In this document: positions 1-64,000 of the stretch, one piece after another
Layout: every line of letters begins with the position of its first letter
Numbering within the stretch: position 1 is the stretch's first letter
Assembly (NCBI RefSeq): GCF_001715975.1
Contig: NZ_MARB01000011.1
Span: 99,041 to 163,040 of the forward strand
DNA length: 64,000 nucleotides
Direction of reading: 5' to 3'
Origin: Candidatus Thiodiazotropha endolucinida
GTDB taxonomy: Bacteria > Pseudomonadota > Gammaproteobacteria > Chromatiales > Chromatiaceae
Position numbers and translations under genes: made by a program
Notes under the pieces: model-generated
What the model saw: the letters and a program-made list of their open reading frames with translations, nothing else
Told to the model about the DNA's origin: nothing
Databases searched by the model: none

Positions 1-399
1 GGCTTGGGATTGCAGTTTCTCAAGCATCTGTCGCGCACACGTCTGTTACTGCACCTGGTGGATATCGCTCCCCTGGACAGCAGTGTGGATTGTGCCGCCG
101 AGGTGAAGCAGATCGAACAGGAGTTGTCACGTTATTCAGCTGAGCTTGTGGACAAGGAGCGATGGTTGGTACTGAATAAAAAGGATCTACTGCCTGATGA
201 AATATTCCAGGAACGGCGTAGAGAGCTGCTCGAGGAGGTTCAGTGGGAGGGACCTGTATATGGTATCTCTGCTGTCACAGGAGAGGGGGTGAAAAATCTC
301 ATCGGTGCTCTCATGCAGCGGCTGGAAACTATTTGGCAGGATGAAAGGCCGATTGATGATGAGAGAGAAGATAGCCCCTGGGATCCTCTACGTAGTTGA
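1..399 (+). CDS. obgE: Obg/CgtA GTPase, C-terminal part (5' end outside window)
   Basis: Only the last 132 codons are in the window; the frame is open from base 1, so the gene begins upstream. Obg GTPases bind the 50S ribosomal subunit and link ribosome assembly to growth and ppGpp. The part seen is the end of the G domain: 'LLLHLVD' is the strand before the G4 loop, 'LNKKDLL' is the G4 guanine-specificity motif (NKxD), and 'ISAVTGEGV' is the G5 loop. After it comes a short acidic tail (ERPIDDEREDSPWDP), usual for gammaproteobacterial Obg. It sits 45 bp before proB on the same strand, a common obgE-proB order. Identification is firm; the N-terminal glycine-rich Obg fold cannot be seen. Confidence 0.93.
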   Translation, partial: GLGLQFLKHLSRTRLLLHLVDIAPLDSSVDCAAEVKQIEQELSRYSAELVDKERWLVLNKKDLLPDEIFQERRRELLEEVQWEGPVYGISAVTGEGVKNLIGALMQRLETIWQDERPIDDEREDSPWDPLRS

Positions 400-444
400 C
401 AGAGGGTTGAGAGCGGATGCATAGAATTTAACGGTGACAGATTG

Positions 445-1569
445 ATGATTTCCCGGGAAAAGATCGCGACTTCCAAGCGCTGGGTGATAAAGATCGGCAG
501 TGCGCTGCTTACCGCTGACGGTAAAGGGATCTCCCACGGTGTGCTCGCCGGCTGGGTCGAGCAGATGGCGGCCCTGCGGCATGCGGGGCATGAGATTTTA
601 TTGGTCTCATCGGGTGCCGTTGCGGAAGGTATGAGTCGTATGGGCTGGAGTAACCGTCCACATAATTTGAATGAGTTGCAGGCGGCTGCAGCGATCGGCC
701 AGATGGGCCTGGTGCATGCCTGGGAAGCCTGTTTTCAAAAGTATGGACTGCACACGGCACAAATTCTCCTGACCCGTAACGATCTCGATGATCGTTCCCG
801 TTACCTGAATGCACGCTCGACACTGCGCACCCTGCTCGAGTTGGGCGTCGTACCGGTGGTGAATGAAAACGATACCGTGACCACCGACGAACTCCGTTTT
901 GGGGATAATGACACCTTGGCCGCCCTGGTGGCGAACCTGATTGAAGCGGATCTGTTGGTTTTACTGACCGATCAGGAGGGTCTGTTTGATGCGGATCCTC
1001 GCTTTAATCCTTCAGCCAGTCTGATCCATGAGACCCGGGTCGATAACCCTCAACTCGATACTGTTGCAGGAGGGAGTGTCGGTGGACTCGGGCTTGGCGG
1101 TATGGTTACGAAAGTGCGGGCCGCCAGGCTGGCGGCCCGCTCGGGCACCGGGACAGTGATCGCTTCCGGATTGCGCAACAGGGTTGTGGAGGCGATCAGT
1201 CGGGGCGAAACGGTGGGTACCCTGCTGGTGCCGGTGCAGGAACCCCAGGCAGCAAGAAAACGGTGGTTGGCCGGTCAGCTACAACCACGCGGTAGTCTTG
1301 TCCTGGATGATGGCGCGGTACGTGTACTGCGTGAGCAAGGCAGCAGTCTGTTGGCCGTCGGCGTGAGTAGAGTGAATGGAGATTTTGCCCGCGGTGAAGT
1401 GGTGGTCTGTCTCGATCGGGCCGGTAGCGAGGTAGCCCGTGGCCTGGTTAATTACAATGCCCAGGAGACCTTGCGGATCATGGGTAAGCCCAGTCATCGG
1501 ATTGAAGAACTGCTCGGCTATGTGGATGAAGATGAGCTCATCCATCGGGATAATCTCGTCTTGCTGTGA
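445..1569 (+). CDS. proB: Glutamate 5-kinase
   Basis: Phosphorylates L-glutamate to gamma-glutamyl phosphate, the first and feedback-inhibited step of proline synthesis, in the cytosol. The 374-residue length fits the full bacterial form: an amino-acid-kinase domain (about 1-255) followed by a PUA domain (about 275-370). Visible motifs are 'KIGSALL' (phosphate loop), 'LLVSSGAV', 'NENDTV' and '[12 protein letters not shown]'. An in-frame TTG lies directly before the ATG at 445; the ATG is preferred because GGTGA lies a few bases upstream. It follows obgE closely and may be cotranscribed with it. A GCCAAAGC hairpin (about 1624-1637) follows the stop but has no T-run, so I do not call a terminator. 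No proA is in the window. Confidence 0.96.
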
Positions 1570-1861
1570 GACGAGCAAGTGTCGTTTCAATGAAATCGAA
1601 TGCTGAACAATGTTTGAATTGACACCGCCAAAGCGGTGATATTAACTTCTTCTGTATATCCATTCGAAATAAAGAGACTTACCTGAATCACAACTGCCAG
1701 TTTGAGAATTTGGTTACAAAGAATTGAAGTGTGTGCGTGATCACGGAATTGGATTTTACCGGCGCCATGAGAGTGATCACAATGTAGGTACTGAAATCAG
1801 CATGATGATGGTTTATTAATAAGTAGGGATCCCATATACACGATCTCAAGGAGCGGGATAG

Positions 1862-2713
1862 ATGGAACACTGTATTTATGGATTGTGTGATAGTCGTAAA
1901 TCAAGTTGGCGCATATTCTGTATAGGCTTGTCCTTAATTACAGGGCTTGCCACGCCGATCGGCTCCATTGCTGCGGTTTGGTCACCTCGTGAGGCAGCTG
2001 TATTTGATCTGGTCAACCAGCAGCGATCAATCAACAATCTGCCTCACCTGATTCAGAATGAACAACTCCATGCTTCGGCGCTGGGCCACTCACAGTCAAT
2101 GGCCGACAATAATTTCTTTAGCCATACAACACTGGCAGGCAGCAATGGCACCACCTTTGTCGATCGTATCAGGGAGGCCGGCCATATCGGCTGGACATAC
2201 GGCGGTGAGAATATCGCTGGGGGACATGGACGCACCTCCCCGCCCGCCGTCGAGATGCAGCCATTGGATGCCGCGCGGAGTGTCATGTACGGCACAGCTG
2301 AGCTGGATGAGCTGAACGCATTCTTTTTTGCCAACTCACAGGAGAGTTGGATCAGTTGGGATGATGTGGGCATGGGCGTCTCAGGTGATGGGTGGAATGC
2401 CTGGCATAATTTTATGAGGCAAACCACCAATAACCAGAGAGACGGTGGCTGGATGGGCAGCCACGGCCATCGGGAGAACATTCTCAGCGTCCTGTTTGAC
2501 GAGATAGGGGTCGGCTATTTCTGGGAGCCGGACGATACAATCCCTATCTTGGGGGATCACGGTGAGATATCCTTTCCGCTACATGCCTACTGGACCCAGG
2601 ATTTCACTGGCGATGACCTCGTGGCGCCCGTACCGCTGCCTGGCGCGTTCTGGTTATTGGGTTGCGGTGTAATTGGCTTGTTGTTGCTGGATCGGCGCAG
2701 AGGGGCAGAATAA
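1862..2713 (+). CDS. Secreted CAP (SCP/PR1) domain protein with C-terminal VPLP sorting signal
   Basis: A 283-residue exported protein of the CAP superfamily. The start is set by AAGGAG at 1848-1853, eight bases before the ATG. An N-terminal hydrophobic stretch (about 18-38) is a signal peptide. The CAP fold shows in 'VFDLVNQQRSINNL', 'ALGHSQSMADNNFFSHT', 'YGGENIAGG' and 'GHRENILS', with the usual His and Glu residues. The C-terminus is 'VPLPGAFWLLGCGVIGLL' followed by RRRGAE: a VPLP motif, a membrane helix and a basic tail, the layout of PEP-CTERM/exosortase substrates. A loop between about 125 and 185 is longer than in simple bacterial CAP proteins. Function is unknown. It shares its downstream terminator with rpsT. 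A similar tail occurs on the protein at 38747-39433. Confidence 0.85.
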   Translation: MEHCIYGLCDSRKSSWRIFCIGLSLITGLATPIGSIAAVWSPREAAVFDLVNQQRSINNLPHLIQNEQLHASALGHSQSMADNNFFSHTTLAGSNGTTFVDRIREAGHIGWTYGGENIAGGHGRTSPPAVEMQPLDAARSVMYGTAELDELNAFFFANSQESWISWDDVGMGVSGDGWNAWHNFMRQTTNNQRDGGWMGSHGHRENILSVLFDEIGVGYFWEPDDTIPILGDHGEISFPLHAYWTQDFTGDDLVAPVPLPGAFWLLGCGVIGLLLLDRRRGAE

Positions 2714-2752
2714 CAATCGATTCTGCATCCGGCGGCTGCCGATATGCCGGGC

Positions 2753-2782
2753 AAAAAAAACCGGCCAGTGGCCGGTTTTTTT
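2753..2782. terminator. Bidirectional intrinsic terminator between the CAP gene and rpsT
   Basis: A run of eight A, then the inverted repeat CCGGCCA-G-TGGCCGG (2761-2775), then a T-run. The flanking A and T runs let it stop transcription from both converging genes. Confidence 0.9.
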
Positions 2783-2798
2783 CTGATTCAGTGTTTGT

Positions 2799-3059
2799 TC
2801 ACATGGCCTTGATCTGGACATTCAGGCGGCTTTTATGGCGTGCTGCCTTGTTTTTATGGACTAGACCTTTGCTGACAGCGCTGTCGATCGCCGGTACAGC
2901 CTGTTTGTAGGCCTCTTCGGCGCCCTCTTTGGATCCCGCTGCGATCTGTTTGATTACCCGCTTGATATGGGTACGCATTTCGCTGCGCTGTGCCTGGTTC
3001 CGGCTACGCCTTTTGTCGGCCTGGCGGGCGCGTTTTCGTGCTTGGGCTGAGTTGGCCAA
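2799..3059 (-). CDS. rpsT: 30S ribosomal protein S20 (TTG start)
   Basis: An 86-residue S20, which binds 16S rRNA early in 30S assembly. The sequence is rich in Lys, Arg and Ala and contains the conserved 'GLVHKNKAARHKSRL' near the end. The only sensible start is TTG (3057-3059 read in reverse), with AGGAGAG just upstream, giving MANSAQARKRARQ. A TTG start is also used by Escherichia coli rpsT, where it takes part in S20 autocontrol, so the unusual codon is probably functional here. It is transcribed away from murJ; the 259 bp between them hold both promoters. It ends at the shared terminator at 2753-2782. Confidence 0.97.
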   Translation of the reverse strand: MANSAQARKRARQADKRRSRNQAQRSEMRTHIKRVIKQIAAGSKEGAEEAYKQAVPAIDSAVSKGLVHKNKAARHKSRLNVQIKAM

Positions 3060-3318
3060 GGTTCTCTCCTGGGATGAAACTAGCTTTTTAAAGGGGGCGA
3101 ATTCTCCCTAATATTCTCCACCGTGTCAACATCTTTGATCCTTTTCTGTTCTGCTGGTATGGTCGCCTCTGCGGGTGCATTCAGGCATCTGGATTGCCCA
3201 AGTCGGGCATTGGATTGGCCTCTCGGTGAGGCGCGCTGGTGTTCGCCGGGGGGTTGAAACCGATTTGCTCCGCAGATAGGCGAATCGTTTCTTTCACACA
3301 ATTTAGAAGGACCCTATC

Positions 3319-4860
3319 CTGGCCTCGTTTTTTCGCGCCTTTACCGCAGTGGGCAGCCATACGATGCTGTCACGCATACTCGGGTTTGTACGGGACCTGG
3401 TGTTCGCCCATTGGTTCGGCGCCAGTGCAGCCACCGATGCTTTCTTTGTCGCCTTTAAAATCCCTAATTTCCTGCGCAGACTGTTTGCGGAAGGCTCTTT
3501 TTCAGTGGCGTTCGTGCCCATACTGACCGAATACCGGACCAAGCGGAACAAGCTGGAGCTTCAGACATTCACCGATCGTATGGCGGGCTCACTGGGGCTG
3601 GTTGTTCTGCTGGTATCCCTGGTCGGGGTGGTCGCGGCACCGATCCTGGTAATGATATTTGCGCCGGGATTCTGGAATGAGAGTGAGGGTAAATATGAGC
3701 TGACTGTTGAGATGCTCACCCTGACCTTCCCCTATCTCTTCTTTATCACCATGACCGCCTTCGCCGGCAGTATTCTCAATACCTATAACCGCTTCTGGGT
3801 GCCGGCCTTTACGCCGGTGCTGTTGAACCTCTCCCTGATAGGCTGTGCTATCTGGCTTTCCCCTATGATGGAGAGGCCGATTGTGGCGCTGGCCTGGGGG
3901 GTGCTGATAGCAGGTATTGTACAGTTTATGTTTCAGTTGCCGTTCCTCTGGCGGGTTAAGCTGTTTCCGAGACCCAGAGTGGGATTCAAGGACCCGGGTG
4001 TGGTGCGTGTCATGCGTCTGATGGTACCTGCACTGTTCGGTGTCTCTGTCAGTCAGATCAACCTGTTGCTCGACACCCTGATTGCATCCTTTCTCGTCAG
4101 TGGCAGTATCTCTTGGCTCTACTATTCGGATCGCTTGATGGAGTTTCCTGTGGGGGTGCTGGGTGTGGCCCTGGGTACGGTTATTCTGCCCACACTCTCA
4201 CGACGGCATGCCGAAAACTCGCCACAGGCCTTCTCCCGCACCCTTGATTGGGCTTTGCGACTGAATATCCTGTTCGGGCTCCCGGCCGCGGTAGGTCTGT
4301 TTCTACTGGCAGGACCGATGTTGGCCACACTCTTCTTTTCCGATGCCTTCGATCATCACGATGTGGAGATGGCGACAAGGAGTCTGATGGCCTATGCCCC
4401 GGGGTTGATGGCGATCATGTTGATCAAGGTCCTCGCCCCCGGTTTTTATGGCCGCCAGGATACCAAGACACCGGTGCGGATCGGTGTAATCGCCATGAGC
4501 GTAAATATGGTGTTGAATATCATACTGGTATTCCCCCTGGCCCATGCCGGATTGGCATTGGCGACCACAATCTCTTCCGGATTGAACGCCTATCTGCTCT
4601 TTCGGGCGCTGATAATAGGACGGATCTATTCCCCAGCGGCGGGTTGGGCGGCATTGCTATTGCGAGTCCTGTTGGCCTCATTGGCCATGGGGATCTTTAT
4701 CTGGTGGGGGGCAGGGGATATCAGCGAATGGCTGGCGGGTTCCGGTACCTCAAGGGTATGGTGGCTTGCCGGGCTGATTGCTTCAGCCATCATGGTCTAC
4801 TTTCTGACACTGTTTCTCCTTGGCGCCCGTCCCGGCCATTTCCGCAGTGTAGAACGATAG
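3319..4860 (+). CDS. murJ: Lipid II flippase MurJ (probable CTG start)
   Basis: Inner-membrane flippase that moves lipid II to the periplasm for peptidoglycan synthesis; MVF/MOP superfamily with 14 expected helices. Motifs seen include 'TMLSRILGFVRDLVFA', 'TDAFFVAFKIPNFLRRLFAEG' and 'GALSVSQ'-like core segments. The first conventional start is a GTG at 3349, but it has no Shine-Dalgarno sequence and would remove about ten residues of the first helix. Upstream, AGAAGGA (3305-3311) lies seven bases before a CTG at 3319 that begins LASFFRAFTAVGSHTML, matching the family's N-terminus in length. A TAG at 3304-3306 closes the frame above this. I therefore choose CTG, giving 513 residues. The murJ-ribF-ileS-lspA order is the normal one, here with a decayed gene before ribF. 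Confidence 0.93.
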   Translation: MASFFRAFTAVGSHTMLSRILGFVRDLVFAHWFGASAATDAFFVAFKIPNFLRRLFAEGSFSVAFVPILTEYRTKRNKLELQTFTDRMAGSLGLVVLLVSLVGVVAAPILVMIFAPGFWNESEGKYELTVEMLTLTFPYLFFITMTAFAGSILNTYNRFWVPAFTPVLLNLSLIGCAIWLSPMMERPIVALAWGVLIAGIVQFMFQLPFLWRVKLFPRPRVGFKDPGVVRVMRLMVPALFGVSVSQINLLLDTLIASFLVSGSISWLYYSDRLMEFPVGVLGVALGTVILPTLSRRHAENSPQAFSRTLDWALRLNILFGLPAAVGLFLLAGPMLATLFFSDAFDHHDVEMATRSLMAYAPGLMAIMLIKVLAPGFYGRQDTKTPVRIGVIAMSVNMVLNIILVFPLAHAGLALATTISSGLNAYLLFRALIIGRIYSPAAGWAALLLRVLLASLAMGIFIWWGAGDISEWLAGSGTSRVWWLAGLIASAIMVYFLTLFLLGARPGHFRSVER

Positions 4861-5062
4861 AGCTTGATTTTGCATATTCCATTTGCCTATCAATCTATTG
4901 AGTTTTGAAGAACAGGATAAAAACTCTGAATGTTCAACCCAAACGAGATACTCGGGGAACTGTTAAATCAGGATAAAAAAATGAATCTATAGACTTCTCT
5001 CACGCGTATAGATCAGTATCGAGGTGCAGTGGGCATCTCTACCGGTCAAGTTGGAGAGGAGT

Positions 5063-5543
5063 ATGTCCCCGCAAGTTGTGCGTTTACTGTCATTGCAGAT
5101 CACGCTGGGCTTGTTGGGATCACCTGTTCTGGGTGCGATACACAATCGTGATCAGTCCCATCCCCAACTCGCAGTGTCGGATAATGAGATAATGGGGACA
5201 TCCTTTTCGACGGCAACGCCCTGACTTTGATCATGCCACGACATCCGGAGAGGTATAAGCGCAGCAGAATTGACCGGTAAAGGGACGACAATCTCTGCAC
5301 CCTTACCGTGATGTAAGAAGGTTAGGATTCGATGCCGCTATCAAGGATTGGTTTTGGGTCAAGCACCCACCGGACGGATCGGTGTTAAAGAGTCCCAAAG
5401 GTGTCAGCTTGGCGGGACGCGTTGGATAAGGGATGGCAAAGGGTTGTGTCGCTTGTCATCAGGGCGCACCAGGTGGAGACATGGTGTTCAATCATGATCG
5501 CTATGCCGAGTGGCGTGTTGACCAGACACCTGAGAGCAGATGA
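5063..5543 (+). pseudogene. Decayed periplasmic c-type haem protein, cytochrome P460-like
   Basis: Pieces of one gene can be read if frame breaks are allowed. It opens at an ATG at 5063 behind GGAGAGG with a signal-peptide-like start (MSPQVVRLLSLQITLGLLGS). The frame is lost near 5195-5220. From about 5261 a second frame reads through 'GFDAAIKDWFWVKHPPDGS', then hits an in-frame TAA at 5427-5429, and continues 'GMAKGCVACHQGAPGGDM', where CVACH (5445-5459) is a CxxCH haem-c site, ending at TGA 5541-5543. A C-terminal CxxCH followed by a G-D-x-V-F type segment recalls cytochrome P460, but this is a resemblance judged by eye. At least one frameshift and one stop make it non-functional unless the sequence has errors. 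Between murJ and ribF it looks like an old insertion. Confidence 0.55.
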
Positions 5544-5671
5544 ATGGGTGCGTGTTGTCTGTCAGGGCAATGAGTTGTCCTGGCAGGCGTTTTTTAGCAG
5601 CTGTAATTTCACCCGCGATGCGCGGCATGAGCATTTTTCCAATCGGGGATGCCCAATTTCTCTACAGGCCC

Positions 5672-5699
5672 TATAATTGACCGCTCGAGTTTGGGCGGT
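5672..5699 (+). promoter_or_regulatory. TATAAT box and hairpin just upstream of ribF
   Basis: TATAAT (5672-5677) is followed at once by the inverted repeat ACCGC...GCGGT (5680-5684 with 5695-5699), seven bases before the ribF start. No good -35 lies at the expected distance. It could be a ribF promoter with a leader hairpin, or the terminator remnant of the decayed gene upstream. Confidence 0.3.
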
Positions 5700-5705
5700 T
5701 AATCA

Positions 5706-6647
5706 ATGCAAATAGTTCGTGGACTTCACAATCTGAAACCTGATCATCATGGCTGTGTGGCCACTATCGGTAATTTCGATGGTGTTCACCTGGGCCATCA
5801 ATCGGTCTTCCGCCACCTCATGGAAATGGGAACGGAACTCGATCTGCCCACCACGGTCGTCACATTCGAGCCCCAGCCCCGTGAGTTTTTTCAGGCAGCC
5901 TCCGCGCCGGCCAGGCTTACACGCATGCGGGAAAAGCTGCAGGCGATTCAGGAGACCGGTGTGCAGCGGGTGGTGGTGCTGGAGTTCAACAAGCGATTGG
6001 CGGGCATGCCGGCTGAGGCCTTTGTCAGGGAGTTGCTGGTGGAGGGATTGGGGACGCGTTTTCTCTCGGTCGGTGACGATTTCCGTTTTGGTCGGGGCCG
6101 CGAGGGTGATTTCGATCTTTTACGGAACATGGGGAAGGAGCACGGTTTTGAAGTTGAGAACATGAACACCTATAAAGTGGATGCGGATCGTGTCAGCAGC
6201 ACTCGGATCAGAGAACTTCTCACCCTCGGCGACCTGAATGGCGCCGCCCAGTGCCTGGGCAGACCCTACCGGCTATGCGGGCGGGTGGCGCATGGAAATA
6301 AGCGGGGGCGCACAATCGGTTTTCCCACCATGAATATCAACATGCATCGTCTGGTGAGTCCGCTGCATGGGGTCTATGCGGTTAAAGTTGAGGGGATAGG
6401 CGACAAGGATCTGCCAGGCGTGGCCAATATCGGCAATCGACCCATGGTGGAAGGGGATAACCGCTACCTGTTGGAAGTACACCTATTCGATTTCAATCAG
6501 GATGTCTATGGCGAACACGTCAGCGTGGAGTTCGTGCAAAAACTGAGGGATGAACAACGATTTGAATCCTTCGAGTTGCTGCGGCAGCAGATATGGCGGG
6601 ATGCGGAACGGGCCAGAGAGATATTGGCTGTGGCCGACAATCCCTGA
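5706..6647 (+). CDS. ribF: Bifunctional riboflavin kinase / FAD synthetase
   Basis: Makes FMN from riboflavin and then FAD, in the cytosol. The 313-residue length is typical. The N-terminal FAD synthetase (nucleotidyltransferase) domain shows 'TIGNFDGVHLGHQ' with the HxGH-type signature and 'VGDDFRFGRGREGD'; 'SSTRIRELL' closes this half near residue 165. The C-terminal riboflavin kinase domain has 'GRVAHGNKRGRTIGFPT', 'GVYAV', 'VANIGNRP' and 'EVHLFDF'. It lies in the usual place between murJ and ileS. A hairpin immediately before the start may matter for its expression, but there is no sign of an FMN riboswitch. Confidence 0.97.
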   Translation: MQIVRGLHNLKPDHHGCVATIGNFDGVHLGHQSVFRHLMEMGTELDLPTTVVTFEPQPREFFQAASAPARLTRMREKLQAIQETGVQRVVVLEFNKRLAGMPAEAFVRELLVEGLGTRFLSVGDDFRFGRGREGDFDLLRNMGKEHGFEVENMNTYKVDADRVSSTRIRELLTLGDLNGAAQCLGRPYRLCGRVAHGNKRGRTIGFPTMNINMHRLVSPLHGVYAVKVEGIGDKDLPGVANIGNRPMVEGDNRYLLEVHLFDFNQDVYGEHVSVEFVQKLRDEQRFESFELLRQQIWRDAERAREILAVADNP

Positions 6648-7025
6648 GCGGTACCGGCGATTAACACGGTGTACGCATGCAACTGTGATGGGCTTTTGGT
6701 TGTTTTGGCATGAATTAGCTGTTTTCAGTGACGATTTCATCCGTTTCTACTGTAAACTAACACCCGAGCATTTCTTCAGCGTGCGTCACTTCGACAGCCG
6801 GCGCCAGATGCTTCTCTTTCTTCAACGCCCCGACAGCACATTCCTGTGTTGACTGGCCTTACGCGGTTTACCTGCCGCTATTATGAAAGACAAACACCTG
6901 GAGCCTGCAAAGGTTGAAGTGCTTACCGGACAGAAACAGTTGTAGTTGAGCCGGGAAATTTTGCGCCAAGCGCGATTTTGAGTTTCAATACGCTATTTTT
7001 TCGCACCCACAACAGGCAGCCGGCA
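6648..7025 (+). other. ribF-ileS intergenic region
   Basis: About 380 bases without a supported gene. A TTGACT at 6849-6854 and a TATTAT at 6879-6884 are too far apart (24 bases) for a standard promoter. A 20-codon frame starting at the ATG at 6882 has no ribosome binding site. The leader has no T-box-like features, which would not be expected in this group. Confidence 0.4.
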
Positions 7026-9848
7026 GTGAGCGATTACAAGCAAACCCTCAATCTCCCAAAAACCGATTTCCCGATGCGAGGCAATCTGGCTCAACGCGAG
7101 CCTGAAATGCTGAAAAGGTGGCAGCAGAATGAGCTCTATAACCGGATTCGCGAAGTCAGCGCCGGTCGGCCCAGTTTTATCCTTCACGATGGACCGCCCT
7201 ATGCCAACGGAGAGATCCATATCGGCCACGCAGTCAACAAGATCCTCAAGGATATGATTGTAAAAAGCCGTACCCTGGATGGTTACGATGCCCCCTATTT
7301 ACCGGGTTGGGATTGTCATGGTTTGCCGATTGAATTGCAGGTGGAGAAGAAGATTGGCAAACCCGGCAAGAAGGTGACCACAGGGCAATTCCGTAAGGCG
7401 TGTCGTGAGTATGCCGCCAAGCAGGTAGAGGGGCAGCGGGAGGACTTCAAACGTCTCGGGGTGTTGGGTGACTGGGATAATCCCTATCTGACCATGGATC
7501 ATCAATTCGAGGCCGACATCATCCGTTCCCTCGGCAGGATCGTCGCCAACAACCATGTACAGAAGGGCTATAAGCCGGTTCACTGGTGTACCGATTGCGG
7601 TTCCGCGCTGGCCGAGGCCGAGGTGGAGTATCAGGATAAGGACTCTTTCGCCATCGATGTGCGCTTCTACGTCATCGATGAAACTGACCTGGTCTCCCGT
7701 TGTCACCACAATCCCGAGGGGTGTGGCGAGGGGCCGATCTCGATGGTGATCTGGACCACCACACCCTGGACCCTGCCCGCCAACCAGGCAGTGGCGTTGA
7801 ATCCGTCCCTCGAATACGCCTTGGTGGAGTTCCAGGGCAGGCACGGTAAGGAACGAATGGTGATCGCCGAGGCGATGCTCCAGGATGTCATGGATCGATA
7901 TGGCGTGGAGCACTATCGGGTGGTGGGTTATGCCAAGGGTGAGGCATTCGAGGGTTTGCAGCTGCAGCACCCCTTCTACGATCGACAGGTGCCGGTGATA
8001 CTGGGTGAACATGTCACCCTTGAAGCCGGTACAGGTGCGGTACATACTGCCCCCGGCCACGGCCTGGAAGACTATATGGTGGGCGTTCGCTACGATCTGC
8101 CGGTGGACAACCCGGTAGGGAGCAATGGCTGCTTCGTCGAGGGTACCCAGTTGTTTGCCGGTGAACATGTCCTGGCGGCCAACGAGAAGGTGATCGATGT
8201 CCTGAAACAGCGCGGTGCCCTGATGCACGAGGAGCGGTTGCGCCACAGCTACCCTCACTGCTGGCGACACAAGACGCCGATTATCTTCCGCGCCACACCA
8301 CAATGGTTCATCGGCATGGATCAGAATGGCCTGCGCCAGGCCGCACTGCGCGAGATAGACAAAGTGACATGGATGCCGGACTGGGGGCATGCGCGGATCA
8401 AAGGCATGGTGGAGAATCGCCCCGACTGGTGTATCTCCCGACAGCGGACCTGGGGGGTTCCCATCACGCTGTTCATCAACAAACAGGATGGCGAACTCCA
8501 TCCGCAGACCCCGGAGCTGATCGAACAGGTCGCGAAATTGGTTGAGGACGAGGGGTTCGAGGCGTGGTTCAAACTCTCCCCCGAGACCCTGTTGGGTGAC
8601 CGGGCAGAGGCCTATGAAAAGGTCACCGATACCCTCGACGTCTGGTTCGATTCCGGTGTATCGCACCACTGTGTACTGGATGCACGGGAGGGACTGCACT
8701 TTCCCGCTGATCTCTATCTTGAGGGTTCCGACCAACACCGTGGTTGGTTTCAATCCTCGCTCATGAGTTCGGTGGCCATGAATGATTGCGCGCCCTATAA
8801 AGAAGTGCTGACCCATGGTTTTACCGTGGATGCCGAGGGGCGCAAGATGTCCAAATCCCTGGGCAATGTGGTGGCGCCGCAAAAGGTGCTCAAGACACTG
8901 GGTGCCGACATCATTCGTCTTTGGGTGGCGGCAACCGACTACCGCAACGAAATGAGTGTCTCGGATGAGATCCTCAAACGCACCGCGGATGCCTACCGGC
9001 GTATCCGCAACACGGCGCGGTTTCTGTTATCCAACCTCAACGGTTTCGATCCTGCTCAGAACAAGGTTGCAGCGGAGCAGATGATCGAACTCGACCGCTG
9101 GGTGGTGGATCGTACCCTGCAACTGCAGCAGGAGATTGTCGCCGCTTACGCCAACTACCAGTTTCACCTCATCTACCAGAAGATCCACAACTTCTGCGTC
9201 AATGAGCTGGGCGGATTCTATCTCGATATCATCAAGGACCGGCAGTACACCACCCAGGCGGACAGCCTGCCGCGCCGCTCCTGTCAGACGGCCATGTATC
9301 ATATCATCGAGGCAATGGCCCGCTGGCTGGCGCCTATCCTGAGTTTTACAGCAGACGAGATCTGGCAGTCCATGCCGGGGGAGCGTGGCGAGAGTGTCTT
9401 CCTCGAACAGTGGTATGGCGATCTGTTCCCCCTCGATGCCGACGACCGTTTCGATCGCGACTATTGGCGCCGGGTCATCGCGGTCAGGGAGAGTGTGGGC
9501 AAGGCGATGGAGTCGTTTCGCGCCGCGGGCAACTCTTCTCTCGATGCCGATGTCGATATCTACTGTTCCGACGAACTGAAGGCGGATTTGGACAAGCTCG
9601 AGGATGAGCTACGCTTTGTGCTGATCACCTCCCATGCCCGGGTATCCGGTTTTGAGGAGAAGCCGGCGGATGCGGTAGTTGATGAGGAGTTGAAACTTGC
9701 CGTAAGCATCGCCGCGTCGAGTCATGAAAAGTGTGTCCGCTGCTGGCACCATCGAGAGGATGTGGGATCCAATGCGGAACACCCGCAGCTCTGCGGTCGC
9801 TGTGTCGAGAATGTGGATGGTGATGGTGAACCTCGCCACTTTGCCTGA
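7026..9848 (+). CDS. ileS: Isoleucyl-tRNA synthetase
   Basis: Class I aminoacyl-tRNA synthetase charging tRNA-Ile, with an editing domain that clears mischarged valine. I start at the GTG at 7026 because [19 protein letters not shown] aligns with the N-terminus of Escherichia coli IleS; the longer frame adds 16 unrelated residues. The 940 residues carry the HIGH site in '[17 protein letters not shown]', the editing (CP1) region with '[17 protein letters not shown]', the KMSKS loop in '[15 protein letters not shown]', and a C-terminal zinc site 'CVRCWHHRE...CGRC'. A DNA frame of 527 codons on the other strand is a shadow. lspA starts 23 bases after the stop, as usual. Confidence 0.97.
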
Positions 9849-9871
9849 GTCGGCCTGGGAGGAGTGACAGG

Positions 9872-10339
9872 ATGACACGCTGGTTATGGCTATCACTGTT
9901 GGTGATCCTACTGGATCAATCGACCAAGCAGTTGGCCGAGTCCACTCTGACCCTCTACGAATCGGTCAGTGTGCTGCCTTTTTTCGATCTGACCCTGCTC
10001 TATAACAAGGGGGCGGCGTTCAGCTTTCTCAGCGACCAGGGTGGCTGGCAGCGCTGGTTCTTCATTGTCCTGGCGATCGTCGTCTGTATCGTGTTGGTGG
10101 GATGGCTATGGCGTCTGAAGCGGGATGAGCTGTGGGTCGCCGTGGCCCTCTCCCTGATCATCGGCGGCGCCATCGGCAACGTCATCGACCGGATTCTGTT
10201 CGGCCAAGTCATCGATTTTCTCCATTTTCACTATCAGCAACACTACTTTCCCGCTTTCAATGTAGCCGATTCTGCAATCACTGTCGGAGTGATCATCATG
10301 CTCTATGACGCCCTGGTATTGGCCAAGCGGCGTGAGTGA
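9872..10339 (+). CDS. lspA: Lipoprotein signal peptidase (signal peptidase II)
   Basis: Inner-membrane aspartic protease that removes signal peptides from diacylated prolipoproteins. At 155 residues with four predicted membrane helices it is a normal LspA. The catalytic aspartates are D115 in 'GQVIDFL' and D133 in 'NVADSAI'; the conserved 'NKGAAFSF' and 'GGAIGNVIDRI' are also present. It follows ileS with a short gap and a GGAGG-type ribosome binding site and is probably cotranscribed with it. The fkpB and ispH genes that often follow lspA are absent; a convergent gor gene lies next instead. Confidence 0.97.
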   Translation: MTRWLWLSLLVILLDQSTKQLAESTLTLYESVSVLPFFDLTLLYNKGAAFSFLSDQGGWQRWFFIVLAIVVCIVLVGWLWRLKRDELWVAVALSLIIGGAIGNVIDRILFGQVIDFLHFHYQQHYFPAFNVADSAITVGVIIMLYDALVLAKRRE

Positions 10340-10368
10340 GGCAATCCGCTCTGCCATCGTCACTCCTT

Positions 10369-11721
10369 TCAACGCATGGTCACTAATTCTTCCGCAGCAG
10401 TGGGATGAATGGCTATTGTGTCATCGAGATCCAGCTTGGTGGCACCCATCCTGATCGCTACCGCGAAGCCCTGTAGCATCTCATCCGCTCCGGTGCCGAT
10501 GACGTGACAACCGATAACCTTTTCCCGCGCGCCGACGGTAACCAGCTTCATGGCCATTTTGCTCTGGTGTCGGGTAAAGGCGTGATACATCGGTGTGAAG
10601 CGGGATTGATAGATCTTGACCGCATCGCCATGGATCTCCCTTGCCTCGGACTCGGTCAGGCCAACTGTTGCAATGGGCGGGTGAGAGAATACCACGGTAG
10701 GGATCACTTCATAGTCGAGCCTGCGCTCAGACATACCGCCGAAAAGCCGGTCGGCCAGTCGCCTGGCGGCGGCGATGGCCACCGGGGTAAGCTGAGCCCG
10801 GCCGGTGACATCCCCGACCGCATAGATATTGGGAACATTGGTGTTTTGAAAGGCGTCGGTGGGGATGTAGCCTGCTTCGTCCGTGGTGACGAAGGCATTG
10901 GCCAGATCCAGGCCGCTACTCGCGGGTGCCCGGCCGATCGCCCATAATAGCTGGTCGAAACGGCCTATGCTTTGCCCGGTATCGGCACAGATCAGGTCCA
11001 GCTTCCCATTCGCCGCTTTTCTCACTTCACCGATCCGGGATGAGGTGACGATATTGATGCCGGCACTGATCATCTCCTCCATCAAGCACTCACGCAGCAT
11101 GGCGTCGAATGGTCGCAGCAACTGTTCGCCACGTAACAGCATTGTGACATCCGCGCCCATTGCGTTGAGCAGACCGGCGATTTCAACCGCGATATAGCCG
11201 CTGCCGACAACCGCAACCCGTTGCGGCAACGCTTCCAAGGCAAAAAAACCATCCGAGGTGATGCCGTATTCGGCGCCCGGCACAGACGGGACCACCGGGT
11301 AGGAGCCGGATGCGATGACAATATGATCTGCGCTTAGCTGCTCACCATCCACATCCAGTGTATGGGCGTCAGCAAAGCGGGCATAACCGGTGATTTCATC
11401 GATATCGGAGTCTTTCAGATAGGTGTGATACCAGCTGTTGATCCCTCCCACATAGTCGTCACGCTGCCGCTTCAGGGTCTCCCAGGAGAAGCCTTTGACA
11501 TCGATGTCGAAACCGTAATCCGCGGCGTCATGCAGGGTATGGGCGATCCCGGCGCCATACCACATCACCTTCTTCGGCACGCATCCCAGGTTGACGCAGG
11601 TGCCGCCGATCCGCTTGGCTTCGACAACCGCGCACTTGGCGCCGTACTTGGCGGCGCGTTCCGCCACCGAGAGTCCACCACTGCCCGCGCCGATGGCGAT
11701 TAAATCGTACTGTTTTGTCAT
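10369..11721 (-). CDS. gor: Glutathione-disulfide reductase
   Basis: FAD-dependent reductase that regenerates reduced glutathione with NADPH. The 450 residues show the N-terminal FAD site '[14 protein letters not shown]', the redox-active disulfide in '[13 protein letters not shown]' (C42 and C47), a second dinucleotide fold '[15 protein letters not shown]', '[16 protein letters not shown]', and the C-terminal interface motif '[10 protein letters not shown]' that supplies the catalytic His of the partner subunit. This ending and spacing favour glutathione reductase over trypanothione, mercuric or dihydrolipoyl enzymes of the same family. It converges on lspA and is divergent from the flavodoxin-fold gene at 11807, leaving an 85-bp shared promoter gap. 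Confidence 0.93.
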
Positions 11722-11806
11722 GTTTCAACCGGTAAAAATATAGGAATCAAAATTGGGACACGTATAATCAAATCCGCACAGTAGATAGTAGGACCGGGAA
11801 AAGCGC

Positions 11807-12400
11807 ATGAAGTGCCTAGTTGTTACGGCTCATCCATTGGCTGAGAGTCTCTGCCAGCAGTTTGCCCGCCAGGTGATCGCTCAGTTGAAGGATATGGGGC
11901 ATGAGATTTCGACGGAAGACCTCTATGGCCAGGGCTTCGATCCGGCGCTGACAGTGGACGAACGAGCCAGCTACTACAGCGGCAGCTATCACATATCGGA
12001 TATTACAGAACAGCTGGAGCGTTTGTGCGAAGCGGAAGGACTGGTACTTTTGTTTCCAACCTGGTGGTTCGGTTTTCCCGCCATACTGAAGGGTTGGTTT
12101 GACCGGGTCTGGGCGCCTGGCTTCGCTTATGATCATGCCAGTGATTTCGGTCCGATCAAACCGCGTTTGGACCGCTTGAGGCGGGTACTTGTGATTACAA
12201 CTTTGGGTTCGCCCTGGTGGGTGGACCGGCTGTTGTTGCGGCAACCGGTGAGGCGGGTAATCAAACATGCTTTACTGGGAACCTGCGCCAAGAGGAGCAA
12301 ACTTACCTATCTTTGCCTCTACAAGAGTGAGAACTTGAATACAGTCCGCATCGAGCAATTCAGTGACACTATTCGGCGTGCACTGCAGGGATGGCACTGA
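11807..12400 (+). CDS. Flavodoxin-fold NAD(P)H:quinone reductase family protein
   Basis: A 197-residue protein of the NQO1/KefF/MdaB-like flavodoxin-2 family, which uses FMN or FAD to reduce quinones with NAD(P)H. Diagnostic parts are the N-terminal 'VVTAHPLAESL', 'DLYGQGFDPALT' and the strong 'LFPTWWFGFPAILKGWFDRVWAPGFAY' region (about residues 82-108). Its divergent position from gor fits a role in thiol or electrophile stress, but the substrate cannot be read from sequence. It converges on uvrA, with stops 20 bases apart. KefF-like regulation of a potassium efflux pump is less likely because no kefC is nearby. Confidence 0.85.
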   Translation: MKCLVVTAHPLAESLCQQFARQVIAQLKDMGHEISTEDLYGQGFDPALTVDERASYYSGSYHISDITEQLERLCEAEGLVLLFPTWWFGFPAILKGWFDRVWAPGFAYDHASDFGPIKPRLDRLRRVLVITTLGSPWWVDRLLLRQPVRRVIKHALLGTCAKRSKLTYLCLYKSENLNTVRIEQFSDTIRRALQGWH

Positions 12401-12420
12401 GACTGACTCTTCTCAACCGT

Positions 12421-15240
12421 CTATTTTTTGAGTTTTTTCAGATAACACCCCGTGTGCGAGTCAGCGTTGTCCGCAAGTTGCAGGGGTGTTCCCTGGGCCA
12501 CGATTTCACCACCCCGGTCACCACCCTCGGGTCCCAGGTCGATGATCCAGTCAGCGGTCTTCACAACATCCAGGTTATGCTCTATCACCACAACGGTATT
12601 GCCGTGGTTACGCAATCGATGCAGCACCTCCAGCAGATGGTTGACGTCGTGGAAGTGGAGTCCGGTGGTCGGTTCGTCGAGGATGTAGAGGGTCTTCCCG
12701 GTGTCCCGCTTGGAGAGCTCTCGGGATAGCTTGACCCGTTGCGCCTCACCCCCGGAGAGTGTAGTGGCGTTCTGTCCCAGGGAGATGTAGGAGAGTCCCA
12801 CATCCATCAGGGTCTGCAGTTTGCGTTTGATTGCCGGCACCGCATCGAAGAAGGCCAGTGCCTCCTCCACAGTCATCCCCAACACCTGGTCTATGCTTTT
12901 ACCCTTGTAGCGGATCTCCAGGGTTTCACGATTGTAGCGTTTGCCCTTGCAGACATCGCACTGCACATAGATGTCGGGCAGGAAGTGCATCTCCACCTTG
13001 ATCACCCCATCGCCGCTGCAGGCCTCGCAGCGCCCGCCCTTGACATTGAAACTGAAACGCCCTGGTGTATAGCCCCTGGAGCGGGCTTCGTGGGTGCCGG
13101 CGAAGAGCTCCCTGATCGGGGTGAAAAGCCCAGTGTAGGTGGCGGGATTGGAGCGGGGGGTACGGCCGATGGGGCTCTGGTCGATGTCCACCACCTTGTC
13201 GAAATGATCGAGCCCGCGTATTTCACTGTAGGGTGCGGGGGAGGTGTTGGCCTTGTTCAGGGCGGCGGCGCAGATCGGGTAGAGGGTGTCGTTGATCAGG
13301 GTTGATTTGCCGGAGCCCGACACGCCTGTGATGCAGCAGAAACTGCCTACCGGAATCGCCAGATCTACCGTCTTGAGATTATTGCCGCTAGCGCCGAGAA
13401 GCTCCAGGTTGCGTGCCGGATCGATCGCGTTGGTGTAAGCCGGTGTGTCGATGATACGTTTGCCGCTGAGGTACTCTCCGGTCAGTGAGTATTTACTTTT
13501 GGCAATCTCGTCAGAGGTGCCTTGAGCGATGATGCGACCGCCATGGATCCCGGCTCCCGGGCCGATATCCACCACGTGGTCGGCGCTGCGGATCGCCTCT
13601 TCGTCATGCTCCACAACGATCACCGTATTGCCCAGATCCCGCAAGTAGGTCAGGGTGTCGAGAAGACGTTGATTGTCACGCTGATGCAGGCCGATGGAGG
13701 GTTCATCAAGCACATACATGACGCCGACCAGGCCGGCACCGATCTGACTGGCCAGGCGGATGCGCTGGGCCTCGCCCCCGGAGAGGGTTTCCGCGCTGCG
13801 GTCGAGGGTCAGGTAATCAAGCCCCACATTGACCAGAAAATGGAGCCGCTGATCGATCTCCTTGAGGATCTTCTGGGCGATCTTGCCCCGCTTCCCTGGC
13901 AGTTTTAGGGACGAAAGAGTGTGCTTGGCCAGACCGATGGGCATGCAGGTGATCTGGGGGAGGTTGTGCCTGTCGATGAAGACATGCCGCGCCGCCTGGG
14001 TCAGTCGGGTGCCGGCGCAATCGGGACAGGATTGGCTGGAGATATAGCGGGAGAGCTCCTCGCGTACCGCGTTGGACTCGGTATCCCGGTAGCGCCGTTC
14101 CATGTTGGGGATGATCCCTTCGAAGGGGTGGCGCTTTTTCACCGAACGCCCTCGTTCATTGTAGTAGCTGAACTCAATCGTTTCGCGGCCGCTACCTTGC
14201 AGAATGATCTTCTGTACCTTTTTCGTCAGGGTCTCCCAGGGGGTTTCAGGATCGAAACCGCAATGACGCCCAAGGGATGTGATCATCTGAAAATAGTAGG
14301 CGTTGCGCCGGTCCCAGCTACGCACCGCGCCACCGGCCAGAGAGAGTTCCGGGTGGGCAACCACCTTTGCCGGGTCGAAAAACTGTTCCACTCCGAGGCC
14401 GTCACAGGTGGGGCAGGCGCCGACCGGGTTGTTGAAGGAGAACAGCCTGGGCTCCAGCTCGGTCAGGCTATAGCCGCAATGGGGACAGGCAAAACGGGAA
14501 GAGAAGAGCAGCTCCGGTTGGCTGCCGTCCATCCAGGCCACCCGCACCAGCCCATCGGCCAGGTTGAGCGCGGTCTCAAAGGACTCCGCCAGACGGGTGG
14601 CGAGATCCTCACGTATCTTGAATCGATCGACCACAACCTCAATTGTGTGCTTCTTGTGCAGCTCCAGAGTGGGGGCATCATCGAGTTCGAACACTTCACC
14701 GTCGATGCGTGCCCGGATATAGCCCTGGGCATGCAGCTCTTGCAATAGCTTGTGGTGTTCGCCTTTTCGCTCCTGCACCACCGGCGCCAGCAGCATCATG
14801 CGTTCGCCCTCGGGCAGCGCCAGCACCTGGTCGACCATCTGACTGATGCTCTGTGCCTCCAGGGTGGTGTCGTGCTCGGGGCAGCGGGGCGTCCCCACCC
14901 GGGCGAACAGCAGACGCAGATAGTCATAGACCTCCGTGATGGTGCCGACGGTGGAACGTGGATTGTGGGAGGTGCTCTTCTGTTCGATAGAGATCGCTGG
15001 CGAGAGTCCCTCGATATGGTCCACGTCGGGTTTCTCCATCAATGACAGGAACTGCCGCGCATAGGCGGAGAGCGACTCCACATAGCGGCGCTGGCCCTCG
15101 GCGTAGATGGTATCGAAGGCGAGTGATGATTTACCCGAACCGGAGAGTCCGGTGAAGACAATAAGCTTGTCCCGCGGCAGCTCGAGATCGACGTTTTGCA
15201 GGTTGTGGGTGCGGGCGCCGCGAATACTGATGGTGTCCAT
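12421..15240 (-). CDS. uvrA: Excinuclease ABC subunit A
   Basis: DNA-damage recognition subunit of nucleotide excision repair. I take the start [16 protein letters not shown] (15240), which matches the Escherichia coli N-terminus; the frame extends 18 codons further but into the leader. The 939 residues hold two ABC ATPase modules, each with a Walker A ('[12 protein letters not shown]' and '[11 protein letters not shown]') and the signature 'TLSGGEAQR'. The zinc modules are 'CPHCGYS...CPTCDG' and 'CEACSGDG...CDVCKG'. A promoter with TTGTCA and TATACT lies upstream. The start region (15232-15292) is repeated at 16775-16835 beyond the porin, evidence that the porin was inserted between uvrA and the MFS-ssb pair. 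Confidence 0.97.
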
Positions 15241-15292
15241 ATTCTTGATGAGGTAGTACAGCATTGAATTGAACCAACCTAATAGTATACGC
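15232..15292 (-). repeat. uvrA start/leader repeat, copy 1
   Basis: 61 bases covering the first three uvrA codons, the leader and the -10 box. They align without gaps to 16775-16835, with 52 of 61 bases identical by my count. Confidence 0.85.
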
Positions 15293-15313
15293 AATCATCC
15301 GATTGCCTGACAA
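15284..15313 (-). promoter_or_regulatory. Probable sigma-70 promoter of uvrA
   Basis: On the minus strand TTGTCA (15308-15313) and TATACT (15284-15289) are separated by 18 bases, about 45 bases before the uvrA start. No clear LexA palindrome (CTGT-N8-ACAG) is visible, so SOS control is not supported by what I can see. Confidence 0.6.
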
Positions 15314-15566
15314 AGCGGTTGATGATTCGCTGGCGGCCATGCGGCGAGGTTACGGTTCGATTCGTTTATCAGCTGACGTGCTGTGGGCTTCAAGCCGCGG
15401 TTGAATATTAGACTGTATGACGCCTGCTGGATTGTGCGAAACGTGTTTAATAAGACTTGCCCGCGAACTGTAGCTGAATCGCAATAAAGGGATAGTATTC
15501 CCTTAACTTCAATTCATGAGAATACGCGCTCGAAGCTATTGTCTGTTTCCGTTCACGGAGTATCCA

Positions 15567-16580
15567 ATGAAAAAAATTCTCTCACTGGCGATTGCCGCCA
15601 CGCTGGTAGCGCCTGTTGCTGCCATGGCTGATGCAACACTGTATGGCAAGGCCCATATGGTTATCCAGAACACCTCTGAAGATGACGGTACCAATGATGA
15701 TGATGTCTGGAGTGTCGACAGCATCGACTCCCGCGTCGGTGTTAAAGGTAGCGAAGACCTGGGTGGCGGCCTGAAGGCTGTCTACAAGTTCGAATTCAAG
15801 ATAAACCACGATGATGGCGATGGCCTCGGCGACCGAAACCAGTATGCCGGACTGGCCGGGGGGTTCGGTACGGTTCTCCTGGGTCGTCACGACACACCGC
15901 TGAAGATGTCCCAGGGCAAGTTCGATCAGTTCGGCGATGTGGCGGGTGATATCAAGACTGTGATCCCGGGCGAGGATCGGGTCGACAACGTCATCGCCTA
16001 CGTATCCCCATCGATGGGCGGTTTGTCTTTCGTCGGCGCAGCAATCGCCGGTGAGCTGGGTGACGGCGCCAATCCCGGTGACGATGACGCACTGGTTGGT
16101 CTGTTCGATCACATCTCGCTCGCCGGTATCTACAGCAATGGGCCGCTCTATGCCTCACTGGCCTACAACAGCTACGATCTTGGCATCGTATCTGAGGCCG
16201 ACCCCTCTCTGATACGTGGTACCTTGATCTGGAAGGGCGGCATGTGGCAAGCCGGCGTCATGTTCAGCAGCGTCGACATGGACGGTGCCGGTGAGGATGC
16301 CGATGCGTACGGGTTGAGCGGCAATGTCAAGGTTGGCGGCAATGGCAAGATCAAGGCTCAGTACCTGTCGGGTGATGCGCCGGTCGGCAAGGCGCCGATC
16401 AGTCCTGCTGTCAAGGTGTCTGACGGTAGTGAGGGCAACGACGTCAGCCAGTGGGGCCTGGGGTATGAACATGCCCTGAGCAAGAAGACTAAACTGCATG
16501 CTGGCTACACGCTATATGAAGAGGATGAGTCAGATTATGAAGAGACCGCCCTCTATGGTGGCTTGATTCATAAATTCTAA
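15567..16580 (+). CDS. Outer-membrane general porin, Gram-negative porin family
   Basis: A 337-residue trimeric-porin-type beta barrel. The start is the ATG at 15567 behind CACGGAG; it gives a clean signal peptide MKKILSLAIAATLVAPVAAMA cleaved before DATLYGKAHM, the standard opening of these porins. Features are 'SRVGVKGSEDLGGGLKAVYKFEF' early on, 'AGGFGTVLLGRHDTP' near the loop-3 region and the terminal strand ending in Phe ('LYGGLIHKF') needed for BAM insertion. The mature protein is rich in Asp and Gly and acidic. An inverted repeat AAGGGA-TAGTAT-TCCCTT (15487-15504) lies in the leader. It sits between uvrA and the MFS-ssb pair, flanked by the repeated uvrA leader, and ends in a strong terminator, so it is a self-contained unit. 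Confidence 0.9.
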   Translation: MKKILSLAIAATLVAPVAAMADATLYGKAHMVIQNTSEDDGTNDDDVWSVDSIDSRVGVKGSEDLGGGLKAVYKFEFKINHDDGDGLGDRNQYAGLAGGFGTVLLGRHDTPLKMSQGKFDQFGDVAGDIKTVIPGEDRVDNVIAYVSPSMGGLSFVGAAIAGELGDGANPGDDDALVGLFDHISLAGIYSNGPLYASLAYNSYDLGIVSEADPSLIRGTLIWKGGMWQAGVMFSSVDMDGAGEDADAYGLSGNVKVGGNGKIKAQYLSGDAPVGKAPISPAVKVSDGSEGNDVSQWGLGYEHALSKKTKLHAGYTLYEEDESDYEETALYGGLIHKF

Positions 16581-16713
16581 CCAGCTCAGTAGATAAATCA
16601 TCGCCCCTGAGATGCGTCGAACAAGGATGTCTTGAGGTGACGGCGCGGTTAAGGATTGCCGGGCGGGGGGCGACATAACAATTTATATCGTCCGGGACGA
16701 TAAGTTGATGGGT

Positions 16714-16744
16714 AACGGGGCCTTCTGGCCCCGTTTTTTTTTTT
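16714..16744 (+). terminator. Intrinsic terminator of the porin gene
   Basis: AACGGGGCC-TTCT-GGCCCCGTT stem (16714-16735) followed by an eleven-base T-run. Confidence 0.92.
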
Positions 16745-16774
16745 GCACAACATGAATAAGAAACGGATATAGGC

Positions 16775-16835
16775 GGTGTCCATAAACTTATTGAGGTAGT
16801 ACTGCATTGAATTGAGCGAACCTGATACTATACGC
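16775..16835 (-). repeat. uvrA start/leader repeat, copy 2
   Basis: Second copy of the uvrA 5' region, about 85% identical and in the same orientation as copy 1. It keeps the ATG and next two codons (reverse of GGTGTCCAT) and a TATAGT in place of TATACT, but no uvrA coding sequence follows; the AGGCGG beyond it is unrelated. It lies just upstream of the MFS gene, where the ancestral uvrA start would have been. Confidence 0.85.
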
Positions 16836-16868
16836 CCTCCTTTATTTCACAGGCAAAGCAAAGTTTTG

Positions 16869-18248
16869 ATGAGAAGTGGGCGTGGTAACGATACTGGATT
16901 GAATGCGGTAGAACGACAAGCCGCCTACTCCCTCTCCGCACTCTTTTTTCTGCGCATGCTGGGTCTGTTCATGATCCTGCCGGTATTCGCCATCTATGCT
17001 GAGGAGCTGCCCGATGTCACACCGTTGCTGGTCGGACTCGCCATCGGCATCTACGGCTTGACCCAGGCGCTGTTGCAGATCCCCTTCGGCATGTTGTCGG
17101 ACAGGATCGGGCGTAAACCGGTATTGATTGCCGGACTGCTGATATTTGCCGTGGGCAGTGCGGTGGCGGCCAGCGCCGAGACCATCTACGGCATCATCCT
17201 CGGGCGTGCCCTGCAGGGCAGCGGCGCCATTGCGGCGGTCATCATGGCTTTGGCTGCAGATCTCAGCCGGGAACAGCGTCGCCTGCGGATCATGGCGATC
17301 CTGGGCATCAGTATCGGGATTGCATTCGCGGCGTCGATGGTGATGGGTCCGATCCTCAACAGTTTGATCGGCGTACCGGGTATCTTCTGGTTGACGGCAG
17401 TGTTGGCGCTGGGCGGGATCGTCATTGTCGCGCATGTCGTGCCCGCCCCGGCAGAGAGCCATGTGCACCGGGATGCCGAAGCGGTGCCGGGACAGTTCGG
17501 TAAGGTCCTGCGGGAACCGGAGCTGTTGCGTCTCGACTTCGGCATTATGACACTGCACATGTCTCTGACCGCCATGTTTCTCGCCTATCCGCTTGCACTG
17601 CAGGCCTTGGTGGAGGAGAACGCACACACCTGGGTCTATCTGCCGGTGATGCTGTTGTCGATGGCGGCCATGATACCCTTCGTGATCCTGGCGGAGAGTC
17701 GTCGTCGCATGCGCCCGGTATTCATTGGCGGTGTGGCGGCCCTGGTCGGCGCGTCGATGCTGATGTTCGGTTATCACGATTCGCTTGCGGGGATGGTCCT
17801 GGGTCTGCTGATCTTCTTTACCGCGTTCAATCTGCTGGAAGCGACACTCCCCTCACTGGTGGCGAAGATTGCCCCCGGCGAACGCAAGGGAACCGCCATG
17901 GGAGTCTATTCCAGTTCACAATTCATCGGCGCGTTTTTGGGCGGCGCCCTGGGTGGCTGGTTTCATACCCGCTACGGGATCGACGGCACCTTCCTGCTCT
18001 GTGCGGCCATGGCCGCGATCTGGCTGCTGGTGGCTTGGGGTATGTCTGAGCCCGACTACCTGAGTAACTACCTGATACCGGTGGGATTGCTGGACGAGGA
18101 TCAGGCCTTTCTGTTGGAAGGGGAGCTGAAAAATCTCGACGGTGTCGCCGAGGCGGTCGTCATACCGGAGGATCGGGTCGCCTATCTCAAGGTTGATTTG
18201 AAGCGGGTCGATCAAGAAGTCCTAGATGGATATGCCGTGCAAGGGTAG
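16869..18248 (+). CDS. MFS efflux transporter with C-terminal YAM-like domain (YajR type)
   Basis: A 459-residue major facilitator protein with 12 expected helices. Motif A is seen in 'GMLSDRIGRKPVLIAG', motif C-like glycines in 'GISIGIAFAASMVMGP', and 'KGTAMGVYSSSQFIGAFLGG' in the second half. After the last helix a soluble tail of about 65 residues (from 'EPDYLSNYLIPVG') reads 'LEGELKNLDGVAEAVVIPEDRVAYLKVD', a ferredoxin-like unit resembling the YAM domain of Escherichia coli YajR and lacking the CxxC of metal-binding HMA domains. The ATG at 16869 is chosen over an upstream TTG (16812) that overlaps the uvrA leader repeat. ssb follows after 66 bases. The substrate is unknown; drug or metabolite export is typical. 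Confidence 0.88.
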   Translation: MRSGRGNDTGLNAVERQAAYSLSALFFLRMLGLFMILPVFAIYAEELPDVTPLLVGLAIGIYGLTQALLQIPFGMLSDRIGRKPVLIAGLLIFAVGSAVAASAETIYGIILGRALQGSGAIAAVIMALAADLSREQRRLRIMAILGISIGIAFAASMVMGPILNSLIGVPGIFWLTAVLALGGIVIVAHVVPAPAESHVHRDAEAVPGQFGKVLREPELLRLDFGIMTLHMSLTAMFLAYPLALQALVEENAHTWVYLPVMLLSMAAMIPFVILAESRRRMRPVFIGGVAALVGASMLMFGYHDSLAGMVLGLLIFFTAFNLLEATLPSLVAKIAPGERKGTAMGVYSSSQFIGAFLGGALGGWFHTRYGIDGTFLLCAAMAAIWLLVAWGMSEPDYLSNYLIPVGLLDEDQAFLLEGELKNLDGVAEAVVIPEDRVAYLKVDLKRVDQEVLDGYAVQG

Positions 18249-18314
18249 ACTTCACCTCTGATTCAGAATCAAGACCCCAACGGAAGGGGCGGCAACACTA
18301 CTGGAGAACTACCA

Positions 18315-18761
18315 ATGGCTCGAGGAATCAATAAAGTAATCCTGATTGGCAACCTGGGCAAGGACCCGGAGACCCGCTATATGCCCAGCGGCGGCGCCGT
18401 CACCAACGTGACCCTGGCGACCTCTGAGAGCTGGAAGGACAAGAATACCGGTGAACAGCAGGAGCGCACCGAGTGGCACCGGGTGGTCTTCTTCAACCGC
18501 CTGGGCGAGATAGCCGGCGAGTATCTGAAGAAAGGATCGAAAGTCTACGTGGAGGGGAGCCTGCGTACCCGCAAATGGCAGGGGCAGGACGGACAGGACC
18601 GCTACACCACAGAAATCGTGGCCAGCGAGATGCAGATGCTCGACAGCCGTGGCGGGACAGCCTCATTCGATGCTCCGCAGGCTCAGGCTGCTTCCAGACC
18701 CCAGCAATCGGCACCCACCTCAGTGCCGGATAATGACTTTGATGATGATATCCCGTTCTAG
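18315..18761 (+). CDS. ssb: Single-stranded DNA-binding protein
   Basis: SSB coats single-stranded DNA in replication, recombination and repair. The 148-residue protein has the OB fold at the N-terminus ('[24 protein letters not shown]', '[15 protein letters not shown]', '[12 protein letters not shown]'), a Gln/Pro/Ala-rich linker from about 110, and the acidic tip '[10 protein letters not shown]' that recruits partner proteins. GGAGAA precedes the ATG. Its closeness to uvrA, split only by the MFS and porin genes, reproduces the classic uvrA-ssb neighbourhood. Confidence 0.97.
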
Positions 18762-18795
18762 GGCCTGTTAGCGCCCCTCTGATCCTTGACCGATC

Positions 18796-19338
18796 ATGTC
18801 GCGGTGGCTGATTCTTATCATCGTTGGATGCCTGATCGCTGATCAGAGCTGGGCCGATTGGGAAGGCAGAAAAGTCACAGTGGTGCGCGATTTCACCGAT
18901 TTGGCGAACAAGGCCCGGGCTGACAAGGTACCGATACTGCTGATGGTCTCACAGGACCATTGTCCGTTCTGCCATAAGCTCAAGCGTGAGATATTGAATC
19001 CTATGTTAATCAGCGGGGACTACGATGAGAGGGTCGTCATCAGTGAGCTGCTTATCGACGTGGGCGATGAGGTGATCAACTTTGAAGGTAAAAGTGTCGA
19101 TCCGGGCAGTATCGCCTCGCGCTACAACATCTGGGTAACCCCTACCCTGCTGTTTCTGGACCACCAAGGCAAGGAAGTGCATAAACGCATGCTTGGGGTC
19201 AATACAATCGAGCTGTACGGTTACTATCTCGATGAATCGCTCAAGGATTCCCTGGCGGCGGTCAAACAGGGCGAACCCTATCGATACATAACCAATAGCC
19301 AGGACCAGTTGGGTAGTGATCCGCATTGGGATCTGTAA
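18796..19338 (+). CDS. Exported thioredoxin-fold protein (SoxW-like)
   Basis: A 180-residue periplasmic thioredoxin-like protein. The N-terminal MSRWLILIIVGCLIADQSWA is a signal peptide. The active site is 'QDHCPFCHKLKRE', a CPFC redox pair, and the fold continues with a cis-Pro region 'NIWVTPTLLFLDHQGKEVHKR'. This resembles SoxW-type and DUF255-like thioredoxins that keep periplasmic thiols reduced; in sulfur oxidisers SoxW serves the Sox carrier proteins, but no sox gene is in the window, so that role is inference. There is no obvious ribosome binding site before the ATG, which lies 34 bases after ssb. A perfect hairpin at 19491-19525 follows. Confidence 0.8.
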   Translation: MSRWLILIIVGCLIADQSWADWEGRKVTVVRDFTDLANKARADKVPILLMVSQDHCPFCHKLKREILNPMLISGDYDERVVISELLIDVGDEVINFEGKSVDPGSIASRYNIWVTPTLLFLDHQGKEVHKRMLGVNTIELYGYYLDESLKDSLAAVKQGEPYRYITNSQDQLGSDPHWDL

Positions 19339-19490
19339 TGAAAGGGCAGATCCGATCCGTTTACTGAACCGGGATTGCAATCAAAGGATTTTTGAGCGGT
19401 TAGGTAAGATGTAAAGCTTGAAATTAGCGGTTCACCATCGACAGGGGTGAGGGGTGTTACTGTCCAAGCGAAGCGTATCTGCGCCTATAA

Positions 19491-19525
19491 AACACAAAAG
19501 CGGACATGAAGTCCGCTTTTGTGTT
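19491..19525. terminator. Bidirectional terminator between thioredoxin-like and sulfur globule genes
   Basis: A perfect 15-bp stem (AACACAAAAGCGGAC / GTCCGCTTTTGTGTT) with a five-base loop ATGAA. A/T runs inside the stem let it act on both converging genes. Confidence 0.85.
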
Positions 19526-19566
19526 CGAGTCCTTGTTACAGGACTTACAAGCCGGCTAAAAGCCGA

Positions 19567-19890
19567 TTACTTGGCTTCAGGAGCAGCGGCCTGAGGAGCG
19601 ACAGGTGCGCCGTAAGGAGCAACCGGAGCGCCGTAAGGGGCGTAACCGTAAGGCGCGTAACCGTAGTAAGGACGGTTGTAGTAGTTGTTGTAGCCACGGC
19701 CGTAACCGTTGCCTGCGCCACGAGCGCTACCGCTCATGTTGAAAGAGAAGTCTCCGTCACCGAATCCGTCACCCATGAAATCATTGCCGTTACCCCAGCC
19801 GTTATTCCAAGGATTGCCCCACCATGCAGAAGCAGAAGCAGAAGCGGCGATCAGAGCAGCAGCGGCTGCGATTTTTACGATTTTGGACAT
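19567..19890 (-). CDS. Sulfur globule protein-like exported Gly/Tyr/Pro-rich protein
   Basis: A 107-residue protein with signal peptide [20 protein letters not shown] cleaved near 'SAWWG'. The mature part is built of low-complexity segments: Gly/Asn/Asp-rich ('[19 protein letters not shown]'), then Tyr-rich ('[19 protein letters not shown]'), then repeats of APYGYAPYG and APYGAPV and a Pro/Ala end. This is the make-up of the sulfur globule envelope proteins of purple sulfur bacteria and their relatives (Sgp/CV family), which enclose periplasmic sulfur droplets. The start is the ATG at 19890 behind AGGAAAAACTC; the longer frame lacks a site. It stands alone with its own terminator, as expected of a highly expressed structural gene. 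Low complexity makes homology assignment less certain. Confidence 0.78.
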
Positions 19891-20061
19891 GAGTTTTTCC
19901 TCAGTTTGTGTTTGCAAAAGTTGTAAAGTATTTACTGCGTCACTTATGGAGCGAAAGAATATTAGTAATTACTAAAATATTCAATAACTAATAATCTATC
20001 ACATGGTTACTTTTGATAGCGCCAGACTATTTTAGTGGCGATTCGCCAGATAACCTGAGAA

Positions 20062-21261
20062 TTAGCCGGGACGTCCGTCAATCCGCGGACGTGCCAGGAT
20101 CGGCAGGTAGGTCAGAACAAAGAGCAGATAACAGAGTGCCCACAGGGAGCCTGATAGGTCGATACAGGTTTCGTACCCGAGTAGTCCTGTCACCGGCAGG
20201 AATACCCTTATGATCACGGCAAGGTTGATCAGGATGAATGTAATGGTGATGAGTTTGCTGGGTTCGATCTCCCTGCCGGTATGTCCCAGAGCGACTCTGG
20301 CCATCATACCCAGGGTGAAGACACCAATGGCGCCTGCCGTGAGGGCATGGATGGCGAGATTGGCGGGGAACAGATCCAGCAGGGCCAAGCCCTTTAGAAA
20401 ATAGCCGAGTGAGAGCCAGAACAGTCCACTGAACAACACCCACAGGATCGGCCGCCGCCATATACCGGGGTGGTACCAGTCGGCGAGACGCCAGGCCTGG
20501 GTGGCCGCCACGCCAAACGCAAGAGGAAACAGTAACCCTGATTGGGGGAGCAGCAGCTCTCCCAGAGTCCAGAGGATGAAGACAGCATAGACAAACTGCT
20601 CCCGTTGCTTGTTGAACCGGGGAGCTGCGCCGTTGACCGCCTTTTCGGTGAAAAAGGGCAACACTCTTCCGCCGACGAAAATCAGCAGCAGAATCAGATT
20701 GAGCATCAGGGTAAGTCCCCGCGGTCCCGTGGAGGTCACTCCGAGTCCCTGTAAATGGTAAAGTAGGTTGGCCAAAGCCATCGCCGCCAGCAAGGGGAGG
20801 AAGAGTCGATTGATGCGATTCTCAGCCCTCGTCAGTGGTGTATAGAGGGCGTAGATCAATGCCGGGATGAACAGCAGGTCGGTCAGTGCGACCAGCCATG
20901 AAGGGATAGAGGGGACGAACGGTAGTAACCTGGCCAGCAACCACAGCAACGCCAGTAGTGCCAACGGTTTCCCGGTCGGGGTGTCGATGCCTGTCCAGTT
21001 TCGCACTGCAGTGAGGAGAAAACCGGCGATGATGGCAAGGGTGAATCCGAACAGCATCTCATGGCTGTGCCAGTCGATGGTCGTGAAATAGGCAGAGGGG
21101 GGCGCCTTGCCAGCGTGCCAAAAACCGATCCACAGGACCATTAATATCAGTCCGGATAGTCCGGCCAGGGCAAAGAAGGGGCGAAAACCCAATGCGAATG
21201 GCGCCCATCCCGATGGTGGCGTGGATGGCGCGGGACGTTCGCCGAGAGGGATCAATCCCAT
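20062..21261 (-). CDS. nnrS: NnrS family membrane protein
   Basis: A 399-residue polytopic inner-membrane protein with about twelve hydrophobic segments. NnrS proteins bind haem and copper and relieve nitrosative stress; their genes usually belong to nitric-oxide-responsive regulons of denitrifiers. Family marks are 'LGFRPFFALAGLSGLI', 'WHSHEMLFGFTLAIIAGFLLTAVRNWTG' with its conserved His residues, 'GGRVLPFFTEKAVNG' and 'HALTAGAIGVFTLGMMARVALGHTGR'. It is encoded between the sulfur globule gene and lon on the same strand. No nor, nir or NnrR gene is in the window and I could not see a convincing FNR-type site upstream, so its regulation is not shown. Confidence 0.92.
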   Translation of the reverse strand: MGLIPLGERPAPSTPPSGWAPFALGFRPFFALAGLSGLILMVLWIGFWHAGKAPPSAYFTTIDWHSHEMLFGFTLAIIAGFLLTAVRNWTGIDTPTGKPLALLALLWLLARLLPFVPSIPSWLVALTDLLFIPALIYALYTPLTRAENRINRLFLPLLAAMALANLLYHLQGLGVTSTGPRGLTLMLNLILLLIFVGGRVLPFFTEKAVNGAAPRFNKQREQFVYAVFILWTLGELLLPQSGLLFPLAFGVAATQAWRLADWYHPGIWRRPILWVLFSGLFWLSLGYFLKGLALLDLFPANLAIHALTAGAIGVFTLGMMARVALGHTGREIEPSKLITITFILINLAVIIRVFLPVTGLLGYETCIDLSGSLWALCYLLFVLTYLPILARPRIDGRPG

Positions 21262-21375
21262 GTCTTGTCTACCTCGAATCGATTTTCAGGCGTACCCTAA
21301 TCCGCTGATCGATATGCCACCTTGATGTGTATCAATGACGATTTTCCATATCCCTTGCCGCACAGAAAAGGCCAT

Positions 21376-23766
21376 TCACTTTTTACCGCGAAACAGCAGC
21401 GGCACCACGTCTTCGAAGACCGAGGCGAAATGGACTTTGAGTCCTTTGCGAATATGTTCGGGCACCTCCTCATAGTCGCTACGGTTATCTTCCGGCATGA
21501 TGAGTTCCCGAATACCGGCACGACGCGCGGCGATCACCTTTTCACGGATACCGCCCACCGGGAAGACCTGTCCGGTCAAGGTCAGCTCACCGGTCATGGC
21601 TATATTGCGGACCGGTTTGTTCCTCGCCAGGGAGAGCAGTGCCGAGGCCATGGTAATGCCGGCGGAGGGGCCGTCTTTGGGGGTGGCTCCCGCTGGCACA
21701 TGGAGATGGATGAAGGCCTTTTCGAAGAACGCCTGTTCCGCACCGAACTCTGCCGCATGGCTGACGATGTAACCGTAGGCGATCTCGGCCGATTCGCGCA
21801 TCACATCGCCCAGCTGGCCGGTGAGCTTGAAGCCGCGATTGAATTCATGAGTGGCGACGGCCTCGATATTGAGCGTAGCGCCGCCCATGGCGGTCCAGGC
21901 CAGGCCGGTGACCACCCCTGCACCGCTCAGATTGCGCTCATCCTTGAAAACGGGGCCACCCAGGTAATCCTTCAGATTGTCCAGTTTTACCTCGATCGGC
22001 TTTTTTCCTCCCTCGAGGATGCGTACTACCGCCTTGCGAACGATCTTTCCGATCTGCTTCTCCAGTCGGCGCACACCGGCATCCCGCGCATACCCTTCGA
22101 TAATGGCGCGCAGGATGCTGCTGTTGAGTTTCAGGTCACTGCGCTTCAATCCCGCACGTTTCAGCTGGCGAGGCAACAGGTATTTTCTGGCGATCTGCAG
22201 CTTCTCACTGGCGATATAGCCAGAGAGCGAGATCGTCTCCATTCGGTCGAGCAGGGGTCTTGGAATGGTATCGAGTTGATTGGCGGTGCAGATGAAGAGC
22301 ACTTTCGAAAGGTCGAAGCGCAGATCCAGATAGTGGTCGAGGAAGTCGCTGTTCTGTTCGGGGTCGAGCACTTCCAGCAACGCAGAGGCCGGATCGCCGT
22401 GATAGGAGGCCCCGATCTTGTCGATCTCGTCGAGCATGATTACCGGATTCTCGGTCCCTGCATCCTTCATCGCCTGCAGAAATTTGCCCGGCATGGCACC
22501 GATATAGGTGCGGCGATGGCCTTTGATCTCCGCCTCGTCTCGTATGCCGCCCACCGAAAAACGGTAGAACTTCCGCCCAAGGGCTTCCGCAATGGAGTGA
22601 CCGATGGAGGTTTTGCCGACCCCGGGTGGGCCCACCAGCAGGATGATCGAACCCGCTATCTCACCCTTCATGATGCCGAGAGCGAGAAATTCCAGGATGC
22701 GCTCCTTTACGTCCTCAAGGCCGTAGTGATCCTTATCCAGGGTCTTGCGGGCGAACTGCAGATCGAGCTTGTCCTTTGAATGGACACCCCAGGGCAGCAG
22801 GGTGATCCAGTCCAGATAGTTACGGGTGACCGAGTATTCCGGTGAGCCGGGCTCGAGCACCGCAAGCTTGTCCATCTCCTCTTCGACCCGGGCCTGGGCC
22901 TGTTCGGTCAGAGTCAGTTTCTCTATGCGTTCGCGGAACTTATCCAGCTCTGCCGTGCGGTCGTCCTTCTCTATCCCCAGCTCCTGCTGGATCGCCTTCA
23001 ACTGCTCACGCAGCAGAAATTCCCGCTGCTGCTTCTCCATCCGCTCTTCAACGGTCTTGCGGATCGATGCCTGGGCCTTGACCACCTCGAGTTCCCGGTG
23101 CAGCAGTTCAAGCACCTTCTCCATGCGGGGCAGGAGTTCGATACTCTCCAGTACCGCCTGCAACTGAAACTTATCCGATGTGGTGAGACTGGCGGCGAAA
23201 TCGGTCAGGTGGGACGGATCATCCGGTCCAAAGCGGTCCAGGAACATGCGCAGCTCTTCCGCATAGAGCGGATTCAGGGGCAGCAGCTCCTTGATGGTAT
23301 TGATGATTGCGACTGCGTAAGGCTTGATCTCTTTGCTATCGCTGGCGGGTTCCGGCAAATATTCGATTTGGGCGGTGAACGGTGTCTCGGGGCGCACGAT
23401 CTCGTCGATACGAAAACGCTGCAGACACTCCACAAGCACCTGTAACCGGTTATCTGACCGTTGCACCCGATGCACGCGGCAAACGGTTCCTATGGTCTTG
23501 AAACTCTCGGGTGTGGCGCTTTCAGCGGTCTCCGCATCGGACAGGACCACGCCGAGGAGATTGTGGGGTGAGGCCATCACCGCGTCCATGGTCTCCTCCC
23601 AATGGGCTTGCTCCATCAGTAAAGGTACCGCCTGACCAGGAAAGAACGGTCTTGCCGAAACAGGCAGCAGATGAATCAGGTTTGGCAGTACCTCGTTGGA
23701 CCGTGCCAGTGTATTGCCGCTCAGAACCTCGATAATCTCTGCTTGGTTGTTTTCTTCTTCCTGCAT
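21376..23766 (-). CDS. lon: ATP-dependent Lon protease
   Basis: Cytosolic AAA+ serine protease that degrades misfolded and regulatory proteins. At 796 residues it has the complete LonA layout: N-terminal substrate-binding domain ('PNLIHLLPVSARPFFPGQ'), coiled-coil linker, AAA+ module with Walker A 'GPPGVGKTSIGHSIAEA' and Walker B 'VIMLDEIDKIG', and a C-terminal protease domain with the catalytic serine in 'PKDGPSAGITMA' and the lysine in 'REKVIAARRAGI'. The N-terminal acidic extension is slightly longer than in Escherichia coli. clpX, the usual neighbour, is absent, so this may be a second Lon copy in the genome. I saw no clear heat-shock promoter upstream. A 485-codon frame on the other strand is a shadow. 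Confidence 0.96.
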   Translation of the reverse strand: MQEEENNQAEIIEVLSGNTLARSNEVLPNLIHLLPVSARPFFPGQAVPLLMEQAHWEETMDAVMASPHNLLGVVLSDAETAESATPESFKTIGTVCRVHRVQRSDNRLQVLVECLQRFRIDEIVRPETPFTAQIEYLPEPASDSKEIKPYAVAIINTIKELLPLNPLYAEELRMFLDRFGPDDPSHLTDFAASLTTSDKFQLQAVLESIELLPRMEKVLELLHRELEVVKAQASIRKTVEERMEKQQREFLLREQLKAIQQELGIEKDDRTAELDKFRERIEKLTLTEQAQARVEEEMDKLAVLEPGSPEYSVTRNYLDWITLLPWGVHSKDKLDLQFARKTLDKDHYGLEDVKERILEFLALGIMKGEIAGSIILLVGPPGVGKTSIGHSIAEALGRKFYRFSVGGIRDEAEIKGHRRTYIGAMPGKFLQAMKDAGTENPVIMLDEIDKIGASYHGDPASALLEVLDPEQNSDFLDHYLDLRFDLSKVLFICTANQLDTIPRPLLDRMETISLSGYIASEKLQIARKYLLPRQLKRAGLKRSDLKLNSSILRAIIEGYARDAGVRRLEKQIGKIVRKAVVRILEGGKKPIEVKLDNLKDYLGGPVFKDERNLSGAGVVTGLAWTAMGGATLNIEAVATHEFNRGFKLTGQLGDVMRESAEIAYGYIVSHAAEFGAEQAFFEKAFIHLHVPAGATPKDGPSAGITMASALLSLARNKPVRNIAMTGELTLTGQVFPVGGIREKVIAARRAGIRELIMPEDNRSDYEEVPEHIRKGLKVHFASVFEDVVPLLFRGKK

Positions 23767-24213
23767 GCCGGTACCTTTATGATTTATTGCCCTTTGAAAT
23801 CAATCTACAACAGAATGAAAGATTGGCGTTAAATAAGCGCTTGTCACCGTTAAATATCACAAATCAATATAATGTTTAATCTGCGGACATCTACCAAAAT
23901 ACCCACAGTGGTAAAGGATTTGCCTTTTATAATAGGGATGATTGGCGTCTATTTGCGGTTAGCTTCTTAATTTTATGTCGTATCAATTCGATTGTGAGCG
24001 GCTTTCAACGAAAAATCTCAGTGATCTACAGCATATGGGGTCGGTTTGCCGAGTTGCAAGCCTACAAAGATCGAGCGACCTAGTAGGGGCAATTGTAAAT
24101 ATCATTGGTATTTTCGGTGGGTGACGGATTGCCGCAATCCTACTTGTCCCGAGTATCGGAGAGTGGCCATGGTATAGTTATTTAAATTGATGGAGGAGTC
24201 GCCAGGCTGTTAG
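23767..24213. other. Intergenic region between lon and the methyltransferase gene
   Basis: About 450 AT-rich bases between divergent genes. It must hold the lon and methyltransferase promoters, but I could not pick a convincing -35/-10 pair or sigma-32 site. No RNA gene or repeat is evident. Confidence 0.4.
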
Positions 24214-24903
24214 ATGAATACAGAAGATCGAATCAAAGAGCGTTATCAGGGTGACCAGGGCCGCGAGTATCATGGCAAGAAACGCGAAATTCCGGACGAT
24301 GCCTTTCCCTGGGTAGCCCAGCTCAGATATGAGAAGATCGCACCGCAGGTCAGATCGTCCGATGTGGTGATGGAGTATGGTGTCGGCTTTGGCTGGAATA
24401 TGGCCAAGCTGAATTGCCACAAACGTCTGGGATTCGATCTGGCGCAGCATCTGGAGCCCATGCTGAAAAGGCAGGGTATCGAGTTCATCTCTGATACTTC
24501 CACCCTGTCGGACCACTCAGTGGATGTGATGGTTTGTCACCATGTGCTTGAACACGTCCCTGTACCGATTGACGTATTGGCGGAAATACGCCGCTTGCTG
24601 AAAGATGATGGCAAGCTGCTGTTGTTCGTTCCCTATGAAAAAGAGAAGCGCTATCGGAAATACGATCCGCAGGAACCCAACCATCATCTGTACGCATGGA
24701 ATGTACAGACATTGGGTAATCTGGTGAATGATTGTGGATTCGAAATCGCTTCAAGCGGCGTGCGCCGTTTTGGCTACGATCGCTTTGCGGCCAATTGGGC
24801 GCAACGGCTGGGGTTTGGCGAATCGGGATTTCGCTTGATCAGGTGGGCTGCGCATACCTTGAAGCCGGCGCAGGAAGTCTCCATGGTTGCCACTCCGCGG
24901 TGA
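24214..24903 (+). CDS. Class I SAM-dependent methyltransferase
   Basis: A 229-residue methyltransferase of the Methyltransf_11 type. The SAM-binding region shows 'VVMEYGVGFGWNMAKL' (motif I with an altered glycine pattern), 'LGFDLAQHL' (motif II acidic position) and 'DVMVCHHVLEHVPVP', the usual post-motif 'HVLEHV' stretch. A C-terminal section rich in Arg and aromatics follows. Such proteins often modify sugars, lipids or quinones, but nothing nearby shows the substrate. GGAGGAG lies rather far (about 18 bases) before the ATG, so the start is less certain. It is divergent from lon and faces the pentapeptide-repeat gene. Confidence 0.8.
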   Translation: MNTEDRIKERYQGDQGREYHGKKREIPDDAFPWVAQLRYEKIAPQVRSSDVVMEYGVGFGWNMAKLNCHKRLGFDLAQHLEPMLKRQGIEFISDTSTLSDHSVDVMVCHHVLEHVPVPIDVLAEIRRLLKDDGKLLLFVPYEKEKRYRKYDPQEPNHHLYAWNVQTLGNLVNDCGFEIASSGVRRFGYDRFAANWAQRLGFGESGFRLIRWAAHTLKPAQEVSMVATPR

Positions 24904-24984
24904 TCCGACAGGCTCAATCGATGAGAGTCGAAAGGGCCTGACCCTGAATGTTGAGCCGAAGTGATTTATGCCGCTACGATTAAG

Positions 24985-25515
24985 CTATTTGCATTCACCA
25001 ATAGAGCCCTCTGCGCAGACGTGGCCATCAGTCCAGGTTGCGCCATCGAGTTTGGCTTTTATCAGGATGGCCCCTACCAGATTCGCTCCCCGCAGATCTG
25101 CTCCGCTCAAGTCAGCATCGAAAAGACTGGCGCCGCTCAGATTGGCAAACATCAGGTTGGCGTTCTGCAGATTGACGCCGTGCATGTGTGCGTGCTCCAA
25201 ATTGCTCAGCATGAGATTGGTGTCCTTGAGATTGGCCAGTTGAAATATCGAGCGTGAGAAGTTGGCTCGCTCGAAATTCGATCTGTCGAGACGGGCGGAT
25301 GCAAGGGAAGACTCATGCATATCCACCCCCGGGGCTTCCAGATCGATTAGAATGGCCCAGGAACACTGCGCTTCAGGTGTCAGTTCGCAGACGGTATTGA
25401 CATAGGCCGTCTCGGTGATGTCGTCGGTCCAGGCATTGGCATATAGGGGCCATAAGCAGGATATCAGGAAAAAACCCGTGAGGATCAAGGGAATGGAATG
25501 TTTTGTCTGGCACAT
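24985..25515 (-). CDS. Exported pentapeptide-repeat protein
   Basis: A 176-residue protein with a signal peptide (hydrophobic stretch 'IPLILTGFFLISCLWPLYANA') and then a short region containing two Cys before the repeat. From about residue 80 to 160 the A(D/N)LxX pattern runs without a break: 'LDRSNFERANFSRSIF', 'NLKDTNLMLSNLEHAHM', 'NLMFANLSGASLFDADL', 'SGADLRGANL'. This predicts a right-handed quadrilateral beta-helix of about four coils. The end has two more Cys (HVCAEGSIGEC), so disulfide bonds in the periplasm are likely. Most exported pentapeptide proteins have no known function, and I see no context that gives one. Confidence 0.85.
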   Translation of the reverse strand: MCQTKHSIPLILTGFFLISCLWPLYANAWTDDITETAYVNTVCELTPEAQCSWAILIDLEAPGVDMHESSLASARLDRSNFERANFSRSIFQLANLKDTNLMLSNLEHAHMHGVNLQNANLMFANLSGASLFDADLSGADLRGANLVGAILIKAKLDGATWTDGHVCAEGSIGECK

Positions 25516-25787
25516 GGCTTCGCTCCCTGGTGTAAGAGTTAGATATCGCGTATCTACTGCAGGGTCGCGATAGGAGTGACCTGATTCAGATAGGGTAGGT
25601 CAGGCATCCTATTCTGTATAGTGCGTCTATGATGTGTTTGACTTATGACAATTAGCATCCGCTTCTACGCCTGAGCTACTTCCATGTCGTTGTCACTCTC
25701 AGTCGATGTCGAACGGTCGTTGTAATAGAGCCATTTGGCGGTGAAGCCGCAAGCAACAGGCAGCATCTGCGGTTGGATGAGATAATG

Positions 25788-26648
25788 CTAATCAGTAGTC
25801 TTTTTACCGCTGAACGGTCCCAAGTAGAACTGGTTGTGTTCCACGGCAAACACGTGTGAATGCAGATTCGCAATCCACTGCTTGCCTTCCTGGGTCAGCT
25901 GAAGGTAGCGCAAGGCATCTTTCAGGTAGGGCTGCGCCTTGTTCCAGAAAAAGACCGGATAATCCTCCGCAAGATCGGCGGCGTTGTTATAGCCAAGTTT
26001 TTCGGCAGTCCCGGTTTCAACGAACTCGTAGTACAGCCCTGACAACCTGCGCATGTGGTCGGGATCACCAAGTTGGCCAATGAGATCGGCTGCACGAACC
26101 AGACCGGCTTCTGTATCTGTTTCCTGATGATCTGCCGAGTCCGGAACAGGAAATCTCGTCAATTCAATGGCACGTGCCAGGCGTTCGGTGTCGACATAGG
26201 GTACATCTTTTCCGCGGTTCTTGGCGAAGAGGATGCCGCGGTCGACATGATAGGGTGTGAGAAAGGCATCGGAGGCGCCGCGCGGTGGCGTAATGCGGTT
26301 TCCTTCTGCATCGATGACAAACGCGGTATCGGAGTCACCGGGGCATACCCCGCGGATGTACCCGATGTCGTGCAGCAGACAGGCCACCATAAAATGCAGC
26401 CAGTCGTCAGGGTTGATACGTTTGATCATGTGACGACCCCGCAGAATCGCCTCGCCTACCAGTGTGACCTGCACGGTATGGTGGACATCGTGATACAGGG
26501 CGTCGCTGTTTGCTATGAGTTCCAGCACCATGCGTGCGGCGGAGTTGAGGGCCTTGGGATACAACGGTTCCTGTGGACCGTAGAGGCTAAGGTAGGTTTC
26601 CTCAATATGGTTGCCGAGCGTCTCTATAATCAGCGTAGTGATTTTCAT
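25788..26648 (-). CDS. HD-domain phosphohydrolase family protein
   Basis: A 286-residue cytosolic protein. I start at the ATG at 26648 behind AGGGAAG; the longer frame adds 56 residues with no ribosome binding site. The metal-binding HD pattern is seen as 'YHDVHHTVQVTLVGEAI' and 'FMVACLLHDIGYIRG', followed by the long insert and 'RAIELTRFP'. HD proteins hydrolyse nucleotides or cyclic nucleotides, and the spacing here is like the simple metal-dependent HD group rather than HD-GYP (no GYP motif seen). The rest of the sequence ('QLGDPDHMRRLSGLYYEF') is often found in proteins annotated only as HD-domain. Its 5' neighbour is rsmA, 307 bases away. Confidence 0.8.
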   Translation of the reverse strand: MKITTLIIETLGNHIEETYLSLYGPQEPLYPKALNSAARMVLELIANSDALYHDVHHTVQVTLVGEAILRGRHMIKRINPDDWLHFMVACLLHDIGYIRGVCPGDSDTAFVIDAEGNRITPPRGASDAFLTPYHVDRGILFAKNRGKDVPYVDTERLARAIELTRFPVPDSADHQETDTEAGLVRAADLIGQLGDPDHMRRLSGLYYEFVETGTAEKLGYNNAADLAEDYPVFFWNKAQPYLKDALRYLQLTQEGKQWIANLHSHVFAVEHNQFYLGPFSGKKTTD

Positions 26649-26955
26649 AGTACTTCCCTGTCTTGATTTGTTTATTCTGAGCAGTATGACCAGAGTATAG
26701 ACAAACGCTATTGACTGGTTTGCAGGGTATTGTGTATTCGTTAGCCTGACACAGAATGTCACATTATTGTGGTGAATATTACCAATGGCCTTGCCGGGCC
26801 AACGGGTCGGTGACATTCACTGTATTCAATTTTCCGGTCTTGTACCAAGGGCATATCGGAAAATGGATTTGACTCAGTTGAGTTTGGAGAGACGGTTGTT
26901 CTACCCAGGGCTCTCGATACGCAGACAGACTGACCAGGGTGTTATCGTTCAGCGG
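26649..26955. other. Gap between rsmA and the HD-domain gene
   Basis: About 300 bases holding the HD-gene promoter region. No frame, hairpin with T-run or repeat can be supported. Confidence 0.4.
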
Positions 26956-27747
26956 TTATATGGAAGCCTGGTTCGCCAGATTGACGAATTCCGCCACGCT
27001 GAGCTGCTCCGCACGGTTGCCGGGATCGATACCGGCTGCCGTGATGGCCTCCGCCGTCAACAGCTTGCCCAGGCTGTTGCGCAGGGTTTTGCGTCGTTGG
27101 GAGAAGGCCTGGTTGACCAGCCTGCTGAAGTGATCCCAGTCATCAATTTGGTAAGGGGGCGGTTTCAACGGCAGCAGACGTACAAAGGCGGATTCCACCT
27201 TGGGTGGCGGATTGAAGGCGCCGGGTCCGATGTTGAACAGCGATGTGACCTCGGCCCTGGCCTGCAGCATCACCGTCAAGCGGCCATAGGTCTTACTCCC
27301 TGGCTTCGCCGCCATGCGATCCACCACCTCTTTCTGTAGCATAAAGTGCATGTCGCGGATCTGGTCGGCCTGGTCCAGGAGGTGAAACAGCAGCGGTGTG
27401 GATATGTTGTAGGGCAGGTTTCCCACCACCCTGAGCGGTCGCTCAGCTTCCGCAAGCTGAGCGAAGTCGAACTTCAGGGCGTCCGTATTGTGAATCTGCA
27501 ACTCCCCCAATGAGGCGCAATGCTCTGCCAGCGGTGTCACCAGATCGCGGTCCAGTTCGACGGCGTGCATACGGCCGATCAGAGGCAGCAGCTCCGTGGT
27601 GATGGCGCCTTGTCCGGGCCCGATCTCGATCAGGTTGTCGTCCGGTTGCGGATCGATGGCCTGAACGATGCGCTGGATGATGCCGGGGTCGTGGAGGAAG
27701 TTCTGGCCGAATCTTTTTCTGGCCCTGTGTGTTGGCGGATTAACCAT
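26956..27747 (-). CDS. rsmA: 16S rRNA adenine dimethyltransferase (KsgA)
   Basis: Dimethylates two adjacent adenines in the 3' hairpin of 16S rRNA, a late quality check of 30S assembly. The 263-residue protein has 'RKRFGQNFLHDPGII', SAM motif I 'LIEIGPGQGAITTELL', the acidic motif II 'HAVELDRDLV', and the target-base motif 'VVGNLPYNISTPLLF'. The C-terminal helical domain ends in 'AEQLSVAEFVNLANQ'. In many relatives rsmA clusters with surA, pdxA and apaH; none of these is here, so the gene has moved or the cluster is broken. Confidence 0.97.
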   Translation of the reverse strand: MVNPPTHRARKRFGQNFLHDPGIIQRIVQAIDPQPDDNLIEIGPGQGAITTELLPLIGRMHAVELDRDLVTPLAEHCASLGELQIHNTDALKFDFAQLAEAERPLRVVGNLPYNISTPLLFHLLDQADQIRDMHFMLQKEVVDRMAAKPGSKTYGRLTVMLQARAEVTSLFNIGPGAFNPPPKVESAFVRLLPLKPPPYQIDDWDHFSRLVNQAFSQRRKTLRNSLGKLLTAEAITAAGIDPGNRAEQLSVAEFVNLANQASI

Positions 27748-28014
27748 GCGTTTATTCGTTATTTCAGTCAGTTAAAATTTGGCTAATTGGATAAGCCCAA
27801 TGATATCACCACGTTAAGTCCTGGTGTGGGGTGATTGCATGTCGCTTTGAAAGTCGTATTGGTGCTATTGTCGGGATCGACAAGCTTTTTGGGTTGGGCA
27901 TCAATAATTCAAGCGTTGGCGGGACATTTCGGTCAAAAATGAATTTCATGATAAGAGTCTTGGTTTAACCGGTGATGATCGCTTCAAACCAAGTATTTAT
28001 CCCAGGAGATAACC

Positions 28015-29571
28015 ATGAGTATTGCTGATAGCTACGACGCAATACCCTACGAATCAACTCCTTTACCCGAAACACATCCAGGGCATTTGGCATGTCTGGC
28101 GCGTTTGTATGGGATTGATTCCGTTCCACCGTCAAAGTGCAATGTCCTGGAGCTTGGCTGTGCCTGCGGGGGTAACCTGATACCCATGGCAGCGCGTTTG
28201 CCGGATAGCTATTTTCTGGGTATTGAGCTATCTCCTGAACAGGCACAGGAAGGGGCATCCCGGATTGCTGAGCTTGGTTTGTCAAACTGCGATATAAGGC
28301 AGGCGGATATACTCGATCTGCAGGATGAGGGACTCAGCTTCGACTACATCATCACCCATGGTGTCTATTCCTGGGCACCTCCCGAGGTTCGTGCACGGAT
28401 AATCGAACTCTCTTCGCGGTTACTCAGCCCACAGGGCGTGGCTTATATCAGTTATAACAGTTATCCGGGATGGCGTATGCGAGGGATGCTGCGCGATATG
28501 CTGCTGTATCAGGTGCGGAATATCCAATCGCCGCGTGCCAGGCTGGATGCCGCTCAAAATTACCTGGATCTTCTCGAAGCAGGATTGGGGGGATCGGAGC
28601 AAGCGCTCTTGTACTATTTGAAAGATGAAATAGAGCGCATACGCCACGCACATCCCAGCTATCTCTATCATGAGTATCTGGAAACCTATAATGAACCTGT
28701 GTTGCTTACCGATTTCATCAGTGAGGCCAATAAACATGGTCTGGACTATGTCGGTGATATTGTGCTTGAGATGCAATTTCCCGGTTACCTGGGAGAAGAG
28801 GCTGAACGATTTCTCAACATGATTGACGATCCGATTGAACGGTTGCAACAGGCAGATTTTTTATTGAACCGCAGTTTTCATCAAAGCCTGCTGTGTCATA
28901 AAGCCAGGCAGCCTTCTCGCTCGCCGGATATACAGCAGCTGCGTAACTTCGCATGGATAGCTGATTTACGCCCACCTAAAAAACTGGACCTGCGCCGAAA
29001 CAAGCCGGCGCCTTTCAGGCATTCGGAAGGTCAGAAGTACGAAATTGCCCATCCCTTGACCAAGGCGGGAATAGCCCTGTTGACAGACTGTTTTCCAACA
29101 CCTGTCTCTTTTGCTGAATTAGTGAGTCGAGCGGCAGAATGGGTGCGTGGCGACGGTGGCGATCATTTTGCAACGCAGGAAAATGAAATGCTCAATGAAA
29201 TGCTGATGCTTTATGCGAAGGGCATCCTCCATGCAAGACCAATAGATATGGTCGGTGACACAGTCGGCCTGCCCGATTGGCAGATGGATGCAGTAGCTCG
29301 CCTGGGTATATTGCGTGGGGATGGTCATATTCCAACTATTCATCATGCGGGAATACATCTGGATCAGTTCGCCGCACGTGTTATTAGATATATAGATGGG
29401 GCCACGGATAAAGAAAAACTGCTCCATAAACTTTTGGAAGATTTCAAGCCCGGTGGTGATTTGGCGGGGTTGGTCGATTCAAGGTTGTCCGCCGATGAGT
29501 TGATAGCCCATTTAGATCATCATTTGGAGCGGCTCCTTGCCATGTTTAGAAAACATGGTGTGCTCGGATAA
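28015..29571 (+). CDS. SAM methyltransferase with methyltransferase-regulatory domain
   Basis: A 518-residue two-domain protein. Residues about 1-230 are a class I methyltransferase: 'YDAIPYESTPLPETHPGHLA', motif I 'VLELGCACGGNLIPMA', 'FLGIELSPEQAQEG' and 'YISYNSYPGWRMRGMLRDML'. Residues about 240-340 match the predicted methyltransferase-regulatory domain (MethTransf_reg type), with 'DFISEANKHGLDYVGD', and the last 150 residues are a PKMT-like C-terminal part. The architecture is known for protein lysine methyltransferases such as PKMT1/PKMT2 of rickettsiae, which modify outer-membrane proteins; a protein substrate is therefore a reasonable guess, not shown. CAGGAG sits nine bases before the ATG. 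It is a single-gene unit between divergent rsmA and a convergent ATPase gene. Confidence 0.85.
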   Translation: MSIADSYDAIPYESTPLPETHPGHLACLARLYGIDSVPPSKCNVLELGCACGGNLIPMAARLPDSYFLGIELSPEQAQEGASRIAELGLSNCDIRQADILDLQDEGLSFDYIITHGVYSWAPPEVRARIIELSSRLLSPQGVAYISYNSYPGWRMRGMLRDMLLYQVRNIQSPRARLDAAQNYLDLLEAGLGGSEQALLYYLKDEIERIRHAHPSYLYHEYLETYNEPVLLTDFISEANKHGLDYVGDIVLEMQFPGYLGEEAERFLNMIDDPIERLQQADFLLNRSFHQSLLCHKARQPSRSPDIQQLRNFAWIADLRPPKKLDLRRNKPAPFRHSEGQKYEIAHPLTKAGIALLTDCFPTPVSFAELVSRAAEWVRGDGGDHFATQENEMLNEMLMLYAKGILHARPIDMVGDTVGLPDWQMDAVARLGILRGDGHIPTIHHAGIHLDQFAARVIRYIDGATDKEKLLHKLLEDFKPGGDLAGLVDSRLSADELIAHLDHHLERLLAMFRKHGVLG

Positions 29572-29695
29572 GGTAAAAGGGTTTGCTTTCATGTCGCTTC
29601 ATATTCACATCGGTACGGTTTAGGAAAGCGCTTTCAACTGGCGCTTCTATTTGACTGACCCAAACAACTTTCCCCGTTCCAATATTAGGGTGTTG

Positions 29696-32410
29696 TTACG
29701 TGTTATGTGCACGGCGCCGCAACCATTTTTCAGTGCCCACCACGGTATAGATCGCGAGGCCGCCACCCAGGATCAGACCCCATTCTATTAGACCGATCGG
29801 TGCGGTCCCGAAAAGCAGGTTCATTGTTGGGACGTAGGTCATGAGTATCTGCAACCCAGTCATCACTGTCACGCCCAGGATCAGCCATCGGTTAGAGAAT
29901 AAACCTAGCTGAAACATGCTGTAATGCAGCGAGCGGCAGTTGAACAGGTAGAAAAGCTCGCCGAATACGAACATGTTCATGGCCACGGTTCTTGCGATTT
30001 CAAGGCTTTGGCCCTGACTCAGCACCCATTCGAAGAGACCGAAAGCACCGGTGACCAGCATCAAACTCACCACCCCGATCCGTATGGCCAGCTCTTGGGT
30101 AATCACAGGTGTTTCGGGGCGGCGGGGTGGCCGGGTCATGATACCCGGCTCCTTATCTTCGAAGGCAAGCATCAAACCCAACAGTACGGCAGTCGTCATG
30201 TTTATCCATAGAATCTGTACCGGGGTGATGGGTAAAGCGACGCCGAGAAAGACCGCCAGCAGAATCACCAGACCTTCCCCCACGTTTGTCGGCAGTGTCC
30301 AGGTGATGAATTTGACCAGGTTATCGAATACTGCGCGTCCTTCCTCGACAGCCGCTTCGATGGTCGAGAAGTTATCGTCGGTCAGTACCATGTCAGCCGC
30401 TTCCTTGGCCACTTCTGTTCCTCCCATGCCCATGGCGACACCAATATCGGCCTGTTTGAGCGCAGGCGCATCGTTGACACCATCGCCTGTCATTGCCACG
30501 ACATGCCCTTGGGCCTGGAGCGCCTCGACCAGACGTAGTTTCTGTTCGGGCGTAACACGGGCGAATACCGCGATCTTTCCAGCGGCATCCACCAGGTTCT
30601 GATCGGTTAGTTGGGTCAGCGCGTGGCCGCTGATCGCAAAATCATCCAAATTGTCCTTCGTGGTGCCATCCAGACCGATCTGATGAGCGATGGATGCAGC
30701 AGTTACCACATGATCACCGGTGATCATCTTCACCCGCACCCCTGCCTGCTGACAGGTATTTACAGAGCTTATTGCTTCCTGTCTGGGGGGGTCCATCATT
30801 GCCTGCAGGCCCAAGAAAGTCAGTCCCTCGCTCACGTCAGCGTGATCGACTGATGAGGTAGGTGCGTTTGGAATCTTTCTGGCGAAAGCCAGCACGCGAA
30901 GACCGCGTATCGCCATTTCCTCTACTTGTTGATCGATCAGGTTCGTATCGAGCGGCGTGCGATCTCCATTGGAATTCAATGCGTCCTGACAACGCGAGAC
31001 GATGCTCTCCACGGATCCTTTCATGTAGATAATGCCATTGGCTTCGGCGGCTGTCTGGTGCAGGGTTGCCATATAGTGATGTTCGGACTCGAAGGGCAGG
31101 GTATCGACACGGGGATATTCCTGCTCGGAGGATTCCAACGTAAGGCCCGCTTTCAGAGCTGCGGAAACCAGGGCGGCCTCGGTCGGGTCTCCCTCGATTC
31201 CCCATGTATTCTCGTTATGGATGAGACGGGAATCATTGCACATCAGACCGGCGCGAAGGCATTCGGTCAACACGCCATGCGCTTCGACGTCGATGACGGA
31301 ATCGCTGAGGGAAATGTCCCCTTCCGGCGCGTAGCCGGTGCCGGCAAACTCATAGCATCCGCCACCGGCGCAAACCTCCTTAACGGTCATCTGGTTCTGT
31401 GTCAGTGTGCCTGTTTTATCGGAACAGATGACCGTGGTGCTGCCCAGTGTTTCCACCGCCGGCATGCGACGGATGATGGCATTGCGCCTGGCCATCTTGC
31501 CGACGCCGATGGCCAGCATAATAGTCATGGCGGCGGGCAGTCCTTCCGGTATTGCGCCCACGGCCAGCGCTACTGCGGCCATGAAGGTTTCCAGCAATGA
31601 GCCGCCATGCATCCACCCGGCCAGAATGGTCAGTCCGGCCAGGACCAGAATGATCCATAACAGAACACCACTGAATTGGGTGATTTTACGCGTCAGCGGT
31701 GTGGCAAGTATCTCGGCACTGGAAATAAGTGCATTGATATGGCCGATCTCGGTCGAATCGCCGGTGGCAACCACCAGCCCGGCACCTGTGCCGTGGGTCA
31801 CCAGGGTTGATGAATAGGCCATATTGTGACGATCGGCCAGCACGGTTTCCTGGACCAACTCTTCAGTCCGCTTTTGTACCGGCACAGATTCTCCAGTCAG
31901 AGTGGATTCATCGATTTGCAATTCCCGAGAATGCACCAGACGCAGGTCGGCAGGCACCTTGTCTCCGGATTGCATCAGCACCAGGTCGCCGGGGACCACA
32001 TCAGAAGAGGGAATAACGGTTTTCTTGCCCGCCCTGACTACCGTGGCTGAACCTTCCATGGATTGTGCCAGGGCCTCGATGGCCTTCAGCGCCTTGGATT
32101 CCTGGATGAATCCAACGATGGCATTGACCAGCACTACCCCGAAAATGACGCCGCTGTCGACCCACTCTTGCAGGAGAAAAGTAATCAGTGCCGCGGCGAG
32201 CAGGATATAGATCAGCGGCTGATGAAATTGCAGAAAGAAAAGCTCCAGCGGACCTTTGCCCTTTTGCGGCGTTAGACGGTTTGGGCCGAAATGGGCGTGA
32301 CGATGCTCCAGCTCAAAGATATCGAGCCCTTTTGTCGCGTTGGACTCCAGGAGCCCCTCGACTTCATCTGCTGATAAATGATGCCAATGTTTGGAAAGTA
32401 ATGTATCCAT
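29696..32410 (-). CDS. P-type cation-transporting ATPase (P2, Ca2+ type)
   Basis: A 904-residue inner-membrane pump. In order: N-terminal cation-ATPase domain ('HHLSADEVEGLLESN'), actuator domain with 'STLTGESVPVQKR', fourth helix with 'VGAIPEGLPAAMTIMLAIG', phosphorylation site 'ICSDKTGTLTQNQM', nucleotide-binding part with 'MKGSVESIVSRC', hinge 'MTGDGVNDAPALKQADIGVAMG', and a C-terminal bundle of helices. The PEGLPA ion-site motif and overall layout place it with the P2A/P2-type calcium and related pumps of bacteria, not with heavy-metal P1B pumps (no CPx). Transport of Ca2+ is most likely; Na+ or Mn2+ cannot be excluded. It is monocistronic. Confidence 0.92.
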   Translation of the reverse strand: MDTLLSKHWHHLSADEVEGLLESNATKGLDIFELEHRHAHFGPNRLTPQKGKGPLELFFLQFHQPLIYILLAAALITFLLQEWVDSGVIFGVVLVNAIVGFIQESKALKAIEALAQSMEGSATVVRAGKKTVIPSSDVVPGDLVLMQSGDKVPADLRLVHSRELQIDESTLTGESVPVQKRTEELVQETVLADRHNMAYSSTLVTHGTGAGLVVATGDSTEIGHINALISSAEILATPLTRKITQFSGVLLWIILVLAGLTILAGWMHGGSLLETFMAAVALAVGAIPEGLPAAMTIMLAIGVGKMARRNAIIRRMPAVETLGSTTVICSDKTGTLTQNQMTVKEVCAGGGCYEFAGTGYAPEGDISLSDSVIDVEAHGVLTECLRAGLMCNDSRLIHNENTWGIEGDPTEAALVSAALKAGLTLESSEQEYPRVDTLPFESEHHYMATLHQTAAEANGIIYMKGSVESIVSRCQDALNSNGDRTPLDTNLIDQQVEEMAIRGLRVLAFARKIPNAPTSSVDHADVSEGLTFLGLQAMMDPPRQEAISSVNTCQQAGVRVKMITGDHVVTAASIAHQIGLDGTTKDNLDDFAISGHALTQLTDQNLVDAAGKIAVFARVTPEQKLRLVEALQAQGHVVAMTGDGVNDAPALKQADIGVAMGMGGTEVAKEAADMVLTDDNFSTIEAAVEEGRAVFDNLVKFITWTLPTNVGEGLVILLAVFLGVALPITPVQILWINMTTAVLLGLMLAFEDKEPGIMTRPPRRPETPVITQELAIRIGVVSLMLVTGAFGLFEWVLSQGQSLEIARTVAMNMFVFGELFYLFNCRSLHYSMFQLGLFSNRWLILGVTVMTGLQILMTYVPTMNLLFGTAPIGLIEWGLILGGGLAIYTVVGTEKWLRRRAHNT

Positions 32411-32697
32411 ATTCAGTCAATAACCGTGATTATAGCAAGATCAGTTCTTCTTCATTCTTGTATTCTACCGCATCATGTTGATTTATCATCGGTCAGCCAG
32501 TTTCGGGCTATCTCAGATAGAACTGCTAAGGCATGGTAAAAAATTAACCGTTCTACATCTGTGGATTAGGAGTAAACATGCTTTTGACTGACTGTAACGG
32601 CATCACCGATGGGATCAGCGTAACCAGGTCCTGGGATGCAAACCTGATATTTTTGCATACTGGAATCATTCTGAAACAACGAGTGGGTTCGCTGAAG

Positions 32698-33621
32698 TCA
32701 TCCGGTATTAGTTTCTCTTTTAGTCTGACTTTCACCTTCATTGATCAGGTGCTGCAGGAAGGCCTCGGTGACGGCTGAAAGTCGCTTCCGCTTGAGATAG
32801 ACCGCGTACCATTGCCGCAGCAGTGGGAATCCTTTTACCTCCAGCACAGTATAGGCCCCGGATGCCGCATCCAGACTGAGCGTGTGTTGGGAGACGATGG
32901 CTATTCCCAGGCCGCCTGCGACGGCCTGCTTGACCGCCTCGTTGCTGCCGAGGGTCATGCGTGTCTTCAGTTCCATCTTTCGCTCCTCGAAAAAGCGCTC
33001 GGCGGCGAGGCGCGTGCCCGAGCCCTGCTCGCGCATGATGAACTGTTCATCGGACAACCGCTTTGCGGATAAGCGCTTTGTGCCTTCAAGGGGATGTCCT
33101 GTAGGCGCAATTACCACCAGGGGGTTTTGCATAAACGGCACTGCCTCGACATCCAGGCTGGCGGGTACCCGACCCATGATGTAGAGATCGTCCATATTCT
33201 GGCTCAGGCGAGTCAGGCACTGGTCCCGGTTTATGACCTCCAGCGCCACCTCGATCCCGGGATGTTGCTGGCAGAATTCCCCCAACAGACGCGGTACGAA
33301 ATATTTTGCGGTGGTGATGATCGAGAGCTTCAGTGTACCCCGCTCCAGCCCCTGCAGCTCCGCCAGTTCTGTCGAGAGCCCCTCCAGTCTCGCCAGCACA
33401 TCCCTGGCCGCCTGTTCAACCCTGAGACCCGCATCCGTTAGGTAGAGCTGTTTTCCCACCTGCTCATGCAGCGGTACGCCCATCGCCTCAGACATCTGTT
33501 TGATCTGTATCGAAAGGGCCGGTGTTGTCATGTGTAACTCAGCAGCGGCCCGGGTCATGTTTTGATGGCGTGCCAGTACAGTGAAGATGGCGAGCTGGTG
33601 GAGTGTCAGTCGTCTGTACAT
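32698..33621 (-). CDS. cbbR: LysR-family regulator, CbbR-like
   Basis: A 307-residue LysR-type regulator. The N-terminal winged helix-turn-helix is 'LTLHQLAIFTVLARHQNMTRAAAELHMTTPALSIQIKQM', here the first 40 or so residues; the effector domain has 'LKLSIITTAKYFVPRLLGEF', 'NRDQCLTRL', 'DDLYIMGRVP' and 'REQGSGTRLAAERFF', a pattern typical of CbbR, the activator of Calvin-cycle genes in autotrophs. It is divergent from a class II aldolase gene, with two TTA-N8-TAA sites between them that match the CbbR half-site pattern. No RuBisCO gene is in the window. Calling it CbbR-like is well supported; that it governs the aldolase is inference from the divergent layout. Confidence 0.82.
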   Translation of the reverse strand: MYRRLTLHQLAIFTVLARHQNMTRAAAELHMTTPALSIQIKQMSEAMGVPLHEQVGKQLYLTDAGLRVEQAARDVLARLEGLSTELAELQGLERGTLKLSIITTAKYFVPRLLGEFCQQHPGIEVALEVINRDQCLTRLSQNMDDLYIMGRVPASLDVEAVPFMQNPLVVIAPTGHPLEGTKRLSAKRLSDEQFIMREQGSGTRLAAERFFEERKMELKTRMTLGSNEAVKQAVAGGLGIAIVSQHTLSLDAASGAYTVLEVKGFPLLRQWYAVYLKRKRLSAVTEAFLQHLINEGESQTKRETNTG

Positions 33622-33625
33622 AGGG

Positions 33626-33672
33626 TTATATTAAAATAAAACGATACATTTTAGATGTTTAAATTATATTAA
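33626..33672. promoter_or_regulatory. Putative CbbR/LysR operator: two TTA-N8-TAA sites
   Basis: TTATATTAAAATAA (33626-33639) and TTAAATTATATTAA (33659-33672) each fit TTA-N8-TAA, 33 bases apart, about three helical turns. They lie in the AT-rich gap between the divergent LysR gene and the aldolase gene, the normal place for LysR recall and activation sites. Short AT-rich motifs can arise by chance. Confidence 0.5.
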
Positions 33673-33776
33673 TCTGAACATGCACGTAAAGTGGCATCAG
33701 GATTCACCCGGAGTGCCACTTACCGCAGACGGCCTTTGCCGTTGCGCTGTGGCGCTTTATTGTTCAGGAGATTGTT

Positions 33777-34997
33777 ATGCCGATCGTTGATATGAAGGGG
33801 ATGCTCGATCATGCCTACTGCAATGGCTATGCGGTCGGCGCCTTTGATGTAGTCAGTCTCGATTTTCTCACCGGTATCATGTCGGCTGCCGAACGCTGCC
33901 GCTCACCGGTGATACTCTCACTGGCAGAATCCCACTTTGCGCATTTCGACTTCGAGCTGCTCATGAGTGCGGTGGAACACGCAGCGCAACGGGCGACAGT
34001 TCCGGTGGCGATCCACCTCGATCACGGTATGAGCATCGAGTCGGCTGTCCGATCCATCAGGCTCGGTTGTAACGGGGTCATGGTCGACGCCTCGCACTGT
34101 CCATTTGAAGAGAATGTAGCGTTGACCCTGGGTGTCGTGGGGATGGCGCGGGGTTGCGGTGTGCCGGTCGAAGGTGAGCTTGGCTACGTGCCCGGTATCG
34201 AGGGAGAGGATGCCGAGCGCCATCCCGGTGAACTGGTCTATACCACTGTCCCTGAAGCGAAAGCGTATGTACAGCGTACCGGCGTTGACTTTCTCGCCAT
34301 ATCCATCGGTACTGTGCATGGAAGGATGAAAGGGGAACCCGATCTCAACTATGCGCGACTTCAGGAGATCAACGAGGCTTTACGCATTCCACTGGTGCTC
34401 CACGGCGGCACCGGCCTCGCTGATGAACAGTACAGCAGGCTTATTGCCAACGGCATCAGCAAGATAAACTACTATACCGCGCTGGCGGATGCCTCAGGCC
34501 ATCGTATACAACAGAATGCGAAGCGTGGAGAGCGGGGCTATACCGCACTGGTGAACGGTACGGCGGATGTCATCTCACAAGAGGTCGAGCGGTGCATGCG
34601 TCTGTGGGGAGCGGCCGGTCGCGCCGACGAAGTTCTAAAGGCCTGCGATCTCTGGGTACCGGTTGAACACCTGATTATCTACAACGCCGATGCGAGTGAA
34701 AAGCAGGTGCGTGACATGATGGCTGAAGGGCAGCGGGTGCTTTCCCGAATTCCAGGTGTCAGGGCAGTATTCACCGGCAATGCGGTGCAGGATGCAGCGC
34801 GCTATCGTTTTACCTGGCTGGTTCGTTTCTGTCACCCGGCAGTGATCGACAGTTATCGTGAACACCCGGATCACGTTGCCTTTGCCGATAACCATTTTCG
34901 TCCTGTTGCGGGTGACCGTATCAGTATCGATTACCAGGGCGTGGAAGATAGGGGTACCCTGGCTGACAGGGATAAAGGCATCAGGAGAAGTGCCTAA
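33777..34997 (+). CDS. Class II fructose-bisphosphate aldolase fused to a Dabb domain
   Basis: A 406-residue fusion. Residues 1-290 are a zinc-dependent class II aldolase: catalytic D82 and zinc ligand H83 in 'VAIHLDHGMS', 'VEGELGYVPG' (E132/E134 region), zinc ligands H181 ('GTVHG') and H209 ('LHGGTGL'), and the phosphate loop 'GISKINYYTALA'. Residues about 296-387 form an added stress-responsive A/B-barrel (Dabb) domain: 'VEHLIIYNADASEKQV', 'IPGVRAVFTGNAV', 'YREHPDHVAFADNHFRP'. Class II aldolases are normally 285-350 residues without such a tail. CAGGAG lies eight bases before the ATG. Divergence from a CbbR-like gene suggests a Calvin-cycle or gluconeogenic role; tagatose-type substrates are possible because 'INYYTA' departs from the usual 'INVNTE'. 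Confidence 0.85.
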   Translation: MPIVDMKGMLDHAYCNGYAVGAFDVVSLDFLTGIMSAAERCRSPVILSLAESHFAHFDFELLMSAVEHAAQRATVPVAIHLDHGMSIESAVRSIRLGCNGVMVDASHCPFEENVALTLGVVGMARGCGVPVEGELGYVPGIEGEDAERHPGELVYTTVPEAKAYVQRTGVDFLAISIGTVHGRMKGEPDLNYARLQEINEALRIPLVLHGGTGLADEQYSRLIANGISKINYYTALADASGHRIQQNAKRGERGYTALVNGTADVISQEVERCMRLWGAAGRADEVLKACDLWVPVEHLIIYNADASEKQVRDMMAEGQRVLSRIPGVRAVFTGNAVQDAARYRFTWLVRFCHPAVIDSYREHPDHVAFADNHFRPVAGDRISIDYQGVEDRGTLADRDKGIRRSA

Positions 34998-35281
34998 CGG
35001 CATACTTTCATTCAATGAACCCTAACTATAATAGGTTGCCCTCATTTGCTGCGGAACATTCCTGTGAATAGGAGGCAAGCTGTGGGTAGCGACAAAAATT
35101 GATTTCTCTCAAAATAGTGGATTCAATAATTCGCCATAATATTATATTTCAGCCAACAACCATGACCGGCATGAGTGGATTAGCGGGCGTCGATGTCTGC
35201 TGAAATTAGAGTCCGGCAGTGAAATATAAGATCTGATGTCCGCGAGCTGAGGTATATCAAGAAAGGGTGTTTTTATAATTT

Positions 35282-36700
35282 ATGATTCGTAAAATACTCA
35301 TCGCAAACAGGGGCGAAATTGCCGTTCGTATTATTCGTGCGTGTGCGGATATGGGTATTCGTTCTGTCGCGATCTATTCCGAGGCGGACCGGTTCTCCCT
35401 GCACGTGAAAAAGGCCGACGAAGCCTTCAGTCTCGGTAGTGATCCTTTGGCGGGTTATCTGAATGTGCACCGCATTGTCAACCTGGCGGCATCGACCGGT
35501 TGCGATGCGATCCATCCGGGCTACGGATTTCTGTCGGAAAACCCAGAACTGGCGGCGGCCTGTGCGCGACGTGGCATCACCTTTATCGGTCCCAGCGCCG
35601 ATGTGATCAAACGCATGGGTGACAAGACCGAGGCGCGCGATGCGATGAAGGCTGCGGGCCTGCCGGTCACGCCGGGTTCTGACGGTAACCTGGAAAATAT
35701 TGAGGAGGCGTTGGAACTCGCGGAAGAGTTGGGTTATCCGGTGATGCTGAAAGCAACTTCAGGCGGTGGGGGTCGAGGCATTCGTCGTTGCGATACGGCG
35801 GAAGAGTTGCAGCGCAATTATCAGCGGGTTATCTCGGAAGCCACCAAGGCATTCGGCCGTGCCGATATCTTCCTGGAAAAGTGCATCGTTGACCCTCGCC
35901 ATATCGAGGTTCAGGTGCTGGCGGATCATTATGGCAACGCCATTCATCTCTATGAGCGCGACTGCTCGATTCAGCGGCGCAATCAGAAATTGATCGAGAT
36001 CGCGCCCTCGCCGCAACTGGATGAGGCCCAGCGGCAATATCTCGGCGGGCTTGCGGTTTTGGCCGCCAAGGCGGTGGGCTATACCAACGCCGGTACAGTC
36101 GAGTTTCTGCTCGATGCCGATGGGCGCTTCTATTTCATGGAGATGAACACCCGGGTACAGGTGGAGCATACGATCACTGAAACCATCACCGGGGTGGATA
36201 TCGTGGAAGAACAGATCCGGGTGGCAGCGGGTTTGGCCCTACGCTTCGAGCAGCATGAGATCGTGCACCAGGGTTTTGCAATCCAGTTCCGTGTCAATGC
36301 CGAGGATCCCAAAAACGGTTTTCTGCCCAGCTTTGGACGCATATCACGCTACTATGCGCCAGGTGGACCGGGGGTGCGGACGGATGCCGCCATCTACACC
36401 GGTTACACGGTTCCCCCCTATTACGATTCGATGCTGGCCAAAGTGATTGTCTGGGCGCAGGAGTGGGAGGATGCCATCAATCGGGGTGAGCGTGCCTTGC
36501 GCGATATGGGTTTGCAAGGCATCAAAACCACCATACCCTATTATCTTGAAATCCTGCACCATCCGCAGTTCCGTTCGGGTGAGTTCAATACCGGTTTTGT
36601 CGAGGCCCATCCGGAACTGACCCAATTCTCCCAGAAACTCAGCCCCGAAGACCTGGCCCTGGTCTTGGCGGCGGCGACAGCGGCCCATACGGGGCTTTGA
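35282..36700 (+). CDS. pycA: Pyruvate carboxylase subunit A (biotin carboxylase)
   Basis: ATP-dependent biotin carboxylase, 472 residues, of the two-subunit pyruvate carboxylase type. Seen: 'KILIANRGEIAVRIIRACADMG' at the N-terminus, 'AIHPGYGFLSENPELAAAC', the ATP-grasp loop 'KATSGGGGRGIRRC', 'EFLLDADGRFYFMEMNTRVQVEHTITE' and 'QFRVNAEDP'. The partner carboxyltransferase starts 14 bases after the stop, so this subunit serves pyruvate (or oxaloacetate) rather than acetyl-CoA; an acetyl-CoA enzyme would have accB next to it. The product oxaloacetate feeds the TCA cycle and gluconeogenesis. The leader has only a weak GAAAGGG site. Confidence 0.9.
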   Translation: MIRKILIANRGEIAVRIIRACADMGIRSVAIYSEADRFSLHVKKADEAFSLGSDPLAGYLNVHRIVNLAASTGCDAIHPGYGFLSENPELAAACARRGITFIGPSADVIKRMGDKTEARDAMKAAGLPVTPGSDGNLENIEEALELAEELGYPVMLKATSGGGGRGIRRCDTAEELQRNYQRVISEATKAFGRADIFLEKCIVDPRHIEVQVLADHYGNAIHLYERDCSIQRRNQKLIEIAPSPQLDEAQRQYLGGLAVLAAKAVGYTNAGTVEFLLDADGRFYFMEMNTRVQVEHTITETITGVDIVEEQIRVAAGLALRFEQHEIVHQGFAIQFRVNAEDPKNGFLPSFGRISRYYAPGGPGVRTDAAIYTGYTVPPYYDSMLAKVIVWAQEWEDAINRGERALRDMGLQGIKTTIPYYLEILHHPQFRSGEFNTGFVEAHPELTQFSQKLSPEDLALVLAAATAAHTGL

Positions 36701-36714
36701 TCAGGAGTTTGCGA

Positions 36715-38556
36715 ATGTCCAACAAGGTACAAGTCACCGATGTCATCCTGCGTGACGCCCATCAGTCATTGATCGCCACGCGCATGCGCACGGAGGACAT
36801 GCTGCCGATTTGCGAGAAGCTCGATGGGGTCGGCTACTGGTCGCTGGAGTGCTGGGGCGGCGCAACTTTTGACGCTTGCCTGAGATTTTTGAAAGAGGAC
36901 CCCTGGGAGCGCTTGCGCAAGCTGCGTCAAGCGCTGCCGAACACACGGCTGCAGATGCTTCTGCGCGGCCAGAATCTATTGGGATACCGGCACTACTCCG
37001 ATGATGTGGTGCGTGCCTTCGTGCGCAAGTCGGCAGAGAATGGCATGGATGTTTTCCGTATCTTCGATGCACTTAACGATCTGCGAAATCTTCGTACCGC
37101 CATCGAGGCCACCAAGGAGGCCGACAAACATGCCCAAGGTACGATCTCTTACACCGTCAGCCCGGTGCATGACGTTGCCGGCTTCGTCACCATGGGACGG
37201 GAACTGGAGGCGATGGGCTGCGACTCGATTTGCATCAAGGATATGGCTGGATTGTTGACCCCATACGCCACCGCAGAGCTGGTGAAGGCATTGACCGATG
37301 CGGTGGATTTACCCCTGCATCTGCATTGCCATGCAACTGCCGGTCAATCCGAAATGTGTCAGCTCAAGGCGATTGAAAACGGCTGCCGTCACATAGACAC
37401 GGCTATCTCGTCTTTTGCGGGAGGCACCTCCCATCCGCCCACCGAAAGTCTGGTGGCTGCACTGCGTGGTACTGAATACGATACGGCGCTGGATCTGGAA
37501 GCGATTCAGGAGATCGGGCTCTACTTCTACGGGGTGCGCAAGAAGTACCACCAGTTCGAAAGCGACTACACCGGTGTGGATACCCGGGTCCAAGTCAATC
37601 AGGTTCCCGGCGGTATGATCTCCAACCTGGCCAATCAGCTTCGGGAGCAGAACGCCCTGGATCGCATGAGTGAGGTTTTGGTAGAAATTCCCGCAGTGCG
37701 CGAGGACCTCGGATATCCGCCGCTGGTCACGCCAACGTCTCAGATTGTCGGGACTCAGGCCGTATTGAATGTGCTGACCGGCAAGCGCTATCAAACCATT
37801 ACCAACGAAGTGAAACTCTACTTGCAGGGTGGGTATGGACTGGCGCCGGCAGTGGTCAATCCCACCCTTCAGCAACAAGCCGTGGGTAGCGAGGAGTTGG
37901 TCGAATGCCGGCCTGCCGATCTGCTTCAGCCCGAGCTGGATCGACTGCACCGCGAGATTATTCCCCTCGCCCAATGCGAGGAGGATGTCCTCTCTTTTGC
38001 CATGTTTCCGGAAGTGGGGCGCAAGTTTCTCGAGGAACGGGAGGCCGGTACGCTCCGTCCCGAACCGTTGGAACCGATTCCGAGTTCAGCAGACAACTCA
38101 ACGGCGGGAATTGCGGCACCAACCGAGTTCAATATCAACCTCCACGGAGAATCCTACAATATAAAGGTTACCGGCGCCGGACACCGGGGCGAGGCCCAGC
38201 GCCACTTCTACTTCACGGTCGATGGTGTGCCGGAAGAGGTTTTAATCGAAACGTTGAGCGAGGTTGTACTCGACGGCGGTGCGGAAGGCGCGGTCAAGGA
38301 TTCGATCGCCGGCAAGCGTCCACAACCTTCAGCGGAAGGGCATGTGACCACCAGCATGCCGGGCAACATCGTCGAAGTCCTGGTCAGCGAGGGCGACAAG
38401 GTCGAGATGGGTCAACCGATTCTGGTCACCGAGGCGATGAAGATGGAAACCGAGGTGCAGTCCCCTATCGCGGGGTTGGTCAAGAAGATCTATGTGCAGA
38501 ACGGCGATGCGGTGAGCCCGGATGAAACGCTGGTCGAGATCGAAGACGAAAGTTAA
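36715..38556 (+). CDS. pycB: Pyruvate carboxylase subunit B / oxaloacetate decarboxylase alpha-like
   Basis: A 613-residue carboxyltransferase with a biotin tail. The start is the ATG at 36715 behind CAGGAG (the frame opens 18 bases earlier without a site). N-terminal TIM barrel: 'DVILRDAHQSLIATRMRTED', 'LRGQNLLGYRHYSDDVV', and the metal site 'LHLHCHATAGQSEM'. Middle PYC_OADA domain, then an acidic linker, then a biotinyl domain with the carboxylated lysine in 'LVTEAMKMETEVQ' near the C-terminus. The same architecture serves the Na+-pumping oxaloacetate decarboxylase alpha chain, but no oadB or oadG is near and the biotin carboxylase is directly upstream, so an anaplerotic pyruvate carboxylase is favoured. 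Confidence 0.9.
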   Translation: MSNKVQVTDVILRDAHQSLIATRMRTEDMLPICEKLDGVGYWSLECWGGATFDACLRFLKEDPWERLRKLRQALPNTRLQMLLRGQNLLGYRHYSDDVVRAFVRKSAENGMDVFRIFDALNDLRNLRTAIEATKEADKHAQGTISYTVSPVHDVAGFVTMGRELEAMGCDSICIKDMAGLLTPYATAELVKALTDAVDLPLHLHCHATAGQSEMCQLKAIENGCRHIDTAISSFAGGTSHPPTESLVAALRGTEYDTALDLEAIQEIGLYFYGVRKKYHQFESDYTGVDTRVQVNQVPGGMISNLANQLREQNALDRMSEVLVEIPAVREDLGYPPLVTPTSQIVGTQAVLNVLTGKRYQTITNEVKLYLQGGYGLAPAVVNPTLQQQAVGSEELVECRPADLLQPELDRLHREIIPLAQCEEDVLSFAMFPEVGRKFLEEREAGTLRPEPLEPIPSSADNSTAGIAAPTEFNINLHGESYNIKVTGAGHRGEAQRHFYFTVDGVPEEVLIETLSEVVLDGGAEGAVKDSIAGKRPQPSAEGHVTTSMPGNIVEVLVSEGDKVEMGQPILVTEAMKMETEVQSPIAGLVKKIYVQNGDAVSPDETLVEIEDES

Positions 38557-38746
38557 TATTTCGGCTTGATTTCGAATCGGGTATTGACGAGCTAGACGCC
38601 TTTGATATCAAGGTAAATGTTTGATCTGTTGCCGTATGCCTGATTGGTATGTTCCGGAGCGCTTACGGTGCCAGCACACGGGTCGATAGCTGAAAGCATA
38701 AGTAGTGATGGACCAACTGTCCCATGAGTTGCGTTAAGCTGTTATA

Positions 38747-39433
38747 TCAGTGTTGGGCTTTTTTATCCCGCCTCAGCATGCTTAAAATGGCTAAACCCGA
38801 TAGCATCAATAGTATGGCTGGCGGTAGCGGGACGGGGGAAACGTTACCATCCCTGACAGCCCAGATGTTTAGCTCGTCACTCAGAATTCCAGTGAAATTT
38901 TGGTAGCCGAAATGGAAATGCAGATTCCACGCCCTTGCACTTGTAGTGAGGTCCGTCAGTGTGTCAGACCAGTAACTGCGGTACTGTAGATTATCAAATG
39001 GATTGTAATTGCCGGACATCGGAATGGGATCGTTGACATCCAGTGATGGATTTGCTTCGAATCCTAGGTTGACGTAGTACATATAGGCCATTTCACTGCT
39101 CTGGCCCGTCTCGTCGAACCCTACCGAATCAAATTTGTCGATGAACGTGGCAGGCATTCGCCAGTCATTCCAGGTGACATCACGAACGTTGTCATAAAAC
39201 TGCAGATTGCTTACCCAGTTATCTGCATCCACCCAATTCATTTTACCGCTTCCCTGAACACCGAGCCCTAAAGTCTCGGCATAGGAAGCGTCCTGCAGCC
39301 AGGTGACATCCAAAACAGTGTCATAGATGAGCCCGCCACCTCTATCGAAAAGGGCGGCCCGAGTAGGGCCCGTGAACAGGCATGCAGTGAAAAACGCGAT
39401 AGATACCAACAACAAGTTCTTGTCCATGATCAT
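38747..39433 (-). CDS. DUF1566-like exported protein with VPLP C-terminal sorting signal
   Basis: A 228-residue exported protein. Signal peptide 'LLLVSIAFFTACLFTGPTRA', then 'LFDRGGGLIYDTVLDVTWLQD' and 'ASYAETLG', 'MNWVDADNWVSNL', 'TWNDWRMPAT', 'YWSDT' and 'IWAVRDG', the spaced Trp motifs of the DUF1566 (Lcl C-terminal) fold. The tail is 'VPLPPAILLMLSGLAILSML' followed by RRDKK: the motif, helix and basic end of an exosortase/PEP-CTERM substrate, as on the CAP protein at 1862. GGAG lies close before the first ATG. It probably sits in the outer membrane or exopolysaccharide matrix. Function unknown. A damaged copy of part of this gene lies at 40048-40102. Confidence 0.8.
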   Translation of the reverse strand: MIMDKNLLLVSIAFFTACLFTGPTRAALFDRGGGLIYDTVLDVTWLQDASYAETLGLGVQGSGKMNWVDADNWVSNLQFYDNVRDVTWNDWRMPATFIDKFDSVGFDETGQSSEMAYMYYVNLGFEANPSLDVNDPIPMSGNYNPFDNLQYRSYWSDTLTDLTTSARAWNLHFHFGYQNFTGILSDELNIWAVRDGNVSPVPLPPAILLMLSGLAILSMLRRDKKAQH

Positions 39434-39906
39434 GGAACTCCATTAGATTTATTGACTATCAGTTTTCTAACTACAGTAACAGAATGTCTTATAAAAAATT
39501 AGAGAACGAAAAGTTTCAATTGCGGGGCATTATAACTCAATCCACATTATATAAAAAAACCACAATATTGCCTACTTTATTGATAATGGCGTACATACCT
39601 CGATCAACCGCTTCTGAAATATCCCTTACTTTACCTGTGATGAATTGTAAACTGGGTATTTCGAGGTAAGTTTGGGGCTTTCAAGGGTACGACGATACGT
39701 TGTTTATGTTTCCTGTCATTCTATCTGTCACAGCAGTTGATCCAATGGATTGACAGACAGGCCTAAACATATGACTGAAGCAAACTATACTGTATGTTTG
39801 CCATACCCGTTGCTTAATCCCTCTCCTGTAAGCGGCAATCAACCAACTGGCTGTATTGAATCTTTCTGTTTATTGAGATGCAAGCAACCGCACAATTTTG
39901 GAGAGT

Positions 39907-39999
39907 ATGATGAAAATACAGTTTCATTGTTTACTCTTTTTCCTACTCACTGCCAATGTGAGCTTGGCGATTCTGGAAGTTGAAGAAAGCAGTTTTTAG
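39907..39999 (+). pseudogene. Signal-peptide fragment of a lost exported protein
   Basis: Two ATGs behind TTGGAGAG begin MMKIQFHCLLFFLLTANVSL-A, a clean signal peptide, but the frame stops after 30 codons at TAG 39997-39999. It may be the start of a gene whose body was lost; a true 30-residue product is less likely. Confidence 0.4.
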
Positions 40000-40047
40000 C
40001 GGATCGGGTATGTCAGGTTCATGGTTTCAAGATCGAGTTGATCAGTT

Positions 40048-40102
40048 ACTGCTTCCTCGAATAGCAAACCATAGGGTCTCGGCATAGAAAGCCTCCTGCA
40101 GC
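40048..40102 (-). pseudogene. Fragment of a DUF1566-like gene paralogue
   Basis: 55 bases that align without gaps to 39245-39299 inside the intact DUF1566-like gene, with 43 identical by my count (25 of the last 27). Read on the minus strand they give LQEAFYAETL against LQDASYAETL in the intact protein. No further coding sequence of this family surrounds it. Confidence 0.55.
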
Positions 40103-40552
40103 TTGAAGCAAACAGCATGCCATGGTGAGCAAGATCATAAAACTAAAGGATCTTGTGCGTATCGTATTCTGACTCTATAGGCTGTTTGCAAAAAACTCGA
40201 TAGCGCAGTGTTCAGCTGCCAAGGATCTGGGCTTGGGGTTATCCATACAAACTTTCCGGGTAGGAAATTTCAGATCCGATCCGAATCCGGATCGATCTTC
40301 ATGTTGGTATCGTAACACGAAAATTCAAAGCTGACTGAATAACTTAACTTGTAAGATATCTATCCGGGCCGGACTCATGATTTTCGGCAATTCCGGATAG
40401 GCAAGGGTATCGGGATCGCAGCCAACTGGTCGGCAGCAGTTGTGGCTGCTAGTCTGGAGTTGATGATAAGGATACAGATAACCAATGCATTTAGATTCGA
40501 GCGGCCATAGGCCAATCGGAAGTTGCAGCGAATAACAATCGAGGAGGGTTAC

Positions 40553-41698
40553 ATGACTCAAAAGAGACAAGGTCGGGAGTTTAGAGCATCTGAAAATACC
40601 GCTGACATGCAGCGTCGTCAATTTCTCAAGCGCTCGGCTGCCGCCGGTGCACTGACTATCAGCGGCGCACCTTTCATCGGCAACGCAGTCGCGGCCGAGA
40701 CCACCACCTGGAAGATCCAGACCTCCTGGCCCGGTGGTATCGGCCTCGAAGTGTTCAAGGATTGGTGTAACGGAATCGTGGAGAAAACCGGAGGCGAGCT
40801 GGCATTCAAGCCTTTCGGTGCGAAGGATGTCGTGGGAGAGTTCCAGCTGTTCGATGCGGTGAAGAACGGGGTTCTTGATGCCATGAATCCCTTCACGCTC
40901 TATTGGGCCGGGCGCATGCCCTTGGCGGTTTTTCTCTCTTCCTATCCCTTGGGTCTGCGCAATCCGCACGAATGGGATACCTTCTACTATGGTCTTGGTG
41001 GTCTGGAGCTGGCCCGGGAAGCCTTCGGCAAGGTGGGACTCCATTTCGTCGGACCGATTCATCACGGTCCCAACATCATCCACTCCAAAGTGCCGATCCG
41101 ATCGATAGACGATTTCCGCGGCCGTAAGATGCGCCTGCCCGGCGGTATGGTGGCGGAGGTATTCCAGGCGGCCGGTGCGAAGACAACACTGCTGCCGGGA
41201 TCCGAGATCTTTCCCGCATTGGAGAAGGGAACAATCGATGTGGCGGACTATGTCGGGCCGGCAATCAACCATGCACTGGGTTTCCATCAGGTGACCAAGT
41301 ACATTTCCATGGGACCGCCGGGATTCATGTCCATCTACCAACCGGTGGATCTGATGGATCTCACCGTCTCCAAAAAGTCTTGGGATAAGCTGTCAGCGAA
41401 CATGAAGCAGTTTGTGGAGATGGAGGTGCACACCTACTCCGATCTGCATCATGCGGCGATTCAGGCGGCCGATCAGAAGGCGTGGAAGAAATTCGAGGAA
41501 GCCGGTACTGAGGTCACCCGTCTCTCCGAGGAAGATGTGGAAGCCTTCACTTTGCTCTCAGTACCCCTTTGGTACAAATGGGCGAACAAAGATGCCTTCG
41601 CAGCCAAGGCCTTCAAGATTCAATTGGAGTACATGATGTCAGGTTCCCTGGGATACGTGGATAAGGAGATGATCAAAGGGCACAGTCTGAAAGCCTGA
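40553..41698 (+). CDS. dctP: TRAP transporter substrate-binding protein (DctP type, Tat signal)
   Basis: Periplasmic solute receptor of a tripartite ATP-independent (Na+/H+-driven) importer, 381 residues. The start is the ATG at 40553 behind GGAGGG. A twin-arginine signal is seen at residues 20-28 (QRRQFLKRS) followed by 'AAAGALTISGAPFIG', so it is exported folded by Tat. Mature protein: 'WKIQTSWPGGIGLEVFKDWC', 'GELAFKPFGAKDVVGEF', 'FRGRKMRLPGGMVAEVFQAAG' (ligand-carboxylate region with the conserved Arg) and 'WWY'-less ends. Tat-borne DctP proteins of this kind are often annotated for mannitol/chloroaromatic or keto-acid substrates; the true ligand, probably a carboxylate, is unknown. The permease genes follow in the same operon. 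Confidence 0.9.
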   Translation: MTQKRQGREFRASENTADMQRRQFLKRSAAAGALTISGAPFIGNAVAAETTTWKIQTSWPGGIGLEVFKDWCNGIVEKTGGELAFKPFGAKDVVGEFQLFDAVKNGVLDAMNPFTLYWAGRMPLAVFLSSYPLGLRNPHEWDTFYYGLGGLELAREAFGKVGLHFVGPIHHGPNIIHSKVPIRSIDDFRGRKMRLPGGMVAEVFQAAGAKTTLLPGSEIFPALEKGTIDVADYVGPAINHALGFHQVTKYISMGPPGFMSIYQPVDLMDLTVSKKSWDKLSANMKQFVEMEVHTYSDLHHAAIQAADQKAWKKFEEAGTEVTRLSEEDVEAFTLLSVPLWYKWANKDAFAAKAFKIQLEYMMSGSLGYVDKEMIKGHSLKA

Positions 41699-41715
41699 TC
41701 CAGTAATAAGCTGAT

Positions 41716-41739
41716 GGGGTCTGCTCAGGGGCAGGCCCC
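41716..41739 (+). promoter_or_regulatory. Intercistronic hairpin between TRAP receptor and permease genes
   Basis: GGGGTCTGC (41716-41724) pairs with GCAGGCCCC (41731-41739), eight of nine positions, loop TCAGGG. No T-run follows. Such hairpins after binding-protein genes can stabilise the upstream mRNA and keep receptor output above permease output. Confidence 0.5.
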
Positions 41740-41810
41740 GGACTGCCCGATAATCCATCGAAGAATAACAGCTGCACCCGGGTTAGGGTGCCGCCGGGAG
41801 ACCCGATCCC

Positions 41811-42947
41811 ATGCCTGAGATCAGTTTTGTCCTGCCGCACTGGCTCTACTGGAGTGGTCTGATCCTGTTTCCCCTGTTTGCCATGATGTTGTTCCGCAGA
41901 GCCTCACCCGAGGAACCGGGCGAGCCCCTTTCCCTCTCTCTCGGCTACTTTCTGCTTGTTGTCGGCGGCTTTTTCGGTGTACACAGGCTCTACCTGAAGA
42001 GCTATTGGGCTCTGGCATTCATAGCGATCTTTACTTCATTGTTGGTGGTGAATGTAGAAGTACGGAGTATGCGTGACGATCTCTCGGCTGCGCAGAACGG
42101 GGTCAAGCTGGCCGAGTTTAAAGTGCAGCGTGCAGAAAAAGCGGTCAACAAGGGACGTCGTAATGCGGAACAACGTCTCAGCGATGCCAGGAAGAGGCTG
42201 ACCAACGCCACGGCGTCACTTGAAGTGGCGCAACAGGGGAGTGAACACTGGAACAATTTTGCGCAGGCCCTGGGAGCCGGCATGCTCCTTCTGCTGCTTG
42301 CAGATCTGCTTTGGATGCCAAAACTGATTCAAATGCGTAACCGAGTCGAAAAGCGGCGGCCGGATGACGGCTTCCATTGTCCCAGCGTCGAGGCGGAGCA
42401 CCAGGATAGTCTTGAACCCTTTCTTGTTAACCGTGTGATTTCGCACATTAACGGCCTGGCCGGTGAATTTGTCGCTTACTGGTCGGTGATAGCGGTATTC
42501 GTCTACTACTACGAGGTGATTGCACGCTATGTCTTCAATTCACCCACCAATTGGGCCCATGAGAGTATGTTTCTCATGTTCGGTATGCAGTATCTCATCG
42601 CCGGTGGTTTTGTGCTGCGTGAAGGGGCACATGTGAGAGTGGATGTGATTTACAACAAATTATCCAACCGCGGCAAGGCGATGGTGGATCTCTTCACCTC
42701 TATCTTCTTCTTTATCTTTATGTTCACCCTGTTGGTGACTGGATGGACCTTCTTTTACGACTCCTATGAAGTGAACGAGGTTTCCATCTCCGAATGGGGT
42801 ATCCAATACTGGCCAATCAAACTGGCGCTCTCTCTGGGGGCGCTGCTGTTGTTGATACAGGGCGTCGCCCAGTTGCTGAAAGATATTTCGGTGGTAATCA
42901 AGCCCGACGCAGCGAAACTGGATGCTGGTGTGAGACCTGAAGGTTAG
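41811..42947 (+). CDS. dctQ: TRAP small permease (DctQ) with fused TM2-like and coiled-coil N-terminus
   Basis: A 378-residue protein, about twice the normal DctQ length (160-200). The DctQ part is the C-terminal half (about 205-365): 'FVAYWSVIAVFVYYYEVIARYVFNSPTNWAHES', here abbreviated by its start and end, and 'GGFVLREGAHVRVDVIYNKL', with four helices. The N-terminal half has a first helix, then 'LGYFLLVVGGFFGVHRLYL', the TM2-domain signature with G-x-H-R-x-Y-L, another helix, and a charged coiled coil (about 85-145: Lys/Arg/Glu/Ala-rich) ending at a fifth or sixth helix. The fusion is in frame, without a visible start for DctQ alone. It is followed two bases later by dctM. Function in the importer as the small subunit is secure; the role of the extra half is unknown. 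Confidence 0.85.
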   Translation: MPEISFVLPHWLYWSGLILFPLFAMMLFRRASPEEPGEPLSLSLGYFLLVVGGFFGVHRLYLKSYWALAFIAIFTSLLVVNVEVRSMRDDLSAAQNGVKLAEFKVQRAEKAVNKGRRNAEQRLSDARKRLTNATASLEVAQQGSEHWNNFAQALGAGMLLLLLADLLWMPKLIQMRNRVEKRRPDDGFHCPSVEAEHQDSLEPFLVNRVISHINGLAGEFVAYWSVIAVFVYYYEVIARYVFNSPTNWAHESMFLMFGMQYLIAGGFVLREGAHVRVDVIYNKLSNRGKAMVDLFTSIFFFIFMFTLLVTGWTFFYDSYEVNEVSISEWGIQYWPIKLALSLGALLLLIQGVAQLLKDISVVIKPDAAKLDAGVRPEG

Positions 42948-42949
42948 CT

Positions 42950-44314
42950 ATGGGACTGGAAATCGATATCGTCTGGTTGACCGTCCTTATGTTCGGCTCG
43001 CTGCTGGTTCTGTTGATGGCCGGATTGCCCCTGGCCTTCGTCACCGGTGGTCTGGCCTGTGTCTTTCTGTTTCTGTTCGGCGATGCCGCCATGCTGAATA
43101 TATTGCCGTCACGCATCTTCCCCCTGATGACAAACTATCAGTTGTCGGCGATCCCGCTGTTTATATTCATGGCCTCGATGCTGGAACGGGCAGGGATCAT
43201 CGAAGAGCTCTATGACATGGTCTACAAGATCCTCGGCGGGTTGCGCGGAGGCTTGGCCATTTCCACCATTATCGCCTCCACCCTGTTGGCCGCTATGTGC
43301 GGTGTCATCGGCGCCACTGAAGTCACCATGGGCATGATCGCCCTGCCGGCCATGATTCGCCGCCACTACCATCCGACCATCGCCTGCGGTTCCATTCTGG
43401 CTGGAGGCACCCTGGGGATTTTAATCCCGCCGTCGATCCTGGCCATCCTGTTTGCCGTGATCGCACAGCAGTCGGTGGGTGAGCTCTTCATCGGCGCGGT
43501 TATACCTGGATTGATCCTCTCCGGCCTCTACATCCTCTATGTGGCGACAGCCACCACAATAAAGCCAACCTGGGGACCACCGTTACCAAAAGAGGAGAGG
43601 GTGAGTACCCGGGAAAAGATTCGCCTGCTGGCCAATATGTTCGCTCCCTTGGCTCTGGTGGCCTTGGTCCTGGGAATCATCTTTGCCGGGATAGCTACAC
43701 CGGTTGAGGCAGCGGGAGTCGGCACCTTCGGTGCTCTGGTAGTGGCCGCCATGCATCGACGTCTCACCATCGACAATATTCGCTCCGCCGCCATCACAAC
43801 CCTGAGGGTTACTGGTATGGTGCTCTGGATCATATTCGGGGCTACGCTGTTTGTCGGCTTCTATGTGGTGAATGGCGGGCAGGAATTCGTCAATGAGTCC
43901 ATCGCCGGCACCGGCTTGGGTCCTTATGGTGTGCTGATTCTGATGATGGTGATATTGGTGATCTTGGGCATGTTTCTGGATTGGGTTGGGATTCTGCTAC
44001 TGGCGGTGCCAATCTTCATCCCCTTGATGAAGACCATGAGTTTCGATGGGGTCTTCGGTCTGCCGGGCGTCAGTCCCGAGGAGCTGCCCCTATGGTTCGG
44101 TGTGGTCTATATGGTCAATATGCAGATGTCGTTTATCAGTCCGCCTTTCGGTTACGCCCTCTTCTATCTCAAGAGCGTGGCCCCGCCCGAGGTGACCATG
44201 GGGCAGATCTATCGCTCATCGCTTCCATTTTTATTCCTGCAGGCTGTCGGGCTGGCTATCTGTATCGTCTTTCCTGAAGTCGTTTTATGGCTGCCGAGGC
44301 AAGTATATGGTTGA
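42950..44314 (+). CDS. dctM: TRAP transporter large permease (DctM)
   Basis: A 454-residue polytopic membrane protein, the ion-coupled transport subunit. It shows 'MAGLPLAFVTGGLACVFLFL', 'IPLFIFMASMLERAGI', 'AAMCGVIGATEVTMGMIALP' and 'ILAGGTLGILIPPSI', the conserved re-entrant region of DctM/SiaM, followed by 'TPVEAAGVGTFGALVVAA' and 'FLDWVGILLLAVPIFIPLM'. The ATG lies two bases after the dctQ stop (translational coupling). With the Tat-exported receptor and long small permease it makes a complete TRAP importer. Its 3' end is 19 bases from the convergent YjfB-like gene. Confidence 0.94.
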   Translation: MGLEIDIVWLTVLMFGSLLVLLMAGLPLAFVTGGLACVFLFLFGDAAMLNILPSRIFPLMTNYQLSAIPLFIFMASMLERAGIIEELYDMVYKILGGLRGGLAISTIIASTLLAAMCGVIGATEVTMGMIALPAMIRRHYHPTIACGSILAGGTLGILIPPSILAILFAVIAQQSVGELFIGAVIPGLILSGLYILYVATATTIKPTWGPPLPKEERVSTREKIRLLANMFAPLALVALVLGIIFAGIATPVEAAGVGTFGALVVAAMHRRLTIDNIRSAAITTLRVTGMVLWIIFGATLFVGFYVVNGGQEFVNESIAGTGLGPYGVLILMMVILVILGMFLDWVGILLLAVPIFIPLMKTMSFDGVFGLPGVSPEELPLWFGVVYMVNMQMSFISPPFGYALFYLKSVAPPEVTMGQIYRSSLPFLFLQAVGLAICIVFPEVVLWLPRQVYG

Positions 44315-44333
44315 TGATCTTCGTAAAACCGAT

Positions 44334-44537
44334 TCAGACCATAATATCGATATTGCCGCCAATGGAACCGCTGGCGTTTGCTTTCGGCGCACTCTGCTCT
44401 ATAGATGCGATGAGCTGCGCTGCGGTCTGTTTTTCCATCTCCATCTCTTTCTTTTGCACAGCCACACTGGTTTCTGTTTTGATCGCGATGTTCGCTAGCA
44501 TGCTGGCAGATGGGGAGCCGGCTCCGGAAACGTCCAT
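44334..44537 (-). CDS. YjfB-family putative motility protein
   Basis: A 67-residue protein starting MDVSGAGSPSASMLANIAI and ending GNIDIMV. The 'MDVSG' start, central 'AVQKKEMEMEKQTAAQLIASI' helix and 'G.NID' end are the marks of the YjfB (putative motility protein) family of small proteins, found in flagellate bacteria. It has no signal peptide or membrane segment. GGTAATATT precedes the ATG without a strong ribosome binding site. Function is not known; flagellar genes are absent from the window. The AI-2E-type gene lies upstream on the same strand, 124 bases away. Confidence 0.75.
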   Translation of the reverse strand: MDVSGAGSPSASMLANIAIKTETSVAVQKKEMEMEKQTAAQLIASIEQSAPKANASGSIGGNIDIMV

Positions 44538-44661
44538 AATATTACCTCTGGGTCACGCGGGATCTTCATATCTATAGCGGCAGGTTAAGCTGAAACTCTA
44601 TGTCTGATGAGGAACAGGCTTCTCGAATTCAGCACGACTTATATTCTTTCGTAATGATGAT

Positions 44662-45777
44662 TCAACAATTCTCCCGATCGAGCGTGTCGCCATGGATCTG
44701 TTCGTAGACATCGAAAATAGCGATGGCCATGGCGGCGATGACAGGGCCGAACAACATGCCTATGATGCCGAACTGGATCAGACCGGCCAGTGTCGACAAA
44801 ACTGTCAGTAATGTGTGATCCAGCGCACCGAGATTACCGCCATCAGGCAGGCCTTTGGAGATCTTCTGAATCATCACCGGACGCAGGACATTGTCGATTA
44901 CAAACCCCATTATCACCATGCCCCAAACGACTACCAGGATCGCCTGCCAGACCTCTCCCTGAAGATAGAGGTAGACAGCCACCGGTATCCAGATCAATGC
45001 GGATCCCACCACCGGGATAAAGGAAGTAACCGCAATGCCAATGCCGAGAAACAGTGCAGGCAATCCAAGGAAACTCATCAGAATGCCGAAACTCACACCC
45101 TGTAACAGTGCCACGATCACAACACTGATGGTCAACACGGTTGCCAGGCTGCTGAAACGTACCATCAACAACTCATCGTAGCGATTCGGTAGTGGTGAAA
45201 GCACTTTGATTTGACGTGCGATATCATCGCCGTCCCGGTAGAAGAAAAACAGAGCGAAAACCGATAGAAACACGAAGGTGAGAAAGCCGGCTGTATTGCT
45301 GAATATGCTCCGCAGCAGAAACACTACCGTGTTTTTCGCAACCGTTATCAGCTTAGTGAGATTTGCATCCAGTTGTGCAATGAGTGCACTCTGATCACCT
45401 AAATCGAACGGAAGTTTCTTGGCTGTTTCGGTATAGATCTTTTTCAGACTCTCCGAATCCTGTGCATCCACCCAGCCCTGAACCGATCCGTATAGCTCGC
45501 CGGTGCGCAAAGAAATTTCAACCAGCAGGTAAGTGATGGGCGCAATTACGGTGAAAAAAATCAGAATGCTCATTACAGTGGAAGCTACCGTATCGCTGAG
45601 TTTCCATCGATGTTGAAGTTTCAGAAACAACTGATAGGTGGCGGTGGCTACGATGAGGGAAAAGAATAACGCAGCCAGAAATGGCAGAAAAAGCCAGATC
45701 AGTCCAACGATCGCGAGAATTATCAGAGTAATGAGAAAACCGTCTTGGTAAGGAGGAGTATTGGATTGATTGCTCAT
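44662..45777 (-). CDS. AI-2E family transporter (PerM/YdiK-like)
   Basis: A 371-residue inner-membrane protein with about eight helices. Family features: 'AIVGLIWLFLPFLAALFFSLIVA' near the start, a long soluble section, then 'ALLQGVSFGILMSFLGLPALFLG', 'SFIPVVGSALIWIPVAVYLY' and 'VIDNVLRPVMIQKISKGLP'. Members include quorum-signal exporters and Na+/H+ antiporters, and many are of unknown function. It converges on dctM through the small YjfB-like gene. No luxS is nearby, so the name AI-2E should be read as a family label only. Confidence 0.9.
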   Translation of the reverse strand: MSNQSNTPPYQDGFLITLIILAIVGLIWLFLPFLAALFFSLIVATATYQLFLKLQHRWKLSDTVASTVMSILIFFTVIAPITYLLVEISLRTGELYGSVQGWVDAQDSESLKKIYTETAKKLPFDLGDQSALIAQLDANLTKLITVAKNTVVFLLRSIFSNTAGFLTFVFLSVFALFFFYRDGDDIARQIKVLSPLPNRYDELLMVRFSSLATVLTISVVIVALLQGVSFGILMSFLGLPALFLGIGIAVTSFIPVVGSALIWIPVAVYLYLQGEVWQAILVVVWGMVIMGFVIDNVLRPVMIQKISKGLPDGGNLGALDHTLLTVLSTLAGLIQFGIIGMLFGPVIAAMAIAIFDVYEQIHGDTLDRENC

Positions 45778-46205
45778 TTCTGTAACACGACGCCAAATGG
45801 TTGCTGCTGAAAATAGCTCTACTTTAACCTACAAATCGGGATATTTGCCAAGGTTGAATAGTAGAAAGATCGCGAGCATGCCTTGCTCAAACAGCTTTGT
45901 TACCCAGATAGTAGATTGATTACCTGTGATGCCGGAAATCGATCTTGACTATGTTGAGCAATCGCAATGATCAGGTCTCTGATTAAGACGCATCGATGAG
46001 AATTTTCTTCCTATCAACGCTATTGTCACCACGCTGTTTACCCTGTGCATTGAGGATCTACCTTCGAGAAATGATCCTGTTTCTCAGTACAAATGGGTAT
46101 AGGGTGAGGCTGCGCTAAAGAAATAGTGGCATTTTCCGATATCAGTACAATTGATATGGGTTTTGGGATTGTTTGTATCTAACTGTTATTTAAGGAAAAA
46201 TAGTT
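45778..46205. other. Divergent intergenic region upstream of the GGDEF/EAL gene
   Basis: About 430 bases between the start of the AI-2E-family gene and the TTG start at 46206. AAGGAAA (46192-46198) is the ribosome binding site of the latter. I found no clear promoter, palindrome or short gene. Confidence 0.4.
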
Positions 46206-48803
46206 TTGCCAAGAGTATTGCTGGTCGAACTTTCTGCCACGATTCGGCACATTGAAAAAAATCTCCTGATCAAAGCGGGTTATGAGGTTGAGGCCGATCT
46301 CGACTTCAATTCTGCGCTTAGGCGCTTTGTACCGGGTTCTTATGATGGAGGAACCTTCGAAGCGGTAGTTTTGGGATGGCCCGGTGATGCCGTTCACGGA
46401 GCAGACGAACTGTATACGTTGCTGGAGAAAAACACCTATACATCCCTGCCACTGGTTACACTTGCCCATGAATCGGATGCCGATCTCATCAGGAGGGTGG
46501 AGAGAAGAGACAATTCTGCTTTTCTACTCTGGGAGGATTATCAGAAGAGCACGGAACTCATCGCAAAACTGCTTATCGATGCGAATCAGCGAAAACGCAC
46601 AGAGGCAACCGCGAATTCAATTGTTCAACCAATTCGAGTACTGTTTGTGGATGACTCACGCACGGTGCGCGTGAAGTATCAACGGCTGCTGATGGCCAAT
46701 GGCTATGAGGCCGAGACAGCCGCCACAGTAGGGGAGGGTTACGAGAAGGCACTGGATTCCCGGTTCGATATCGCAATCATTGACTACTTTATGCCGGACG
46801 CCACAGGTGATGTACTTTGTCAGCGACTGCGTGACAACGCAACGACTACCGGAATCACCACAGCGATCATAACCGGTACCTATCTTGATAAGGCAATCAA
46901 ACAATCACTCGAAGCGGGTGCGGTTGAATGCATGTTCAAGAATGAAAGCGATGATCTGTTTCTGACCCGAATAGATGCCATGAGCAGGCATATTCGGGCC
47001 CATAAATCGATCGAAAAAGAGCGCGAACGCCTTGGTGGTATCCTCAGATCGGTTGGCGAGGGGGTTTACGGGGTGAATTCCGAAGGTTATATCTCGTTCG
47101 TCAATCCGGCTTGCAGGCGAATTCTGGGATATGCGCCTGATGAGCGATTGATCGGAAAGTCGGCACTTGAGCTTTTTCATTACACCGATGAAGAGGGTAA
47201 TCCGATCGATGAAACGAAATGTTTTTTACAACATACTTATGCAGATGGTACACCTCTCAACGCGCGGGAAACCCTGTTTTGGCATAAGTCAGGTGATTCG
47301 ATACCGGTGGAGTGCACGGTTTATCCCCTGACTATCAAGGGTAAACGCGAAGGTTCAGTAGTTGCGTTTCGGGATATCTCTGAACGAAAGCTGCTTGAAG
47401 AAGAACTGCGTTGGCAAGCGAGTCACGATGCGCTGACCAAACTATACAATCGGCGCTATTTCGAGGAACAGTTAACCCAAGAGGCTGGTCGGCTCAAGCG
47501 CAGTAAAGAGACCAGCGCTCTGCTATATATAGATCTCGACCGATTTAAATATATCAATGATACCGCGGGCCATGTGGCGGGTGATCGATTGCTGGTGGAA
47601 ATCGCACAACAGTTAAAGCAGCGCCTTAGAAGCACCGATTTGCTAGCCCGGCTGGGCGGTGATGAATTTGCCGTCATATTACGTAATGTATGCAAGGAAA
47701 GTATCCACCAGGTGGCCGATGACTATCGTGAGATGCTTGATAGCCATATGTTCATCTATAACGGGAAACAGTATAAGGTGAACGGGTCAATCGGTATTGC
47801 TCTGATTGACAAGGATTCCGAATCAGCCAGTGAAATACTCGCCAACGCGGATATTGCCTGCCATATAGCAAAAGGTGAAGGTCGTAACCGTACGCATCTT
47901 TTTATCCCTGAAAGTGATAGCAAAAAAGCGATGGATCTGGATCTTGGCTGGTCATCGCGTCTGCACAATGCCTTGGTGCAGGACCATCTTGTGCTTCACT
48001 ATCAGCCGATTATCCCGGTCGAGTTTATTTCTCCGGAATTGATGCTGGAGACCGAGGGGCCAATTTACCAACGGCTTCTATCGATTGTGCCTCAGGAACA
48101 ACAGATCAGTGAGCTGTTGTTGCGACTTGATGACCCCATGTGGGGAATTGTCTTTCCCGGTGCATTCCTGCCCACGGCGGAACGCTTTAATATGATGGAC
48201 AAAATAGACTATTGGGTTGTCAACGCAGCTGTAAAGAAACTGGCATTGCTGCAGCAGACAGGCTATACGGGAATGTTTACCATCAATCTGTCGGGTCAAA
48301 CAATCACCAATAAGCAATTGATCGAGGAAATCGAAACACTCGTCGTCAATTCTTCGGTCGACTCTGGTAAAGTGATATTTGAAATCACCGAGACCTCGGC
48401 TGTATCCAATCTGGTGTCAGCCAATGAACTGATTACACGCTTGAGTGCCCTTGGTTGTCGCTTTGCATTGGACGACTTCGGCAGTGGATTCTCGTCGTTT
48501 TCGCATTTGAAAAATCTACCGGTGGACTTTATCAAGATAGACGGCCTGTTTGTCAGGGGCGTGGCGACCGATCCCAGCGATCGTGCGATTGTCCACTCCA
48601 TCAACGATATTGCGCACTCCCTGGGTAAAAAAACCATTGCTGAATATGTGGAGGACGCGGCAATTTTAAGGTTCTTGTATGAGTCGGGGATCGACTATGT
48701 ACAAGGGCACTTTCTCTCACCACCGATGGATATATCGCATTTCGTGCCACAGGCCGTTCAACACATTCCCGGAAATAAAAAGCAGTTAATTGGCAAGAAG
48801 TGA
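46206..48803 (+). CDS. REC-REC-PAS-GGDEF-EAL c-di-GMP signalling protein
   Basis: An 865-residue cytosolic regulator that starts at TTG (46206) behind AAGGAAA. Residues 1-125 are a receiver-like domain without the phospho-acceptor (Gly in 'VVLGWPGDA'). Residues 143-260 are a true receiver with 'VLFVDDSRT' and D193 in 'AIIDYFMP'. A PAS domain follows (about 275-395). The GGDEF domain (400-560) keeps 'RLGGDEFAVIL' (484-488) and an RxxD inhibitory site (475-478), so it should make c-di-GMP. The EAL domain (about 580-850) has 'ISELLLRL' in place of EALLR, an insert before it, but keeps 'DDFGSGF', 'IKIDG' and 'AEYVED', so phosphodiesterase activity is possible. The gene stands alone; no cognate histidine kinase is nearby. 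Confidence 0.92.
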   Translation: MPRVLLVELSATIRHIEKNLLIKAGYEVEADLDFNSALRRFVPGSYDGGTFEAVVLGWPGDAVHGADELYTLLEKNTYTSLPLVTLAHESDADLIRRVERRDNSAFLLWEDYQKSTELIAKLLIDANQRKRTEATANSIVQPIRVLFVDDSRTVRVKYQRLLMANGYEAETAATVGEGYEKALDSRFDIAIIDYFMPDATGDVLCQRLRDNATTTGITTAIITGTYLDKAIKQSLEAGAVECMFKNESDDLFLTRIDAMSRHIRAHKSIEKERERLGGILRSVGEGVYGVNSEGYISFVNPACRRILGYAPDERLIGKSALELFHYTDEEGNPIDETKCFLQHTYADGTPLNARETLFWHKSGDSIPVECTVYPLTIKGKREGSVVAFRDISERKLLEEELRWQASHDALTKLYNRRYFEEQLTQEAGRLKRSKETSALLYIDLDRFKYINDTAGHVAGDRLLVEIAQQLKQRLRSTDLLARLGGDEFAVILRNVCKESIHQVADDYREMLDSHMFIYNGKQYKVNGSIGIALIDKDSESASEILANADIACHIAKGEGRNRTHLFIPESDSKKAMDLDLGWSSRLHNALVQDHLVLHYQPIIPVEFISPELMLETEGPIYQRLLSIVPQEQQISELLLRLDDPMWGIVFPGAFLPTAERFNMMDKIDYWVVNAAVKKLALLQQTGYTGMFTINLSGQTITNKQLIEEIETLVVNSSVDSGKVIFEITETSAVSNLVSANELITRLSALGCRFALDDFGSGFSSFSHLKNLPVDFIKIDGLFVRGVATDPSDRAIVHSINDIAHSLGKKTIAEYVEDAAILRFLYESGIDYVQGHFLSPPMDISHFVPQAVQHIPGNKKQLIGKK

Positions 48804-49250
48804 TTGCCGGACACTTGCCAAAATCTCAACATTCAGGTGTAGAAATCCGGACTAGATCTAACACCATTTTTAAAATTTAATCATAAGTCATCTGGCAATG
48901 GAGAGAGAGGAAGACCTACTTCTCCAAAACAGACCTACATCAAAGCCTGTTGTACCGATAGAAATCGGCCAAGAAGTCGAAGTTCGAGACACCCTTGCTG
49001 ACAGGCTACTATCACCTTCAAGCGGAAGTTCACTGCCAAGGGGCCAACTTTGGAGTGACTAGCAAAACTGACGCCCTGTATCTATCGGCAAGTAAGGTCG
49101 GGTAGATTGCGCGACTACACTGCGTGACAGGTGGCCTCTTCTTTGTGCCAGTCACTGTAATTGGTGGCATGAGTTACATGGGAAATTCCGTAAAAATTGC
49201 TTAAGAGAGCTATATTCATATTGAATAGTGAAAAGCAGAAGGAGCGGATC
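48804..49250. other. Intergenic region before the zinc island
   Basis: About 450 bases with no supported gene. The last part holds the promoter and AGAAGGAG ribosome binding site of the histidine-rich gene. I could not find a second Zur box here. Confidence 0.4.
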
Positions 49251-49607
49251 ATGACTATCGAAAAATGTGAAACACATGAAAACCACGATCATGAGCACGG
49301 TGAACACTGCGGTCACACCAAGATTAAACATGGCGACCACACCGACTACCTGCATGATGGTCACATGCACCACAAACATGGCGACCACTATGATGAACAT
49401 CGCCTTGAAGTCAATGAAAAAAATCCAGACCAATGCCAGCCTGTCAAACATGAAGACACTCACGTCCACGGACCTGGCTGTGGACATGAGGCTGTTCCAC
49501 ACAGCGACCACACCGACTACATCGTCAATGGTCGGCTCCATCACCCCCACGGTGACCACTGCGACGACCACGGCCCGGTCGAGACGGAGGAGAATCCGAA
49601 GAAATAA
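49251..49607 (+). CDS. Histidine-rich metal-binding protein with internal duplication
   Basis: A 118-residue cytosolic protein, about a quarter His with many Asp. AGAAGGAG sets the ATG at 49251. It is made of two copies of the same unit: 'CGHTKIKHGDHTDYLHDG' then 'HMHHKHGDHYDEH', and 'CGHEAVPHSDHTDYIVNG' then 'RLHHPHGDHCDDH'. Each has one or two Cys and about ten His, a good zinc or nickel sink. Proteins of this pattern are widespread in Proteobacteria, usually near zinc transport or Zur-controlled genes, and have no established role; zinc storage or buffering is likely. It converges on the small gene at 49620 just before the Zur-headed operon. There is no signal peptide. Confidence 0.8.
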   Translation: MTIEKCETHENHDHEHGEHCGHTKIKHGDHTDYLHDGHMHHKHGDHYDEHRLEVNEKNPDQCQPVKHEDTHVHGPGCGHEAVPHSDHTDYIVNGRLHHPHGDHCDDHGPVETEENPKK

Positions 49608-49619
49608 GTAATGACGGAA

Positions 49620-49817
49620 TCATTGCACCGGGATATCTCGGTGACCTGCGGCCTTAAGCCTTTTTTCGAGGGTCTCAATCTTCCGCTCGTTTTCGGCCTT
49701 CATCTGCTCGAACACGCGACTAACTTTGGTCATTTCCACGCTGTCGGCGGAGGTGGCCGTCGCTGGGATAGCCAGTTTTGCCACAATTGCGGCGCTAAGT
49801 AGTTTTCTACTCAACAT
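49620..49817 (-). CDS. Small exported coiled-coil protein, possibly a truncated porin/receptor
   Basis: From the ATG at 49817 (GGAG ten bases upstream) the frame gives 65 residues: a signal peptide 'MLSRKLLSAAIVAKLAIPA' cleaved near 'TATSA', then a charged coiled coil 'VFEQMKAENERKIETLEKRL'. N-terminal coiled coils of this kind begin many outer-membrane porins and receptors, so this may be the stump of a zinc-regulated outer-membrane protein that ended early. A longer frame begins inside the Zur box and is unlikely. It is divergent from the zinc operon and shares the Zur box at 49900, so it is probably zinc-controlled whatever its function. Confidence 0.5.
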   Translation of the reverse strand: MLSRKLLSAAIVAKLAIPATATSADSVEMTKVSRVFEQMKAENERKIETLEKRLKAAGHRDIPVQ

Positions 49818-49899
49818 CAGTGATGTACTCCAGCACTTGGGGTGAGATTTCACCTCAGAAAATGCTTGGTGCATGATGGAGGCTTGTGTTCTTAATGTT

Positions 49900-49916
49900 A
49901 TGTTATAATATAACAT
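49900..49916. promoter_or_regulatory. Zur box between divergent zinc-island promoters
   Basis: ATGTTATAATATAACAT is palindromic in 16 of 17 positions (the centre base excepted) and fits the gammaproteobacterial Zur consensus, TGTTATA..TATAACA. It lies 35 bases before the first gene of the zinc operon and 83 before the small divergent gene, and a zur gene is carried by that operon, giving autoregulation. Zur with zinc bound should repress both directions. Confidence 0.88.
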
Positions 49917-49950
49917 TCATGTTTATTAGGAGCGAACGAGCATCTGTAAT

Positions 49951-50616
49951 ATGTACCAGATCCTGACTCCCCAAGAATCCGCGACTTCTACACCCGGTGC
50001 GACATCCCATATAATCGGTGATAGCCCCGATGTACTGCACCAAATCCTCGACCCCGGCGTGAACCTCAGCCTGTGGCAACGCCTACCCCAAACGGCGATA
50101 ACTCGAGAGCTATCAATCCTCCAAGCATCACACCTGCCGGACGTACGTTGTCCGGCGTCGCTGGATTCGTTCGACGATGACGTCAGCGCGCTGTTGCGGC
50201 AGCAGGGCCTTGATCCATTGGTTTTCACTAACTGGCGCAAGGACTTACGCCGGCTGGCGGATCTCTATTTCAGCCTCAGCGATGATCGAGATGTGACATT
50301 ACGCCTGGTGACTACTGATGATGATGAATGTCGTCGATTCCATGTTGATCGCACAAACTTGCGGTTGCTCTGTACCTATCGAGGACCTGGAACAGAATGG
50401 TTGACCAACGATCAAGTTGATCGATTGGCGCAAGCTACGGGAGCGCCTAATGAGGATATCATTCGCTTCGGTATCCCTTCTCAGTTCGAGCCGTTTTGGG
50501 TGGGGATTCTGAAGGGCGACGCTTTCCCCGACAACGCCAGCCACGGTCTGGTGCACCGTTCACCGCCGATCAAGGGTTCAGGCCAGACCCGCGTGCTGTT
50601 TTGTCTGGATTGCTGA
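49951..50616 (+). CDS. DUF1826 family protein (first copy)
   Basis: A 221-residue cytosolic protein of the DUF1826 family, which has no proven function and recurs in Zur-controlled, CobW-linked operons. Conserved segments are 'FHVDRTNLRLLCTYRGPGTEW' (about 130-150) and 'HGLVHRSPP' (198-206). H131, D133, H202 and R214 form an HxD...H...R pattern like the facial triad and oxoacid-binding Arg of Fe(II)/2-oxoglutarate oxygenases; this reading is inference. The next gene is a paralogue with the same pattern. It heads the operon, 35 bases from the Zur box. AGGAG lies about 17 bases before the ATG, rather far, so a slightly different start is possible. Confidence 0.82.
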   Translation: MYQILTPQESATSTPGATSHIIGDSPDVLHQILDPGVNLSLWQRLPQTAITRELSILQASHLPDVRCPASLDSFDDDVSALLRQQGLDPLVFTNWRKDLRRLADLYFSLSDDRDVTLRLVTTDDDECRRFHVDRTNLRLLCTYRGPGTEWLTNDQVDRLAQATGAPNEDIIRFGIPSQFEPFWVGILKGDAFPDNASHGLVHRSPPIKGSGQTRVLFCLDC

Positions 50617-50619
50617 GCC

Positions 50620-51255
50620 ATGGCCGAAGCTAAGCTCCTGTCCGACCTAACCCCTGAGGCGCCGACCTGGCGGCGTGTCCCCGAACTCGCCGATCTGGCC
50701 GAGATCTTCGATCCCAGTCTCCAGGTCTGTAGCTGGCAACGGGAGATCGATCCCGCCATCGGGACCTACCTGTCAGGACTTCATCAAGCTGGGGAATTAC
50801 AGGTCATCGAAACCTTGTCGCCATCCGCTCGACCGAGGCTCGAGTCTCTGCCAGCCGGATATGGAAGGACGTCGCTCATGGATGATTTGGCATTGCTGAG
50901 CGAGGTTGTCTGTGAACTTCTGGGCTCTTCTGAAGCCGGTCTGCGTCTCGCGCGCGTGGGATACGCCATGTGCCCTGGCTGGCACCTCGACCGGGTCGGT
51001 ATCCGACTCGTCTGTACCTACCAGGGACCCGGCACAGAATGGCTGGATGACCAGACTGTAGAACGTCAAGACCTTCATGCTAGCCGGACGAAAGAAGACG
51101 CCGTCATTCAGGCCCTCCCGGGGGAGCTGGTACTGCTCAAGGGTGCCCACTGGCAGGGCAATGACGGCTTCGGCGCCGTGCACCGCTCACCGGAGCTCGC
51201 CCCCGGCGCCGGCTTGCGAACAGTGGTTACGTTAGATCCCCTGTGGCGCGAGTGA
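50620..51255 (+). CDS. DUF1826 family protein (second copy)
   Basis: A 211-residue paralogue of the preceding protein, three bases after its stop and surely cotranslated. The two share 'HxDR.x.RLxCTYxGPGTEWL' and 'VHRSP' but little else in the N-terminal halves, so the duplication is old. The putative triad is H122, D124, H188 with R200; the spacing from the second His to the Arg is twelve residues in both copies. Residues 'PELADLAEIFDPSLQVCSWQ' at the start resemble 'VLHQILDPGVNLSLWQR' in the first copy. No signal peptide. A role in zinc-starvation metabolism is inferred from the operon only. Confidence 0.82.
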   Translation: MAEAKLLSDLTPEAPTWRRVPELADLAEIFDPSLQVCSWQREIDPAIGTYLSGLHQAGELQVIETLSPSARPRLESLPAGYGRTSLMDDLALLSEVVCELLGSSEAGLRLARVGYAMCPGWHLDRVGIRLVCTYQGPGTEWLDDQTVERQDLHASRTKEDAVIQALPGELVLLKGAHWQGNDGFGAVHRSPELAPGAGLRTVVTLDPLWRE

Positions 51256-51301
51256 GTCAGCCGTATCGCAGCTAGCATCGATTGCGTAAAGGAGAGTTGA
51301 A

Positions 51302-52528
51302 ATGCCTTCTGCACCTGACATTGACCGTAAACTACCGGTCACCGTGCTTTCCGGCTTCCTGGGTGCCGGAAAGACCACGCTGCTCAACCATATCCTTAAC
51401 AACCGCGAAGGACGGCGCGTCGCCGTCATCGTCAACGATATGTCTGAGGTCAACATCGATGCCACCCTCGTGGACAAAGAGGTCCAGCTAAATCGCGCCG
51501 AGGAAAAGCTGGTCGAGATGAGCAACGGTTGTATCTGCTGCACCCTGCGCGAGGATCTGCTGGTCGAAGTCAGCCGCCTGGCAAAGGCGGGCCGATTCGA
51601 TTACCTGGTGATCGAATCCACCGGCATCTCCGAGCCGTTGCCAGTGGCAGAGACCTTCACCTTCCGTGATGAGGAGGAGACCAGCCTGTCAGACCTGGCC
51701 AATCTCGATACCATGGTAACGGTTGTGGATGCGGTGAATTTTAGCGTCGACCTCGACGAGGCAGACAGTCTGCAAGCCCGCGGTGAGTCACTCGGTGAGG
51801 ATGATGAGCGTACAGTGTCCGACCTTTTGATCGATCAGGTCGAGTTCGCGGACGTTATTGTCATCAATAAGATCGACCTGATCACGGCTGCCGAACGTGA
51901 GCGGCTGGAGAATGCATTGCGCCAGCTCAGCCGGCATGCCGAGATCCTCAATGCCAATTTTGGCAAAGTACCGCTGGATCGTCTCATCGGTACCGGACGC
52001 TTCGACTTCGCGCGTGCAGTGCAGTCACCAGGGTGGCTTGCTGAGATCCGTGGCGAGCATACGCCGGAGACGGAAGAGTACGGTATCGGCAGCTTCGTCT
52101 ATCGAGCGCGCCGCCCATTTCATCCGGCCCGTTTTGCCGAAGCACTGAAGAGCGATTGGCCGGGAAATGTCCTGCGCTCGAAGGGTTTTTTCTGGCTTGC
52201 CTCGAGGCCCGATGCGGCGGGCAAATGGTCACAGGCCGGAGGCATTGTGCGCCATGGCCCTGCAGGCATGTGGTGGGCTGCCGTACCGTGTGAGCATTGG
52301 CCAGAGGACCCAGAATACCGCGCCCGCATCGAAGCGCTACTTGACGGAAAGTACGGTGACCGGCGCCAGGAGATCGTCTTCATCGGCCAACACCTCGAAC
52401 CGATGGAAACCCGCATGATCCTCGATCGCTGTCTTCTCACGTCTGCCGAGATGGATGCCGGCCCCGAGGGCTGGAAGACACTCGACGATCCCTTCCCAAC
52501 GTGGTTTGCCGAGCCAGACGAGGGCTGA
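51302..52528 (+). CDS. zigA: CobW/COG0523 GTPase, ZigA-type zinc metallochaperone
   Basis: A 408-residue G3E-family GTPase. Residues 18-28 are the P-loop '[11 protein letters not shown]', the metal-binding CxCC is C77-C79-C80 in '[14 protein letters not shown]', and 'NKIDL' is the G4 motif. The C-terminal CobW_C domain covers about 270-400. The N-terminal '[13 protein letters not shown]' is typical of the subgroup that includes ZigA of Acinetobacter, induced in zinc starvation and thought to deliver zinc to client enzymes. AAAGGAGAG precedes the ATG. Its place in a Zur-headed operon beside DUF1826 genes fits this role; B12 metabolism is unlikely as no cob genes are near. The gene symbol is by analogy. 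Confidence 0.88.
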
Positions 52529-52532
52529 CCCT

Positions 52533-52769
52533 ATGGTCGAAGACACTGCACGATACGCCGACGAAATGTTCCCGAGCGACTACGCGAGCTGGCGCTATTG
52601 CATTGAGGACAAATGCGGTCTGGCCTTGACGCCCGAGTTTGTGCAGGCACGTATTGCCGTTCTCGGTGATCCCCACCACGAGGAATCAAGACGTTTCGCG
52701 AGCGTGTATGGCGAGCCATGGCGTGAGCAGGTGCTGGTGTGGTTCCAGCGCGCCGCCGCCGAGGCATGA
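52533..52769 (+). CDS. 78-residue conserved protein of the zinc operon
   Basis: The ATG lies four bases after the zigA stop. The product (MVEDTARYADEMFPSDYA, then 'SWRYCIEDKCGLALTPEFV' and 'RFASVYGEPWREQVLVWFQ') is acidic at the start and looks helical, with two Cys in C-I-E-D-K-C. I recall proteins of this look next to CobW genes, but know no function or named family. Two cysteines and an acidic patch allow metal binding. An 87-base gap separates it from the DksA-like gene. Real by position and coding character; role unknown. Confidence 0.65.
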   Translation: MVEDTARYADEMFPSDYASWRYCIEDKCGLALTPEFVQARIAVLGDPHHEESRRFASVYGEPWREQVLVWFQRAAAEA

Positions 52770-52856
52770 TGACGGGCTTAACCATGCGTCGCCGCGATCC
52801 GGCTGCAGTGGTCCCGGCCGCTATGTCCTCAGTATCCAACACAACGACACAGTGAT

Positions 52857-53321
52857 ATGGCCATGAAAGACAACGAATTAGAGCGACACGTGCAGCCACT
52901 TGGCTCCTCCGACAGTGAACCACCCATCGACGACGACTACATGGAGCCGCGCCAGTTGGCCTATTTCAGACAGAAGCTCCTGGACTGGCGATCAGCGTTA
53001 CTCGACGAGGTTGACACGACCCTCGCGGAGCTGCGTCACGATTGCCACCATGAGGTCGGCGATGAAGCGGACCGAGCCACCCGCGAAGCTGCCCAGACGT
53101 TGGAGTTGCGCACGCGAGACCGCTACCGCAAGCTCCTGGGCAAAATCAACGCTGCCCTCGACCGTATCGACGACGGTACCTACGGTTGGTGCGAAGACAC
53201 CGGCGAACCAATCGGCTTGGCTCGGCTTGAGGCACGCCCCGTCACGACGCTCTGTGTGGAAGCTCAGGAGCGACGCGAGCTGCGCGAGCGGCTGACGGGC
53301 AAGGATCACGACAGAAACTGA
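52857..53321 (+). CDS. dksA2: DksA2-type transcription factor lacking two zinc-finger cysteines
   Basis: A 154-residue DksA/TraR-family protein that would bind RNA polymerase's secondary channel and act with ppGpp. The coiled-coil domain has 'YMEPRQLAYFRQKLLDWR' and 'HEVGDEADRATREAA', the acidic tip. Where canonical DksA has four zinc ligands, this protein has C112, T115, C133 and A136, the C-x2-T-x17-C-x2-A pattern of Pseudomonas aeruginosa DksA2, which works without zinc and is made when zinc is scarce. A Zur-controlled operon is exactly where such a stand-in belongs. An ATG at 52863 is an alternative start; neither has a strong ribosome binding site. Confidence 0.92.
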   Translation: MAMKDNELERHVQPLGSSDSEPPIDDDYMEPRQLAYFRQKLLDWRSALLDEVDTTLAELRHDCHHEVGDEADRATREAAQTLELRTRDRYRKLLGKINAALDRIDDGTYGWCEDTGEPIGLARLEARPVTTLCVEAQERRELRERLTGKDHDRN

Positions 53322-53337
53322 GCTAGGTCTCTTAACG

Positions 53338-53976
53338 ATGGGTCTACAGCATTACTACAGATGCGGCATGGCAGGATTAATGCTGGGGATGTTACTCGGC
53401 AGCTCCTCGCTACAGGCCCATCCTCACCATTGGATCGATGTGTTCGCCGAGTGGCAGTTCGATACAAAGGGATTGATCAGCGGCGTGAAACTGCGCTGGT
53501 TATTCGATGATTACTACTCGGTTCTGCTGGTTGACGACGCCGTAACTACAGGAGAGGAATTACAGGCGATCCTGAATAAGATACTAAGCAATACTGCTAA
53601 GCATCATTACTTTCTTCAGATCGAGCACGAAGGCGGAGAAGCCAGTTTAGGCACCCACGAACAAGCCACCATCGGTGTGCAGAACCATCGAATCGAGATC
53701 GAGTTCCTGCTGCCAATAACAGTGCCGCTCGACCCGAGGCACAGCGATATCGTCTATCAGATCGCGGAGCCGACCTACTATTTCGAGATGCTGCACGCCG
53801 AGGAGAGCCCAGTCATCGTACTCAAAGACGCGCCCCCTTCGTGTCGATACCGCCTTGAACCGCCAAAACCGGATGCGGCCCTGGTCGCCTACGCGGCCTC
53901 GCTCGGTGTAAATGAGAGCGGCGGGGATGGTCTCGGCATTCAGTTTGCTGAAACGGTGACCATTCGATGCGAGTAA
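53338..53976 (+). CDS. zevA: ZevA-like periplasmic protein (DUF1007)
   Basis: A 212-residue exported protein of the DUF1007 family. Signal peptide 'GMAGLMLGMLLGSSSLQA' ends at 'HPHHWIDV', so the mature N-terminus carries three His (HPHHW), the family's conserved and likely metal-binding start. 'GVKLRWLFDDYYS' is also family-typical. In Haemophilus influenzae ZevA (DUF1007) works with the NicO-type protein ZevB in zinc uptake. Here the next gene is a ZevB homologue that overlaps it by ten bases, which supports the assignment. A nickel or cobalt role is the alternative. Confidence 0.85.
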   Translation: MGLQHYYRCGMAGLMLGMLLGSSSLQAHPHHWIDVFAEWQFDTKGLISGVKLRWLFDDYYSVLLVDDAVTTGEELQAILNKILSNTAKHHYFLQIEHEGGEASLGTHEQATIGVQNHRIEIEFLLPITVPLDPRHSDIVYQIAEPTYYFEMLHAEESPVIVLKDAPPSCRYRLEPPKPDAALVAYAASLGVNESGGDGLGIQFAETVTIRCE

Positions 53977-54992
53977 GCTGTTTTATGTTCATTGTTCTCG
54001 CGTGGATGGGAGCCATTGCTTTCTCGGCCGAATCGCATGCGACAACTTTATTACCAGGTGAGCGGGCCACCACCGAGCAGTCCAGGGATGGTAACCACGC
54101 CAGCACAGAACGGGCTGTTGGCATATGGGAACTGGCCGCGGCCTGGGTCTGGGCAAAACAGCGCGAGTTTCACCGTGCGCTTACGCGTGAGTTAAGAGAG
54201 CTGCGCGGCAAGGAAGGCGTCGGCTGGGCTTTGGTGCTGATGAGCTTTCTTTACGGTGTCTTGCATGCCGCAGGGCCTGGGCATGGCAAGGCGGTGTTGA
54301 CGGCCTACCTGTTGACCCACCAAAGCCGCCTGAATCGCGGTATCGCCATGGGCACCGCTGCTGCGCTCCTGCAGGGCGTGACGGCGCTGGTGCTGGTGTA
54401 CGGTCTGGTCGGTTTGGCCGGTTGGCTACCGCGGGAGACAGAAACGGCATCACTGTGGGCCGCGCGAGTCAGTTTCATTCTGCTTGCCACGGTCGGACTC
54501 TACTTACTGGTAGGCGCTGCACGGACTTTGTTTGGCACTGTGCGCCGATTGCGGTACGAAGCCGGCCATGTCCACCATGACCATGACGGTCATGTTCACG
54601 GTGAAAGTTGCGGCTGCCGGCACCTGCCCACTGCTGTCGAGATCGATACCGTCGGCAGTCGGCATGCGACGGCTGGTGTGGTTTTGGCCATCGGGCTGCG
54701 CCCGTGCAGTGGTGCAGTGTTGGTGCTGATTCTTGCTACCGTGATGGATCTAATGTGGCATGGCGCGTTTGCCGTGATAGGCATGTCCGTAGGGACCGCG
54801 ATCACCATTGTCAGTTTGGCCATTCTTGCGACCAAAGCGCGAGACTGGGCGAGTGCGGTGGTTGCTCACCGGTCACCGTTGTGGTCGTTGGCGGCCGGTG
54901 GTGTGGGTGCGCTTGGCGGTGCCCTGCTGTTACTTTTGGCACTGTGGCTGCTGAACACCTCGTTTGTGATGAAACCGGCAATGGGTTTGTAA
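53967..54992 (+). CDS. zevB: ZevB-like NicO/RcnA-family membrane transporter
   Basis: A 341-residue membrane protein of the NicO family with a leading signal-type helix and about six more helices. Conserved: 'YGVLHAAGPGHGKAVLTAYL' with the H-x(5)-G-H-G-K metal motif, and 'LAIGLRPCSGAVLVLILA'. Between them is a cytosolic or periplasmic loop with 'GHVHHDHDGHVHGESCGC', a His/Cys cluster for metal capture. NicO proteins move Ni2+ or Co2+; ZevB of Haemophilus, paired with ZevA, serves zinc. The Zur-headed operon and ten-base overlap with zevA favour zinc here. Export rather than import cannot be excluded from sequence alone. Confidence 0.85.
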   Translation: MRVSCFMFIVLAWMGAIAFSAESHATTLLPGERATTEQSRDGNHASTERAVGIWELAAAWVWAKQREFHRALTRELRELRGKEGVGWALVLMSFLYGVLHAAGPGHGKAVLTAYLLTHQSRLNRGIAMGTAAALLQGVTALVLVYGLVGLAGWLPRETETASLWAARVSFILLATVGLYLLVGAARTLFGTVRRLRYEAGHVHHDHDGHVHGESCGCRHLPTAVEIDTVGSRHATAGVVLAIGLRPCSGAVLVLILATVMDLMWHGAFAVIGMSVGTAITIVSLAILATKARDWASAVVAHRSPLWSLAAGGVGALGGALLLLLALWLLNTSFVMKPAMGL

Positions 54993-55005
54993 GAGGACTA
55001 TCCTG

Positions 55006-55113
55006 ATGAAGCTACCATTCTCCCCCTTTCGAGCCGGTATCGGCGCGCGCCTCACGCTTGCCGGCGTCGCCACCGGTCTGTTGTGGTTTGCGGTCGCCTG
55101 GGCTCTGCTATGA
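55006..55113 (+). CDS. 35-residue membrane peptide coupled to znuC
   Basis: A short frame behind AAGAGGA (the ATG at 55006) gives MKLPFSPFRAGIGARLTLAG and one hydrophobic helix 'LAGVATGLLWFAVAWALL'. Its stop TGA overlaps the znuC start in ATGA, so translation of the two is coupled. The basic N-terminus and single helix fit an inner-membrane microprotein with the N-terminus in the cytosol. Position between zevB and znuCBA suggests it may assist a zinc transporter. Not a known family to me. Confidence 0.6.
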   Translation: MKLPFSPFRAGIGARLTLAGVATGLLWFAVAWALL

Positions 55114-55859
55114 GTGCCCCAATGGACGGTACGATTTTGCATTTCGATAACCTGACCCTCGGATACGACCGCCATCCCGCAGTCCATCATCTCGATTACG
55201 TCATTCGCGCCGGTGCCCTAGTCGCCGTAGTAGGACCGAACGGTGCCGGAAAGTCGACTCTTCTCAAAGGGGTCGTCGGCAGCCTCGCGCCTCTCGAAGG
55301 TAAGATCAGGTTGGCAGGGATTAAAGCCTCGGAAATCGCGTACCTACCTCAACAGGCCGATATCGATCGAAGCTTTCCGATCTCGGTTTTCGACATGGCA
55401 GCCATGGGATTGTGGCAAAAGTCGGGGGCTTTTCGTCGATTCGGGCGGGACGGCGACAGGAGGGTTGGCGAAGCCTTGGATATCGTGGGGCTGGCTGGAT
55501 TCGAAAAGCGCCCTATCGGCACCCTCTCCGGTGGGCAAATGCAACGTTCCCTGTTCGCCCGCTTACTGCTTCAGGACGCGCGGCTGATTCTTCTGGATGA
55601 GCCGTTCACGGCCATCGATTCGGCGACGGTACGTGATCTTAAGAGACTCATTCGTCGCTGGCACGGGGAGCGGCGGACGGTGATCGCCGTCTTGCACGAC
55701 CTGGATCAGGTTCGGGCAGATTTCCCGGAGACCCTTCTGCTGGCCCGCGAGCAGGTCGCCGCCGGTTCGACGGAGACCGTCCTTACTCAAGCGAATCTCG
55801 ATCAAGCGCGCCGACTTACCGAGGCCTTCGACGAAGAGGCGGCCGTATGTGGGCGATGA
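55110..55859 (+). CDS. znuC: Zinc ABC transporter ATP-binding protein
   Basis: A 249-residue ABC ATPase of the zinc/manganese importer group. Start at 55110, inside the ATGA overlap with the microprotein gene. Walker A 'GPNGAGKSTLLKGVVG', Q-loop 'YLPQQADIDRSFP', signature 'LSGGQMQRSLFARLL', Walker B 'LILLDEPFTAID' and switch His 'VLHDLDQV' are intact. The 'YLPQQADID.SFPI' segment is characteristic of metal-type (cluster 9/A-I) importers. With the permease and binding protein that follow it forms ZnuABC. Manganese is the usual alternative, but the Zur context favours zinc. Confidence 0.92.
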   Translation: MSAPMDGTILHFDNLTLGYDRHPAVHHLDYVIRAGALVAVVGPNGAGKSTLLKGVVGSLAPLEGKIRLAGIKASEIAYLPQQADIDRSFPISVFDMAAMGLWQKSGAFRRFGRDGDRRVGEALDIVGLAGFEKRPIGTLSGGQMQRSLFARLLLQDARLILLDEPFTAIDSATVRDLKRLIRRWHGERRTVIAVLHDLDQVRADFPETLLLAREQVAAGSTETVLTQANLDQARRLTEAFDEEAAVCGR

Positions 55860-55896
55860 ACGCCAAGGCTATTTCCCTTCCGGTGGAGGGCGCGTG

Positions 55897-56763
55897 ATGT
55901 ACGATGCCATCTTCGCCCCCTTTGTCGAATTCAGCTTCATGCGCCGGGCTCTGGTCGGGTGCCTCGCCCTGTCACTGGGGGCGACACCCATCGGCGTGTT
56001 CCTGACCCTTCGCCGGATGAGCCTGACCGGGGATGCCATGGCCCATGCAATTCTTCCCGGTGCGGCGCTCGGATACCTCGTGGCAGGCCTGTCACTCGGC
56101 GCTATGACGCTTGGCGGGGTGATCGCAGGGGTGGCTGTGGCCATACTCTCCGGACTGGTGGCCCGAACCACCGTGGCACGGGAGGATTCCAGCCTCGCTG
56201 CCTTCTATCTGATTTCCCTCGCTGTCGGCGTCGTGATCGTCTCGATGCGCGGCAGCAATGTCGACCTGTTGCACATCCTGTTCGGCACGGTGCTCGCCCT
56301 GAACGATGAGGCCATATTTCTTATCTCCGGAATCGCCACGATCACCCTGTTTGGGCTTGCCGTGATTTACCGCCCCTTGGTGATCGAATGTTTCGACCCG
56401 GGCTTTCTCCGCTCGGTCAGTCCCCTCAGTCCGGTGGCCCATTATGGCTTTCTCGTCCTGGCGGTCCTCAATCTGGTGGGCGGCTTTCATGCCCTGGGGA
56501 CCCTGATGGCGGTCGGAATCATGATCCTTCCCGCCGCAGCCGCCCGGTTTTGGACGCGTGACATCACCCACCTACTAATCATCGGTGTGCTTGGAGCCTT
56601 CCTGAGTGGGTTTGTCGGCCTGTTGCTGTCCTATCACGCCAGCTTGCCTTCCGGCCCGGCCATCATCCTGACGGCGGGGGCATTCTATCTGTTGTCGTTG
56701 GCCTTTGGTCCTGACGGCGTCATCATGACGCGCCTCAGGCCACGCCGTCATCTAGAAGCATAA
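55897..56763 (+). CDS. znuB: Zinc ABC transporter permease
   Basis: A 288-residue ABC-3 family permease with about eight helices. I start at the ATG at 55897 behind GGTGGAGGG; a GTG at 55849 overlaps the end of znuC and has no site. Family marks: 'FMRRALVGCLALSLGATPIGVFLTLRRMSLTGDAMAHAILPG' (given here by its ends; residues about 10-50), the coupling region 'GDAMAHAILPGAALGYL', and 'FHALGTLMAVGIMILPAAAARF'. The gene lies between znuC and znuA. Confidence 0.92.
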   Translation: MYDAIFAPFVEFSFMRRALVGCLALSLGATPIGVFLTLRRMSLTGDAMAHAILPGAALGYLVAGLSLGAMTLGGVIAGVAVAILSGLVARTTVAREDSSLAAFYLISLAVGVVIVSMRGSNVDLLHILFGTVLALNDEAIFLISGIATITLFGLAVIYRPLVIECFDPGFLRSVSPLSPVAHYGFLVLAVLNLVGGFHALGTLMAVGIMILPAAAARFWTRDITHLLIIGVLGAFLSGFVGLLLSYHASLPSGPAIILTAGAFYLLSLAFGPDGVIMTRLRPRRHLEA

Positions 56764-56790
56764 TCCCTATACCAAACTAGGAGTATTTCT

Positions 56791-57753
56791 GTGATATCCA
56801 GACGATCTGTCCTCTCTTCCATCTTCGCCTTCGGTTTGGTCTCGTTATTCGGGCCAGGGACCGCCCGGGCCGACTTTCTCATCAACGTTGTTGCCTCGTT
56901 CAGCATTTTGGGTGATATGGTTCAACAGGTGGGTGGTGACCGGGTTCATGTCACTACCTTGGTCGGCCCGGGCGGCGACGCGCACGTCTATCAGCCGACC
57001 CCGGCGGATGCTCGGTCAGTCGCCGAAACCAAGCTGTTAATCGTCAATGGATTGGGCTTCGAGGGCTGGATGGATCGCCTGACGGAGGCGTCCGGCTACA
57101 AGGGGCGGGTGGTGACGGCGACCGCCGGTATCGTGCCTCTCAAGATGGAGGAAGCCGAAAAGCAACACGAAGCAGAGCACGAGAAAGACACTGAAGAATA
57201 CGGGCAAGCAGATCACGACTACGGCGGAATCGATCCCCATGCCTGGCAGAGTCTGGCCAATGCCCAGATCTATGTCCGCAATATCGCAGAGGGACTGGCT
57301 GCGGTTGACCCCGCAGGGGCTGAAACCTATCGCAGCAACGCGGCGCGCTACCTGAAGGAGATCGACGTGGTCGAGGCTCAGGTTCGCGAGGCGGTCGCTT
57401 CACTCCCGGTCGAACGGCGCAAGGTGGTCACATCCCACGACGCCTTCGGCTACTTCTCGGCAGCCTATGGTATCGAGTTCCATGCACCGGTTGGTGTCAG
57501 CACCGAAGTGGAGGCATCCGCGGGTGACGTCGCTAGGCTGATTCGTCAGATCAAGAAGGAAAAGATCTTGGCCGTCTTCGTCGAGAACATCTCCGATCGC
57601 CGCCTACTCGACCAGATCATCCGGGAAACCGGGGCGCGGATTGGCGTCACCCTCTATTCCGACGCCCTGTCGAAGGCCGACGGACCAGCCGGGTCTTACC
57701 TTGGCATGATGCGACACAATATCCGAGTGCTGGTCGCCGCCGTGCGTAAATAG
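56791..57753 (+). CDS. znuA: Zinc ABC transporter substrate-binding protein
   Basis: A 320-residue periplasmic receptor (TroA/ZnuA fold). GTG start at 56791 behind AGGAG. The N-terminus is MISRRSVLSSIFAFGLVSLF, a signal sequence with a paired Arg that could be Tat-type. Metal ligands are H65 ('GDAHVYQP'), H150 ('IDPHAWQS'), H216 ('SHDAFGYF') and D291 ('LYSDAL'), the three-His-one-acid set typical of ZnuA/TroA. A charged mobile loop (119-144) has His residues but is mainly Glu, Asp and Lys, less His-rich than in Escherichia coli ZnuA, so it could serve a related metal such as manganese; the Zur setting argues for zinc. Confidence 0.92.
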   Translation: MISRRSVLSSIFAFGLVSLFGPGTARADFLINVVASFSILGDMVQQVGGDRVHVTTLVGPGGDAHVYQPTPADARSVAETKLLIVNGLGFEGWMDRLTEASGYKGRVVTATAGIVPLKMEEAEKQHEAEHEKDTEEYGQADHDYGGIDPHAWQSLANAQIYVRNIAEGLAAVDPAGAETYRSNAARYLKEIDVVEAQVREAVASLPVERRKVVTSHDAFGYFSAAYGIEFHAPVGVSTEVEASAGDVARLIRQIKKEKILAVFVENISDRRLLDQIIRETGARIGVTLYSDALSKADGPAGSYLGMMRHNIRVLVAAVRK

Positions 57754-57786
57754 CCGCCACGCGAGGTACGTGGCAAGGAGAAAACC

Positions 57787-58242
57787 GTGAATAATGAAAC
57801 GCTTTCCCGTGTACTGGAGCAAGCTGACGCGCTGTGCCATGAGCGCGGCGTGCGGCTGACCGAACAACGAAAGAGCGTCCTTCAATTGCTGTGCGTATCG
57901 GACAAACCACTCAGTGCTTACGAACTATTGGAGCAGATGCGTGGCGTAGTCAAGAATCCTGCACCATCGACGGTCTACCGAGCACTAGATTTCCTGCTCG
58001 AGCAAGGTCTGGCGCACAAGCTCGAGAGCCTGCACGCCTATGTGGGCTGTGCACATCCGGACCATCCACACGCCAGCCAATTTCTGATTTGTGATGACTG
58101 CGGCGAGGTGGCTGAGGTCTTAGACCCCAGTGTGGCCAAGAGCCTGAAAGCGGCTGGCAAGGCGGTTGGGTTCCGTACCAAGCGGCCGGTCGTCGAACTT
58201 ATGGGGACCTGTGCACAGTGCATCAAGAAGCGAGACGAATAG
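57787..58242 (+). CDS. zur: Zinc uptake regulator Zur (Fur family)
   Basis: A 151-residue Fur-family repressor. GTG start at 57787 behind AAGGAG. Winged-helix domain: 'ERGVRLTEQRKSVLQLL' and 'PAPSTVYRALDFLLEQGLAHK'. The dimer domain has 'CAHPDHPHASQFLICDDCG' and 'CAQCIKK', the two CxxC pairs of the structural zinc site and the His cluster for the sensing site. The spacing and 'GVRLTEQR' start are those of Zur rather than Fur or PerR. It belongs to the operon headed by the Zur box at 49900, so it represses its own synthesis when zinc is plentiful. Confidence 0.9.
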   Translation: MNNETLSRVLEQADALCHERGVRLTEQRKSVLQLLCVSDKPLSAYELLEQMRGVVKNPAPSTVYRALDFLLEQGLAHKLESLHAYVGCAHPDHPHASQFLICDDCGEVAEVLDPSVAKSLKAAGKAVGFRTKRPVVELMGTCAQCIKKRDE

Positions 58243-58301
58243 ACCTGCACCCTATCCACTTCAAACCCTGTTTACCCAAAATGATAAGGAGATAATCCGT
58301 T

Positions 58302-58940
58302 ATGTATCTGAAACACATCGCTTTGACTGCCTCTCTGATGACCCCTTTTGTGCTCGTCGCGCTCGGGGCATCCGCGGATGAGAAACACGAACACGACCAT
58401 GATCAAGAACATCGCCAACACGATGCTCACGTACACGGCATTACTGCGCTGAACCTAGCACTCGAAGGCGAAGAGGTTCATATTGAACTCGACAGTCCGG
58501 CCGCAAACATCGTCGGCTTCGAACATGCACCTTCGTCGGAGGCAGACCATGCCGCGTTGGACGAGGCTGTGGCCGCACTGAAGAATGGTGATCAACTTTT
58601 CCGTTTTAACAACGAGGCTGGCTGCCGCATGGAAGAAGCGATAGTCACTTCCGCATTGCTTGAGGAAGAGCATGACGACTACCCTGACAAGCACTCGGAC
58701 GATCACGACCATGAAGGGAAAGGCGAACATGGACATGAGGAGCACGAGGGCGAGGAAACTCACTCGGATATCGAAGTCACCTATCACTTCGAGTGTGAAC
58801 TGCCCGCTAAACTGACGCAGCTGACCGTCGAACTGTTCGAGGTCTTCCCCGCCACGGAAGTGCTTAACGTTCAGTACGTCATCGAGAGCAAGCAGGGTGC
58901 GAGAGAGCTTACAGCGAAGGACCATGTCGTCAAGTTCTGA
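58302..58940 (+). CDS. zrgA: ZrgA-like zinc uptake protein (DUF2796)
   Basis: A 212-residue exported protein of the DUF2796 (ZrgA) family. AAGGAG precedes the ATG. Signal peptide 'HIALTASLMTPFVLVALGASA', then a His/Asp-rich opening 'EHDHDQEHRQHDAHVHG', the domain body 'LNLALEGEEVHIELDSPAANIVGFEHAP', and a second His/Asp/Glu cluster (about 127-155). In Vibrio cholerae ZrgA forms part of a zinc-binding import system under Zur. It closes the operon 59 bases after zur. Its many His residues would hold periplasmic zinc for ZnuA or ZevAB. I see no clear hairpin terminator after the stop. Confidence 0.88.
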   Translation: MYLKHIALTASLMTPFVLVALGASADEKHEHDHDQEHRQHDAHVHGITALNLALEGEEVHIELDSPAANIVGFEHAPSSEADHAALDEAVAALKNGDQLFRFNNEAGCRMEEAIVTSALLEEEHDDYPDKHSDDHDHEGKGEHGHEEHEGEETHSDIEVTYHFECELPAKLTQLTVELFEVFPATEVLNVQYVIESKQGARELTAKDHVVKF

Positions 58941-59218
58941 GGTGCTGGCTTGTTTAGGTTCGGGGTTTAAGCCAGTCACCCTGTGCCGCACCGCTTCTTC
59001 GTCGCTCTGCGATACCGCTCGCCTGAGCTTAAGGTTGAAAACCTGCTCCTAGGTCATCAGCAGACGTTATCGATGTCAACTCATGAGGTCTGAAAAGGTC
59101 GCGTAGCGGGCATTTAAGCAGAAATCTCTTTATGTCCGTTCTTTGCTGGGCGCGACACTGTCAGATGATATTGATACTGGGTTTTCTATCTGTCAGATCA
59201 AGTTTAGATTTCTACAAT

Positions 59219-60568
59219 TTAGGTAACAGACTTTTCATTTGTCCCGCTTGTATCTCCAGTAGCGCCGGGTATCGGTGTTTCATTCCAAACGTCCTCAACC
59301 AGCCCGGTGATATCAACAACGTCTCCAATGGCAATCAGGTTATTGAAATCGGTTTTCAGGCGTTCACAGCGGCCAGGGGAAAGTTGTACCAGTCGATCGA
59401 TCGCCTGTTCAATCTCTGCTTTCGGTGGTACATCAGGATGGTTGACGACTATCTTGATACAGCGAAAATCATGGCCCATAGCATGATGTACGAAATCAGT
59501 TCGTTGTGTTTCATCGCTAATTTCGAATTCGGCCAGGGATTTGATTTCAAATTCAGGTATGCTCCCGCGACGCTCTTTAGAGAGGTAGAGGATGATCTCA
59601 GCCGAACCCTGTTCGATCACTTCCTGCATAATCCGCTGTAAGCGGCCATTCATGGTCAAGACACTGAAATCGAATTCGCCGTCGGCAACCTCGAAGTAAT
59701 TAACCAACGGTGAGGGGGAGGCAGTGATGCCGAGTCGGAAAGTCCAGTCGTTCTGGGATCTGCAATAGATGAAGACCGGCAGGGTCGAGCTGCTTTCGAT
59801 AAAGATCGATGAGTAGAGGCGTGATGTGGCGGCACGCAGCGTATGCGAAGTCTCGAGTAGCAGGCCAGATTGGCGTTTTGCCAGGAATCCGGAAAATGCA
59901 TTGGAAAACTGACGGCCTTTGTTGGCATTACTGATTTTGAGACGTAACAGCTGCTCCCCATTCGCCGGTCCACCTACGATCTCTGCCGGTACGTTGCGAA
60001 AGGTACCTTTGATACGTGCCAGGCTTGAGCTTCTCGCCTCCAGTTTTGGAAAGGTTATCGTTGCCTTGCGCTCACTGACTAAAGCGAGACTTGAATCTGC
60101 AATCTCGACGGACAACCCGTGGGCAGATACATCCCGGGTCTTGCCCAGATAGAGCCGTCCGGCGACACCGACCTCAACCTGCATCTGCCCCAGAAAGCGG
60201 TCTTCGCTTCGGTTTTCCTGGATGTAGTGAATGGGTACCATTTGAGGAGGTTCAAGGGATTGCTGGTCATCACCATAGATGATCGGTTCCTCATAGAGAT
60301 TGCGGTCAAAGCTGTCGTCATGAGGCCAATTACGAACCTGGTCAGTCACGTCGATCATGGCACCTACGATCGATAGAGCTATGGCATCCATGAGTAGTTT
60401 GCGTACAAACTTGTCACTCTGATCGGGAAGCGGATCCAGTGCATCCTCAATTCGCATCTCCACGGGCCGGCGGGCCACCCGCGCGACGACCTTAAATATA
60501 CGGAATCCCGGCTGATCCGAATATCGCGTCAGAAGTCGACACCATTGTTTGTAATTTTTTGCACTCAA
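59219..60568 (-). CDS. PilZ-domain protein (downstream partner)
   Basis: A 449-residue protein with a PilZ domain at about 115-215: 'NRSEDRFLGQMQVEV' contains R-x3-R and 'TRDVSAHGLSVEI' contains D-x-S-x2-G, the two halves of the c-di-GMP site, both intact. The C-terminal 220 residues ('SSTLPVFIYCRSQNDW' and 'HDFRCIKIVV') mirror the C-terminal part of the upstream protein. The N-terminal helix region 'KFVRKLLMDAIALSIVGAMID' is not strongly hydrophobic. Its start overlaps the upstream gene by 77 bases; the two may be halves of one ancestral protein separated by a frameshift, or a coupled pair. No signal peptide; a cytosolic c-di-GMP receptor. The regulated process is unknown. Confidence 0.82.
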   Translation of the reverse strand: MSAKNYKQWCRLLTRYSDQPGFRIFKVVARVARRPVEMRIEDALDPLPDQSDKFVRKLLMDAIALSIVGAMIDVTDQVRNWPHDDSFDRNLYEEPIIYGDDQQSLEPPQMVPIHYIQENRSEDRFLGQMQVEVGVAGRLYLGKTRDVSAHGLSVEIADSSLALVSERKATITFPKLEARSSSLARIKGTFRNVPAEIVGGPANGEQLLRLKISNANKGRQFSNAFSGFLAKRQSGLLLETSHTLRAATSRLYSSIFIESSSTLPVFIYCRSQNDWTFRLGITASPSPLVNYFEVADGEFDFSVLTMNGRLQRIMQEVIEQGSAEIILYLSKERRGSIPEFEIKSLAEFEISDETQRTDFVHHAMGHDFRCIKIVVNHPDVPPKAEIEQAIDRLVQLSPGRCERLKTDFNNLIAIGDVVDITGLVEDVWNETPIPGATGDTSGTNEKSVT

Positions 60569-61691
60569 GATCGGCTATGACTTGCGGTTCCGCATGCTCC
60601 GGGGAACGATAGACTGCTATCAGCGTGTCCGCCTTGCTGTCACGTAATGCCAGTCTGGTTAACAGCTTGATGCGCTTTGGTGTGACCAGAGGAGTGAAAT
60701 CGTAATTACCCTGTGAGTTACCGAATACATTCAAGGATCGCTTGTTTACCTGATTGCCGAAGATGATGCGCAAAGGTGATTCTCCATCCTGGCATTCAAA
60801 TATAAAGAACGGCAGTATGGATGTGGAACGCATGTAAAAGCGTTCCGCCAACAGGGCTTGCACAGTCAGCAGTGCATCTTCGGGATCAGTCTGTTCAGCT
60901 AATGCCGCCTTAGTTGAAGTTTTGATATGGTCTGAAATCACCGTCAGGCCATCCTTAGCTTCACTCTCAATACACTGTAATGCCAAAAGGGTATCGTTCA
61001 ACAGGCGACGAATTCGCACAACACGATAATCGAGTTCAGGATGGTCAAGCTGACGCCCGACGGAGGGCATTACATCCACGCGCACCAGGTCGCTCTCCGA
61101 AATATCAATCGGCATTTTCACACGTAGTTGCAAACCGGATTGGGAGATATCACGGGTTTCAGCTTCATAGGTCTGCCCGTTCCAGATGACATCCATATTC
61201 AGGGAAATCTTAAACCTGTCATAGACCCGTTTTTCAAAATAGGAGAGGTCGATTGCGAGATTGTTGACGGCCCGATCCGAAACTAAAGCATTTGATGATA
61301 ATAAGACAGGTATGATTTGGGACCCAGCTGTATCGCTGTCACGGTTTCCTGCGTTATTTACCTGTGCTGACTTCGTTACCTCGCCGGCAACTTGCCTGAG
61401 AATAGATTCATAGGTCTCTACGGTAAATACCCCGGCATTTTTCTTCAATCCATCGAGAAAGAGCTGGTGTCCCTCCGGGTCAAGCCACAGGGTTCGACCG
61501 CGATAGGAGAAGCGTTTGCAAGGATGCTTTACATGCGATCTGAGATCCAACGGGCGCAGGCACTCGCTGTCAAGGCGTTGGCGCTCAACCCGCTGAAGAA
61601 ACTCATTTGAATCGTTCGGTACCTGCCTGGCGCTGATTGTCCTTTCTGATCGTATTCTTTTCGTTTGCATCAGATTGGTCGTTACTGTCAT
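60492..61691 (-). CDS. PilZ-domain protein (upstream partner)
   Basis: A 399-residue cytosolic protein whose PilZ domain (about 150-255) starts 'FEKRVYDRFKISLNMDV' with R-x3-R and 'ETRDISQSGLQLRV' with D-x-S-x2-G, so c-di-GMP binding is expected. Residues 60-120 are a short helical region ('YRGRTLWLDPEGHQLFLDGL'), and the last 130 residues ('TSILPFFIFECQDGESPLRIIFGN') resemble the same part of the downstream PilZ protein. The two share an N-region/PilZ/C-region plan, evidence of duplication. The 3' end runs 77 bases into the next gene. A divergent NHL-type gene is not linked to it. Confidence 0.82.
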   Translation of the reverse strand: MTVTTNLMQTKRIRSERTISARQVPNDSNEFLQRVERQRLDSECLRPLDLRSHVKHPCKRFSYRGRTLWLDPEGHQLFLDGLKKNAGVFTVETYESILRQVAGEVTKSAQVNNAGNRDSDTAGSQIIPVLLSSNALVSDRAVNNLAIDLSYFEKRVYDRFKISLNMDVIWNGQTYEAETRDISQSGLQLRVKMPIDISESDLVRVDVMPSVGRQLDHPELDYRVVRIRRLLNDTLLALQCIESEAKDGLTVISDHIKTSTKAALAEQTDPEDALLTVQALLAERFYMRSTSILPFFIFECQDGESPLRIIFGNQVNKRSLNVFGNSQGNYDFTPLVTPKRIKLLTRLALRDSKADTLIAVYRSPEHAEPQVIADLECKKLQTMVSTSDAIFGSAGIPYI

Positions 61692-62101
61692 TTACTCATT
61701 CTTGGTTAACAGCTCGTATCGCCAATTAGGCTTTAATCTTTAACGGGTCTGATTGTCATGGGTGACGTTAACCCGTCGGGTTCGGGTAGGAAAGCCCGCT
61801 ATTTCAGTGGGGCTTACAGGATTTGGGAGGGTTGATGAAACGACGAGGGCATAATGAAAATTCAAAATATATTTAAAAAAATCAAAAAGTAATAGTTCAG
61901 GTTTCAAATTGGAGCGCTGTTACATAAAACGTGAGAATCTAAACCGGCGGGCACCATTTTCAGATTTGTAAACAAGTGTTAATTGAAGTGGGCCAGTGGT
62001 GGTCGCCGCTCGGGATCGATGGTTTGTCAAATAATACTAAGATGTTGAATCTATAGGCGCATATATGGTCTGCAACAAGTGCTTGATCTCGTAAGGCGTA
62101 A
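61692..62101. other. Gap between PilZ and NHL-repeat genes
   Basis: About 410 bases. AAGCCC (61792-61797) pairs with GGGCTT (61810-61815), but no T-run follows. I looked for a c-di-GMP riboswitch because of the PilZ neighbour and saw none. The PilZ promoter is presumably here. Confidence 0.4.
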
Positions 62102-62965
62102 TCAGGGCGGCAACATCAAACGGTAACGGACGATGCGGTCGTTGCCGGAGTCCGACAGCCAAAGATCGGTTCCGCGCACTTCCACGCCTTCCGGAGTCCT
62201 GAACTTATCGGGGCCGTGGCCGGGCCTGCCGTCACCGAGTACCAGGCCAAGCTTTCCATCGTGTGTGATGATTTTGACCTGGTGGTTGTTCTTGTCCGCC
62301 GCGACCAGGCTGCCGTCATCGAGCAGATCCATGTACCGCACACCATTGAAGTCGTAGAATTCACGGGTCAGCTCACTTTTGACCTCAAGGTCTGCCGATA
62401 ACAATAGTATACGGTCATTACCCGCGTCCGCCAGCCAGATATCTGAGCCATTGGCCGCAAGTTCGAGATCGTGCGGTGCTGAGAGGCCGCGACGTTCATT
62501 GACCATTACTCCGTTTTCGAATACGACCAGGTTGTTCGACCAGGCGCCGGCCACATAGATGCGACCATTAGGGTGGGCCAGGACGCCTTCAGGGCCCCGG
62601 ATGCCTGTTGTCAGTTCACCGATCTGGCTGGCATTGGTGCCGCTCACCGAGTAAATGATCACACGATTGTTGTGGGTATCGGCGACATATGCCTGGCCCT
62701 TGAGATCGAAGTCGATGTCGTGAGTGCCGGATTGATGGTCTTCCCCAAATGCATCGATCAAGTCGAGTGATTCCGGGTCGAGGATGGCGATACGATCGTT
62801 ACCCACGTCAGAGACGAACAGATAGCGACCATTCGGAGTCAATTTGAGGTCATGTGGGTTTGAGAGAATGGGTTTGCTGGCATGCACAAACCTTGCCGTG
62901 ATCTCGGCGTGCAACGGCCAGGCCACCAAACTCGACAGCAATGCGGCAACGATATGAGATTGCAT
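62102..62965 (-). CDS. Exported NHL-repeat beta-propeller protein
   Basis: A 287-residue protein with signal peptide 'SHIVAALLSSLVAWPLHA' followed by repeated NHL-type blades: 'PNGRYLFVSDVGNDRIAILD', 'LKGQAYVADTHNNRVIIYS', 'PNGRIYVAGAWSNNLVVFE', 'ANGSDIWLADAGNDRILLLS', 'RGTDLWLSDSGNDRIVRYR'. The N-x-R-I/V core of each blade is plain, so a six-bladed propeller is expected. Such proteins bind ligands or proteins in the periplasm, and some have lactonase-like activity, but no catalytic residues can be assigned here. Transcribed alone. Confidence 0.85.
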   Translation of the reverse strand: MQSHIVAALLSSLVAWPLHAEITARFVHASKPILSNPHDLKLTPNGRYLFVSDVGNDRIAILDPESLDLIDAFGEDHQSGTHDIDFDLKGQAYVADTHNNRVIIYSVSGTNASQIGELTTGIRGPEGVLAHPNGRIYVAGAWSNNLVVFENGVMVNERRGLSAPHDLELAANGSDIWLADAGNDRILLLSADLEVKSELTREFYDFNGVRYMDLLDDGSLVAADKNNHQVKIITHDGKLGLVLGDGRPGHGPDKFRTPEGVEVRGTDLWLSDSGNDRIVRYRLMLPP

Positions 62966-63276
62966 GTCAATGGCCTCACTTTCTGTGGAGTTAAGGTGCT
63001 TATCAAATAATAGGTGATTTTCTGGAAATCAGACCTAAAATGCGGTCTGTTAAATCGTTACAACTCCTCTTTTCTTATTCTGTAACTCTTCAAATGAGAG
63101 TTGTGCTGATCGCAGATTTGGCATCGGTCAATCGTTTTCCTGGTGTGATGCTGAACAAAAGGATTGTGTTCTATTTTTTGTGACTGGCTAAGTCGCTTTT
63201 CAATCTCACATACACATGTTAAATGGCAGCTCCATTCATGAAGCTGCCGTGTACTCGTACCTGTCAAGATTCATGA
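62966..63276. other. Gap between NHL-repeat and CDGSH genes
   Basis: About 310 AT-rich bases with the NHL-gene promoter. A 69-codon frame on the minus strand (63058-63267) starts at an ATG without a ribosome binding site and has no recognisable features; I do not call it. Confidence 0.4.
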
Positions 63277-63738
63277 CTAGTCTGTTTTAAACCCTATATT
63301 TTTATGTGTACCATCACAAAACGGTTTGTTCTTCGAAGCACCACAACGACATAAGGCCGCGTTGTTACCATACCAGGCGGTGCGGCCGCTACTGGCTTTA
63401 AAGGTGACATTTCCCGATAACAAGAGCGGACCATCTTTTAATGGGGTAATGTTTAATTTACCGCCGGTTTCCTTTAATGGCTCACCGGTTTCTCCCACCG
63501 CACCATAGTCTTTGAATTGTCCTTCATGACTATTATCACAAAATGGTTTGTTTTTTGATAAACCACAGCGGCATAATGCTGCTCGAAATTGAATGCCGGG
63601 CATATCGCTGGGTGATTGTTCGATTGCCAAATCACCTGTTAAAAAATAGGGGCCCTGGTAACTTACGGTTAAAGTGTTTTCAGATGTTGCAGTTTCAGTT
63701 ATCCGGCCATCTTTGGTTCTGTAGACCAGTGCGCCACT
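63277..63738 (-). pseudogene. Truncated CDGSH iron-sulfur protein gene
   Basis: The frame from 63738 down to the stop at 63277 encodes about 150 residues with two CDGSH-type 2Fe-2S sites: 'ALCRCGLSKNKPFCDNSHEG' and 'ALCRCGASKNKPFCDGTHKN' (each C-x-C...C-x3-H). The sequence before them reads 'SGALVYRTKDGRITETA', the join that in full-length relatives follows a ferredoxin-like (Fer4_19) domain ending in CPSGAL. That N-terminal domain is missing: the frame runs into CTAGCAGGCTGTTGATTTTT (63737-63756), which recurs at 63920, and then a stop. No good start codon exists; the first in-frame candidate is a TTG at 63630 without a site. A 5' truncation by an inserted element explains this best. Confidence 0.7.
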
Positions 63739-64000
63739 AGCAGGCTGTTGATTTTTGGGTCCGAATTTACTGGATTAGATACAATAGAGAAATCAGTATT
63801 TTGCTGGGGATATAGAGCCAGTGCGCGGTACAGACAGTTTTCAAGAATCCCTTTTCACAACAGTTCATTTGGAATCGTTTGTTCCGCCTAATCACCCACT
63901 CCGCCCAATCCGAATACTGCTAGCAGGCTGTTGATTTTTACCCGTCGTCAGCCGTCAAATTCGTTTGGCGGTGTAATTACCGCTCAATCTAGCGATTGAT
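63737..64000. mobile_element. Probable end of a mobile element (partial), with 20-bp direct repeat
   Basis: CTAGCAGGCTGTTGATTTTT occurs at 63737-63756 and exactly again at 63920-63939. The first copy falls where the CDGSH gene is cut off. Terminal sequences beginning AGCAGGCTGTTGA are, as I recall, common at insertion-sequence ends. No transposase is seen before the window ends, and the 163 bases between the repeats hold no supported gene. The element would extend past the right edge, or these are leftover ends. Confidence 0.45.

Follow-up and report, generated by a model that had tools for sequence, protein, structure and literature searches.

A putative Zur-repressed zinc-starvation operon in Candidatus Thiodiazotropha endolucinida, with a candidate small subunit of an Azt-type importer and predicted DUF1826 oxygenases

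Pseudomonas aeruginosa has dksA2, zigA, and a DUF1826 gene next to one another (PA5536-PA5535-PA5534), and N-acetylcysteine raises all three together with the znu genes (excerpts of PMC9431628). PA5534 and ZigA also go up on zinc depletion, DksA2 weakly so, and the three genes lie in a stretch with two Zur-regulated operons (excerpts of PMC11761036). The AztABCD system of Paracoccus denitrificans has a Zur motif and is induced on zinc depletion (excerpts of PMC5387054). In Vibrio cholerae, zinc import by the zrgABCDE operon requires zrgA (excerpts of PMC9820375).

The locus described here lies in a 64,000-nucleotide stretch (the window, to which all positions refer) from Candidatus Thiodiazotropha endolucinida, a symbiont of lucinid clams. 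The three gene kinds of PA5536-PA5534 stand side by side in the window as well, but here the DUF1826 gene is doubled and comes first. By their gene numbers, znu and PA4063-4066 are found elsewhere in P. aeruginosa, whereas azt, zev, zur, and zrgA follow downstream on the same strand in the window. AztA-, AztB-, and AztC-type proteins are common to the window and P. denitrificans, but no aztD was matched in the window (tblastn, E up to 1e-5, two queries). The ZrgA family is shared with V. cholerae; zrgA in the window has no adjoining ATPase or permease partner, unlike a second copy elsewhere in the genome (G000:C37).

Gene order and operator

The features of the locus are as follows:

49900 to 49916, no strand: Zur-type operator ATGTTATAATATAACAT, a perfect 17-base palindrome 34 bases ahead of the first ATG
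49951 to 50616, + strand: DUF1826 protein 1, predicted Fe(II)/2-oxoglutarate-type oxygenase (PF08856, 195.9 bits)
50620 to 51255, + strand: DUF1826 protein 2 (PF08856, 172.3 bits), with H-x-D...H...R residues as in protein 1
51302 to 52528, + strand: ZigA, zinc metallochaperone GTPase (NF038288, 672.7 bits, above the cut-off of 600)
52533 to 52769, + strand: 78-residue protein, five helices in its structure model, near zigA in relatives
52857 to 53321, + strand: DksA2-type DksA (TIGR02420, 142.6 bits, above the cut-off of 115.5)
53338 to 53976, + strand: ZevA-type DUF1007 protein (PF06226, 144.2 bits)
53967 to 54992, + strand: ZevB-type NicO permease with a His-rich loop (PF03824, 91.7 bits)
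55006 to 55113, + strand: 35-residue membrane protein with a single helix, from a conserved family whose members lie upstream of aztA-like genes
55110 to 55859, + strand: AztA-type ABC ATPase (NF040873, 221.4 bits, above the cut-off of 220)
55897 to 56763, + strand: AztB-type permease (best curated model NF040871, 260.8 bits, under the cut-off of 280)
56791 to 57753, + strand: AztC-type substrate-binding protein (best model NF040870, 312.3 bits, under the cut-off of 350)
57787 to 58242, + strand: Zur, Fur family (best model NF008646, 135.1 bits, under the cut-off of 167)
58302 to 58940, + strand: ZrgA, His-rich (PF10986, 181.2 bits)

A preliminary description, made from the letters alone, had a near-perfect Zur palindrome ahead of thirteen same-strand genes with gaps of at most 87 bases, several of them overlapping. 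This layout stands: all 13 ORFs are present on the + strand, gaps range from -10 to 87 bases, and two pairs overlap (zevA and zevB by 10 bases; the 35-residue ORF and aztA by 4, as ATGA). The palindrome is fully perfect, an inverted repeat without mismatch centred on one base. The ORF calls hold, while the names ZnuC, ZnuB, and ZnuA given to the importer genes give way to aztA, aztB, and aztC, whose models score best.

The palindrome contains TATAAT, and its core, GTTATANTATAAC, is not matched anywhere else in the window with one mismatch or fewer (0.02 expected from shuffles). Five places in the 4.49-Mb genome match at this threshold. Two of them are exact, namely the one in the window and a second that lies 55 bases ahead of the ATG of znuA in a znuA-zur-znuC-znuB unit, and a one-mismatch place heads the second zrgA with its ATPase and permease. 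Around the one-mismatch places C2:172207 and C3:101185, our reading of the ORFs of at least 90 residues within the surrounding 3 kb showed no zinc gene. When up to two mismatches are allowed, the pattern turns up less often in the genome than its reversed control does (53 vs. 184 places), so weight is given to the exact and one-mismatch places only. Of the 80 named DUF1826 loci, 25 carry a box with no more than one mismatch in the 350 bases preceding their first DUF1826 gene (27,458 bases searched), and 55 have none in the stretch searched. Only 7 other boxes lie outside those stretches in the whole 1,330,312 bases of these loci, 5 of which also precede zinc genes (L073, L077 twice, L098, and L104). 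In relatives, such candidate boxes are over-represented ahead of DUF1826 genes. A chance palindrome was rejected as the origin of the operator on the two exact genome copies, the shuffle expectation, and this enrichment. At the box, the promoter scan picked up no consensus site; the best promoter-like one (10/12) is at 49987-50015, within the first gene.

The preliminary description had also called the genes a zinc-starvation unit, a reading that has good support: the Zur box, two putative import routes, ZigA, a DksA with a C-T-C-A finger, ZrgA, and Zur are indeed all present. From their content and spacing, we infer that the thirteen genes probably form a single Zur-repressed operon. The widest gaps, which precede dksA2 (87 bases), zrgA (59), and zigA (46), might instead separate at least two side-by-side transcription units, DUF1826-zigA-78-residue-dksA2 and zevAB-azt-zur-zrgA, as the blocks do occur apart in relatives: L075, L078, L079, and L080 have the DUF1826 pair but none of the other parts, and a zigA-78-residue-dksA-DUF1826 block is found in L119, L133, and L146. 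In L073, moreover, a second box lies within the region, between the blocks and before another ABC importer, which together with the separate units in relatives makes internal control possible. Such a division is a minority reading of some weight. With one mismatch allowed, the box at 49900-49916 is the only one in the window, neither promoter-like sites (5 found vs. 3.8 expected from shuffles) nor terminator-like sites (8 vs. 8.8) are in excess, and L070 and L072 have their DUF1826 pair directly ahead of the zev-azt block on the same strand, the middle genes being absent; these points argue for the single operon.

The full 13-part set is found in none of the 29 other DUF1826-bearing genomes examined (29 fetched of 39, several contigs stopping inside the region). 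Relatives have subsets, some with gene remnants; the preliminary description, too, knew of no report with all parts in one unit. The claim that the unit is a complete programme is not borne out, since the genome holds two further Zur-boxed zinc units, namely the znuA-zur-znuC-znuB and zrgA-ATPase-permease units above. Names given outside the window (MacB-like, porin-like, and znu) are readings of translations.

The DUF1826 pair and its neighbours

The DUF1826 domain has been noted in predicted succinylglutamate desuccinylases that are perhaps zinc dependent (excerpts of PMC5786701). A zinc enzyme of this kind, or a zinc-binding protein, would suit two cysteines (Cys127 and Cys141) that are invariant in 35 DUF1826 sequences and could bind metal. 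On the other hand, His131, Asp133, His202, and Arg214 are invariant in all 35, forming a candidate H-x-D...H triad plus arginine that is likened to known triads by order and spacing only. The structure model is of high confidence (pLDDT 93) and has the double-stranded beta-helix fold, and Foldseek returned 182 PDB matches at E of 0.001 or below. The 50 of these that were listed all belong by title to the Fe(II)/2-oxoglutarate oxygenase superfamily (one as a merely putative oxygenase), with no desuccinylase among them; their TM-scores by query are moderate (0.37-0.51), which leaves the zinc-enzyme reading some room. A PDB sequence search gave only two matches, at E 0.34. Taken together, the model and the conserved residues make the zinc-enzyme reading unlikely, and the prediction for DUF1826 is an Fe(II)/2-oxoglutarate-type oxygenase. 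Full-length zigA is near DUF1826 in 46 of 80 loci and partial in a further 6 (a length limit being applied). No report of an oxidation step within a zinc-starvation response was found in the literature searched.

The 78-residue protein that follows ZigA matches nothing in Pfam or NCBIfam, and a search of the PDB with its five-helix model (pLDDT 86.4), at an E limit of 10, finds a single match (E 9.3); hence, it is given no role. Its placement after zigA had suggested a counterpart of PA5534, an idea dropped because a table in PMC9431628 gives PA5534 as DUF1826. In DksA2, two of the four zinc-finger cysteines are replaced (C-T-C-A), and a C4 paralogue is encoded at G000:C1:180104; by the loss of its C4 finger and the presence of this paralogue, it counts as a predicted zinc-free DksA. 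The DUF1007 protein and NicO permease form a pair that we take to be ZevAB. For Zur, one of two Zur-like proteins in the genome, NF008646 is the best family by far, though under its cut-off, and the nearest solved chains are 7dh7 and 4mtd ('Zinc uptake regulation protein'). ZrgA reaches 157.9 bits with NF047873, under the cut-off of 185.

The Azt-type importer and its small membrane protein

An ordinary ZnuABC, as the preliminary description had it, would agree with the Pfam name of the binding protein (ZnuA, PF01297, 300.2 bits) and with the folds that cluster A-I importers have in common. The curated ZnuC, ZnuB, and ZnuA models, however, give only 90.5, 64.6, and 77.3 bits on the three proteins, against cut-offs of 306, 284, and 268, and are far outscored by the Azt models in every case. 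In the AztB tree, the Azt-type AztB rows form one group, separate from eight other importers (98/97), and the genome has its znu genes elsewhere. The ZnuABC name, rejected on the curated-model scores, is highly improbable; judged by those scores, the importer is of the Azt type, although AztB and AztC fall under their curated cut-offs. The AztC-type protein has a twin-arginine-like start (SRRSVLSS), and its closest solved binding proteins are 5w56, 5kzj, and 6xpn, which we take to be P. denitrificans AztC.

A family model of the 35-residue protein matches 73 of 398 genomes, one match per genome. Among the AztA-like matches listed, 72 of the 73 have an AztA-like gene 26-92 bases downstream, and 62 of these 72 neighbours score under the curated AztA cut-off of 220 bits. 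Fifteen of the 73 genomes supplied rows to the model and some others are near kin of those; in the 58 without a row, 57 matches lie upstream of an AztA-like match. Nineteen AztA-like matches exceed 220 bits: the small ORF accompanies 10 of them, and the remaining 9 are loci L190-L198 of the AztD branch. The small ORF is missing from 78 of the 150 AztA-like matches listed, the classification of these 78 covering fetched loci. Loci with AztD lack it, and six (L190, L192, L194-L197) have neither the small ORF nor AztD nearby, the AztD search being a tblastn with two queries over fetched stretches only. Nor was it found upstream of aztA in two fetched Paracoccus loci (L184, L185).

On the AztB tree, loss of the small ORF maps to a single branch, with labels assigned by hand and 42 rows marked as having it. 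Six of these rows (L199, L215, L216, L217, L223, and L227) had E of at least 0.001 with a ten-seed model; the genomes of five were later matched by a wider model at E 7.5e-8 or better (L199 being a training row), while L217 (G247) was not and was called by eye. L094 and L103 also have the small ORF and lie outside the tree.

Other loci resemble the window in part. In Skermanella and Azospirillum, DUF1826 is directly ahead of the small ORF and aztABC, with an additional GTPase gene in Skermanella; unlike the window, the fetched stretches showed no dksA2, zevAB, or zrgA. A plasmid of Paracoccaceae bacterium La 6 has small ORF-aztABC-GTPase-DUF1007-NicO on one strand, sharing the Azt, GTPase, and ZevAB-type genes (the ZevAB identity of the last two is our reading), but no DUF1826, dksA, zur, or zrgA is annotated across its 12.7 kb. 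Small membrane proteins of the CbiN/NikN type are also encoded with metal importers. The 35-residue protein, likened to them by description only, is similarly small and importer-linked, and the importer class differs.

The ATGA overlap in the window could mean that the ORF is a mere leader or coupling ORF for aztA whose peptide has no function. Codon changes among three Thiodiazotropha-type copies, which are not mainly synonymous (synonymous:nonsynonymous, 6:7 for window-L070, 5:12 for window-L072, and 3:5 for L070-L072), would agree with this. As a test for synonymous change, the comparison gave no help. The aligned copies nevertheless keep one arginine (44/44), one tryptophan (43/44), and a hydrophobic stretch, and several have His-rich heads. 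The variable distance to the AztA match indicates that the small ORF is not bound to an overlap. Its spread over alpha-, beta-, and gammaproteobacteria (by sequence records, with the class of Inhella, a genus among the carriers counted, being presumed) and its loss on one branch also speak for a functional protein. A mere leader is quite improbable, and we regard the 35-residue protein as a putative accessory subunit of the AztB/AztA importer.

A proposed model and its meaning

When zinc is plentiful, Zn-Zur would occupy the palindrome overlapping TATAAT and block transcription; when zinc is low, Zur would leave and the genes would be expressed together. AztC would then capture periplasmic zinc for the AztB/AztA importer, which would bear the single-helix accessory subunit and work without an AztD chaperone. 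ZevAB may provide a second metal route, and ZrgA may act as a periplasmic zinc binder without its own pump at the locus. ZigA would direct the scarce zinc, DksA2 would replace the zinc-finger DksA, and the two DUF1826 Fe(II)/2-oxoglutarate oxygenases may perform some oxidation tied to ZigA. Zur, encoded in the unit, would close the loop.

The DUF1826 proteins and the 35-residue peptide, left without a role in the preliminary description, are the most informative parts. We lean slightly toward a reading in which the small ORF encodes an ancestral, unnamed, integral Azt subunit across Proteobacteria that was lost once as the AztD branch arose, and in which DUF1826 acts under Zur control as an Fe(II)/2-oxoglutarate oxygenase partnering ZigA, so that zinc starvation would lead to an oxidation of protein or small molecule that is not known from any zinc response.

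If the small protein is a true Azt subunit, then the studied AztABCD of Paracoccus belongs to the branch in which it was lost, and studies of the other branch would leave out one component. If DUF1826 is an iron-dependent oxygenase, there would be an oxidation step inside the zinc-starvation response, and the desuccinylase label would be misleading. The operon also illustrates how a kit for zinc scarcity may be packed, shuffled, and eroded in clam symbionts.

The Zur-type box and the unit it heads

The preliminary description read this region as a zinc-starvation unit headed by Zur, and both this main reading and the observation behind it are judged sound. All thirteen of the claimed ORFs were found, in the order DUF1826 (two genes), zigA, a 78-aa gene, dksA2, zevA, zevB, a 35-residue small ORF, aztA, aztB, aztC, zur, and zrgA.

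Features of the unit (window positions)
49251-49607, + strand: 118-aa His-rich ORF, just 5' of the box
49900-49916: 17-base Zur-type palindrome (the box), ending 34 bases ahead of the first ATG, with TATAAT inside it
49951-58940, + strand: the thirteen genes, with gaps (5' to 3') of 3, 46, 4, 87, 16, -10, 13, -4, 37, 27, 33, and 59 bases
49987-50015: best promoter-like site of the scan, within the first gene

The palindrome, earlier described as near-perfect, is perfect about its central base. In the promoter scan the box does not coincide with a consensus promoter, and across 49100-59300 neither promoter-like sites (5 vs. 3.8 in shuffles) nor terminator-like sites (8 vs. 8.8) were in excess. 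Exact GTTATANTATAAC occurs at two places in the whole genome (4.49 Mb), and the second copy lies 55 bases upstream of the start of znuA, which is followed by zur, znuC, and znuB (names from our reading of the translations and from tblastn to Azt and Zur queries). Three further places differ by one mismatch; one stands before a second zrgA with ATPase and permease genes behind it, and the other two show no zinc gene in the 3 kb around them. Allowing two mismatches gives the pattern no excess in the genome over its reversed control (53 vs. 184). Among 80 named DUF1826 loci, 25 carry a box that precedes the first DUF1826 gene by no more than 350 bases, and only seven boxes lie elsewhere in their 1.33 Mb total, five of them followed by zinc genes. 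Members of the genus have ATGTTATGATATAACAT or related forms at this position, with no intact one in two loci (L072, L074). Rarity in the genome, zinc-gene neighbors, and recurrence before DUF1826 genes thus identify the box, on sequence grounds, as a conserved Zur-type operator.

At the second exact copy (locus L005, on contig C16 of the source genome), - strand genes at L005 6584-9529 reading as a porin-like outer-membrane protein, another binding protein resembling ZnuA, and an ABC-3-like permease diverge from the znuA-zur-znuC-znuB operon, and the two sets perhaps share one Zur box. The 118-aa ORF has two related blocks (HGDHTDY...HGDH) and no match in Pfam or NCBIfam; it is kept at that place in two related loci, L070 (93%) and L071 (69%).

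Gene order in relatives

The source genome (55 contigs) holds the window on contig C11, 99041-163040. DUF1826 is present in 8 of 22 genus genomes sampled, the source included, and the nearest loci are from lucinid-clam symbionts and Candidatus Thiodiazotropha (L070, L072, L073, L078-L080). The full thirteen parts were not found together in either comparison set. One consists of 30 loci of the order, representing 29 of its 39 other genomes with DUF1826, and the second of the 80 named loci; the sets share members, and short contigs occur among them. By part count, Thiorhodococcus drewsii (L093) is the fullest relative.

Composition of related loci, and window segments missing from them
L093: DUF1826 pair, zigA, 78-aa gene, dksA, distant binding protein (31%), zur, zrgA
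L073: DUF1826 pair, zigA remnant (41 residues), 78-aa gene, dksA, zevA remnant (36 residues), different ABC importer, zur, zrgA; about 51370-52451 missing
L070: DUF1826 pair, zevAB, small ORF, aztABC, zur remnant (33 residues), zrgA; 57886-58285 missing
L072: 53477-53909 missing

DNA alignment to the window gave three clean junctions (L070, L072, L073) with gene remnants left at them; these are metagenome assemblies, in which single junctions could be assembly faults. L070 and L072 are without the zigA-dksA stretch, about 70 bases standing there instead, and in L073 other sequence replaces 53446-57731. In our reading, the long form would be the older state within the genus, and sister lineages would have lost parts. 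Because several parts are already known together in Zur regulons, the set by itself is a moderate surprise; of more interest are its two unexplained parts, the 35-residue peptide and DUF1826. As a separate observation, the first DUF1826 gene of one locus (L053, genome G089) has an in-frame TAG.

Identified products and a predicted oxygenase

ZigA scores over its curated cut-off. The window DksA keeps finger cysteines 1 and 3 of four, with Thr and Ala for the other two, as does PDB 4ijj, which we take to be P. aeruginosa DksA2; a C4 DksA is encoded elsewhere in the genome. DUF1007 and NicO proteins are present by family, presumably ZevA and ZevB, respectively. ZrgA is nearest to PA4063 (7ahw) and 8ezw, and Zur is 43% identical to the other Zur-like protein of the genome. 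The importer, previously named ZnuABC, is Azt-type by curated-model scores, with 5w56, 5kzj, and 6xpn the nearest PDB structures to its binding protein, AztC. The AztC start (56791-56850) reads SRRSVLSS, which is twin-arginine-like, and similar starts occur in L070, L072 (PRRSILIS), L201, and L180 (TRRTLL); this AztC may be exported folded via Tat.

The pairing of DUF1826 with zigA is already published. DUF1826 is named in a figure legend on Zur-regulated COG0523 clusters (PMC2770081), a DUF1826 gene was found via RNA-Seq in work on Francisella Zur (PMC5786701), and PA5534 appears in a third paper as a DUF1826 gene adjoining zigA and dksA2 (PMC9431628). Among the 80 named loci, zigA is full-length near DUF1826 in 46 and partial in 6 more.

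Four DUF1826 residues (H131, D133, H202, R214) are invariant in 35/35 sequences. With the AlphaFold2 model (mean pLDDT 93.3), Foldseek matched 182 PDB chains at E ≤0.001, and the best 50 of these all belong, by title, to the Fe(II)/2-oxoglutarate oxygenase superfamily (top E 7.2e-7). Members bind iron via H-x-D...H and 2-oxoglutarate via a later Arg, and the four residues sit on model strands in the order expected. TM-scores for those best 50 are 0.37-0.51 by query length, and therefore DUF1826 is predicted to be such an oxygenase by fold assignment, not orthology. Its gene company suggests ZigA as the target of oxidation.

A probable small membrane protein before aztA

Comparable short ORFs, each with one hydrophobic stretch, precede aztA in Azospirillum, Thiohalocapsa, Arenicellales, Inhella, and others. 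A ten-seed model, searched against 37,187 stop-to-stop ORFs from 131 loci (E ≤0.001), gave 35 matches, 34 directly before aztA and one before a partial aztA (L103). One Arg is common to all 44 aligned copies and one Trp to 43. A long His-rich head precedes the hydrophobic stretch in seven loci (L214-L216, L221-L223, L227). In a Paracoccaceae plasmid (La 6, L245), hutU-hutH-hutI lies close to a small ORF-aztABC-GTPase-DUF1007-NicO run, recalling the link between ZigA and Hut reported for Acinetobacter.

A wider model (29 rows) matched 73 of 398 genomes of the phylum, once each. Of these 73, 72 lie 26-92 bases upstream, on the same strand, of one of the AztA-like matches listed, the exception being in genome G333. 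The model rows came from 15 of the 73 genomes; in those that gave none, the placement holds in 57/58. Ten of the 72 AztA-like neighbors reach the curated AztA cut-off, and the remaining nine over-cut-off matches, among those listed, are loci L190-L198 of the branch carrying AztD, the chaperone of the known Azt system.

No family in Pfam or NCBIfam scored above cut-off for four members tested, and three are annotated "hypothetical protein." Literature searches found no mention of a small protein in papers on AztC/AztD and zinc and, judged by title and abstract start, no account of this system among papers on small membrane proteins and zinc uptake; on this limited search, the small protein seems undescribed. 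The small ORF is found in none of eight loci with an aztD match and none of 11 with other importers. A tree built from 64 AztB-like rows places the eight AztD loci, together with six loci that have neither AztD nor the small ORF, on one branch (100/100), which nests inside the small-ORF-bearing rows. The simplest account of these sequence relationships is that the small protein would be an old component of Azt, lost once.
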